A stretch of DNA of 38,262 nt from Acidimicrobiia bacterium. GTDB lineage: Bacteria; Actinomycetota; Acidimicrobiia; Acidimicrobiales; AC-14. Positions 1 through 38,262 of this stretch are shown piece after piece. Position 1 is the first letter of the stretch. Every line of letters begins with the position of its first letter. A program made the translations under genes and the position numbers. The notes beneath the pieces were generated by a model. That model searched no databases and was not told where the DNA came from. It was given only the letters and a program-made list of their open reading frames with translations. Location of the stretch: positions 1 through 38,262 of the forward strand of contig JAHFUP010000050.1 in the NCBI GenBank assembly GCA_023265025.1, given 5' to 3'.

Positions 1-2
1 AG

Positions 3-131
3 TTCTCTCGGGCTCTCGAAGCGTTCCTGCGCCGACACGGTTCCCAGGGCCATCCCCTGAGTGTTGGGCACCGGGGCCCTCAGGTGGTGGATCTCAGCGA
101 TTACTCCAGAAGCCTCCTAGAGTCCCCCTGA
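3..131 (+). CDS. C-terminal end of an upstream gene (partial)
   Basis: An open frame enters from the left edge and stops at TGA 129-131, giving 42 residues that read like a normal protein C-terminus (hydrophobic and acidic residues alternate, ending SRSLLESP). The other two forward frames lack this character. The next gene starts 16 bases later, so the two are probably co-transcribed. The family cannot be recognised from so short a piece; a Calvin-cycle partner of the following phosphoribulokinase is possible but is only a guess. Confidence 0.4.
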   Translation, partial: FSRALEAFLRRHGSQGHPLSVGHRGPQVVDLSDYSRSLLESP

Positions 132-146
132 CCACCGGAGGTAGGA

Positions 147-1112
147 ATGTCCGACAAGCAGGTGAACATCCACCGTGAGGGCGCCGGCGCGAGCGCCAAG
201 GCCCATCGCCCCATCATGCTGGCCATCGCCGGCGACAGCGGCACGGGGAAGACCACCCTCACCGCCGGACTGGTGGCTGCGCTCGGTCGTGACCGCATCA
301 CCTCCGTCGCCGCCGACGACTACCACGCCTACGACCGGGAGGAGCGCAAAGACCTCCCGTTCACGCCGCTCAACCCGAAGTGCAACTACATGGACATCAT
401 GGACCAGCACTTCCACCACTTGTCGATGGGCCAGCCCATCCTGAAGCCGGTCTACGACCACGACACCGGCGCGCTCGGCCGGCCCGAATACATCCGGCCC
501 GCCGAGTTCGTGATCGTCGAGGGACTCCTGCCGCTGTACACGAAGCGGTCGCGGGCGTGCTTCGACATCACCGTCTACCTCGACCCTCCTGAGGACATCC
601 GCATCGCCTGGAAGCTGCGCCGGGACACCACGAAGCGGGGCTACACCGAGGAGCAGGTCCGTAAGGATCTTGAGAAGCGGGAACCGGAGTCAGCCGAGTT
701 CATCCGCCCGCAGCGGGCCAACGCCGACATCGTCGTGCGCTTCTCTCCGATCGAGGAGCGCGGCGAGACCGCCGAGGACCCGCTGAGCGCCTACCTGCTG
801 CTCAGACCCACCATCAGCCACCCCGACCTCACGACCATCCTCGACGAGGACGTCAAGGCCGGCATGCACCTCAAGCTGCGGCGGGACGAGGACGGAAAGC
901 CGGTCGACTCCGTCCACATCCACTCCTACGCCGACCGCGAGGACACCAAGAGGGTCGAGCAGGCCATCTGGGACGAGTTGGGCGTGCACGAGCCGGTCCC
1001 CGAGTCGCTCGGCCGGCTCGACTCCGAGAGCCGCGACGAGCCGCTGGCCCTCACCCAGCTCATCCTCCTGTACCACCTGATCCAGGCCCAGCAGTCCGCC
1101 GGCAACCACTGA
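147..1112 (+). CDS. prk: Phosphoribulokinase
   Basis: A 321-residue P-loop kinase of the phosphoribulokinase/uridine kinase family. It should phosphorylate ribulose 5-phosphate to ribulose 1,5-bisphosphate with ATP in the cytoplasm, the step feeding RuBisCO. The P-loop GDSGTGKTT is at residues 29-37, followed by the DDYHAYDREER segment that holds the catalytic acid in this family, and the conserved NPKCNYMDIMDQHFHHL and VIVEGLLPLYT stretches. The length is slightly above the roughly 290 residues of typical bacterial enzymes, with an extra N-terminal tail. GGAGG lies just before the ATG. The sugar ABC importer downstream is separated by about 125 bases and may be independent. No RuBisCO gene is in the window, so a full Calvin cycle cannot be claimed; a uridine-kinase relative is the main alternative. 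Confidence 0.85.
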   Translation: MSDKQVNIHREGAGASAKAHRPIMLAIAGDSGTGKTTLTAGLVAALGRDRITSVAADDYHAYDREERKDLPFTPLNPKCNYMDIMDQHFHHLSMGQPILKPVYDHDTGALGRPEYIRPAEFVIVEGLLPLYTKRSRACFDITVYLDPPEDIRIAWKLRRDTTKRGYTEEQVRKDLEKREPESAEFIRPQRANADIVVRFSPIEERGETAEDPLSAYLLLRPTISHPDLTTILDEDVKAGMHLKLRRDEDGKPVDSVHIHSYADREDTKRVEQAIWDELGVHEPVPESLGRLDSESRDEPLALTQLILLYHLIQAQQSAGNH

Positions 1113-1236
1113 ACGGGGCGCTCTCTCGGATTGTCCGACCTTCCTGACGCGCAGGTGTACCGTCGCTGCTCACAGCATTTCGTCGCCCTGCCAGACCTCG
1201 AGGAGGAACCGAGCACCCAACGGGAGGACAAAGTCA

Positions 1237-2643
1237 GTGGACAGCAACAGCCAGGCATCCGGGTGGTCGCGGCGCCGGTTCATACAGGCCTCGGCCGGCC
1301 TCACCGTCCTGATCGCCTGCGGAAAATCGGCGAAGGAAACCGGTGGCGGCGCCACCGACGTGACATCCACTCTCGTCCAGCCGAGCAAGAAGCTCTCGGG
1401 TGACCTCAAGATTCTCCAGTGGAGCCACTTCGTGCCCCGCCACGACAAGTGGTTCGACCCCTGGGCCGCCGACTGGGGCCGCCAGGTCGGCGTGAACGTC
1501 ACCGTCGACCACATCGGCCTGGCCGACATCCCGGCCCGGGCGGCAGCTGAGTTCTCGGCCAACGAGGGCCACGACCTCATCGAGTTCCTGTCTCCGCCGG
1601 CCGCGTTCGAGCCGAGCGTGCTCGACCTCAGCGACCTCAACCAGGAGGCCGAGAAACGCTTCGGCAAGCAGCTCGCGCTCTGCACGCGCAGCACCTACAA
1701 CCCGACGACCAAGAAGTACTACGGCTTCTGCCACGGATGGGTCCCCGACCCCGGCGACTACCGCAAGTCCATGTGGGAGAAGGTCGGCCTGCCGAATGGT
1801 CCGACCACCTATCAGGAGTTGCTCGACGTCGGCGGTCGGATCAAGCGGGAGCAGGGCGTCCAGCTCGGCATCGGGATGTCGAACGAGCTGGACTCCAACA
1901 TGGCCGCCCGGGCAATCATCTGGTCCTTCGGCGGGTCCATCCAGGACGACAGGGAGAACGTCGTCTTCAACTCGCCCCAGACCATCGAGGCCGTCGATTA
2001 CATGGCCCGGCTGTTCAAGGCGACGATGACCGACGAGGTCTTCGCCTGGAACGCGGCGTCGAACAACCAGGGCCTCATCGCCGGCAGCCTTTCCTACATC
2101 CTCAACTCCATCTCGGCCTACCGCACGGCCCAGACCGCGAGCCCCGACGTGGCCAATGACGTGTTCTTCACGCCACCCCTCAAGGGCCCACGCGGCGTCG
2201 CGCTGGCCAGCGAGCACGTCATCCCGATCTACGTGATCCCGAAGCACGCCAAGAACCCCGACGCGGCCAGGGAGTTCATCCTCAACCTGGTGGCCAACTA
2301 CGCGCAGGCCACCAACAACAGTGAGCTGTACACGTTCCCGGCCTTCGCCCAGACCGTGCCGCAGCTCAACGGCTGGCTCGAAAACGACCCGTACGGATCG
2401 CAGCCGGCCAACAAGCTCGCCTTCCTGAAGGACGCCGAGAAGTGGAGCACGACGATCGGCCACCCCGGCCCGGCCAACGCGGCCATCGGGGAGATCTTCG
2501 ACACCTTCATCCTGGCCAAGATGATGGCCCGCGCCGCCCGGGGCGAGCTGAGCGCCAGAGACGCGGTGATCGACGCCGAGAACCAGATCAAGCCGATCTT
2601 CCAGCGCTGGCGGGAACGGGGCCTGGTGGGCGGAAAGCCGTAG
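1237..2643 (+). CDS. ABC transporter substrate-binding lipoprotein (family 1, sugar type)
   Basis: A 468-residue extracellular solute-binding protein. The N-terminus carries a Tat-like SRRRF motif, a hydrophobic stretch and a lipobox ending LIAC, so the mature protein is probably a lipid-anchored receptor on the outer face of the membrane. The body resembles family 1 carbohydrate-binding receptors (repeated aromatic residues, a late AAREFILNLV helix). The GTG start follows a purine-rich AACGGGAGGACAAA region and is the only start giving a complete signal peptide. It heads a tight four-gene importer cluster: ATPase 9 bases later, then two permeases. The ligand cannot be deduced; a sugar, oligosaccharide or polyol is likely. 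Confidence 0.88.
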   Translation: MDSNSQASGWSRRRFIQASAGLTVLIACGKSAKETGGGATDVTSTLVQPSKKLSGDLKILQWSHFVPRHDKWFDPWAADWGRQVGVNVTVDHIGLADIPARAAAEFSANEGHDLIEFLSPPAAFEPSVLDLSDLNQEAEKRFGKQLALCTRSTYNPTTKKYYGFCHGWVPDPGDYRKSMWEKVGLPNGPTTYQELLDVGGRIKREQGVQLGIGMSNELDSNMAARAIIWSFGGSIQDDRENVVFNSPQTIEAVDYMARLFKATMTDEVFAWNAASNNQGLIAGSLSYILNSISAYRTAQTASPDVANDVFFTPPLKGPRGVALASEHVIPIYVIPKHAKNPDAAREFILNLVANYAQATNNSELYTFPAFAQTVPQLNGWLENDPYGSQPANKLAFLKDAEKWSTTIGHPGPANAAIGEIFDTFILAKMMARAARGELSARDAVIDAENQIKPIFQRWRERGLVGGKP

Positions 2644-2652
2644 CAGCCGCCG

Positions 2653-3690
2653 ATGGCGATCGTCGAGGTCCGCCACCTCACCAAGAAGTTCGAGGGCAAC
2701 GCCACCTTCGCGGTCGACGACCTCGATCTGGCCACGACCGAGGACGAGTACCTGGTCCTGCTGGGGCCGTCCGGCTGCGGGAAGACCACCCTGCTGCGAC
2801 TCATCGCCGGCCTCGAGCAGCCCACCTCGGGCGAGGTGCTGATCGGCGGGGAGCCCATGGTCGGGCTGCCGCCGAGGGCCCGCAAGATCGCCATGGTGTT
2901 CCAGAGCTACGCCCTGTACCCGCACAAGACGGCGCGCAAGAACATCGAGTTCCCGCTCAAGGCGTCGGGCATGGAGCCAGGCGACCGGGCCAAGAAGGTG
3001 GAGTGGGCGGCCGAGCTTCTGGGCATCACCCGCCTGCTCGACCGCCGGCCCCGACATCTCTCGGGCGGGGAACGCCAGCGGGTGGCGCTGGCCCGGGCCC
3101 TCGTCCGTGAGCCCGATGTCTTCCTGCTCGACGAGCCCTTGTCCAACCTCGACGCCAAGCTCCGGGCCACCGCCCGGGACGATCTGAAGCAGTTCCAGGA
3201 CCGGGTCGGCACCACGACGATCTACGTCACCCACGACCAAGTGGAGGCCATGGGCCTCGGCGACCGGATCGCGGTGATGTCCGAAGGGCGCATCCGCCAG
3301 TTGGGCACGCCGCACGAGGTGTACCACGACCCGGCCGACACCTTCGTGGCCACCTTCCTCGGCTCACCGCCGATGAACATCGTCGAACGCGACGACGTGC
3401 TCGTCGGCTTCCGGCCCGAGAGTCTGCTGCCCAAAGGGGTCGTGGAGCCCGACGACGACGCGGTCAGCGTCCCGTTCTCCGTCCACCGGGTAGAGAACCT
3501 CGGCTCCGAGCGCCACCTCGTCGGGACCGTGAGCGGCATCGGCGCGGACACGCGGGTCATCGCCATGCTGCCGTCGACGGTGTCGGTCGAGGTACCAGTC
3601 GACGAGACGGCGGAGTTCGTCATCCGAGGCGCTGATCTGCGGTTCTTCGACAAGGACACCGGCGGGCGCACCGCCCGGCGCCGGCTGTGA
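2653..3690 (+). CDS. ABC importer ATP-binding protein (UgpC/MalK type)
   Basis: A 345-residue ATPase that powers the importer encoded around it. It shows Walker A GPSGCGKTT, the Q-loop in MVFQSYALYPH, signature LSGGERQRVALARAL, Walker B VFLLDEPLSNLDAK and switch histidine VTHDQVEAMGLGDR. The C-terminal third (from about residue 235) is the regulatory/TOBE-like extension typical of CUT1 sugar importer ATPases such as MalK and UgpC. The stop overlaps the next start (GTGAGC), so it is translationally coupled to the first permease. No oddities seen. Confidence 0.92.
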   Translation: MAIVEVRHLTKKFEGNATFAVDDLDLATTEDEYLVLLGPSGCGKTTLLRLIAGLEQPTSGEVLIGGEPMVGLPPRARKIAMVFQSYALYPHKTARKNIEFPLKASGMEPGDRAKKVEWAAELLGITRLLDRRPRHLSGGERQRVALARALVREPDVFLLDEPLSNLDAKLRATARDDLKQFQDRVGTTTIYVTHDQVEAMGLGDRIAVMSEGRIRQLGTPHEVYHDPADTFVATFLGSPPMNIVERDDVLVGFRPESLLPKGVVEPDDDAVSVPFSVHRVENLGSERHLVGTVSGIGADTRVIAMLPSTVSVEVPVDETAEFVIRGADLRFFDKDTGGRTARRRL

Positions 3691-4598
3691 GCGCCGTTCG
3701 CGCTACTCGCCGCCGGCGGTACCTGTTCGACCGGGACGGCGTGCTGGCGCCGATGATGCTGCTGCCCTCGGTCGTCTACATCGTCGCGCTGGTGGCCGTC
3801 CCCTTCTTCCTGGCCATCGCCTACAGCCTGAGCGACGTCACCGTCGGCGACCCCTCGTTCGACTACGTCGGCCTGCGCAACTTCCGGGCCGTGCTGAAAG
3901 ACCCGGTCTTCAGGCGGTCCCTGACAAACAGCATCTTCATCACGGCGGTGACGATGGTGCTGGTCCTGGTATTGGCCAAGATCCTCGCCCTGGTGCTGAC
4001 CCGCGACTTCAGGGGCAAGTGGGGCGTCCGGTTCCTCATCCTGCTCCCGTGGACGACGCCCGTGCCGCTGGCGGCGATCGCCTGGCTGTGGATGCTCGAC
4101 TCCCTGTTCAGCCCCATCGACTGGACCCTGCGCCGGCTCGGCCTGCTCGAAGGGAACCTCCACTGGCTCGGCAACTCCAAGCTGGCGGTGGCGTCGGTGA
4201 TCACCGTGCAGGTGTGGCGGATCGTGCCGCTGGCCGCGGTCATCATCATGGCCGGGCTGGCCGCCATCCCCCAGGACATCAACGATGCGGCGGAGGTCGA
4301 CGGGGCCGGCTTCTGGCGGAAGCTGTTCGAGATCACCATTCCCCTCACGCTGCCGGTCACCGCGGTGGCGACGCTGTTCGGCGCCGTCCTGGTGTTCACT
4401 GACATGAGCGTCGTCTATGTGCTCACCCGGGGCGGACCGGTCGACGCCACCCAGATCCTGCCGACGTGGGCGTTCTTTCGGGGCATCCAGGGCGGGGACC
4501 TGGCCCAGGGCGCGGCGGTCGCCCTGTTCCTCTTCCCCCTTCTGCTGGCCATGGCCGTGCTCATCCTGAGGTCGGTGCGCCGGATGGAGGTCCTGTAA
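3687..4598 (+). CDS. ABC importer permease 1 (MalF/UgpA type)
   Basis: A 303-residue integral membrane protein with about six hydrophobic segments and the EAA loop that docks the ATPase (DINDAAEVDGAGFWRKLFEI, near residues 195-215). It is a binding-protein-dependent transport permease of the MalF/UgpA half. Its GTG start overlaps the ATPase stop by four bases and its TAA is directly followed by the GTG of the second permease, which indicates a single polycistronic unit. Confidence 0.9.
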   Translation: MSAVRATRRRRYLFDRDGVLAPMMLLPSVVYIVALVAVPFFLAIAYSLSDVTVGDPSFDYVGLRNFRAVLKDPVFRRSLTNSIFITAVTMVLVLVLAKILALVLTRDFRGKWGVRFLILLPWTTPVPLAAIAWLWMLDSLFSPIDWTLRRLGLLEGNLHWLGNSKLAVASVITVQVWRIVPLAAVIIMAGLAAIPQDINDAAEVDGAGFWRKLFEITIPLTLPVTAVATLFGAVLVFTDMSVVYVLTRGGPVDATQILPTWAFFRGIQGGDLAQGAAVALFLFPLLLAMAVLILRSVRRMEVL

Positions 4599-5465
4599 GT
4601 GGAGGCTCCCAGCGCGGCCACGTGGCGGCGGCGCCGGCGCCTCGGACGGGTCGGGCTCTACACGCTCGTCGTGGGCTTCGCCCTTTTCGCCGCCTTCCCG
4701 TTCCTGTGGGGCGCCATCACCGCCTTCAAGGCCGATCAGGACCTGTACAACCGCGACAACAACCCGTTCCTGTTCAACATCGAGCCCACCATGCAGCACG
4801 TCCGCCTGCTCTTCGAGGGGACGGCGTTCAACACCTTCGTGTGGAACACGCTCGTCGTCGCCCTTCTCGTCGTGGCCATCACGCTGTTGGCCAGCCTGCC
4901 GGCGGCCTACAGCCTGGCCCGCCTCAACCTGCGCTGGGGCGGGGCCATGGCCATCGCCATCTTCATGGTGTACCTGATCCCGCCCTCGCTGCTGTTTATC
5001 TCCCTGTCGCGGATGGTGTCGTTCCTCGGTCTGCAGGACTCCCGCTGGGCGCTCGTCGTCCTCTATCCGACCATCACCATCCCCGTGTCGGTGTGGCTCC
5101 TCATGGGCTTCTTCAAGGGGATCCCGAAGGACATCGAGGAGCAGGCCATGGTCGACGGCTACAGCCGTCTGGGGGCCTTCGTGCGGACCGTCCTGCCGCT
5201 GTCCTTCCCCGGCATGGTGGCGGTGATCGTCTTCTCCGCCACCCTGTCGGCGAGCGAGTTCATCTACGCGCTCGCCTTCGTGTCCCAGACCAGCCAGAAG
5301 ACGATCAGCGTCGGCGTGCCCACCGAGCTGGTTCGCGGCGACGTGTTCTTCTGGCAGTCGCTCCAAGCCGCCACCCTCCTCGTCGCCATCCCGATCGCGC
5401 TCATCTTCAACGCGTTCCTCAAGCGCTTCATCGCCGGCTTCACCATGGGCGCGGTCAAGGGCTGA
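4599..5465 (+). CDS. ABC importer permease 2 (MalG/UgpE type)
   Basis: A 288-residue integral membrane protein, the second half of the heterodimeric permease channel. It has six predicted membrane segments and the EAA loop DIEEQAMVDGYSRLGAFVR. GTG at 4599 abuts the preceding stop with zero spacing. With the binding protein, ATPase and permease 1 it completes a CUT1-type carbohydrate importer. Confidence 0.9.
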   Translation: MEAPSAATWRRRRRLGRVGLYTLVVGFALFAAFPFLWGAITAFKADQDLYNRDNNPFLFNIEPTMQHVRLLFEGTAFNTFVWNTLVVALLVVAITLLASLPAAYSLARLNLRWGGAMAIAIFMVYLIPPSLLFISLSRMVSFLGLQDSRWALVVLYPTITIPVSVWLLMGFFKGIPKDIEEQAMVDGYSRLGAFVRTVLPLSFPGMVAVIVFSATLSASEFIYALAFVSQTSQKTISVGVPTELVRGDVFFWQSLQAATLLVAIPIALIFNAFLKRFIAGFTMGAVKG

Positions 5466-5526
5466 GGGCGGGCCAGGAGTCCCGGCGAGCGTCGCGCTGT
5501 CCCACCCACGACGTACGATTTGGCGT

Positions 5527-5967
5527 ATGGCGGAAGACATTCGCTGCCCCGCTTGCGGTACCGACGAGATACATGGCCGACAAGCGGAACCGAACGGACC
5601 GATCCTGCTCACGTGCGATCGCTGCGGCGAGCAATGGTCGAGGCAGCCGCAACTCTCCTGCCCGCGCTGCCATACGGGCGACCCCTACCACGAGCAGTAC
5701 TGGGGCTGGCAATACGACGACGTCGAGGAAGCCCGTGAGAACCCAATGGCCAGCTACGACGACGTGCTTCGCGACGTCTACCGGTGTCGCAAGTGCAATC
5801 ACGTCTGGAAAACGGAAGCAGAGCGAAGGGAGGGACGGGGCCTACCGTTTCGACATTCGCGCGCGATGAACCCGACTCGCCCTGATCCTGGTTCGAAGGC
5901 AGACGCGTCGCGGAGGACCGGCCCCGACCACAAGGGTTCGGTGACGAATCCGCCTGATCCACGCTGA
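5527..5967 (+). CDS. Zinc-ribbon protein
   Basis: A 146-residue cytoplasmic protein with four CxxC knuckles: CPACG (about residue 6), CDRCG (about 31), CPRCH (about 46) and CRKCN (about 89). They would form two zinc ribbons, the last pair split by an acidic helix. The C-terminal 45 residues are basic, proline-rich and probably disordered. The ATG at 5527 is 61 bases after the importer operon. Such ribbons often bind nucleic acid or scaffold proteins; no specific function can be assigned. Confidence 0.65.
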   Translation: MAEDIRCPACGTDEIHGRQAEPNGPILLTCDRCGEQWSRQPQLSCPRCHTGDPYHEQYWGWQYDDVEEARENPMASYDDVLRDVYRCRKCNHVWKTEAERREGRGLPFRHSRAMNPTRPDPGSKADASRRTGPDHKGSVTNPPDPR

Positions 5968-5989
5968 GCGGTCGAGCGCCAAATGGTCA

Positions 5990-6009
5990 GCCGCGCCGGG
6001 TGGCGCGGC
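5990..6009. terminator. Hairpin between convergent genes
   Basis: A perfect 8-bp inverted repeat (GCCGCGCC / GGCGCGGC) with a GGGT loop lies between the zinc-ribbon gene and the minus-strand remnant. There is no T-run, which is usual for actinobacterial terminators. Confidence 0.5.
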
Positions 6010-6015
6010 ACCGGC

Positions 6016-6234
6016 CTACCCGGCGAGCTCGGCCAGATTCCGACGGACGAGCGGCGCCACCTCCATCCCGTAGAGCTCGATGCAGCGCATCAGGTTCTCG
6101 TGGGGCAGGGTGCCGGCGCTGTACTTCATGTCGAACCGCGCCAGTCCCAACCGTGTGGCCACACGCACGATCTTGGCGGCCACCGTCGCGGGCGACCCAA
6201 CGAGTTCGAGGTGGTCGGACAGGCCCTTACGTCG
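6016..6234 (-). pseudogene. C-terminal fragment of a luciferase-like (LLM class) monooxygenase
   Basis: About 72 codons ending at TAG 6018-6016 read like the last segment of a flavin-dependent luciferase-family oxidoreductase: the LVGSPATVAAKI motif, in which the protein contacts flavin phosphate, followed by a terminal helix ending in VRRNLAELAG. The other roughly 270 residues of the family are absent: immediately upstream on the same strand lies the end of the CAP-domain gene. The fragment begins almost exactly at that gene's stop, so an insertion or deletion has replaced the front of the monooxygenase. No start signal is visible; it is probably not expressed. Confidence 0.6.
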
Positions 6235-7215
6235 CTGCTGGCGGGCAACCCGCCAACGCCAGGGCCCGGTCGATCGAAGCGTTACCGGCCGTCCGGAGCT
6301 GCTCAAGCTGGGCCACCTTGGCTTGCAGCTCGGCGCCGGAGAGCGTTGCGGACAGAGATTGCTCGATGGCGGTGATCTCGGCGTTCGTCCGGGCTCGCTG
6401 GGCGAGCAGGCGTGCGCACTGATCGCCGGCGGGCGGCGTCGTGGTCGCCGTCGTCGAGGTCGAGGTGCTCGTGGGCGGCAGGCTCGTGCTCGTCGAGGTG
6501 CTCGTGCTGCTCGTCGTCGTCGACGACGTCGGCGGGAGCGTCGTCGACGTAGAGGTCGAGGTGCTCGTCGACGTGGACGTGCTCGTAGATGTCGACGTGC
6601 TCGTGGAGGTCGACGTCGACGAGCTGCTCGGCGGTACCGACGTGCTCGTGCTCGTGCTGCTGGACGTCGTCGAGCTGGATGACGTGGTCAGCGTGCCCGC
6701 CGTCAGGTCGAGGACCCAGTACCAGCCGAACGTCGAGGCCGGGTCGAACGCCCGGGCGATCCCGGCCAGATTCACCGACCCGTTCAGCAGATTGGCATTG
6801 TGCGGCGGCGAGTTCTGCCACCAGGCGAACGCGTCCTCGGCGTTCTCGAAGCCCCAGGTGATGTTCTCGGCCCAGACCGTGTACACCACGTCACACTGGG
6901 TTAGCCGGGTCGGGATGTCGCGAAGGAGCGAGTCGACATGGTTCGCCGACGTGTAATCCTTCGTCGCCATGTCGCGACTGAACCAGGCTGCCGCTCGGGT
7001 GACGCTGGTGTCGAGGGCCAGAGCGCCCCTCCCGTTGGCCATGCGGTACGCGTTGATGAGCTCCGGCATCTGCTGCTCTTCGGAGTCGACCGCCTGGTCT
7101 CCGGACGTCACGGTGCAGTTCGTCAGCGCGCTGGCCGGCCCAGGAGCACGACCAACGTGCCACCCATCAAGGCGACAGCCGTGAGTGCGGCGAAGAGCGA
7201 ATTCCTACGGGCCAT
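6227..7215 (-). CDS. Secreted CAP/SCP-domain protein with Ser/Thr linker (signal peptide out of frame)
   Basis: The CAP domain (residues 15-140 of the frame starting at GTG 7111) has the cysteine-rich secretory protein pattern: INAYRMANGR near the start, ARAAAWFSRDMA, the AENI motif and the WWQNSPPHNANLL motif. A tract of almost pure Ser/Thr of about 100 residues follows, then a C-terminal helical region with two cysteines that may form a coiled coil. The signal peptide (MARRNSLFAALTAVALMG, from ATG 7215) is in another frame that stops at once. Adding one base in the C-run at 7139-7141 joins it to GPASALTNC of the CAP frame, giving a normal cleavage site. Either a sequence error or a real frameshift has silenced secretion. 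CAP proteins are extracellular; the substrate is unknown. Confidence 0.75.
6440..6690. repeat. Degenerate Ser/Thr-coding tandem repeat
   Basis: Short repeats of the types GTCGACGTGCTCGTC and GAGGTGCTCGTG fill this stretch; on the minus strand they encode alternating Ser and Thr. It is the flexible, probably wall-spanning linker of the CAP protein and is prone to length change. Confidence 0.85.
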
Positions 7216-7316
7216 CGACAACCTCCCGGACCGACGGAGGAACACCGGCGTGCGGCACGAAATCATTGCACAGGCAAAGAGGCCCCGATACCGCCAGCGT
7301 GTTCGCGGTGGCCCGC

Positions 7317-8069
7317 GTGAGTGAGGAGCTGGCCGCCGTCGTGCTGGCCGCCGGCGCCGGCACCCGCCTGCGGCCGCTCACCGACATCCTTCCCAAAGCG
7401 CTGTGCCCGGTCGACAACGTGGCCCTCGTCGACCTGGCCATCGACCGCGTCCGACCGCTCACGTCCCGGATCGCCGTCAACGTCCACCACGGCCGCGCAC
7501 TGCTGGAGTCGCATCTCGCCGGCCGGGTCCATTTCTCGATCGAGGAGCCCGAGGTCCTCGGCACCGCCGGCGCGCTCGGGCGGCTGCGCGACTGGATCGA
7601 CGGGCGGCCGGCGGTGGTCGTGAACGCCGACGCCTGGCACCGGTTCGACCTGTCCAGCCTGGTGGACGGCTGGGACGGCGAGCGGGTGTGTCTCATGGTC
7701 GTCGACGACCCCACCCGCGGTGACTTCGGACGGTGGCGCGTGTGCGGAGCGTCGATCATGCCGTGGACGGAGGTGCGCCGGCTGCGGGCAGTCTTCGGCG
7801 GGCTGTACGAGGAGTGCTGGGCGCGGCGGTGGGCCGAGGGCCGCCTCGAGCTCGTCCCCGCCACCGGGCCTTTCTTCGACTGCGGGACGCCGGCCGATTA
7901 CCTCGCCGCCAACCTGGCCGCGTCAGGGGGCGAGAGCGTCGTCGGCAAGGGCGCCCGGGTCGAGGGCGAGCTCGTGCGGTCAGTTGTGTGGCCGGATGGC
8001 GTCGTGCACCACGGCGAGCGGCTGGTCGAGTGCATACGCGTGGGGGACGACATGACCGTGCGCGCGTGA
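7317..8069 (+). CDS. Sugar-phosphate nucleotidyltransferase-like protein
   Basis: A 250-residue protein with the nucleotidyltransferase signature LAAGAGTRLRPLTDILPKAL at residues 10-29, a GTAGALGRL segment and VVVNADAWH, the usual metal-binding nucleotide-sugar site. It should transfer a nucleotide to a sugar 1-phosphate for glycan synthesis. The C-terminus (from about residue 205: VVGKGARVEGELVRSVVWPDGVV) looks like a short left-handed beta-helix. GTG 7317 is preferred because homology begins there; GTG 7299 and 7308 are in frame. The protein is shorter than most family members (about 300-360), chiefly in the middle. It converges on the secreted-protein gene with a strong terminator between. 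Confidence 0.75.
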   Translation: MSEELAAVVLAAGAGTRLRPLTDILPKALCPVDNVALVDLAIDRVRPLTSRIAVNVHHGRALLESHLAGRVHFSIEEPEVLGTAGALGRLRDWIDGRPAVVVNADAWHRFDLSSLVDGWDGERVCLMVVDDPTRGDFGRWRVCGASIMPWTEVRRLRAVFGGLYEECWARRWAEGRLELVPATGPFFDCGTPADYLAANLAASGGESVVGKGARVEGELVRSVVWPDGVVHHGERLVECIRVGDDMTVRA

Positions 8070-8071
8070 CG

Positions 8072-8112
8072 GGCAGACGGCCCGCGCGTGGGGGATGCGC
8101 GGGCCGTCTGCC
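8072..8112. terminator. Strong bidirectional terminator
   Basis: A perfect 16-bp inverted repeat (8072-8087 with 8097-8112) closes a 9-nt loop between two convergent genes. The stem is almost wholly G/C; there is no T-tract. Confidence 0.8.
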
Positions 8113-8121
8113 AGCGGGCCC

Positions 8122-8562
8122 CTACCGGGCGATCTGGATGTTTTCGTTGTCCCTCACGAACACGCACGAGAAGAAGTCCGGACAGACCGACAGTGAGGCC
8201 TCGGCTACTGCGCCGCCCTTCTTGAAGGCCTGGCCCTGGGCCGGCACCTGCAAGTCGACGGTCTGCGTCGCCCCGGTGCACACGAAGTCGCTGGTGCCTC
8301 CATAGCCGCTGGCGATGCGGCTGCCGGCCCGCTGGGTCACCTGGACATTCAGGAAGCCCGTGGCGCCGGCGGGGCACAGCACCTCGATCGGGACCGACAC
8401 GGCTGCGCCTCGGGCTACCAACGTCGCCTCGTCGCCGACCTCGACGGAGACGACTGCCGGGGGTGACAGCTGGCCTACCGCCGGCAGTGCCGGGACGGCG
8501 AACGCCACTGCGCCCCCGACGGCGAAGGCGCCGAGGACCCGCACGATGTTTCTCTTCGTCAT
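8122..8562 (-). CDS. Small secreted protein, function unknown
   Basis: A 146-residue protein with an N-terminal signal peptide (MTKRNIVRVLGAFAVGG, hydrophobic core, likely cut after PAVG). The mature part is rich in beta-type residues with four cysteines (LCPAG, FVCTG, SVCPDFFSC), suggesting a disulfide-stabilised beta-sandwich. Its ATG overlaps the stop of the upstream membrane gene (ATGA), so the two are coupled. I do not recognise the family. A longer reading with an extra N-terminal 54 residues exists but would bury the signal peptide. Confidence 0.65.
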   Translation of the reverse strand: MTKRNIVRVLGAFAVGGAVAFAVPALPAVGQLSPPAVVSVEVGDEATLVARGAAVSVPIEVLCPAGATGFLNVQVTQRAGSRIASGYGGTSDFVCTGATQTVDLQVPAQGQAFKKGGAVAEASLSVCPDFFSCVFVRDNENIQIAR

Positions 8563-9953
8563 GCCTGGTTGTCTCCTTGGTTGGTTGTCGCGATGCCGAC
8601 CAGGAGCGCCCCGGTCAGCCAGATGGCTGGCAGGTGCCAGCCAAAATCGAGAAGCCCGTGGACGCCGAGGGCAACCAGCCCGGCGGCGACGCCCGCACGT
8701 AGCGGCGGCGACACCGCCGGCGGGCAAGCCCGGCGGACGTCGCGCCCGATCGCGGCCAACAACGTGAGCAGCAGCACCAAGCCGACCACGCCGAGCTCGG
8801 CCAGCGTCTGCAGGTACTCGTTGTGGGCGAAGCGGGCGACCAGCACCGCGCCGTCGGACCGGTCCCAGGACAGCTCGGCGTTCCCCGGCCCGACGCCGGT
8901 CAGGGGCCGGCCCGCCGCCGATCGCAATGCGGCCCGGGCCTCACCGGCCCGATCCGTCGACGCCACGCTGAACCTCGGACCGGAGATCCGCCGAGTGGCG
9001 TCGACCATCGGTCCCGACGCCAACACGACGAGCATCAGCACGCCGGCACCGCCTGATGCGAGGAGCGGGCGGAGCGCAAGCCGGGCCGTCGCGCCGGCGA
9101 CCAGCAGCCCCGCAACCAGCGCCGCGGCGGCGAGCGCAGGCCGCGCTGGGGCATCGGAGGGGATCGACGGCCACAGGCCGCCGAGGGCCACGAGCGCCCC
9201 GAGGGCCGGCGCCGCCGCGCCGCGCAGCGCCACCCGCGGGCCGAGGGCCCACGCCAGCACGACGGCTCCGGCGAGGAAGGCAACGAGCCCGCCCCGGCTT
9301 AGCGTGGCGCCGAGGCCCGTGAGAAGGAGGCAGCCGGCGGCGGCCGCGGGCACTGACGCCGACGAGCCGAAGCGAGCCAGGCACAGCAGCACGATGGCGG
9401 CGAGCAGACCACCGGTCGCGTTGGCGTAGGTGAGGGTGCTTGCCGCCCGCCACAGGCCTTGGTCCACCAGGGCCCAGGGCGTGCCGTGCCACGCCACCCC
9501 GGCCCAGCCGGTGAGCGCGACGGTCAGGCCGAGGACGACGACCGCGACCGTGACCTGGTCACGCTGCCGCGCGTCCAGGCGGTGGCACCTCCCGATGACG
9601 ACGATGACACCGGCAAGGACGAGGACGGTCGACAGCGCACCCGCGCCGTCGCCGGCCAGGACGGCGCTGACGACCGACCACGTCGCCAGTGCCGCGCACG
9701 CACGCGCCGTCGACCGCCGAGTCGGGGCGCGGAACGATCGCGCCCCGCCGGTAGCGGCGGCCGCCACGAGGAGGACGGTCACGACCCGCTGGCCGGCGCC
9801 GTAGTAGCCGCCCTGGGCCAGGACCGCGGCGGTGAGCCCCGCAAGCACGAGCAGCACGGGCACCGGTAGTCCGGCGGGAGGCGACGGTAGGGGCGGGTCG
9901 ACTACCGCCAATTGTGCTCGACCGGCACTGGCCGCCAGACAACCTTCCGTCAC
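8559..9953 (-). CDS. O-antigen ligase/polymerase-like membrane protein
   Basis: A 464-residue protein with about eleven to twelve membrane segments. A large loop before the last segments carries RPLTGVGPGNAE and AHNEYLQTLAELGVVGLV, the pattern of the Wzy_C/O-antigen-ligase family; TYANATGGLLAA and ATLSRGG earlier also fit. Such proteins polymerise or ligate lipid-linked glycans on the outer membrane face. GTG at 9953 is the first start; an internal start near the first membrane segment is possible. The following small secreted protein is coupled by a 4-base overlap. The nearby nucleotidyltransferase might supply precursors, but it is on the opposite strand. Confidence 0.75.
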   Translation of the reverse strand: MTEGCLAASAGRAQLAVVDPPLPSPPAGLPVPVLLVLAGLTAAVLAQGGYYGAGQRVVTVLLVAAAATGGARSFRAPTRRSTARACAALATWSVVSAVLAGDGAGALSTVLVLAGVIVVIGRCHRLDARQRDQVTVAVVVLGLTVALTGWAGVAWHGTPWALVDQGLWRAASTLTYANATGGLLAAIVLLCLARFGSSASVPAAAAGCLLLTGLGATLSRGGLVAFLAGAVVLAWALGPRVALRGAAAPALGALVALGGLWPSIPSDAPARPALAAAALVAGLLVAGATARLALRPLLASGGAGVLMLVVLASGPMVDATRRISGPRFSVASTDRAGEARAALRSAAGRPLTGVGPGNAELSWDRSDGAVLVARFAHNEYLQTLAELGVVGLVLLLTLLAAIGRDVRRACPPAVSPPLRAGVAAGLVALGVHGLLDFGWHLPAIWLTGALLVGIATTNQGDNQA

Positions 9954-10086
9954 TGCTCCCCCCGCCGCTCCGCCGATTCGACGGCCAAGCTACAGGTGCT
10001 CGACGGGCGGGGCAAGGGTGCTGGCTCACCAGCCGAACGGTGGTGCTGGCACTACCTAGATCCGACGGACTCCGTCCGATAATCCG

Positions 10087-10114
10087 TTGACATCACCCGT
10101 CACATGGGTACTAT
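10087..10114 (+). promoter_or_regulatory. Sigma-70-type promoter of the tRNA array
   Basis: TTGACA at 10087-10092 and TACTAT at 10109-10114 are separated by 16 bases. This is a near-consensus housekeeping promoter, which is rare by chance in such GC-rich DNA. Transcription would start near 10121 and run into the array. Confidence 0.65.
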
Positions 10115-10343
10115 CGATGTCCATGGCACGCATGCAGCTCGTCGAAACGAAGCTCCGGGGCACAGCCCCGTCGAGCGTCGGCGCGTACCCGTGCCTGCCG
10201 TTCTTGTCTCTCGATGAGAGGCAAGCGGCGAGTCGGGAAGCCGGGAATACCGGTCGCCTCGACGTTCGTCGGTAGCCGACGCTCCACGCGTCTGCGCCGC
10301 ACCCGTCTCACCCGCGCACTCCGTCATGCGCGTTGCATCCTTT
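10115..10343 (+). other. Untranslated leader of the array, no gene recognised
   Basis: About 230 bases between the promoter and the first tRNA. It contains a GGGGC-ACA-GCCCC hairpin (10157-10169) and CTCTC/GAGAG pairing near 10210, but no T-loop consensus and no convincing ORF. Upstream, 9954-10086 also shows no gene. Confidence 0.4.
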
Positions 10344-10413
10344 GGGCTCGAGCCAGTGGTGGCGCCGCGGTTTCCAACACCGATGGCCGGGGGTTCGACA
10401 CCTTCCGGGCCTG
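10344..10413 (+). tRNA. tRNA-Trp(CCA)
   Basis: Acceptor GGGCTCG/CGGGCCT (two G-U pairs), anticodon loop TTCCAAC with CCA at 10374-10376, T-loop TTCGACA. The discriminator is G, as expected for bacterial tRNA-Trp. The D-arm is short (GCC/GGC) and the outer anticodon pair is lost, so it is slightly irregular. Confidence 0.65.
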
Positions 10414-10477
10414 CTCATACGCGCCGGGCGTCCAGTCCGGACATCAGCATATTGACAACTGCAGAGCATCGTCGTCG

Positions 10478-10499
10478 GGGCCATTTCGCTATGGCCCCG
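10478..10499. other. Perfect hairpin in the tRNA spacer
   Basis: GGGGCCAT and ATGGCCCC are complementary over 8 bp around a TTCGCT loop, between tRNA-Trp and tRNA-Tyr. It may be a processing signal, an attenuator or the relic of another array element. Confidence 0.5.
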
Positions 10500-10502
10500 C
10501 AT

Positions 10503-10583
10503 GGGTCGGTCGCGCCATGGGGCGCAGCTGGCGGTAATCCAGCCGTCTTTCCGACATGGGGGGTTCGAGTCCTCTCCGACCCA
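10503..10583 (+). tRNA. tRNA-Tyr(GTA), class II, G33
   Basis: Acceptor GGGTCGG/CCGACCC, perfect anticodon stem GCTGG/CCAGC, anticodon GTA at 10534-10536, a 15-nt variable arm as in bacterial tRNA-Tyr, T-loop TTCGAGT and discriminator A. Position 33 is G instead of the near-universal U. Confidence 0.75.
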
Positions 10584-10594
10584 CGATCACCAAT

Positions 10595-10709
10595 GCGCGT
10601 CACGCCTGACAGGTAGGGCACCGGGCCCTTACCCCGGACCCAGACTGGGTTCGAGGCCCCGAGCCTCGGAACACGCGTCGCTCTTCCGGGGCGAGCAGGG
10701 CGCGCACCA
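10595..10709 (+). tRNA. tRNA-Lys(CTT) interrupted in the T-stem, CCA encoded
   Basis: Acceptor GCGCGTC (10595-10601) pairs with GGCGCGC (10699-10705); A73 and CCA follow. D-arm GCCT/GGGC, anticodon stem CCGGG/CCCGG, loop CCCTTAC with CTT (C33). The T-arm runs CTGGG-TTCGAGG-CC, then about 37 extra bases (10659-10695), then CAG. Removing them restores CTGGG/CCCAG exactly. The variable loop is 7 nt, longer than usual. Either it needs removal of the insertion at RNA level or it is dead. Confidence 0.65.
10659..10695 (+). other. Insertion within tRNA-Lys
   Basis: About 37 bases between the two parts of the T-stem 3' strand; the boundary is ambiguous by one C. GCCCCG (10656-10661) and CGGGGC (10687-10692) are complementary, so the insertion folds on itself. 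Its interior does not match the 45-nt elements further on. Confidence 0.55.
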
Positions 10710-10710
10710 T

Positions 10711-10787
10711 GCCGCCGTAGCTCAGTTGGTCAGAGTGACTGCCTGTCGAGCAGAGAGTCACGGGTTCAAATCCTGTCGGTGGCGCCA
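10711..10787 (+). tRNA. tRNA-Asp(GTC), CCA encoded
   Basis: Acceptor GCCGCCG/CGGTGGC, D-arm GCTC/GAGT, loop CTGTCGA with GTC at 10745-10747, T-arm ACGGG-TTCAAAT-CCTGT, discriminator G followed by CCA. One mismatch at the base of the anticodon stem. Confidence 0.88.
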
Positions 10788-10788
10788 C

Positions 10789-10864
10789 GTCGACGTAGTC
10801 CAATGGACAGGGCACCGGTCTACGAAGCCGGAGGGTGCAGGTTCGACCCCTGCCGTCGACGCCA
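10789..10864 (+). tRNA. tRNA-Arg(ACG), CCA encoded
   Basis: Perfect acceptor GTCGACG/CGTCGAC, D-arm GTCC/GGGC, anticodon arm CCGGT-CTACGAA-GCCGG with ACG at 10822-10824, T-arm GCAGG-TTCGACC-CCTGC, G73 and CCA. Spacing to tRNA-Asp is one base. Confidence 0.93.
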
Positions 10865-10865
10865 C

Positions 10866-10938
10866 CTCGCCGTAGCTCAGGGGAGAGAGCACCGCCGTCC
10901 GAAGGCGGGCGTCGCACGTTCGAATCGTGCCGGCGAGG
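10866..10938 (+). tRNA. tRNA-Arg(CCG)
   Basis: Acceptor CTCGCCG/CGGCGAG, D-arm GCTC/GAGC, anticodon arm CCGCC-GTCCGAA-GGCGG with CCG at 10899-10901, T-arm GCACG-TTCGAAT-CGTGC. The first pair is C-G rather than G-C. Confidence 0.9.
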
Positions 10939-10943
10939 CCCCA

Positions 10944-11027
10944 GGAAGCGACCCGGCTGGATGAGGAGCCTGTCCCGAAAACAGGTACGGGCCTGCGGCC
11001 CTTGGGCGTTCGAGTCGCCCGCTTCCG
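10944..11027 (+). tRNA. tRNA-Ser(CGA), class II, C33
   Basis: GGAAGC pairs with GCTTCC, anticodon stem CCTGT/ACAGG is perfect, CGA is at 10976-10978, and a long variable arm (GGGCC-TGC-GGCCC) precedes T-arm GGGCG-TTCGAGT-CGCCC; discriminator G fits Ser. Acceptor plus T-stem total 11 bp instead of 12, and position 33 is C. Confidence 0.8.
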
Positions 11028-11061
11028 CTCTGCCGCGATCCCGTCGCGGTACCCAATCGAT

Positions 11062-11133
11062 TGCCAGGTGGTCCAGTGGCACGGACAGCCGGCTGTTACC
11101 CGGAGGACGAAGGTTCGACCCCTTCCCTGGCAG
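11062..11133 (+). tRNA. tRNA-Asn(GTT)
   Basis: Perfect acceptor TGCCAGG/CCTGGCA, D-arm GTCC/GGAC, loop CTGTTAC with GTT at 11095-11097, T-arm GAAGG-TTCGACC-CCTTC, discriminator G. Confidence 0.9.
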
Positions 11134-11138
11134 CACAT

Positions 11139-11210
11139 GTGGTCGTCGTTCAACGGCAAGGATCCCGGTACGCCACGCCGGCGATGGGAGTTCGATTCTC
11201 CCCGACCACA
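11139..11210 (+). tRNA. tRNA-Gly(GCC), C33
   Basis: Perfect acceptor GTGGTCG/CGACCAC, D-arm GTTC/GGAT, anticodon arm CCGGT-ACGCCAC-GCCGG with GCC at 11172-11174, T-arm GGGAG-TTCGATT-CTCCC. Position 33 is C and the discriminator A, whereas bacterial tRNA-Gly usually has U at both. Confidence 0.85.
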
Positions 11211-11245
11211 CTGTCTCCCCAACCACACCGTCTCCCCGACCACAC
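11197..11245 (+). repeat. Three tandem copies of the tRNA-Gly 3' end
   Basis: TCTCCCC(G/A)ACCACAC occurs at 11197-11211, 11214-11228 and 11231-11245, a period of exactly 17. The first copy is the 3' end of tRNA-Gly itself. The arrangement resembles attachment-site duplications left by tRNA-targeting integrases, or replication slippage. It lies just before rtcB. Confidence 0.8.
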
Positions 11246-11279
11246 CGTGAGAGAACTACACCGAGAGGAGGTGTCCACC

Positions 11280-12440
11280 ATGCCCACGACCATCAACCCC
11301 AAGCTCGTCTCCTGGGCGAGCGACATCGAGCCTGACACCATCCGTCAGGCCGAGAAGACCGCCCGCCTGCCCATCGTCGAGGGCCACGTGGCCCTCATGC
11401 CCGACGCCCACGTGGGCATCGGTGCCACGGTGGGCTCGGTGATCCCGACGCTGGGCGCCGTGATCCCGTCGGCCGTAGGCGTCGACATCGGCTGCGGCAT
11501 GATCGCCGCCGAGCTCGACGTCACCGAGGACCAGCTGCCCGACAACATCGAGCCGCTCCTCGGCCGCATCGAGCGGGCCGTGCCCGCCATCGTGGGCAAG
11601 GGCCACGACAAGGCCGGCAACGCCGCCGGCCGCTGGCTGTCGAACCACCGTCCGGCCACCGCTCTGTCGAGCGCCCAGGCCGACAAGGCGGCCAAGCAGT
11701 TCGGCACGCTCGGCTCGGGCAACCACTTCTTCGAGCTGTGCGTCGACGAGCGGGGCCGGGTGTGGGTCGTCCTGCACTCGGGCAGCCGGGGCATCGGCAA
11801 CCAGCTGGCCCAGATGCACATCGCCAAGGCCCGGCGCCTGGCCAAGGTGGCCGCCCTCAGCCTCGAAGACCCCGACCTGGCCTGGTTCGTCCAGGGCACC
11901 TCGGAGTTCGAGGCCTACGTCACCGACATGCTGTGGGCCCAGGACTACGCCAAGGCCAACCGCAACTCGATGATGGACCGGGCTCTGGCCGAGGTGCTGC
12001 GCTTCATCGGCACCGGCAAGCAGACCCGCCGGATCGACTGCCATCACAACTTCACGCAGCAGGAGGTCCACCAGGGCCGCGAGCTGTGGGTCACCCGCAA
12101 GGGCGCCATCCGGGCCGACGTCGGCGACTTCGGCGTCATCCCGGGCTCGATGGGCACCCGCAGCTACATCGTCGAGGGCAAGGGCAACGAGGCGAGCTGG
12201 ACGTCGTGTAGCCACGGCGCCGGCCGGCGCCACAGCCGGACCAAGGCCCGCAAGCTGTTCACCAACGCCGACCTGGCCACGGCCATGGCCGGCAAGGTGT
12301 GGCTGGCGGACCGGGCCGGCGCCCTGCTGGATGAGATCCCGGCCGCCTACAAGGACATCGACCAGGTCATGGCCGACCAGGCCGACCTGGTCACCGTCCT
12401 GCACACCCTGCATCAGGTCCTGAACTACAAGGGGACCTGA
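11280..12440 (+). CDS. rtcB: RtcB RNA ligase
   Basis: A 386-residue tRNA-splicing-type RNA ligase. RtcB joins 2',3'-cyclic phosphate (or 3'-phosphate) ends to 5'-OH ends with GTP and Mn2+. Visible family features: metal-binding cysteine in VGVDIGCG (Cys72), GSGNHFFE (about 147-154), HSGSRG (about 167), the HHNF histidine (about 257), and SCSHGAGR (about 310-317) with the histidine that takes the GMP (His313). It matches the short bacterial type of about 390-480 residues. AGGAGG at 11266-11271 sets ATG 11280. It sits inside the tRNA array on the same strand, with tRNA-Gly 70 bases before and tRNA-Thr 57 bases after. No archease partner is in the window. The context points to repair or splicing of array tRNAs. 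Confidence 0.95.
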   Translation: MPTTINPKLVSWASDIEPDTIRQAEKTARLPIVEGHVALMPDAHVGIGATVGSVIPTLGAVIPSAVGVDIGCGMIAAELDVTEDQLPDNIEPLLGRIERAVPAIVGKGHDKAGNAAGRWLSNHRPATALSSAQADKAAKQFGTLGSGNHFFELCVDERGRVWVVLHSGSRGIGNQLAQMHIAKARRLAKVAALSLEDPDLAWFVQGTSEFEAYVTDMLWAQDYAKANRNSMMDRALAEVLRFIGTGKQTRRIDCHHNFTQQEVHQGRELWVTRKGAIRADVGDFGVIPGSMGTRSYIVEGKGNEASWTSCSHGAGRRHSRTKARKLFTNADLATAMAGKVWLADRAGALLDEIPAAYKDIDQVMADQADLVTVLHTLHQVLNYKGT

Positions 12441-12458
12441 GGCAGCCTGCAGTACCCG

Positions 12459-12490
12459 GTCCCGCCCGACGTGCCCACCTCGGGCGGGAC
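12459..12490 (+). terminator. Hairpin after rtcB
   Basis: GTCCCGCCCGA and TCGGGCGGGAC form a perfect 11-bp stem with a 10-nt loop, directly before tRNA-Thr. It could terminate rtcB transcripts or mark a processing point between mRNA and tRNA. Confidence 0.65.
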
Positions 12491-12496
12491 CTCCCT

Positions 12497-12571
12497 GCCG
12501 GCGAGGTCCCTGAAGGTAAGGGCGCTCGTTTCGTAATCGAGACACAGCGGGTTCGATCCCCGCCGCCGGCT
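12497..12571 (+). tRNA. tRNA-Thr(CGT)
   Basis: Perfect acceptor GCCGGCG/CGCCGGC, D-arm GTCC/GGGC, loop TTCGTAA with CGT at 12532-12534, T-arm GCGGG-TTCGATC-CCCGC. The innermost anticodon-stem pair is T-T. Confidence 0.88.
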
Positions 12572-12578
12572 CTTCCAC

Positions 12579-12667
12579 CTCGCCCGATGCGCAGACCGGG
12601 GGCTACTTCATCTGTCAAATGAATGCCCGAAAGGGCGCACCCTCCGGTCGTCCGGTTCCCGGGCGAG
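12579..12667 (+). ncRNA. Structured tRNA-like element of unknown type
   Basis: CTCGCCCG (12579-12586) pairs with CGGGCGAG (12660-12667) over 8 bp. Inside is a perfect arm TTCAT-CTGTCAA-ATGAA like an anticodon arm (GTC), then GCCC-GAAA-GGGC like a class II variable arm. No GTTCGA T-loop exists; CCGG-TCGT-CCGG takes its place. It is not a normal tRNA. Candidates are a degenerate or interrupted tRNA, an allo-tRNA, or a Ro-associated Y RNA. Confidence 0.4.
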
Positions 12668-12671
12668 ACAT

Positions 12672-12743
12672 GGTCCTGAAGCTCTGACGGTGGAGCGGCC
12701 GGTTGAAGCCCGGCAGGAGCAGGTTCGAACACTGCCGGGACCA
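12672..12743 (+). tRNA. tRNA-Phe(GAA)
   Basis: Acceptor GGTCCTG/CGGGACC, D-arm GCTC/GAGC, anticodon arm GCCGG-TTGAAGC-CCGGC with GAA at 12705-12707, T-loop TTCGAAC, discriminator A. One mismatch at the top of the T-stem. Confidence 0.88.
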
Positions 12744-12749
12744 CCACCA

Positions 12750-12822
12750 CGACGAGTAGGTCAGTGGCCAGACCGCCTCTCTTACAAGGAGGATGCCGGA
12801 GGTTCGACTCCTCCCTCGTCGA
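12750..12822 (+). tRNA. tRNA-Val(TAC)
   Basis: Perfect acceptor CGACGAG/CTCGTCG, D-arm GGTC/GACC, anticodon arm CCTCT-CTTACAA-GGAGG with TAC at 12783-12785, T-arm GGAGG-TTCGACT-CCTCC, discriminator A. Confidence 0.92.
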
Positions 12823-12824
12823 CT

Positions 12825-12946
12825 GTGGCCGAAGTAGAAGTGGACGACACGCCGGGACGTGGCCCCGGAGGAAGCCGGCGGCTGGTCTCACCTCCGCTTC
12901 GCTCCGATTCGCTCGCCGCTCCGTTCGAGTCCGGCCGGTCACCCCA
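12825..12946 (+). tRNA. tRNA-His(GTG) interrupted in the T-arm, CCA encoded
   Basis: Acceptor GTGGCCG (12825-12831) pairs with CGGTCAC (12936-12942); C73, the histidine identity base, and CCA follow. Anticodon arm CCGGG-ACGTGGC-CCCGG gives GTG at 12859-12861 (C33). After variable loop AGGAA the T-stem begins GCCG and is broken by a 45-nt element (12878-12922); G-TTCGAGT-CCGGC follows. Removing exactly 45 bases restores a perfect 5-bp T-stem. The D-stem is weak. Confidence 0.75.
12878..12922 (+). repeat. 45-nt element A, inside tRNA-His
   Basis: Arms GCGGC and GCCGC flank a 32-nt core that begins TGGTCTCACCTCC and ends GATTCGCTC; TCC follows, and then the GTTC of the tRNA T-loop. The core differs from element C by one base and from element B by two. 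Confidence 0.85.
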
Positions 12947-12950
12947 TCGA

Positions 12951-13020
12951 TGCGGGGATCTGGGGATCAGCGGGGCCCCATACGCCCTGCGCGCGGGTTC
13001 GATCCCCGCCCCCGCCACCA
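12951..13020 (+). tRNA. tRNA-Met(CAT), initiator-like, C33, CCA encoded
   Basis: TGCGGGG faces CCCCGCC, leaving a T-C mismatch at 1-72, an unpaired end like that of initiator tRNA. Anticodon arm GGGGC-CCCATAC-GCCCT with CAT at 12979-12981, T-arm GCGGG-TTCGATC-CCCGC, A73, CCA. The D-arm is shortened (CTG-GGGAT-CAG), so the body has only 67 nt. tRNA-Ile2 or elongator Met are alternatives. Confidence 0.7.
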
Positions 13021-13021
13021 C

Positions 13022-13094
13022 GGGCCGGTAGCGCAATTGGAAGCGTGACTCCCTTGCAAGGAGGAGGGTGCGGGTTCGACTCCCGCTCGGTCCA
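13022..13094 (+). tRNA. tRNA-Ala(TGC)
   Basis: Acceptor GGGCCGG/TCGGTCC (two G-U pairs), D-arm GCGC/GCGT, anticodon arm ACTCC-CTTGCAA-GGAGG with TGC at 13055-13057, T-arm GCGGG-TTCGACT-CCCGC, discriminator A. Confidence 0.9.
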
Positions 13095-13103
13095 CACACA
13101 CAG

Positions 13104-13177
13104 GCTGACGTAGCCCAATCGGGAGAGGCACGGCGCTCAGACCGCCGCCAGTGTCGGTTCGACTCCGACCGTCAGTA
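13104..13177 (+). tRNA. tRNA with Leu anticodon CAG but a short variable loop
   Basis: Acceptor GCTGACG/CGTCAGT, perfect anticodon stem CGGCG/CGCCG, loop CTCAGAC with CAG at 13138-13140, T-arm GTCGG-TTCGACT-CCGAC, discriminator A. The variable loop is only CCAGT. Bacterial tRNA-Leu normally has a long class II arm, so the charging amino acid is uncertain. Confidence 0.8.
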
Positions 13178-13194
13178 CAGAATCTGAGTTCCGC

Positions 13195-13266
13195 CTGGAT
13201 GTGGCGCAATGGGAGCGCGCCGGCTTTGGGAGCCGGGGGTTGGGAGTTCGAGTCTCCCCGTCCAGA
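13195..13266 (+). tRNA. tRNA-Pro(TGG)
   Basis: Acceptor CTGGATG/CGTCCAG with the C1-G72 pair typical of Pro, D-arm GCGC/GCGC, anticodon arm CCGGC-TTTGGGA-GCCGG with TGG at 13227-13229, T-arm GGGAG-TTCGAGT-CTCCC, discriminator A. Confidence 0.92.
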
Positions 13267-13279
13267 CCGATGCGAGGTA

Positions 13280-13324
13280 GTCCCTGGTCTCATCTCCGCT
13301 TCGCGCCGATTCGCTCGGGACTCC
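13280..13324 (+). repeat. 45-nt element B, inside tRNA-Gln before the D-stem
   Basis: Arms GTCCC and GGGAC flank the 32-nt core (two changes from element A), followed by TCC and then GTGC. The arms differ from those of A and C at several positions yet remain fully complementary. Confidence 0.85.
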
Positions 13325-13366
13325 GTGCAACCGGCACCACGCCTGGCTCTGAACCAGGAGATCCGG

Positions 13367-13411
13367 CCGGCTGGTCTCACCTCCGCTTCGCTTCGATTCG
13401 CTCGCCGGTCC
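13367..13411 (+). repeat. 45-nt element C, inside tRNA-Gln T-stem
   Basis: Arms CCGGC and GCCGG flank the core (one change from element A), followed by TCC and then GTGC. It occupies the same tRNA position, between nucleotides 52 and 53, as element A does in tRNA-His. Confidence 0.85.
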
Positions 13412-13469
13412 GTGCGAATCCTGGCCTCGCAGCCCCACGACGATGTTCTGCAGCGAGACGGCCTGCTGC

Positions 13470-13526
13470 GCAGGCGGGGGCTCCTTCTTGATCCGTAGGT
13501 TCCGGGTTCAAGTCCCGGCGCCGGCA
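13470..13526 (+). tRNA. tRNA-Ile(GAT)-like gene without a D-arm
   Basis: T-arm CCGGG-TTCAAGT-CCCGG, acceptor 3' strand CGCCGGC and A73 are canonical. GCAGGCG at 13470 pairs at 6 of 7 positions, and CCTTC-TTGATCC-GTAGG is a plausible anticodon arm with GAT. No room is left for a D-arm and the variable loop has only 2 nt. Probably a degenerate or deleted gene. Confidence 0.35.
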
Positions 13527-13690
13527 ACGGCGTAGCTCAATCGGGAGAGCAACGGAAGTGCTCCCCCGCCGTCCTGGTTCCCAGGCCGTCTCGATCATCC
13601 GGTCAGCTGCGAAGGACGGGCTTCCTTCCTTGGAGAGGGACGCATCCGTGCGTCCGCCGTTCGACTCGGCACCGCTCGTCCGCCGTGTTC
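13526..13690 (+). ncRNA. Candidate Y RNA (tRNA-like structured RNA before the Ro gene)
   Basis: It begins AACGGCG-TA-GCTC-AATCGGGA-GAGC-A, a perfect tRNA D-arm, and ends with a T-arm GCCG-TTCGACT-CGGC (13657-13670) followed by CGCCGT (13681-13686), able to pair with ACGGCG at the start. The part between has no normal anticodon arm but long nested helices: GGAAG/CTTCC, CCGTCC/GGACGG, and GGACGCA-TCCG-TGCGTCC (13638-13655). Bacterial YrlA-type Y RNAs mimic tRNA and lie beside Ro60/rsr genes. The Ro-binding motif itself was not located. Confidence 0.35.
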
Positions 13691-13736
13691 CCTGACCGGA
13701 CAATCTCACAGCACAACCCAACGAAGGAGCACCACC

Positions 13737-15303
13737 ATGTCGAAGTTCTCGGGCACCCGCCGGCGCCCGCTGCGGGCCAACCTCACCGCGCCCGTCCGCA
13801 CGTCGGGCCTGCGCACCCTCACGCACGAGGGCGGCCTCGGCTTCCTGCGCGACGCCGAGTCGGAGCTGTTCCTGCTCGCGGCCACGAACATGGTCGGCGA
13901 GGACACCTTCTACGAGCGCGCCCCCGACCGGGACGCCCGCTTCGTGGCCCTGGTCCGTCACGTGACCGAGACGAACCCGGCGTTCGTCGCCGGCCTCGCA
14001 CCGTACCTACGGACGTCGCTGCTCATGCGTTCGCCCGCAGTTGTGATGGCCGCCGAGTACGTGGCCGCCGGCGGCGCGCACGGCCGCGCCGTCGTCGACG
14101 GCGTGCTCCAGCGCGCCGACGAGCCGGCCGAGCTGCTCGGCTACTGGCTGACCGCGCACGGTCGGAACGTGCCGATGGCCGTCAAGCGCGGCGTCGCCGA
14201 CGCGACCCGGCGCCTCTACAACGAGCGGGCCGTGCTGCGCTACGACGGCCTGTCGCGCCAGGTCCGCATGGCCGATGTCATCGAGCTCACCCATCCGCAG
14301 CCGCGCGACGACCGGCAGTCGGCCCTGTTCCGCTGGCTGCTCGACCGTCGCCACCACGACGACGCCGTCGCCGGCGCCGACCGCCTCCCCGTCCTCGCCG
14401 CCGCACGCGAGCTCGAGGCCGTGCCGGCGGAGAACCGCCGGCCGGTCCTGCGCGACCGCGGCCCCGCCGCGCTGGCCGACGCCGGCTTCTCGTGGGAGCG
14501 GCTGTCGGGCTGGCTGCCGGGCGGCATGAACGCCGAGGCCTGGACCTTCGGTCATCCCGTCGATGGGCGTCATGGCGCTGGTCCGCAACCTGCGCAACTT
14601 CGACGAGGCCGGCGTCGACGACGCCACCGTCGACACCGTCATCGCCAAGATCACCGATCCCGACCAGGTGGCCAAGGCCCGGCTGTTCCCGTACCAGGTG
14701 TGGGCGGCGTACAAGCACGCGCCGTCGGACAACTGGAAGCGTGCCCTCGGCCGCACGCTCGACCTGACCGTGGCCAACATTCCCCGGCTCGACAACACCC
14801 TCGTCGTGATCGACACGTCGTCGTCGATGACGGCGCCGGTGTCGGGCCGGTCGAAGCTGTCGCGTGTCGAGGTGGCCGCAGTCATGGCCATGGCGACGGC
14901 GAAGCGGGCCACCGACGTCGAGGTCGTCATCTTCGGCGACGGCAACCGCCGGCTCGCCAACCCGGCCGGCGCCTCGGTCCTCGCCGGCGTGGCGACGGTC
15001 GTCGACCTGGTCGGCTCGGTCGGCCACTCGACGTTCGGCCACACCGCCATTGCGAAGCACTTCGACCCGAAGCGCCACCATCGCGTCGTCATCTTCACCG
15101 ACGACCAGCAGCACGACTCGGGCCGGGTGCGGCTCGACCACGTGCCGCTGATCTACACCTTCAACCTCGCCGGCTACAGCCCGTCCGCCCTCCCGGCGGG
15201 TGAGCGGGGCCGCTACACACTGGGTGGCTTCTCCGACGCCACCTTCACCGTCATGAAGGTGCTGGAGGACGGCCGCAACGCGGCCTGGCCGTTCATGTTG
15301 TGA
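13737..15303 (+). CDS. rsr: Ro60/Rsr-type TROVE and vWA RNA-binding protein (frameshifted)
   Basis: The first frame (from ATG 13737) encodes the TROVE half: an N-terminus with LTHEGGLGFLRDAESELFLL, HEAT-like helices, and SWERLSGWLPGGMNAEAW near residue 265. The second (up to 15303) continues with PSMGVMALVRNLRNFDEAGV and a von Willebrand A domain whose MIDAS motif DTSSSM is at 14812-14829. They join perfectly if one G at 14550-14551 is dropped (AWTF then VIPSMG). Full length would be about 521 residues, normal for bacterial Ro. Ro60 is a ring that binds misfolded RNAs and, through Y RNA, a partner such as PNPase. AGGAG precedes the start. It follows the tRNA array on the same strand. The frameshift is either an error or a true inactivation; no clear slippery site is seen. 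Confidence 0.88.
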
Positions 15304-15340
15304 GGGAGCCCGTCACCGCGTAGTGGACGTGCACGCACTG

Positions 15341-18061
15341 TCACCTCGAAAGAAGGTCGGCCTTCAGGGTGGGGTCGATCCGAGCCACGAGCTTGGCCTC
15401 GTCCTCCGAGAGGTCCGCGGCGCCACCGTTCAGCTTGTCGATGACGCCGGCGCGCATTTCGATCATGTGACTGGCGACGTGCTTTCCGAGCAGGCGGTAC
15501 ACCTCGAACTGCTCGGTGTCGAAGACCTGGTCGGACGTCGGGTCGGAGGGGAAGATGTCGTTCTTCTCCTTGTAGGAGTGCAGTCTCGACGGGCTGTCCT
15601 CCGTGATGCTGGCCTTGAGGTACCAGAGCACGCCCATCCGGCCGTCGGCGTAGGTGATGAGCCCCATGGCGCAGTCGCGCGGCACTGTCCGTGAGACCCG
15701 GCCGTCGACCATCCCAGCGCGCAGCGCCTCATAGGGAAGCTCGATGCTGGCGCCGAGCTCCTGGGCGGCCAGGATGATCGCCTCGGCGACCGTGCCGAAG
15801 CTCGTGGAGTTCGATCCGGACGCGTCGACGCAGACGATCTCGGTGCACCGGCGCCGGAGCAGCTCGACCAGGCCCAGGTTCTCCCAGTGGCCGCCGTCGG
15901 TGATGTACAGGTACAGGTCCTCGGCGTCGTAGACGCCGAACATCTCCTTGACCAGGTAGCTGAGCCGCCGGCGGGGATAGCCCGGGTTCTCGGGAAGGTT
16001 GCCCACCGGCACGAAGCGTGGGTTCGGCATCCACATGCCGAGCCGCACGTTGGCGAGGGCCAGCAGCGCCTTGGTCGATCCGTAGTTGAACCGGCCCATC
16101 GCCGAGGACACCGCGGCGCCCGACATGCCCACCGCAGTCATCGCCGTGAGGCGCGGCGTGTCCCACCGTTGGAAGATCCTGGCGTACTGCTCGGTCGGCA
16201 CCGAGTAGTCGTCGCAACCACCGTCGTCGGTCGCCGGGACGTGGAACTGGATCGAGCTCGGGCTGAACGTGAAGCTGTACGCCGGCACGCCGACCCGTAT
16301 CGGGCCGGCGCCGGTCACGTTCATCGCCGTGCACACGACGACCTCGGGACCGTGCCGGTTCGGGTCGGCGGCGGTGAGCCGGCCGAGCTCGGAGAGGCTC
16401 GGCTCCTCGGACGGATCGAGTGACTCGGCCGTCCCATCCGGCGTCCTTCGGGTGGCGTAGGCCTCACGCAGGCGGCCGCGGTAGTACGGCTGCAGTGACC
16501 ACCAGTCGGGGTCCGCCAGGTAGTACCAAAGGGAGAACACGCCGAGCACCACCAACCACCGGCCGGCGTCGTCGCCAGGGCCGACCCTCGCACCGCCGGC
16601 CGCGATCTCCGTGCCGGCGACGACGGCGAGCAACAGCACGAGGGCGCCGCCGAGTCGTGGCACCGCCCGCCCGAGTGGCTTGCGGAGCAGGCCGAAGATC
16701 GAGGCGGCCACGCCGCCGCCGGCGACCACCTGGACCAGTCTCAGTAGCTCGGCGTGATCACCGATCAGCTTTGGCAACGCCGTCGTCCCCAGCGGGACGG
16801 CGATGAGAACGAACGCGAGGAGCGCGGCGACGGTCATCGTCCCGACGGCGATCTTCCACATCGCGTTGCGCCAGCGAGGCTTGGCCAGCTCGAGACGCAC
16901 CGATGCAAGCCGGCGCAGCAGGACCCAGACGACAAAGGACAAGACGCTCAGCGCGCCCCACACCGCCACCGGGAACCAAAAACGGCGCTCGACCGTGTAG
17001 GACAGCGGACTGCCGGCGCCGGCATCGCTACCCGCCATCCAGCCCACCACCCACCCCAGCGGCCGGGCCATCAGCCAGAGCAGGACGAACAGGGATCCCA
17101 CGTTGATGGCGAGGCCCACCAGCAGAGTGGCGATGGCGCCCGGCAGCTTGCCGTCCCGCCCGAACAGGTAGTTGAGATGCCGGCGCAGGTGCGAGAGCTC
17201 GGGCGACTGCTTCCCGGGTTCGTCCGACCACGGTCGCGGTGGGGTGGTCGCCCCGGTGGCACCCGGTCGGCGGGCGATCGCCCACGCACCGGCCATATAG
17301 CTCCCGCCGGAGACGGCGCTCAGCCACCGGGCCCGGTCGACCAGCTGCACGCGGTCGAGCGCCTGCAGGACACCCAACCCGAACGTGCCCGCCCGCACTC
17401 CTCCGCCGGAGAGGCAGATGCCCATGCCGCCGGCGGCGTCGGGCGCCGTCGGGCTGGCGGCGTTGAGGTTGCGGGGCGGCATCGTGAGCCACCCGATCAA
17501 CCCCGCCAATACGTACGCCAGCACCAGGACAATCACGGTGAACTTCGCCCAGCCCACGGTCGCCGCCGTCATCGCCGCCCAGGCGTGCTCCCGCAACGCG
17601 CCCCGGGGACCATGCAGCCCGGCGGCCAGCGCCGCGTTCTCGATCAGGTCGAGCACGCCGGCGGTAACCGCACCGCCGACCGCCATAACCCATGCACCTC
17701 GGAGCTTGCGGACCCGAAAGCCGCCCAGGGGGCCCAGCCTGCCGGCCACGAACAGTGCTCCGAGCGACAGCGCCAGCACGTACCAGACGATGAAGAGGAG
17801 GTCCCAGAGCAGGCCGGTGTGGACGGCGCTCGCCGTGCATCCGGCCAACGCGGCGGCGGACCGCTCGACCGTGCCCGCCAACTCGAGGTCGACAATCGAG
17901 TGCGCATTCCCGGGGCAGGAAAGAGTCGCCTTGCTCCCGAGCCATGCCGTGATCGCCCCGGCCACGACCAGCGCACCGAGCACGACCGCCAGCCGTAGGA
18001 ACCCGGTGCGAAAGAACTTGGCCGACGATGGCCACTTCGGACCGCTCTGTGTCTCGGCCAT
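15341..18061 (-). CDS. Membrane-anchored patatin-like phospholipase
   Basis: A 906-residue protein. The first 200 residues hold about four membrane segments; then comes a patatin/cPLA2-like catalytic region: oxyanion-hole loop SGGGVRAG (218-225), nucleophile in AVSGGS (Ser251), then a second block of about four membrane segments (roughly 310-500) inserted in the fold, and the catalytic aspartate in ITDGGHWENLGL (Asp722). The nucleophile and aspartate are thus separated by a large membrane insert, while classical patatins are about 300 residues. It probably hydrolyses membrane lipid esters at the cytoplasmic face. The gene stands alone, converging on the Ro gene. Lipases of this superfamily occur in housekeeping and in phage-defence settings; nothing here decides between them. 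Confidence 0.75.
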   Translation of the reverse strand: MAETQSGPKWPSSAKFFRTGFLRLAVVLGALVVAGAITAWLGSKATLSCPGNAHSIVDLELAGTVERSAAALAGCTASAVHTGLLWDLLFIVWYVLALSLGALFVAGRLGPLGGFRVRKLRGAWVMAVGGAVTAGVLDLIENAALAAGLHGPRGALREHAWAAMTAATVGWAKFTVIVLVLAYVLAGLIGWLTMPPRNLNAASPTAPDAAGGMGICLSGGGVRAGTFGLGVLQALDRVQLVDRARWLSAVSGGSYMAGAWAIARRPGATGATTPPRPWSDEPGKQSPELSHLRRHLNYLFGRDGKLPGAIATLLVGLAINVGSLFVLLWLMARPLGWVVGWMAGSDAGAGSPLSYTVERRFWFPVAVWGALSVLSFVVWVLLRRLASVRLELAKPRWRNAMWKIAVGTMTVAALLAFVLIAVPLGTTALPKLIGDHAELLRLVQVVAGGGVAASIFGLLRKPLGRAVPRLGGALVLLLAVVAGTEIAAGGARVGPGDDAGRWLVVLGVFSLWYYLADPDWWSLQPYYRGRLREAYATRRTPDGTAESLDPSEEPSLSELGRLTAADPNRHGPEVVVCTAMNVTGAGPIRVGVPAYSFTFSPSSIQFHVPATDDGGCDDYSVPTEQYARIFQRWDTPRLTAMTAVGMSGAAVSSAMGRFNYGSTKALLALANVRLGMWMPNPRFVPVGNLPENPGYPRRRLSYLVKEMFGVYDAEDLYLYITDGGHWENLGLVELLRRRCTEIVCVDASGSNSTSFGTVAEAIILAAQELGASIELPYEALRAGMVDGRVSRTVPRDCAMGLITYADGRMGVLWYLKASITEDSPSRLHSYKEKNDIFPSDPTSDQVFDTEQFEVYRLLGKHVASHMIEMRAGVIDKLNGGAADLSEDEAKLVARIDPTLKADLLSR

Positions 18062-18103
18062 CGTCGATGAGGGTACCTTCCCTCGCCGAAATTTGACGGG
18101 ACC

Positions 18104-18742
18104 TCAGATCTTCGCGAACGTCGCCGCCCTGACGAGCGCGGCCACCGCCAGCGCCGCAGCCAGCAGTTCGGACAGCTTTACCGGGAGCTCCTCGACGAGG
18201 TAGGGATCGGTGTGGTCCACGAGCGGCAGGGTGAACACGCGAACCAGGAAGTAGAGGGCGATCAGGCCCACGCTGGAGGCCACGACCGACCAGTAGGCGA
18301 GCGGCGACGGCTTGACCCACACCGCCACACCCTGGCCGAGCAGCAGCACGCCGGAGGCGACGAAGAACAGCCCGAGATGCCAGCCCTCCGCCCAGTGCTC
18401 CGGGGCGGACGCGAAGTGGGCGACGGCGGTGAAGACCAGCGCGGCCGCGGCGACGGTCTGGGTGGGCCGCGGTCGGAGGTCGCGCTTGAACACGAACAGC
18501 CCGAGGCGCAGCGCCAGCGAGCCAACTGCAGTCGCTGCCACCACCACGAGCACGTACCGCAACTGCGACGCGCCGCTCCTTGATCCCTCCGCGTCGCCGG
18601 CGCTCGACGAGGCGACGGTCGTCGTCGGCGTCTCGTGGGCCACGGCGGGACCAGCAACCAGCACGCCGACCACGGCGATGAGGCCGGCCACCACGCCGGC
18701 GCGCAACGCGCGTCCGATCCTTGAACCTGTGCTTCGGGGCAT
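18104..18742 (-). CDS. Polytopic membrane protein, unknown
   Basis: A 212-residue protein starting MPRSTGSRIGRAL, with a signal-like hydrophobic segment ending AVAHE, a Thr/Ser-rich linker, and then five further hydrophobic segments. Histidines occur in AVAHFASAPEHWAEGWH. ATG 18742 is preferred over two upstream starts because the segments before it are basic and variable. The divergent cupredoxin gene starts 84 bases away, so they may share a control region and act together in copper or redox biology; this is inference from position only. Confidence 0.55.
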   Translation of the reverse strand: MPRSTGSRIGRALRAGVVAGLIAVVGVLVAGPAVAHETPTTTVASSSAGDAEGSRSGASQLRYVLVVVAATAVGSLALRLGLFVFKRDLRPRPTQTVAAAALVFTAVAHFASAPEHWAEGWHLGLFFVASGVLLLGQGVAVWVKPSPLAYWSVVASSVGLIALYFLVRVFTLPLVDHTDPYLVEELPVKLSELLAAALAVAALVRAATFAKI

Positions 18743-18825
18743 GGCAGTGGTTCGGAGCGATGCCATCCGTTGGACGTTCGCGACTTTCGTCATCCGTAGC
18801 GACGCGGTGGAACGAACAAGGCTCC

Positions 18826-19233
18826 GTGAACGCAAGAGGAAACCCGACACGCCGCGGCCTGACGGCGGCAGGGCTCGGCCTGGCCCTCCTGCTGGCCGGC
18901 TGTGGCGGTGACGGTGGCGGCGACGCCGCCCCCGCCTCCGCCGACGCCAGCGCGGTGACCCTGAAGCTCATCGCGTTCAAGCCCGACAACCTCTCGGTCA
19001 AGGCGGGAACGAAGGTCAACTGGAAGAACGAGGACGGCAGCGATCACACGGTGACGTCCGGGACGGTCCGGCAGCAGGGCGGCGGGGTCACGGCCACGCC
19101 CGACAGCAAGTTCGACTCCGGGTCCCTGGGGTCGGGCAAGACGTTCTCGTTCACGTTCTCGGCGCCGGGCACGTACGCGTACTACTGCAACGTCCACCCG
19201 GCGACCATGCGCGGCGAGATCACGGTCACCTAA
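18826..19233 (+). CDS. Cupredoxin (plastocyanin-like) lipoprotein
   Basis: A 135-residue lipoprotein with lipobox LLLAGC and a type 1 copper domain. Ligands visible in order: His in GSDHTVTSG, then Cys, His and Met in YYCNVHPATMRG. It should act as a small electron carrier anchored outside the membrane. GTG 18826 gives a normal signal peptide (basic, then LTAAGLGLALLLAGC); the upstream extension in the same frame would destroy it. The duplicated lipoprotein gene follows after 21 bases, so the two form an operon. Confidence 0.85.
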   Translation: MNARGNPTRRGLTAAGLGLALLLAGCGGDGGGDAAPASADASAVTLKLIAFKPDNLSVKAGTKVNWKNEDGSDHTVTSGTVRQQGGGVTATPDSKFDSGSLGSGKTFSFTFSAPGTYAYYCNVHPATMRGEITVT

Positions 19234-19254
19234 GCACCTACCACGGAGGATCCT

Positions 19255-20523
19255 TTGAGAAAACTGCCCTTGAGACTGGCAAGCGCGGCCGTCGCGCTGG
19301 CCCTGACCGGCGCCGCCTGCGGGAGCGACGACGCGGACGACGCGGCGTCGACCGCGACGACGCTCGCCCCTGCGGCGACCAAGAGCGTGCCGTCCTCGAC
19401 CACCGGCGCGGCCACCCTGCGCGCCGGACTCACCGGCCTGCTCACCGAGCACGTCTACCTCGCGGCGCTGGCCACCGGCTCGGCGCTCCGCGGCGACACC
19501 AAGGGCTTCGACGCCTACGCCGCCGCCCTCAACGGCCCGACCAACAGCAACACCGCGGACATCACCGCCGCCGTCACGTCGGCATACGGCGCCGACGTTG
19601 GCAAGGCCTTCGACGGCCTGTGGCGCAGCAACGGCCACATCCCCGCCTTCGTCGCCTACACCCAGGCCATCGCCGCCAACGACAAGGCCGCCGCCGACAA
19701 GGCGGTCGCCGACCTGCTGGCCTACGCCAAGACGTTCGGCACCACACTCAACTCGGTCAACAGCAACCTTCCCGCCGCGGCGGTCGAGGAGGGCGTGAAG
19801 ATGCACATCACCACGCTCAAGACCGTCGTCGACGCCCAGAAGGCCGGCGACCAGACCAAGGTCTACACGTCGCTGCGTGAGGCGTACGGCCACATGGGGA
19901 CCTTCGCCGGCACGCTCGCCGGGGCAACGGTCACCAAGTTCCCGCAGGCGTTCAGCGGGACCGCCGACGCCAAGGCCGCCACCCTGCGGGCCGGCCTCAC
20001 GTCCCTGCTGCGTGAGCACGTCCTGCTGGCATCGAGCGCCACCGGTGCCGCCCTCGGCGGTCGCATGCCGCAGTTCGAGGCGGCAGCAGCCGCCCTGAAC
20101 GGCCCGACGAACAGCAACACCGCTGACATCGTCGCCGCCATCACGTCGATCTACGGCGCCGAGGTCGGCAAGGCGTTCGACGGGCTGTGGCGCAGCAACG
20201 GCCACATCCCGGCGTTCGTGGCATACACCCAGGCCTTGGCGGCCAACGACAAGACGGCGGCCGACAAGGCTGTCGCCGACCTGCTGGCGTACGCCAAGAC
20301 GTTCGGCACCACCATGAACTCGGTGAACAGCAACCTTCCGGCGGCCGCGGTCGAGGACGCCATCAAGATGCACGTCACCACCCTCAAGGCCGTCGTCGAC
20401 GCGCAGAAGGCCGGTGACGCCACCAAGACGGCCACCTCGCTTCGTGAGGCGGTCAAGCACATGTCCGACACCGCCGACGTGCTCGCCGACGCCACGGTCA
20501 AGAAGTACCCGGAGAAGTTCTAA
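19255..20523 (+). CDS. Lipoprotein with two near-identical helical domains
   Basis: A 422-residue lipoprotein (lipobox TGAAC) starting at TTG behind a clear GGAGG. After a short Asp/Thr-rich linker it has two repeats of about 175 residues, each starting ATLRAGL and containing LNGPTNSNTADI, KAFDGLWRSNGHIPAFVAY and SNLPAAAVE. They are so alike that the duplication must be recent or kept uniform. Each repeat has regularly placed histidines (EHV, NGHIP, a KMH pair), so metal or haem binding is conceivable. The family is not recognised. Partner: cupredoxin upstream. A terminator hairpin follows. Confidence 0.7.
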   Translation: MRKLPLRLASAAVALALTGAACGSDDADDAASTATTLAPAATKSVPSSTTGAATLRAGLTGLLTEHVYLAALATGSALRGDTKGFDAYAAALNGPTNSNTADITAAVTSAYGADVGKAFDGLWRSNGHIPAFVAYTQAIAANDKAAADKAVADLLAYAKTFGTTLNSVNSNLPAAAVEEGVKMHITTLKTVVDAQKAGDQTKVYTSLREAYGHMGTFAGTLAGATVTKFPQAFSGTADAKAATLRAGLTSLLREHVLLASSATGAALGGRMPQFEAAAAALNGPTNSNTADIVAAITSIYGAEVGKAFDGLWRSNGHIPAFVAYTQALAANDKTAADKAVADLLAYAKTFGTTMNSVNSNLPAAAVEDAIKMHVTTLKAVVDAQKAGDATKTATSLREAVKHMSDTADVLADATVKKYPEKF

Positions 20524-20537
20524 CCGGGAACGTCCAC

Positions 20538-20573
20538 TCCCCTCCGGTGCGTGCCAGGGCCCGCCGGAGGGGA
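20538..20573 (+). terminator. Hairpin after the lipoprotein gene
   Basis: TCCCCTCCGG and CCGGAGGGGA form a 10-bp stem with a 16-nt loop, 15 bases after the stop. Confidence 0.65.
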
Positions 20574-20586
20574 CCATGATGTCGCC

Positions 20587-21039
20587 ATGCCGACCGAGGA
20601 CGAGCGGGTCATGGCCGGGCCCGTCGAGGCCACGCCGGCGCAGTGGGCGGCGCTCTGGGCCGCTGTGGACCAGCTCCTGAATGAACGCGAGTGGGTCGCC
20701 TGGGTGAAGCCCCAGCAGGGACCGGACGGCGTGATTGTGATGGGCTGGCCCGAGTACTCGCCGGCGATGAACGCCACACTCGCTGCGCTCGGTGGAGTCG
20801 GCGCGATCACGCCGGCGTTCGACTGGCCGGCGTGGCGCCAGTTGTGGGACGACCCGGACGGGACTCGGATGCGAGACGGTCCCGCGGCAGACGCCATCAG
20901 GTACCTGACATCCGTCGTGCGCGGCGAACGGTTCGGGGACGGGACAATCGATGCGGCCATGGGCAACGGGTCGCTTCCGATGGCCCTCGCCCGTCTGCGC
21001 CGGTGGTACGACCACGAGAGCGTCGATCCGCCGGGCTGA
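20587..21039 (+). CDS. DUF6508-like protein
   Basis: A 150-residue soluble protein. The pattern VMGWPEYSPAMNATLAAL, TPAFDWPAWRQL, AADAIRYLTSVVRGERFGDG and an end LARLRRWYD is what I associate with DUF6508, often seen beside defence genes but without a known reaction. ATG 20587 is chosen because the preceding 12 residues overlap the terminator. It stands alone. Confidence 0.6.
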   Translation: MPTEDERVMAGPVEATPAQWAALWAAVDQLLNEREWVAWVKPQQGPDGVIVMGWPEYSPAMNATLAALGGVGAITPAFDWPAWRQLWDDPDGTRMRDGPAADAIRYLTSVVRGERFGDGTIDAAMGNGSLPMALARLRRWYDHESVDPPG

Positions 21040-21125
21040 GCCGGGCACCGTCAAAGGCGCGCGGCCGTTGACGGTCCGCACGCGATGCACTACGACATGG
21101 CATGTCCCCCGTGCAGGAGGCTCGC

Positions 21126-21542
21126 ATGCAGAGATCGCCCGACATCGAGCAACTCGTCGCCGCATGGTTCGACGCCGCCTCGCGCGGCGATGCCTCCATT
21201 GTCGACGCCCACGTCTCCCGCGCCGAAGGCGTTCGGCTGATCGGCAGCGATCCGGCCGAGCTGTTTCAGGGCGGTGGTGCGGTCCTGGAGTTCTTGCGGG
21301 GGGAGGTCGAAAGCGCCGGCGGCGCGGCCACGTTCACCCCCGCCGACACCGAGGCCTTCAGCGAGGGGACGGTTGGCTGGGCGACGACCCACGTCACGAT
21401 CACGATGCCGGATGGTCGGCATGTCTCGCCCCGCTGGAGCTCGGTCTTCCATCTCGAGGACGGCGTCTGGAGGTTCGTCCAGACGCACGCCTCCATTGGC
21501 GTCCCCAACGAGGAGATCGGCTGGGTCTACTCGCCGGAGTAG
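21126..21542 (+). CDS. SnoaL/NTF2-like fold protein
   Basis: A 138-residue cytoplasmic protein, length and pattern of the NTF2-like superfamily: helix DIEQLVAAWFDAASRGDA, then strands with GTVGWATTHVTITMPDG and SVFHLEDGVWRFVQTHASIGV. Some relatives bind small hydrophobic ligands or act as isomerases; no catalytic set is evident. Strong GGAGG just before ATG 21126. Confidence 0.7.
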   Translation: MQRSPDIEQLVAAWFDAASRGDASIVDAHVSRAEGVRLIGSDPAELFQGGGAVLEFLRGEVESAGGAATFTPADTEAFSEGTVGWATTHVTITMPDGRHVSPRWSSVFHLEDGVWRFVQTHASIGVPNEEIGWVYSPE

Positions 21543-21582
21543 GCGTCCGGCGGGCGGGTGAACGCCAGGCCAGACTGCGCCG

Positions 21583-24500
21583 GTGGAACAGGCCCCCGGC
21601 GCCGGCCTCTACGAGGCACTCCTCACCGGCCGGCTGGCCGAAGTGCTCGGACGGCTTCCTGCCGACCAGCTCGTGGCCCAGCTCGCCGACCTGCTCGATG
21701 CCGAGTCGGCCGACCGCATCTCGCGGCACGTCGCCCACCTGCTGGCCCGGGCCATCGACGCCGCTCCCGAGCGGGAGCGGGCGGCCGAGGGCGTGCGCCT
21801 GGCTGCCGCGCTCCTCGGCCGGCTGCAGGCGCTCGCCACCCATGACCTCGGTCTCGATCACGACGTGCCCATCGAGCCCGGGCGCATCCTGCACGCGCTC
21901 CTCCGCCTCCGCCCGGACGGGTCGCCCCACCCGATCGAGCGGCCGCTAACGCCGCTCCTCGACACGACGATCCTCACCAATGCGCCCGGAGAGCCGGTGG
22001 TGGCCCACGAGCTCCGGGCCGAGGTGCCATCCGCCGACGCCGTCGACATCGTCATGGCGTTCATCCGCTTCAGCGGCGTGCGATCACTCGTCGACGTCCT
22101 CCGCCGGCACTGCCACGCAGGCCGGGTGCTGCGGGTGCTCACCACCACGTACACGAACAGCACCGAGCAGCGGGCCCTCGACGCACTGGCCGAGCTGGGG
22201 GCCGACGTCCGCGTCTCCTACGACACGTCGTCGACCCGGCTCCACGCCAAGGCGTGGATCTTCCACCGGGCCACCGGGTACTCGACCGCCTACCTCGGTT
22301 CGTCCAACCTCACCCACATGGCCCAGGTAACAGGACTCGAATGGAACGTCCGCCTCTCGGGTGTCCGCAACCCCGACGCGGTGGCCAAGATGGCAGCGGT
22401 CTTCACCAGCTACTGGGCCAGCACCGACTTCGTCCCCTACGACGCCGAGGAGTTCCGGCAGCGGACCGCGACGGCCGACGCCGGCCCCGGCCTCATGCTC
22501 AGCCCCGTCGAGATCGAGCTCCGCCCCTTCCAGGACCGGCTGCTCGAGCGGCTGGCGGTGAGCCGACTGCAGGGCCATCACCGGAACCTGCTGGTCGCCG
22601 CCACCGGTACGGGCAAGACGGTAATGGCGGCCGTCGACTATGCCCGCCTGCGCTCGACCCTGCCCCGCGACCGGCTGCTCGTCGTCGCCCACCGCGAGGA
22701 GATCCTCGACGATAGCCGGGACACTTTCCGCCACGCCCTGCGGGACACGGCCTTCGGCGAGAAATGGGTCGGCCGCGACCGTCCCACCCGCTTCGAGCAC
22801 GTCTTCGCCTCCATCCAGAGCCTCAATGCCGCGGGCGTCGGGGCCATCGATCCGGAGCACTTCGACGTGGTCATCGTCGATGAGTTCCACCACGCCGCCG
22901 CGCCGTCCTACGAGGCGCTGCTCGACCGGCTGCGTCCCCGGGAGCTCCTCGGCCTCACCGCTACGCCGGAGCGGGCCGACGGCCTCGACGTCCTTCGCCA
23001 CTTCGACGGCCGCATCGCCGCCGAGCTGCGCCTCTGGGACGCCATCGACCAGCAGTACCTGGCCCCGTTCGACTACTTCGGCATCCACGACGGCATGGAC
23101 CTCCGCGACGTGCCGTGGCGGCGGGGGCGGGGCTACGACGTCGCCGCGCTCACCAACGTGCTGACCGCCGACCACGCGTGGGCCCGGCGGGTGCTCGAAC
23201 AGGTCCGCCGCAAGGTGACCGATCCGTCGCGCATGCGGGCCCTCGCCTTCTGCGTGAGCATCGATCACGCGCTGTTCATGGCCGCCAGATTCCGGGACGC
23301 AGGACTGGCCGCCGTCGCTATCTGGGGTGACAGCCCAAGGGAGGAGCGCCGGGCCGCGCTCCGGGACCTCGGCACCGGCAAGGTGCGGATCGTGTTCACC
23401 GTCGACCTGTTCAACGAGGGCATCGACGTGCCGACCGTCGACACCCTCCTGCTCCTGCGGCCGACGGATAGCCCGACGCTGTACCTGCAACAGCTCGGCC
23501 GCGGCCTCCGCAAGGCGACGGGCAAGACGGTGTGCACCGTCCTTGACTTCGTCGGCACGCACCGCAAGGAATTCCGGTACGACCACCGCTTCCGCGCCCT
23601 CCTGGGCGGCTCCCGCAAGGACGTCGAGCGCCAGCTCCAGCAGGGTTTCCCGTTCCTGCCCGCCGGCTGCCACCTCGAGCTGGACCCAGTGGCGCGGGAG
23701 ATCGTGCTCCAGAGCATCCGCAACGCGGTCCCCAGCGTGTGGCGGGAGAAGTGCGCCGAGCTACGGTCGCTGGGTGACGTCTCGCTGGGCGAGTACCTGG
23801 AACGCACGGGCCTCGAACTGGAGGACGTCTACGCGTCGAACCACAGCTGGTCCGAGATGCGACGCGTCGCCGGCCTGCCGGCGTTGGCCGCGGGACCGAA
23901 CGAGCTACCGCTGCTGCGCGCCGTCGGGCGACTCCTGCACGTCGACGACCAGGAGCGGATCGCGGCGTACCGGTCTTTCGTCACTGGTCATTCTCCTGCG
24001 GATGAGCGGGGCCGGCGCCGGCTGCGCATGTTGCTCGGGTCGATCACCACCCTGCGGCCGTCAGACCCGCTCCAGGAGGCGGTCGACGAACTGTGGCGCC
24101 ACCCGCAGGTGCGGGCCGAGCTGGTCGAGCTGCTGGACCTCCTCGCCGGCCGCGTCGACCACCTCCAGCCCGCGCTCGACCTCGATGCCCGCGTTCCACT
24201 GCGAGCCCACGCCCGGTACACGCGCCACGAGATCCTCGCCGCCTTCGCAGTCGGCGCTGGCGCCAAGCCGCCAACGTGGCAGACCGGCGTGTGGTGGGAG
24301 CGCGAGACCCGCACCGACCTGTTCGCCTTCACCCTCGACAAGAGCGCCGGCGGCTTCTCCCCCACCACCCGGTACCGGGACTACGCGATCAGCCGCGACC
24401 TCATCCACTGGGAGAGCCAGTCGGCGACCGCGGCCGACAGTGACACTGGCCGGCGCTACATCAACCAGGCGCGAGACGGCACCAAGGTCGTGCTCTTCGG

Positions 24501-24651
24501 CCGGCTGCGGGCCGACGACCGGGCGTTCTGGTGCCTCGGCACGGCCCGGTACCGCAGTCACGAGGGCGACCGGCCCATCGCCTTCGTGTGGAGGCTCGAC
24601 CACCCCCTGCCCGCGGACCTGTACACATCGTTCGCCGCCGCCGTTGCGTAA
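21583..24651 (+). CDS. PLD-domain superfamily II helicase with DUF3427
   Basis: A 1022-residue three-part enzyme. Residues about 125-290 form a phospholipase-D-like nuclease domain with HAKAWIF (His221, Lys223) and GSSN (239-242). Residues about 310-680 are an SF2 helicase: Walker A AATGTGKT (339-346), DEFH box (433-436), LTATPER, and QQLGRGLRKATGK as motif VI. The last 165 residues match DUF3427 (VWWERETRTDLFAFTLDKS, ISRDLIHWESQS). Proteins with this order are predicted to unwind or translocate on DNA and cleave it, and they recur in defence islands. GTG 21583 is preferred because sequence similarity begins shortly after. It has no operon partner; an unknown gene follows 125 bases later. Confidence 0.85.
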   Translation: MEQAPGAGLYEALLTGRLAEVLGRLPADQLVAQLADLLDAESADRISRHVAHLLARAIDAAPERERAAEGVRLAAALLGRLQALATHDLGLDHDVPIEPGRILHALLRLRPDGSPHPIERPLTPLLDTTILTNAPGEPVVAHELRAEVPSADAVDIVMAFIRFSGVRSLVDVLRRHCHAGRVLRVLTTTYTNSTEQRALDALAELGADVRVSYDTSSTRLHAKAWIFHRATGYSTAYLGSSNLTHMAQVTGLEWNVRLSGVRNPDAVAKMAAVFTSYWASTDFVPYDAEEFRQRTATADAGPGLMLSPVEIELRPFQDRLLERLAVSRLQGHHRNLLVAATGTGKTVMAAVDYARLRSTLPRDRLLVVAHREEILDDSRDTFRHALRDTAFGEKWVGRDRPTRFEHVFASIQSLNAAGVGAIDPEHFDVVIVDEFHHAAAPSYEALLDRLRPRELLGLTATPERADGLDVLRHFDGRIAAELRLWDAIDQQYLAPFDYFGIHDGMDLRDVPWRRGRGYDVAALTNVLTADHAWARRVLEQVRRKVTDPSRMRALAFCVSIDHALFMAARFRDAGLAAVAIWGDSPREERRAALRDLGTGKVRIVFTVDLFNEGIDVPTVDTLLLLRPTDSPTLYLQQLGRGLRKATGKTVCTVLDFVGTHRKEFRYDHRFRALLGGSRKDVERQLQQGFPFLPAGCHLELDPVAREIVLQSIRNAVPSVWREKCAELRSLGDVSLGEYLERTGLELEDVYASNHSWSEMRRVAGLPALAAGPNELPLLRAVGRLLHVDDQERIAAYRSFVTGHSPADERGRRRLRMLLGSITTLRPSDPLQEAVDELWRHPQVRAELVELLDLLAGRVDHLQPALDLDARVPLRAHARYTRHEILAAFAVGAGAKPPTWQTGVWWERETRTDLFAFTLDKSAGGFSPTTRYRDYAISRDLIHWESQSATAADSDTGRRYINQARDGTKVVLFGRLRADDRAFWCLGTARYRSHEGDRPIAFVWRLDHPLPADLYTSFAAAVA

Positions 24652-24776
24652 CGGAGCGAACGACGAGACCTTGACGAGCGCCACCGCGGCGGACCAGACT
24701 TCCGGCCGCGCCCCTTGCGGGCCCTTCGCTGTCGAGGTCACGACGGCCACGTGAATCCGCCCCGTGGAAAGCGAAG

Positions 24777-25376
24777 GTGCCTGCCGTGCCTCAACCGGTC
24801 CACCCCTCTCTCGATGCAGCCTTCCTCGACCATCTCGCCGAGTCCCTTCGCCGGGCGATCGCCGACAACGGGGGCGGTGTCCTCGTCCACGTCGTGCCCC
24901 GCCCCGACGGCCCCGACGTCGGCATCCTGCCGCTCGACGGCCTCGCCCCCGCTGATGTGCTCCTCGGTACTGTGGCGCCGGCGGAGTGGGCCGTCCTCGG
25001 CGTCGCCACGTGCGGATGGGCGCGGCCGCTCGACCGGTCGGGTCGCCGCGTCAGGGCCGAGGTCGTGGTGCTCGTCGTGCGCGACGGGCGGGTCGTCGGC
25101 CGCGCCCGCCATGGTGATGAAATCATCACCGAGCCGCCCGCCTACGGCGTCACGATCGACTGCCTGCAGCGCGCCCTCGGGCTGCCGACGCACCCGCCGC
25201 CGGCCGAGCCGGCGGTCGACTGGGCCAGTCTCCGGGAGCTCGTCGCCGAGGGTGGGTTGCCGGCGCTGGGCCTCACACCCGAGGACGCGGCTTGGCTCGA
25301 CGACGGGTCGTTCTCCCGGTGGGTCATGGGTCAGAGCCGGAGGTGGCCCGAGCCCGTCACTTCGGAACGCACCTGA
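24777..25376 (+). CDS. Hypothetical protein
   Basis: A 199-residue soluble protein, not recognised. The N-terminal two thirds alternate strands and helices (LVHVVPRPDGPDVGILPLDG, RAEVVVLVVRDGRVVGRARHGD); the last third has helices around TIDCLQRALGLPT and SLRELVAEGG. GTG 24777 and GTG 24786 are both possible starts. It follows the helicase on the same strand. Confidence 0.6.
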   Translation: MPAVPQPVHPSLDAAFLDHLAESLRRAIADNGGGVLVHVVPRPDGPDVGILPLDGLAPADVLLGTVAPAEWAVLGVATCGWARPLDRSGRRVRAEVVVLVVRDGRVVGRARHGDEIITEPPAYGVTIDCLQRALGLPTHPPPAEPAVDWASLRELVAEGGLPALGLTPEDAAWLDDGSFSRWVMGQSRRWPEPVTSERT

Positions 25377-25836
25377 GGCACGGGTCGCGCCCTTCGAGCC
25401 GGGACGAGCCCCTCTGCACGATCTCGATCGGCTCAGTCGTCCCGCCGCGTGCGTCGACGGCGCGCTGCCCATCGAGGAGCGCGGGACATCGGGCCCTGCG
25501 TGATAGTGACGACCGCCGGCGATGGGGTACACGGCCGGGCGACCGTCGAACTTGCAGATGGAGCACGTGCCCATGACGAGGTCGTGACGGCACCTGAGTC
25601 GTCTGCTCCACCTCGTCAAACCAGTCGATGCGTTCGATGAGGCGGGTCGCCCAGCGGGCGACAACTTCGCCTTCATCGTTCACGAAGAGTGTCTCCGAAC
25701 GATCCTGGCGGACGTAGACGGCCGCGACTCTATGCCGCGCCGAAACGACCACCTTGCCCTCGTTCGGGTTGACGCTCTCGACCGGTGTTCTGAAGCGGAC
25801 CGAGATCAGTCGACAGCCGTCGCCCATCTCCGACAT
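25357..25836 (-). CDS. Hypothetical protein, C-terminal half doubtful
   Basis: From ATG 25836 the first 80 residues read like a real beta-rich protein (VRFRTPVESVNPNEGKVVVS, ETLFVNDEGEVVARWATRLI, then DWFDEVEQ). The remainder is Arg-rich and unlike a folded protein, while another minus frame in the same place offers MGTCSICKFDGRPAVYP with a CxxC pair. A frameshift near 25600 or two overlapping small genes are possible. Function unknown. Confidence 0.35.
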   Translation of the reverse strand: MSEMGDGCRLISVRFRTPVESVNPNEGKVVVSARHRVAAVYVRQDRSETLFVNDEGEVVARWATRLIERIDWFDEVEQTTQVPSRPRHGHVLHLQVRRSPGRVPHRRRSSLSRRARCPALLDGQRAVDARGGTTEPIEIVQRGSSRLEGRDPCLRCVPK

Positions 25837-25873
25837 TGTCGCGCTTCGGCCCACCGCTCGGTCGTGCGCCTGG

Positions 25874-27088
25874 TCAGCTCGGCCATGATCTCTCGGGTCG
25901 GGCCGGGGTCAGCCGCTGGGGAGGCGCGGCACGGGTGTCGCCTGCCGGGCTGGCCAGCTGGCGTTCCAGCGCGGCGAACACGTCGATGATCGCACGAGCC
26001 TCGTACGCCCGGTTCCGTCTACCGACCGTGACCTGAGCCACGACGCCGGCTGCCTCGAGCCGACGAACGGCCTCGTTGGTTGCTTGGAAGCTGCGGCCGA
26101 TGAGGTCCGCGGCCGCCCCCACGGAGAGGATGGGCGCTCCGGGCAATGCCTTGAGGAGCAGCTCGACGGCTGACCCTGGCCGCACCCGGCCGAGTGCGAC
26201 GCGCCAGGCCCGCTCGATGTCGTCGATCGTGCGCTCAAAGGCGAGGGCGTCGTCGACCGCCCGCCGGCATGCCCCGGCGAGGAGTGCGATCCACCTGTTG
26301 AGGCCGTCATGTGCAGCGTCGGAATCCGGGCGTCCCTCGTATCGGGTACCCACCAGGCCGTCGATGTAGGACCTCGACCACGTCGCCAGCACGAGCGAGA
26401 CCGGTGGCGACATCCGAGGCGCCAACCCCCGGCGGCGGAGGATCACGTGGATGAGGGCGCGCCCCGCCCGGCCGTTGCCGTCGACGAAGGGGTGGATCGT
26501 TTCGAACTGCGCGTGGGCGATCGCCGCCTGAGCGACGGCAGGCAACGCCTCGTGGCTGCTGAATGCACAGAGGTCGGCGAGAAGGCCCGGAACGTTCTCG
26601 GGAGGAGGGGGCACGTACGCTGCGGAGCAGGGGTTGAAACTGCTCCCCCCGATCCAGTTCTGTTCAGTGCGAATCCTGCCGGCGTGGTCGGCCAGCCGTG
26701 AGCCGACCAGCAAGCGACGATGGACCTCCAAGAGCCCGTCGACGGTGATCGCGCCACCCGTCGACAGGATGTCGACCGCCCAGGCCATCGCATCGATATT
26801 GCCGAGAACGTCCTCTGCCGTGACGTCGCCAGGAGGGTTACCCAGCCGGCGGCCTCCGATGACCAGTCCCTCTATGTAGGACGAAGCGACCGACTCGGCG
26901 CGAAGCAAGAGACGGGCGAGGGCCTCGGTATCGGCCCGCGCGACGGCGGATGCGTTCAGCCGCAGAATCGCCGCCTCGGCATCGGCCACGTCGGCGGCCA
27001 CATCGCCGTCCAGCCGCACCTGGCGCCCCGCCAGCGGGTCCGGGATGTACGCCTCGTACTCGCATCCCTGCCGGTCGCGGCGGGACAT
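25874..27088 (-). CDS. fic: Fic-domain AMPylator, class II, with C-terminal winged helix
   Basis: A 404-residue Fic protein. The active loop HPFVDGNGRAGR (198-209) matches HxFx(D/E)GNGRxxR, which transfers AMP from ATP to a target hydroxyl. The N-terminal inhibitory motif SSYIEG (69-74) fits (S/T)xxxE(G/N), where the glutamate blocks ATP binding, so this is the self-inhibited class II type. A Fic_N-type helix bundle precedes the core, and residues about 300-375 look like a winged helix (SVGAAADLIGRSFQATNEAVRRL) for DNA binding or self-control. ATG 27088 removes an unrelated 26-residue extension. It is intact although the neighbouring region is decayed. Confidence 0.9.
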   Translation of the reverse strand: MSRRDRQGCEYEAYIPDPLAGRQVRLDGDVAADVADAEAAILRLNASAVARADTEALARLLLRAESVASSYIEGLVIGGRRLGNPPGDVTAEDVLGNIDAMAWAVDILSTGGAITVDGLLEVHRRLLVGSRLADHAGRIRTEQNWIGGSSFNPCSAAYVPPPPENVPGLLADLCAFSSHEALPAVAQAAIAHAQFETIHPFVDGNGRAGRALIHVILRRRGLAPRMSPPVSLVLATWSRSYIDGLVGTRYEGRPDSDAAHDGLNRWIALLAGACRRAVDDALAFERTIDDIERAWRVALGRVRPGSAVELLLKALPGAPILSVGAAADLIGRSFQATNEAVRRLEAAGVVAQVTVGRRNRAYEARAIIDVFAALERQLASPAGDTRAAPPQRLTPARPERSWPS

Positions 27089-27218
27089 GCCGTCGAACGA
27101 CGAATGCCAGCGCCTCCGCACAACCTTGCTCAATTGGCTCCCATGTTCAAGGTTGAAACATAACATTGAACATGGCGTCGGGACCGCTCACGCGCGCCCA
27201 GGCTCGGACTCGGGCGAT

Positions 27219-27482
27219 CTATGGGCGTTCCAGCTCCAGGTTCTTGTGCACCGCAGCCGCAAGCGTCTTGAGATCCTCGCGGTCGGAGCTGATGACGAGG
27301 TCCCGACGACGCAAAGCCCCCTCGGTCACACAAGCGTCGACAACATCGGTCGTTCCGGCCCTCGCGGCGAGTGCCCCCGTTGCTCTGGCCCGTCCATCAT
27401 CGAGCACCTCGATGTCGCACCCTCGCAGGAGCCGAGCCAACAATGCCTGTCGCCCGCCCCCCACGCCACGCCTGAGCGACAA
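27219..27482 (-). pseudogene. C-terminal fragment of a PIN-domain ribonuclease
   Basis: An 87-residue frame with the second half of a PIN nuclease: TTDVVDACVTEGALRRRDLVISSD supplies two of the four acidic residues; the first strand with the leading Asp and the following Glu are absent. Full VapC-like proteins have about 130 residues. No antitoxin lies directly before it. Remnant, probably inactive. Confidence 0.6.
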
Positions 27483-27537
27483 CCGGCGCAGGTGCGGTCG
27501 GGGGGATCCGAGCCGTCAACAGCGCTCGGTGGCGGGC

Positions 27538-27954
27538 TCAGGGCACGGAACCCCGAGCGACGATCCACTCGGCCGGCTGTCCGGTGATTGCCGCGATGCG
27601 GTCGTAGTCCTCGTCGTAGTGCCAAACCGTCAGCCCGGCCGCCTCAGCCGCGGCGGCGATCAGGAGGTCGTTGACCCCCACGCTGCGGTGATGCATGGCC
27701 CGCCGGGCGAGTTGGGACTGGACCTCCTCGGCCCGACTGGCGACGCCGGCGTCGAGCGGCACCTGGTGCAGGGCGTCCAAGCTCGTACGTAACCGGTCGT
27801 ACGCAGCTGTCCCCTGGGCCATGAACAGCACTTCGAGGCGAACGACGGGCGTGATGGCTACACGACCACGGACGATCGCGTCGTTGAACAGCTCGGCCAC
27901 CTCGCCGGTGGCCGAGCGGGCCCACACGCTGGTGTCGGCCAGGAGCAGAGTCAC
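27538..27954 (-). CDS. vapC: VapC-type PIN ribonuclease toxin
   Basis: A 138-residue PIN protein. Acidic residues in order: Asp in LLLADTSVW, Glu in VVRLEVLF, Asp in VNDLLIAAAAE, Asp in HYDEDYDRI, a complete set for Mg2+-dependent RNA cleavage. GTG 27954 overlaps the antitoxin stop (GTGA), the usual translational coupling. VapC toxins typically cut tRNA anticodon loops or rRNA, an interesting point given the tRNA array and rtcB 14 kb away, but no link is shown. Confidence 0.88.
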   Translation of the reverse strand: MTLLLADTSVWARSATGEVAELFNDAIVRGRVAITPVVRLEVLFMAQGTAAYDRLRTSLDALHQVPLDAGVASRAEEVQSQLARRAMHHRSVGVNDLLIAAAAEAAGLTVWHYDEDYDRIAAITGQPAEWIVARGSVP

Positions 27955-28160
27955 GACCGCCGCGCCTCGTTGACGAGGCCCGGGTCGGTGTCGATCAAGC
28001 GGCCGGCGGCGAGATCGTCGGCCAGCTGGGCCAGCTGCTCGCGTCGCACCAGCTCCCGCCACGCCGCTTCGACAGTGTCGCGCACGCCGACCGTTCCCAG
28101 TATGCGCTGCGCCTCGCGTAGGAGTGCATCGTCGATCTCGATTGATGTGCGTCGCATCAT
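27951..28160 (-). CDS. vapB: VapB-type antitoxin
   Basis: A 69-residue protein. N-terminal RRTSIEIDDALLREAQRIL is a ribbon-helix-helix DNA-binding motif; the C-terminal region with DDLAAGRLID would thread into VapC. It should repress its own promoter and neutralise the toxin. ATG 28160 or 28157 start. The toxin follows with a 4-base overlap. Confidence 0.88.
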   Translation of the reverse strand: MMRRTSIEIDDALLREAQRILGTVGVRDTVEAAWRELVRREQLAQLADDLAAGRLIDTDPGLVNEARRS

Positions 28161-28215
28161 GGATCCAAGCATACGCCGGAGGTTCACGCTGCACGGGCGT
28201 GAACAGACTCCTGCA

Positions 28216-29131
28216 TCACCAGCGCCGGCGGTCGACTCGCCGCCTGATGGCATCGTGCTGGACCGGCGTCTGAGGGGCCGGACGGCGAGCCTTGCGGCTG
28301 CTCCGGCGCAGCGACGCCAGCCGGTCGATGACCTCCTCGTAGGTTGAGCCCTTCGTCGGCGTCCCTCCCCGATCGATGCGCACACGTCGTCGTACCGATG
28401 GTCGTCGACGACCCCGAGGTCCGTTATCCGGAACGGGACATGCCGAACGTCGAGGCCCCGGGCCGACGCAACCTCGGCGATCAGCGGTTGGTACGGCTCC
28501 AGTCGGTCCGCCGGCGTGGTCAGATCGACCGACGGTGCGGGTGCCCGCGTCGACGAGAAGGTCGACTTTCTGGCGGGGCACGCGTGGGCGACATATGGCC
28601 CGGGTACTCGCCGGCCAGCAGCCGGCCGGCACGCGCCCACCGGCCGTTCGGCGGCGTGTGTCGTCCGGCTCGACTCGCCCGAGCGCTCCGCCGCCGTTGC
28701 GGGATCGTCGGCCCAGCGGGATCGGCACGGCGGCCAGGCGCACCAACGAACCGTTGGCCGCCGACTTCTCGTCAGGCCGGGTCGATCGCCTCACCGTTCC
28801 GCCGGAACCGCTCGAGCTGGGTTCGGGTCGTCATTCCGATGTCGAAGCAGCGGCCGTTCGAGGAGAGGTAGCCCGAGTCCTTCCACAGGAGGTACCGCCG
28901 CAGCTGGTCCGCCAGGTCGAGCGATCCGGTGTCGAGGATGGACTCCGCCAGGCAGAGCGCCATCGACGTGTCGTCGGTCCACTCCCCTGCCGTCAGCCGG
29001 AACGGCCCGCCACCCACCATGTCCGCGATCGGCTCGAAGCTCCCGGGCCGCTTGAACTCCAGGGTCGTGCCGACCGCGTCACCACAGGCGAGCCCGAGGA
29101 GGGTGCCGACGGCCCTGTCCAACCTGGTCAT
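28216..29131 (-). pseudogene. Decayed ADP-ribosylglycohydrolase / tyrosine-phosphatase-like fusion
   Basis: From ATG 29131, 119 residues form the N-terminal part of an ADP-ribosylglycohydrolase (LLGLACGDAVGTTLEF, and WTDDTSMALCLAESI with the metal-binding acidic pair), then a stop. Downstream, spread over two frames, are pieces like a dual-specificity phosphatase (VDLTTPADRLEPYQPL, DVRHVPFRITDLGV, and a tail STYEEVIDRLASLRR with TPVQHDAIRR). The phosphatase Cys-x5-Arg loop and most of the glycohydrolase are missing. Intact genes of this double type would be about 500 residues. It ends the HIT, zinc-ribbon, HD gene series. Confidence 0.6.
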
Positions 29132-29141
29132 CTCCGGGCCG

Positions 29142-29735
29142 TCAGACGGCCGCCGAAGCGACCTCCGCCCGAAGCATGTCGACCGTCCGAACCAGCTCGT
29201 CGGTGAGCGGGCCGGGGAACCTGCGCTGGAGAAGGTCGGCGAGACACCCGTAGTTCCACAGCTGGCTGTCGACGCCCTCGTTGAACCGGGCCCACAACTC
29301 GTCGCCGACTACCCGGTAGTCAGCGAGCATGGAACGGGCGTTGTGAAGCTTGTCGGCGGCCGACACTCGCAGCGCGTCCGTCGGCGTCGCCGGATCGGCG
29401 AGGTGGGCCTGATAGGCCTCCTTTCGCTCCCGCCACGGCGGCTTCGGGCGCACCGTGGTGTCGCTGCAGGCCAACACGATGGCGGCGACCTTCGACCCGA
29501 AGCGCTCTTCGATGTCCGCCGCCGTGGCATCGGTGTCCTCGATGGCGTCGTGGAGGAGGCCGGCGATGGCGTCCTCCTCGTCGCCGCCGTTCTCCCACAC
29601 CAGCGAGGACACCGCGAGCAGGTGCGTCAGGTACGGGACCGTCGTCCCCTTGCGCATCTGCGACCCGTGGAGCTCGACGGCCCACGCAACAGCCTCGGCG
29701 AACCGTCCGGTCGGGGGCATGGCCATGAAAGTCAT
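29142..29735 (-). CDS. HD-domain hydrolase (SpoT/MESH1-like)
   Basis: A 197-residue HD hydrolase. The N-terminus has the order seen in alarmone hydrolases: FAEAVAWAVELHGSQMRKGT, then YLTHLLAVS, then LLHDAIEDTDATAADIEERFG, and later VSAADKLHNARSML. These supply the His, HD and Asp metal ligands. It could remove diphosphate from (p)ppGpp or act on a related nucleotide. No synthetase domain is present. It starts 5 bases after the preceding gene's stop and appears intact although its neighbours are decayed. Confidence 0.75.
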   Translation of the reverse strand: MTFMAMPPTGRFAEAVAWAVELHGSQMRKGTTVPYLTHLLAVSSLVWENGGDEEDAIAGLLHDAIEDTDATAADIEERFGSKVAAIVLACSDTTVRPKPPWRERKEAYQAHLADPATPTDALRVSAADKLHNARSMLADYRVVGDELWARFNEGVDSQLWNYGCLADLLQRRFPGPLTDELVRTVDMLRAEVASAAV

Positions 29736-29739
29736 GATG

Positions 29740-30585
29740 TCACCAGGGTGGGACAAGGTCGGCCGACGCCGGCTCGCGCAGGTGCGCCACCATCTCGGCG
29801 AACCGCAGCTCCGATGTCGCGGAGGCATGGACTGAAGCCAGGTAGTCCGACAGGTCCACATCGACGTCGTGGGGCTGGCCGGCAGCAACGAGGTTCTCCC
29901 GGACGACTGCGCCGGCCCACTGCCCGATGGCGGCCATCACATCGAACAGATTCGAGAGCTGACCGGCGAAGGCCTTGATGTCCTCGGGAGAGCCACCGCC
30001 GACCGTGACCCTTGTTCATCAGGCTGTGACGGCCGATTGGGACCACGCAGCGCCCCACCCGCTCGTTGAGGCTTCTCGCCTGTCTCGCGCAGGGCCCGCA
30101 GAACCACACCGACCAGCGCGTCCCACTCCGGAGCGGCACAAGACCGCACGCCCGGCACAGCTCGAGGCGCAGCGTGCGCCCCCGGCCATCGACGAGCGGT
30201 GGGAGTACGGACTGCGGGCGCAACAGATAGTTCCCCCGTCCCGGCATCACGTTGCGAATGCCGCCGCGGGGGCCACTACATCGCCGGCGTGGCGGGGGAT
30301 GACGTGAATGTGTAAGTGCTCGACCGTCTGGCCGGCGGCGGAGTCGGCGTTGAAGCCGACGTTGTACCCGTCCGGACGGGAGTCGGCGTCGAGGCGCTCC
30401 TTCACGACGTCGACCAACGCCCACAACCCGAACGCGACCTCGTTCGACGCCAGCCAGTCCCCTTCCGGCACCGGCGAGGAACGGCGAGCCCTGCGGGATC
30501 GCCGAGCGTCCGCCGCTTCCACGGCGAGAGTATTGATCAGCCACGGGAGGCCGAGAAATTCGACGCGGACCGATTGACTGCGCAT
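29740..30585 (-). pseudogene. HIT-family protein and zinc-ribbon protein, deleted and frameshifted
   Basis: The frame from 30585 contains NEVAF joined directly to LWALVDVVKERLDA; about 40 residues of the HIT fold are missing between them. GYNVGFNADSAAGQTVEHLHIHVIPR follows, with the HxHxH catalytic motif. The normal HIT ending (PRGGIRNVMPGRGNYL) is in the next frame; one extra C in the run 30268-30272 would restore it. That frame continues into a four-cysteine ribbon (CRACG, CGPCARQ), and its end (EDIKAFAGQLSNLFDVMAA to DLVPPW) needs one base less at 30009-30011. Two indels plus the deletion suggest a dead nucleotide hydrolase; whether HIT and ribbon were one gene is unclear. Confidence 0.5.
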
Positions 30586-30628
30586 GTACGATCGACCTCG
30601 CCCCGGCGGAAGCCACGAGGAGGTCCGG

Positions 30629-30691
30629 ATGAAGGTCTACAGGTCGCTGCTCAGCAGGTTCCGTGGCCGCGCCGCGGAGGGCTTCGCCTAG
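30629..30691 (+). CDS. Possible 20-residue peptide gene
   Basis: GAGGAGGT, 5 bases before an ATG, opens a frame of 20 codons (MKVYRSLLSRF then a Gly/Arg/Ala tail) that stops at TAG 30689. It is basic and amphipathic. The exporter genes begin 115 bases later. It might be a leader peptide, a small cationic peptide exported by them, or chance. Too short for certainty. Confidence 0.3.
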   Translation: MKVYRSLLSRFRGRAAEGFA

Positions 30692-30805
30692 GTCCACGAT
30701 TGCCGCCGCTCGACGCGGTGGCCTCGTTGCCGCAGTCCTCCCAGCCCAGGCCGGCCCTGCCGCCCTGCCCGCTCCCGTAGCCCTTCTCCGGATGAGGACT
30801 GTCGA

Positions 30806-31681
30806 ATGTCACGCTCCACTCCCGCTCTGGCTCGCCCCGAGCCGTCCCTTGACCATGCCCGGCCCCTTGTGGTCCGCGGCCTCACCAAGAGCTTCGGTCC
30901 CGGCACTCGCGCGCCGTGGTCCACGAAGCCCCGAAGGCGCGTGCGTGCCCTGCGGGATGTCTCGTTCCAGGTCGACGCCGGCTCCGTCTACGGGCTGATC
31001 GGCGCCAACGGGTCAGGGAAGTCCACGCTGATCCGAACCCTGTCGACCCTCGTGCTGGCCGACGCCGGCGACGTACGCGTCTTCGGGTACGACGTGCAAC
31101 TGCATTCCATGCAGGTACGCCGGCTCATCAACCGCGTGTCCGCCGACCCGTCGTTCTTCCGGCAGATGTCGGCCCTCGAGAACCTCCAGTTCTACGGACG
31201 CATCTACGGTCTGCCCGGCCGCGAGGTCCGCCGGCGGGCGGTTGAAATCCTCGACCGCCTCGGGCTCGATCGCTACCGGCAGCGGGCCATGGTCAAGGAG
31301 CTCTCCCGGGGTCAGCAGCAGAAGATCGCCGTGGCACGGGCGTTCCTCACGTCGCCCGTCCTGATGCTCCTGGACGAGCCGACCACCGGCCTCGACCCCA
31401 GGAGCAAGCGCGACGTGCAGGCCTTCGTCCGCGAGGTGCAGCGCGACCACGGCGCCACGATCTTCCTGACCACCCACGACATGGACGAGGCCGAGGTCCT
31501 GTGCGACCGGATCGCGTTCCTCGTGGGCGGTCGCATCGTGGCCGAGGGCACGCCGCTGGAGTTGCGCAGGCAGGTGGCCGGAGGGCGGCCGGTCGAGTCG
31601 GTCGACATGGAGGACGTCTTCATGGCGCTCACCGGCCGCAGCGTGGAGGACGACGAGGAGGAGACGACGGACGATGAGTGA
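30806..31681 (+). CDS. ABC-2 exporter ATP-binding protein
   Basis: A 291-residue ATPase with Walker A GANGSGKS, signature LSRGQQQKIAVARA, Walker B VLMLLDEPTTGLDP and switch His in LTTHDMDEAEVL. The order of motifs and the DVFMALTGR ending match the CcmA/DrrA type of exporter ATPases used for drugs, polyketides, lipids or peptides. An acidic tail closes the protein. It overlaps the permease start by 8 bases. Confidence 0.9.
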   Translation: MSRSTPALARPEPSLDHARPLVVRGLTKSFGPGTRAPWSTKPRRRVRALRDVSFQVDAGSVYGLIGANGSGKSTLIRTLSTLVLADAGDVRVFGYDVQLHSMQVRRLINRVSADPSFFRQMSALENLQFYGRIYGLPGREVRRRAVEILDRLGLDRYRQRAMVKELSRGQQQKIAVARAFLTSPVLMLLDEPTTGLDPRSKRDVQAFVREVQRDHGATIFLTTHDMDEAEVLCDRIAFLVGGRIVAEGTPLELRRQVAGGRPVESVDMEDVFMALTGRSVEDDEEETTDDE

Positions 31682-32510
31682 CACGCTGACACTGCGGGCC
31701 CAGCTCGGGCTGGGCTGGGCGTTTGTCGAGCGCCAGACGAACCTGTGGAAGCGCCACTGGGCCTGGGAGGTCGTGTGGCTCTTCTACGGCGTGGTGAACA
31801 CGCTGGCCGTCACCTTCATCGCCAAGCAGCTCGGCGAGCAGGGTGTCGTCAGTGCTGACGCCGCCGGCGACCTCGTGCTCTTCCTCCTGATCGGCACTCT
31901 CGTCTGGGCCTACCTGTCCGCCGTCCTCGACGACATCAGCCTGGTCGTGACCTGGGAGCGGTGGGAGGGCACGATCGAGCACACCCTCATGGCACCCGTG
32001 CCACGGGTCGCCCATCTGATCGGCACCGCGGCGTTCGGCGTCATGCACGGGCTCCTGCGGACGTCGCTGATCATGGCCATCTCGCTCCCGTTCTTCACGG
32101 TGGACCTGGCCGGAGCCAACTGGCCGGCGGTGGCCGTCGTCGTGCTCGTAGGCAGCTTCTCGTTGATCGGCCTCGGCATCCTGGCCGGCGTGCTGCCCCT
32201 CGTGTACCCCGAGCGGGGCGAGCAGCTGTCATTCATGGTGCAGGCGGTCGTACTGCTCGTCTCGGGCGTCTACTACTCGGTGGATACGTTGCCGGGCCTG
32301 CTCAGGATCGCGTCGTGGTTCTCACCGGCCACGTACCTGCTGCGGTCGGTCCGCGCCTCGCTGATCGACGGGCGCGGCGTTACGGGCGCATGGGGTGACC
32401 TGGCGGCGATGACTGCGTTCGCCGTGGTCCTCATCCCGTTATCAGTGTCCGTGTTCTCCGCCGGCGAGCGGTGGGCAAAGCGGACGGGGCGCCTGAAACG
32501 CCACGGGTAG
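31674..32510 (+). CDS. ABC-2 exporter permease
   Basis: A 278-residue membrane protein with six hydrophobic segments, the ABC-2 permease arrangement (a short cytoplasmic N-terminal helix, then TWERWEGTIEHTLMAPVPR between segments 2 and 3). With the ATPase upstream it makes a complete two-gene exporter. The substrate is unknown; the 20-residue ORF upstream is one possibility. Confidence 0.87.
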   Translation: MSDTLTLRAQLGLGWAFVERQTNLWKRHWAWEVVWLFYGVVNTLAVTFIAKQLGEQGVVSADAAGDLVLFLLIGTLVWAYLSAVLDDISLVVTWERWEGTIEHTLMAPVPRVAHLIGTAAFGVMHGLLRTSLIMAISLPFFTVDLAGANWPAVAVVVLVGSFSLIGLGILAGVLPLVYPERGEQLSFMVQAVVLLVSGVYYSVDTLPGLLRIASWFSPATYLLRSVRASLIDGRGVTGAWGDLAAMTAFAVVLIPLSVSVFSAGERWAKRTGRLKRHG

Positions 32511-32629
32511 GTGACGTTGGCCATGCCCGGCGGGACCGTGCTCGACGAGTGGGTTGCCGAAGAGCAAACTCGACGCCGGCGTCACTCACCGAGACGTCGG
32601 AGGGCCTCGGCGTGCACGTCCCCGCAGGG

Positions 32630-33145
32630 CTACATCAAACCGGCGAGCATGTAGAGCACGAGGGACCCCGCCACGGCCACGTTGAGGCTCGAACCGCGCC
32701 CGACCATCGGTATCTCGACGACCTCGTCGATGAGGTCCCACGTCTCCGCCGGCACGCCGGCGTGCTCGTGGCCCAGCAGGACGACGGTACGCGTCCGTGC
32801 CGCCGCCAGCCTGGTGAGCGGCGTTGCGTCCTCGGCGAGCTCGACGGCGACGATCCGACTCGTTTCGCGCTGCTCGGCGATCCAGCTCAGCTTGGACCGC
32901 CGCACCCAGTGGACGTGAGGCCGGCGAGGCAGGGTGTCGCCCCTGTCGAGCGCCCGGTGATAGTGGTCCGTGCCGGGCACGGCCATGCAGGCGCCGACGG
33001 CGTCGCACGTACGAAGCAACGTCCCGAGATTCGCCTCGTACGCCACCCAGAGCGGGGCGGCGATCAGCTGGTCCCAGCAGCCGTGTTGGCGCCGGCGGCG
33101 CTGGTCACGCAGGTCCGTCCGGCGGGTCTTCTCGCCCGGCGTCAC
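32630..33145 (-). CDS. SpoU/TrmH-family RNA 2'-O-methyltransferase (start uncertain)
   Basis: From GTG 33145 the protein has 171 residues with the SPOUT knot motifs: APLWVAYEANLGTLLRTCDA (motif 1), VVLLGHEHAGVPAE (motif 2) and EIPMVGRGSSLNVAVAGSLV (motif 3). It should methylate a ribose 2'-OH in tRNA or rRNA with SAM. Coding character continues upstream to about 33190 (HDKEFLLPP) with no usable start codon, so the true start is uncertain or lost by a small indel. The divergent gene begins at 33268. Confidence 0.75.
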   Translation of the reverse strand: MTPGEKTRRTDLRDQRRRRQHGCWDQLIAAPLWVAYEANLGTLLRTCDAVGACMAVPGTDHYHRALDRGDTLPRRPHVHWVRRSKLSWIAEQRETSRIVAVELAEDATPLTRLAAARTRTVVLLGHEHAGVPAETWDLIDEVVEIPMVGRGSSLNVAVAGSLVLYMLAGLM

Positions 33146-33267
33146 CGGCGGGAGAAGGAACTCCTTGTCATGCGCATGCTGGACGCTCTTGGCGGCGGCG
33201 TCGGGCCATCGACCGGCCCACTGAGGGCGGATGGAGGCACAAGCGTACGTCGTGACAACATGACCGC

Positions 33268-33846
33268 ATGCCGAGGTTCGGACGGTCCGAGCCGGGCGAC
33301 GCCAACCAGCCCGACTTCGCGTCGGTCTATGCCGGCGATGCCGTGCTGACGCCTCGCCTGGCCGCACACCTGTGGGTGGCGGCCGTCTACCTGTCCGACA
33401 CCTACGGCGAGGACCCCCAGTCCGAGATGCTGGTGCAGGAACTGCCCCCGATCGCCCGGAGGTTGTCGGACGACGCATGGCTGGCCCGCTTCGTGTCCTG
33501 CTTCGAGTCGCTGGCAGTCCGGCTGGGGACAGGGCTGGCCTCGGAGCAACTGGCGTCGTGCACCGCTGAGGAGATGGCGCTGCACATGGTGATCGACTTC
33601 GCCGAAGCGTCCGTCGCCGACGGGATGGCGCCGGTTCAGCGGAAGCTCCCCCGGCGCGGCGCGGCGGACACCGACTTCGACTGGGCCCGAGAAGTCCTGT
33701 TCCGGGACCACGACGTGCTCATGCTCTTCAACGTGTCCCTGGACGGCATCGAGGACGACTCCAGCGAGCTCGCCGAGTACTACCGCTTCGCCAACCTCCA
33801 CCCGCGGGACTGGTTCATCCCGTTCGCGGATGTGGTCGATCCGTAG
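33268..33846 (+). CDS. Hypothetical protein
   Basis: A 192-residue acidic soluble protein, not recognised. Mostly helical; features are LTPRLAAHLWVAAVYLSDTYG, EMALHMVIDFAEASVADG and a final EYYRFANLHPRDWFIPF. ATG 33268 is the first start. It diverges from the methyltransferase with about 120 bases between them. No motif allows a functional guess. Confidence 0.6.
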   Translation: MPRFGRSEPGDANQPDFASVYAGDAVLTPRLAAHLWVAAVYLSDTYGEDPQSEMLVQELPPIARRLSDDAWLARFVSCFESLAVRLGTGLASEQLASCTAEEMALHMVIDFAEASVADGMAPVQRKLPRRGAADTDFDWAREVLFRDHDVLMLFNVSLDGIEDDSSELAEYYRFANLHPRDWFIPFADVVDP

Positions 33847-33956
33847 TCTGCGCCAGCGCAACGTTGTGTAGATCTGACAATCCCAGCGACAGGGAGTGGC
33901 CGCTTCAGCCTACGGACCGGAAGGTTCTCGGCTAGAGGTACGGCTGGTTCTAGCGA

Positions 33957-34040
33957 TCAACGCACGGTAAGGGCAGCGTAGAGGGCGGTGGGGCTCTGGT
34001 AGTTGAGGCTCCGGCGACGTTGACCGTTGATGATGGCGGC
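33957..34040 (-). mobile_element. Transposase C-terminal remnant (IS30-like)
   Basis: About 27 codons ending at 33957 read AIINGQRRRSLNYQSPTALY followed by AALTVR, the typical tail of IS30-type transposases (the R-x-x-LNY-x-SP element). The rest of the transposase is missing or out of frame, and no terminal inverted repeats are visible. Confidence 0.5.
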
Positions 34041-34189
34041 GATGACGTCTTGGTCGGTCCGTCGAAGATCCACGACCGCGACGACGCGCTGCGGCGCTGG
34101 CTCGCCGACCGCCCCGATGAGGTCGCCAACCTGCGCGCATCGTGTCCAGACGGTCCTCTTCGGGTCTCGCACCGAACCGGTAAGAGACG

Positions 34190-34343
34190 CACAAGTCCGG
34201 GCGCCGGACGGCGATTCGACTCGATCTGGGTGAGTCGCCACTTCGATGTGCTGCACATCGACTATCACTACGAAAGTTGCATCGCGACCGGCAGCGACCA
34301 CGCAGCGGTCGTGGCGGACCTCACCGTTGGGGCGCCGCGATAG
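34190..34343 (+). pseudogene. C-terminal fragment of an endonuclease/exonuclease/phosphatase family protein
   Basis: About 50 codons contain GRRFDSIWVSRHFDVLHIDY and end with GSDHAAVVADL. The SDH motif with the catalytic His is the C-terminal hallmark of the EEP (DNase I-like) family. The other roughly 200 residues are gone; transposase debris lies on its 5' side. Not functional. Confidence 0.6.
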
Positions 34344-34455
34344 ACCGGGAAGACCACCTCTCGGCGACTGTGCAACGTTCTTGGGCGAGGCGGATCCAGC
34401 GACTGTCGTTCGCTGAGGCGGTGTTTGGTCGCGCGTCGTACTGTTTGCGACTGCG

Positions 34456-34486
34456 GGCCGCCACCGGCTGAAACTCGGTGGCCCGC
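34456..34486. other. Hairpin before the TIR-like gene
   Basis: GCCACCG and CGGTGGC form a 7-bp stem around a 9-nt loop that includes the region just before GTG 34478. Possible terminator of the remnants or end of a lost mobile element. Confidence 0.35.
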
Positions 34487-36727
34487 CCGGTGCGAGGGGT
34501 ACGGGGGGTGGAGAGCGTGTGCGAGGTGCCGACGACTGACTCGGCTCCGCGAGGGCCCGTCCATGCCCCTGCCGACCTCCACCTGCCCAAGGTCTTCGGT
34601 GGCGTCGAACTCGGCCCCTGGGAGGACCTGAGCCCAACCGAGGCGATGCTCGGGGACTACGTGGCCGACCCGGCTGTCATGCTGGTGTACAGCAGGCGGG
34701 GCGTCATCGGGTACGACGAGGTCGCAGAGCGGGTGAGCGCCGTGACGCCACGCGATCCCGCCGGCGGGCTTACCGGGCGGCGCACCATGCGGACTCAGAC
34801 TGAGCATGCCCGGCGGACGCGTCGCCCGCCCCACCTCGAGGCGGTCCGGTTGGAGCAGGACCAGCTCGGCCACCGGCCGATTGAGCTGCCCGACATCGAT
34901 GGGCACCTCTCGTACACCGTCACGGCCAGCGACATCACCTTTCGGACCGATGAGTCCCCGATCGAGTGGCGCTTCTCGTTGACGTTCCCGCCGGCGGCGC
35001 TGTCGTCCGGCGTTGTCCCCGACGACGTCGCCCAGCCGTTGGCGTGGCGGATCGCTGACCCCGTCAAGGGCGTGTGGTTCCTCCCATTCGACGCGCTCGT
35101 GCGGCGGGGGGCGATCGATCGGTGGCAAGACGTTCGTGATGAGCTGGTTTCCGTCGTCACGCCGGGGGCCTTGCCGCTGTTCATCTCCCATCGGTGGCTC
35201 GACACCGCGCGACCGGATCCCGACGGCCGCCAGGCGCGACTCACGGCGTGGCAGCTCGTAGCCGCCGCCTGTGAGGCCGTGGAGGTCGCCGCGGCGCGAG
35301 GCCTCCACGAACCGCGGCGCAAGTGGGCCCCGCTCGGCTGCCGGGCGGGCGTCGGTGGGTCCGATCTGGTCGAGTCGATGATCGTGGCCCTCCTACGACC
35401 GACATTCGACGACGCACTCCTCCGCCGCGCCGTCTCCGAAGCGCGTTCGGTCGAGGAGCTTCTCGGCTCAAGCCTCGTCGCTCTCGCCGATGCCGACACG
35501 GGACTGCCCCGGCTCCGGGCGGTTCTCGACAACCGTCCCGTCCTCGCGGCCTTGACCGGTCGTATCCATCTCTGGATTGACTACTGCTGCCTGCCCCAGC
35601 CACCCCGGATCGACGACGAGGAGCTCGAATTTCGCGCTGGCCTCCGTCTGCTCAACGCGGTCCAGCTCATGGGACGAACGGTGATACTCCTGGACGAGGT
35701 GGAGGAATACACCCGTCGTGCGTGGTGCCTTCTCGAGGCCCTCACCGCCGACCGGTGGTCCAACGGCTTCGACGTCCTTTCGTCGCTCGCGGAGAACACC
35801 GACCCGGCCGGCGACCCTTACGACCACCTCTCCAGGCTCCTGCTCGATCTCCCGCACGTGGTGTGGCGGGCGCTCCTGGACACAGAGGTGCTGGGTACGA
35901 CGGCGTGGCGCGACGCGCTCGCCCGGCTCGATCTCGACGTCACCGACCCCGACGACCTGCCCTACATCTACGAGCGACTCCGGGCCATCCCAGCGCCCGT
36001 CCGGCTCCACACCATGGCGGGCGACCTCATCACCGGCGTGGTGCCGCTTCCTGAGCTGGCGCCCGGGATCGTCGCCGCTCCGAACGACGGCTCCCGTCCG
36101 ATCGATCCGCTGCCGACGACTCCCGTCGGCGAGGCACCATGGGCCCACGTCCCGACCCTCGAAGGGCGAGGACCGGTCGGGGCGACGGCCCCGCCTCGGG
36201 AGTCGGCCTTTGTTCCTCTGGTGCGCTGGAGTCCCGCCGGCCGCGGGCGGCCCGAGGCACACGTGGCAATCATCGCCGCGTGCGAGGGCGAGGCTGTCCT
36301 CATCGCCGACTCCCTCGAGCGCAGCCTCGGCGAGCTCGAGGAGTTCTTCGGGGTCGATGTCACCTCCCGGTCGTGGCTGGCCGACGACGTCGCCCCGGTG
36401 GGAGCGCTCGTCTTCGCCGGGCTGGGCCGCGAGCCGATCGCCGCGCCGAACTGGATCCTGGTCACCACCAGTGTCCGTAAGGAGCACTGCACGGTGACGT
36501 CGATGCTCGCCACGACCGCCCGGCGGGCCGGTCTCGCACTGGGGTGGGTCCTGCTCGACGACGGCGCAGTGGCAGTTGAGGACGGCTTCCCGGCTGCTCA
36601 GCGGGACGCCGGCGACGTCGACTCCGGACTGACGATCGTCGCCCTTCCGCCCGGGGGCCCGGCTCGCCTCGGCGGGGTCTACCGACGGGATCTCGCCGTG
36701 TTCGTTTCGGGTGCGGACGATGGCTGA
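34478..36727 (+). CDS. Large protein with TIR-like domain
   Basis: A 749-residue soluble protein. Three blocks in the middle recall the TIR fold: LFISHRW (234-240) as the first strand and box 1, WIDYCCLPQ (366-374), and RAWCLLE (414-420) as the box-3-like element, with HxW and WC residues typical of a bacterial/fungal subgroup of TIR-like proteins. The N-terminal 230 and C-terminal 200 residues are not recognised; the latter contains HVAIIAACEGEAVLIADSLE. TIR domains bind or cleave NAD+; the usual catalytic Glu cannot be placed with certainty. Several starts are possible (GTG 34478 used). The next gene starts inside its end (ATGGCTGA), so the two proteins probably work together. Context: remnants on the left, a second TIR-type gene on the right. 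Confidence 0.55.
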   Translation: MARPVRGVRGVESVCEVPTTDSAPRGPVHAPADLHLPKVFGGVELGPWEDLSPTEAMLGDYVADPAVMLVYSRRGVIGYDEVAERVSAVTPRDPAGGLTGRRTMRTQTEHARRTRRPPHLEAVRLEQDQLGHRPIELPDIDGHLSYTVTASDITFRTDESPIEWRFSLTFPPAALSSGVVPDDVAQPLAWRIADPVKGVWFLPFDALVRRGAIDRWQDVRDELVSVVTPGALPLFISHRWLDTARPDPDGRQARLTAWQLVAAACEAVEVAAARGLHEPRRKWAPLGCRAGVGGSDLVESMIVALLRPTFDDALLRRAVSEARSVEELLGSSLVALADADTGLPRLRAVLDNRPVLAALTGRIHLWIDYCCLPQPPRIDDEELEFRAGLRLLNAVQLMGRTVILLDEVEEYTRRAWCLLEALTADRWSNGFDVLSSLAENTDPAGDPYDHLSRLLLDLPHVVWRALLDTEVLGTTAWRDALARLDLDVTDPDDLPYIYERLRAIPAPVRLHTMAGDLITGVVPLPELAPGIVAAPNDGSRPIDPLPTTPVGEAPWAHVPTLEGRGPVGATAPPRESAFVPLVRWSPAGRGRPEAHVAIIAACEGEAVLIADSLERSLGELEEFFGVDVTSRSWLADDVAPVGALVFAGLGREPIAAPNWILVTTSVRKEHCTVTSMLATTARRAGLALGWVLLDDGAVAVEDGFPAAQRDAGDVDSGLTIVALPPGGPARLGGVYRRDLAVFVSGADDG

Positions 36728-37583
36728 GACTGACCTCGCCGATGTCGTTCCCCGAATGTGGGGCGCATTCCAGGCCGGTGACATCGGGACCGTCGAGGCC
36801 TATGTCGACCGCTACCTTGAAGCGCTCGGAGCCGCGACCGATCGCTTCACTATCGTCCCCGAGCCCCTTCGGAGCGACAGCTCTGCCATAGAGGCATGGG
36901 TGGAGTTCGCCGTGACCGTCGGGCGGCTGCTGGCGGGACGAGGCGACCAACGGCTCCTCTCGCGGATCATGTCGTCCGACGACAACCCGATCGCCAGATG
37001 GCAGGACACGGTGAGCGAAGCCCAGTTGCTTCGCCAGGACGGGCGGTTCGAGGCGGCGGCAGAGCTTCTGGCCGCCATCATCCCGGAGTTGCGGGCGGCA
37101 CGAGGCTCGGCCGTCGACACCCTTCTCGGCAAGGCGCTCGGTCAGGCCGGCGCCAACGCCTTCGATGTGGGTGACACGGACGAGGCGCTGCGACTCACCG
37201 ACGAGGCCCTGCGAGAATGCGAACGCACCGGTGACGCCGAAGGCGTCAGCATCTACAGCCAGAACTTGGCCACCATCGCCGCCGCTGCAGGCGACGACGG
37301 TTTGTCCGCGGTGCGAGCCCGGCTGGCGCGGGCGCAGCAGCTGCACGACGGCGGTCGACTCGACGAGGCGCGCGATCTCATCATCGCCGTACTCGGCGAG
37401 GTCGACGACCGGTATCGCGCCAAGGCCCACGGGCTTCTCGGCATGATCCAGTACCGCCTGGGTGACCGAGCTGCCGCACGCGAGCACACGAGAAGGGCGC
37501 TCGACGCCGGCCGTTGCGTCGGCGACCAGGCCGCCATTGCTATTTACACTGCCAACCTCCAGGTGATCGACCAGGCGCCCTAG
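36720..37583 (+). CDS. TPR-repeat protein coupled to the TIR-like gene
   Basis: A 287-residue all-helical protein with tetratricopeptide-like repeats, for example ARWQDTVSEAQLLRQDGRFE, ANAFDVGDTDEALRLTDEAL and GLLGMIQYRLGDRAAAREHT. TPR arrays bind peptides or partner proteins. The ATG overlaps the stop of the TIR-like gene by 8 bases. It may be a sensor or inhibitor for that protein; this is inference from the gene pair. Confidence 0.75.
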   Translation: MAETDLADVVPRMWGAFQAGDIGTVEAYVDRYLEALGAATDRFTIVPEPLRSDSSAIEAWVEFAVTVGRLLAGRGDQRLLSRIMSSDDNPIARWQDTVSEAQLLRQDGRFEAAAELLAAIIPELRAARGSAVDTLLGKALGQAGANAFDVGDTDEALRLTDEALRECERTGDAEGVSIYSQNLATIAAAAGDDGLSAVRARLARAQQLHDGGRLDEARDLIIAVLGEVDDRYRAKAHGLLGMIQYRLGDRAAAREHTRRALDAGRCVGDQAAIAIYTANLQVIDQAP

Positions 37584-37666
37584 CAGGCCGACCGTGTGCC
37601 GGCCGCCGGCGCTGCACGAGCTAGATTTGTGGAACGATCCGTCGGCAGACCCTATCTCTAAGCCGT

Positions 37667-38262
37667 TTAACGAATCCCCCTTTTCCTCACTTTGGTGATC
37701 TCAGCGACGGCCTCGTCGATCTCGCCTGGGAAGGAGAATGACTTCCAGAGACCCCACTCCTTGCTCATTCGATTATGGGCCTCGATACGTATACGCGAAC
37801 TTCTAAGCACGACGCGGGGTCGCGTATGCCCGTGCAGATAGTCGTCGATGTAGTAGATGTTCTCGGACCAGGGGTCGGTTGAATAGCCAAGTTGCTCGAG
37901 CTTCTTTATGAGCCGGTTTCGAGCAGCGAGGGGGGCCGCGGCCCGAATCTTGGCGACTGCCTTGGTGCCGCCCTCGTGGGCTGGCGTTACACGCTGGGGT
38001 CGTGCGGCGCGGGGCGGGTTGGATCCAGGCGGGGTCGGGACGACGGCGTTCGCAGCTGTTGCAGCCTTGGGGCCGGGATCCTGTTCGCTCGGGTCCACGG
38101 CTTCCGCCTCTGAACTCGCCGCCGGCGATCCCGTCTGCGCGCGCTGGATGGCCTTCTCTAGCACCCGGACGAGGCGCAGTATGTCGGTGTCGAAGCGCTC
38201 CGGGCTGAGCGCAAGGGCTTGGCGGCGCACCAGCCCGTGAAGGCTGGGCGGCAGAACATCGA
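37667..38262 (-). CDS. TIR-domain protein, 5' end outside the window
   Basis: The frame is open to the right edge. The visible start (DVLPPSLHGLVRRQALALSP then ERFDTDILRLVRVLEKAI) is the characteristic last part of bacterial TIR domains, where LxxRQAxxLSxxRF-D precedes the final helix. After a Pro/Ala-rich linker, the C-terminal 90 residues (RNRLIKKLEQLGYSTDPW to AEITKVRKRG) form a separate small domain of unknown type. It converges on the TIR-like/TPR pair, so at least two TIR-type proteins are clustered. It probably acts on NAD+ in an immune response; the catalytic part is outside the window. Confidence 0.6.
   Translation of the reverse strand, partial: DVLPPSLHGLVRRQALALSPERFDTDILRLVRVLEKAIQRAQTGSPAASSEAEAVDPSEQDPGPKAATAANAVVPTPPGSNPPRAARPQRVTPAHEGGTKAVAKIRAAAPLAARNRLIKKLEQLGYSTDPWSENIYYIDDYLHGHTRPRVVLRSSRIRIEAHNRMSKEWGLWKSFSFPGEIDEAVAEITKVRKRGIR

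Follow-up and report, generated by a model that had tools for sequence, protein, structure and literature searches.

We found that three 45-nt elements, A, B and C, which interrupt a tRNA-His and a tRNA-Gln gene in an Acidimicrobiia genome, are likely to be copies of a short, non-autonomous palindromic repeat that was moved or copied as DNA into a partly decayed accessory tRNA array. The sites are filled in one array and empty in another without a consistent target duplication, copies lie away from tRNA genes in related genomes, and the pairing of the terminal arms is kept across copies.

The stretch of DNA analysed (the window; 38,262 nt) is the entire contig C182 of the source genome, G000. 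The first-pass annotation had described three elements of exactly 45 nt, and we recovered all of them at the positions and of the size it gave (Table 1). Their arms, said to be complementary despite differing in sequence, are fully paired in each element, and the 32-nt cores differ at 2 (A-B), 1 (A-C) and 3 (B-C) positions, in agreement with the one to three differences claimed. At the ten arm positions the elements differ 6 (A-B), 2 (A-C) and 8 (B-C) times, with every one of these differences falling in a compensating pair. A 34-base core pattern allowing up to 3 mismatches matched three times in the window, compared to a mean of 0 in 100 dinucleotide shuffles. Across the 5.45-Mb genome an 18-base core pattern found A, B and C without mismatch, and found 15 further matches with 3 mismatches, against 11 for a reversed-pattern control.

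Table 1 Features of the tRNA array in the window and of the second palindrome in related arrays.
Feature	Position	Strand	Context and basis
Different palindromic insert, 37 nt	10660..10696	+	in tRNA-Lys; joined flanks equal the intact C146 tRNA-Lys over 20 nt
rtcB RNA ligase gene	11139..12440	+	mid-array; PF01139, E 8.9e-112
tRNA-His(GTG), 5' part	12824..12877	+	alignment to intact tRNA-His of C146
Element A, 45 nt	12878..12922	+	tRNA-His after nt 52; arms GCGGC/GCCGC, foot TCC; empty site in C146 and G002 C86; end slides +1
tRNA-His, 3' part	12923..12946	+	alignment to C146
tRNA-Gln(CTG), nt 1-9	13271..13279	+	ARAGORN call after cut-outs
Element B, 45 nt	13280..13324	+	tRNA-Gln after nt 9; arms GTCCC/GGGAC, foot TCC; empty site in C146; ends slide +1 or +2
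tRNA-Gln, middle part, 42 nt	13325..13366	+	ARAGORN after cut-outs; C146 alignment
Element C, 45 nt	13367..13411	+	tRNA-Gln after nt 52; arms CCGGC/GCCGG, foot TCC; empty site in C146; ends fixed
tRNA-Gln, 3' part	13412..13434	+	ARAGORN after cut-outs; C146 alignment
TROVE-domain (Ro60-like) gene	13737..15203	+	array end; PDB 9l5y and 9kop, E 9.5e-20
81-nt palindrome copies	L081 5735-5815, about 7920-8030		
81-nt palindrome copies	L082 979-1051, 1155-1227		
81-nt palindrome copies	G002:C142 1598-1671, 1775-1847		

The region that holds the elements is an accessory tRNA array in which ARAGORN called 13 tRNA genes. It contains an rtcB gene, whose start is unfixed (the open frame runs from 11061), and is bounded by a TROVE-domain gene that matched nothing in Pfam up to E 1. 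Contig C146 of G000 bears the second array of this genome, whose rtcB is 96% identical to that of the window, with 17 of 219 fourfold sites differing, and 19 array tRNAs were called there together with one distant tRNA. Related arrays are found in genomes G002 (on two contigs) and G003, with a partial one in G005; G000 (C182 and C146) and G002 (C86 and C142) thus have two rtcB tRNA arrays each. As judged by its gene content, the window array is partly decayed relative to C146: no matching gene was found in it for tRNA-Glu and one tRNA-Ser, its other tRNA-Ser matches C146 but is uncalled, and its tRNA-Lys is interrupted. The window array is also a mosaic, its rtcB being closest to that of C146 and its tRNA-Val and tRNA-Pro being closer to those of G002 C86, which suggests exchange between arrays.

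Comparison with C146, in which tRNA-His and tRNA-Gln are both uninterrupted, bears on the boundaries of the elements. When the flanks of each element are joined, they differ from C146 by 1 (A), 0 (B) and 2 (C) mismatches over 20 nt. Empty orthologous sites, for which the first-pass annotation had proposed a search, are therefore present for A, B and C in C146, and for A also in G002 C86, where tRNA-His is empty; among the window, C146 and the G002 arrays, element A is found in the window only. The claim of an exact 45-nt excision holds as to length at each site, but the cut can be slid by 1 nt in A and by 1-2 nt in B, and only in C is it unambiguous. With this slack (1 nt for A, 2 nt for B and 0 nt for C) the empty-site comparison reveals no consistent target-site duplication. 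The tRNA-Gln of G002 C86 is collapsed: only the first nine bases and the last bases of the gene remain, separated by 28 nt similar to the left half of the element. This element-like remnant suggests that at least one tRNA-Gln insertion probably predates the split of the window and G002 C86 arrays, or else that exchange shared it.

Removal of the elements had been said to restore the T-stems of the tRNAs. In the case of tRNA-Gln(CTG) the gene is then called by ARAGORN; in the case of tRNA-His the T-stem is restored but the gene is still uncalled, although its counterpart in the C146 array is called. Aligned to C146, the window tRNA-His shows a gap of one base in the region of the D-arm, as does that of G002. 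Exons of the interrupted genes differ from C146 by 2 substitutions in 74 (tRNA-Gln) and 5 in 78 (tRNA-His), where seven intact array tRNAs have 2-9; these changes are too few to decide between splicing and insertion, and exchange between arrays may mask decay. The 3' part of tRNA-Gln begins with GTGC in the window and with GTTC in the C146 and G002 arrays (T55G). We considered that T55G might be left over from B having been copied to C, as the 3' flank of C (GTGC) equals that of B, by comparison with the co-conversion tracts of yeast mitochondrial GC42 elements that are mentioned in excerpts of a published account (PMC4478555). We do not rely on it, because the remnant in G002 is followed by GTTC and T55G may therefore be a later change.

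To follow the element in relatives, as the first-pass annotation had suggested, we built a covariance model from 14 copies and searched 248 genomes of the order using Infernal with stricter filters. A family was indeed found: 16 of the 248 genomes had matches, 24 of which, in 10 genomes, were strong (at least 39.9 bits) and 9 weak. The nine weak rows of the 33, all under 39 bits, are not included among the strong ones, and two of them are repeats of G003 that share part of the core. Matching genomes have 1-6 matches each, a range from which the draft state of the genomes and the stricter filters may hide some, as both copies and genes may be missed in drafts. Three of the strong matches are A, B and C, and one lies reversed in the G003 array, between tRNA-Glu and tRNA-Asn; for the remaining 20, ARAGORN, run on 1.8-3 kb around each, called no tRNA at the copy, and the sole tRNA nearby is a tRNA-Glu about 1.4 kb from a copy in G007. 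Within the family of G074 the model matched 3 of 6 genomes. The gap in G018 that corresponds to the site of one intergenic copy of G074 (L101) lacks the element, these gaps being too diverged for the ends to be placed. The left half of L105, which contains an intergenic copy in G002, did not align to the corresponding place in G000 or G001.

Among simpler patterns, one that allowed a single mismatch matched in 5 of 99 genomes, one of which (G059, L013) we took to be a chance match. An exact 20-base pattern matched 11 stretches among genome contigs, five of which appear to belong to G007, G009 and G074; the other six (three from Thauera and one each from Streptomyces, an acidobacterium and a Nomurabacteria) do not extend into the element and were judged to be chance. 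The exact core pattern had no match in viral contigs. Four repeats of G003 (L037, L050, L053 and L055) have part of the core in common and were not counted as members.

The first-pass annotation had read the covarying arms as a sign of a selected hairpin, and the covariation proved to be real and family-wide. An alignment of the 14 copies supports a structure of 10 pairs, made up of the arms, columns 13-15 with 29-31, and columns 19-20 with 24-25, in which 94.3% of cells are paired and 7 pairs have changes in both partners; neither value was reached in any of 500 shuffles. Shifting the partner by one column either way lowered the paired cells to 36% and 53%, while further pair types were not above shuffles (168 of 500). 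For the arms of 24 copies (the strong rows minus L166, whose arms are shifted, plus the weak L106, with arms typed by hand), 112 of 120 cells are paired against a shuffled mean of 86, and none of 100,000 shuffles was as high; 14 of these copies trained the model, so that their pairing in part reflects how the model was built, and the others were found using that structure. The ten non-training copies nevertheless include new compensated arms, for example GTGCC/GGCAC. Because single copies mostly fold with unexceptional energies (z of -0.78 for A, -2.05 for B, -0.03 for C and -0.21 for a G074 copy), the case for structure rests on covariation. Across the family the stem changes in compensating fashion around a conserved loop. 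A mini-hairpin proposed earlier within the core (GGT-CTC-ACC) competes with the pairing of columns 13-15 with 29-31, two of whose three pairs are changed on both sides across the 14 copies, and on this comparative ground the longer imperfect hairpin is the better supported of the two.

We next consider the ends of the element. Each window copy had been reported to adjoin GTTC or GTGC, and A, B and C are indeed followed by GTTC, GTGC and GTGC; GTNC comes directly after all five copies from the window, G002 and G003 (GTTC, GTGC, GTGC, GTGC and GTAC). Outside genomes G007, G008 and G009, 13 of 15 strong copies have a TYC 3' end, 12 of these 13 with a G next to it, whereas TYC is present in 1 of 9 copies in G007-G009. 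This pattern suggests that TYC marks the end of the element in one subgroup, with a weak preference as to target. Of the earlier suggestion of a site-specific miniature mobile element, the mobile element is what we favour; site specificity has the weaker support of TYC followed by G in those 12 of 13 copies and of GTNC after the five copies from the window, G002 and G003.

The tRNA-Lys gene of the window is interrupted by a different palindrome, with 1 nt of slack at its ends, and the joined gene is uncalled by ARAGORN. This 37-nt insert looks, by eye, similar to a palindrome of 81 nt that occurs in the C146 and G002 arrays. When 10 genomes were searched with the 81-nt palindrome there were 9 matches, the window insert not being among them; the six strong ones are all in tRNA arrays of G000 and G002, in both orientations, and one G002 copy is apparently inside a tRNA-Glu. 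With two palindrome families in them, rtcB tRNA arrays of this kind collect palindromes.

Taken together, these observations argue for a mobile palindromic repeat. The unit consists of a 5-bp stem, free in sequence but kept in pairing, and a conserved loop of 32 nt within which the folding extends as an imperfect hairpin; in this group a TYC foot follows at the 3' end, before a G. The hairpin, recognised mainly through its loop, may be what is copied and joined before G, and the array may tolerate inserts because C146 has duplicates of its tRNAs. A, B and C may have spread locally from one arrival, a notion suggested by the core signature GATT, which is present in all three and in 0 of 11 other aligned copies. 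Under uniform independent placement, the chance that three of three copies fall within the 3.2-kb array is about 2e-10, which calls for local copying or preference. In favour of a mobile repeat we count the empty sites, the copies without a tRNA, the reversed G003 copy, the absence in G018, the kept pairing, and the second palindrome family in the same arrays with its insert in tRNA-Lys. Against it we count the lack of a consistent target duplication and of any mover found, the interrupted exons, which are not visibly decayed, and the copies in three genomes of one family, all of which lie before glyA, as expected of a conserved regulatory hairpin. Set beside short palindromic mobile repeats such as GC clusters, the element has filled and empty homologous sites and keeps its pairing, but it has no consistent target-site duplication and its stem is not more conserved than its loop, the reverse being the case.

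The glyA copies are a ground for an alternative that we regard as unlikely, namely that the family is a regulatory hairpin or a structured RNA that is conserved, as in 5' leaders for example, and of which the tRNA copies are stray duplicates. In the three genomes concerned (L114, L102 and L104) the element precedes a gene for serine hydroxymethyltransferase (PF00464, E 1e-155 to 8.9e-152), possibly as a leader hairpin, and the three arm sets found among them, GTCCC/GGGAC, GTGCC/GGCAC and GCCCC/GGGGC, are all paired, so that the conserved loop and compensating stem are seen among these copies also; a further copy, in G076, lies before the gene for ribosomal protein L14. However, copies have no fixed relation to gene direction on a rough gene reading, the family was found in no more than 16 of 248 genomes, the elements enter precisely at three tRNA sites, and the only Rfam matches in the window at gathering scores are tRNA, with no group I or II intron or other family. 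The rough gene reading itself placed a spanning open frame over 8 of 21 copies, some of them over-extended (at L114 and L104 the serine hydroxymethyltransferase part starts downstream of the copy), and it says little about coding overlap. We note that at L114, L102 and L104 the element is nested within a longer GC-rich palindromic stretch.

Less probable still is the other reading offered in the first-pass annotation, that the elements are RNA introns, hairpins cut from tRNA precursors by an unspecified RNase with the halves joined by RtcB. The array-encoded RtcB RNA ligase is what made introns attractive, and the cut-outs restore tRNA-Gln, target duplication is not consistent, and the interrupted exons show no greater divergence than intact array tRNAs. 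The finding set beforehand as counting against introns was the core outside tRNA genes in relatives, and this is what 20 of the 24 strong copies present. Whereas protein-spliced tRNA introns would be confined to RNA genes in the sense orientation, the copy in the G003 array is moreover reversed. In the same array tRNA-Lys contains another palindrome, tRNA-Gln is collapsed in G002 C86 and carries T55G in the window where both relatives have T55, tRNA-His is uncalled even after the cut, and an EndA-type splicing endonuclease (PF01974) was found in 0 of 3 genomes in a search whose control gave a signal in 4 of 14. A more elaborate version, in which bacterial tRNAs would have a novel type of intron, after nt 9 and nt 52, that a hypothetical nuclease removes, with the array RtcB sealing the ends, and that derives from a mobile palindrome surviving in tRNA genes since it is excised from RNA, is a shade more improbable again. 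Finally, although the element is like a REP/REPIN-type palindrome in its size, in being palindromic and in lying mostly away from tRNA genes in other genomes, movement by a RAYT (Y1) transposase is very improbable, because Y1_Tnp (PF01797; control signal in 5 of 14) is present in none of the 10 genomes with strong copies, making RAYT not a likely mover, and because there is no high copy number.

Among known systems, Rickettsia palindromic elements resemble A, B and C in being palindromes inserted inside genes; compared by description, they are longer and lie within protein genes. The mobile repeat proposed here is closest in size and behaviour to yeast mitochondrial GC42 which, as given in excerpts of PMC4478555, is about 42 nt, GC-rich and palindromic, is present or absent at homologous places, and has no known mover. 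GC42 has, by the same excerpts, putative AG target duplications and changes concentrated in loops, whereas here the loop is conserved, the stem compensates and the host is bacterial. Sponge mitochondrial hairpin elements are repeats that invade gaps and also rRNA genes, but with conserved stems and variable loops; the paper contrasts their pattern with that of group I and II introns (PMC2800124). REP and REPIN sequences with RAYT are also short bacterial palindromes (PMC2817692, PMC3116915, PMC3733652, in excerpt), but they usually have more than 100 copies per genome (PMC2817692) and are tied to RAYT genes. A GTAG or CGTC tag at one end is a REP/REPIN feature according to excerpts of PMC3733652; neither tag occurs inside A, B or C, and GTAG arises at the left border of B only jointly with tRNA bases.

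Mycobacterial tRNA arrays are similar in being dense accessory tRNA clusters (PMC5966550, PMC12803027), and those of M. avium are described in the excerpted text of these papers as redundant with chromosomal anticodons. The arrays studied here differ in having rtcB, and the terms 'intron' and 'RNA ligase' occur in neither paper, nor 'palindrom' in PMC5966550. Archaeal and eukaryotic tRNA introns with RtcB ligation (PMC4090602, PMC3978253, in excerpt) share with this array the combination of interrupted tRNA genes and a nearby RtcB ligase, but here there is no EndA match and most copies are without a tRNA. No description of this element appeared in the titles and abstract openings of the open-access literature searched. 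Here a bacterial repeat as short as 45 nt enters tRNA genes, leaves no consistent target duplication, and has its filled and its empty sites within a single genome; the long-standing question of how tiny palindromes move thereby becomes testable. Its conserved loop and freely compensating stem are the opposite of the mitochondrial hairpin repeats compared, and its position beside an rtcB gene offers a concrete place to test bacterial tRNA splicing.

Two minor observations concern neighbouring DNA. Just left of the intergenic copy in G002, L105 1450-1505 is a further repeat, which G001 matches at 91-93% in four places. In the window, two stretches uncalled by ARAGORN (12573-12671, between tRNAs, and 13454-13710, before the TROVE-domain gene) are well conserved and could be tRNA-like or other small RNAs.
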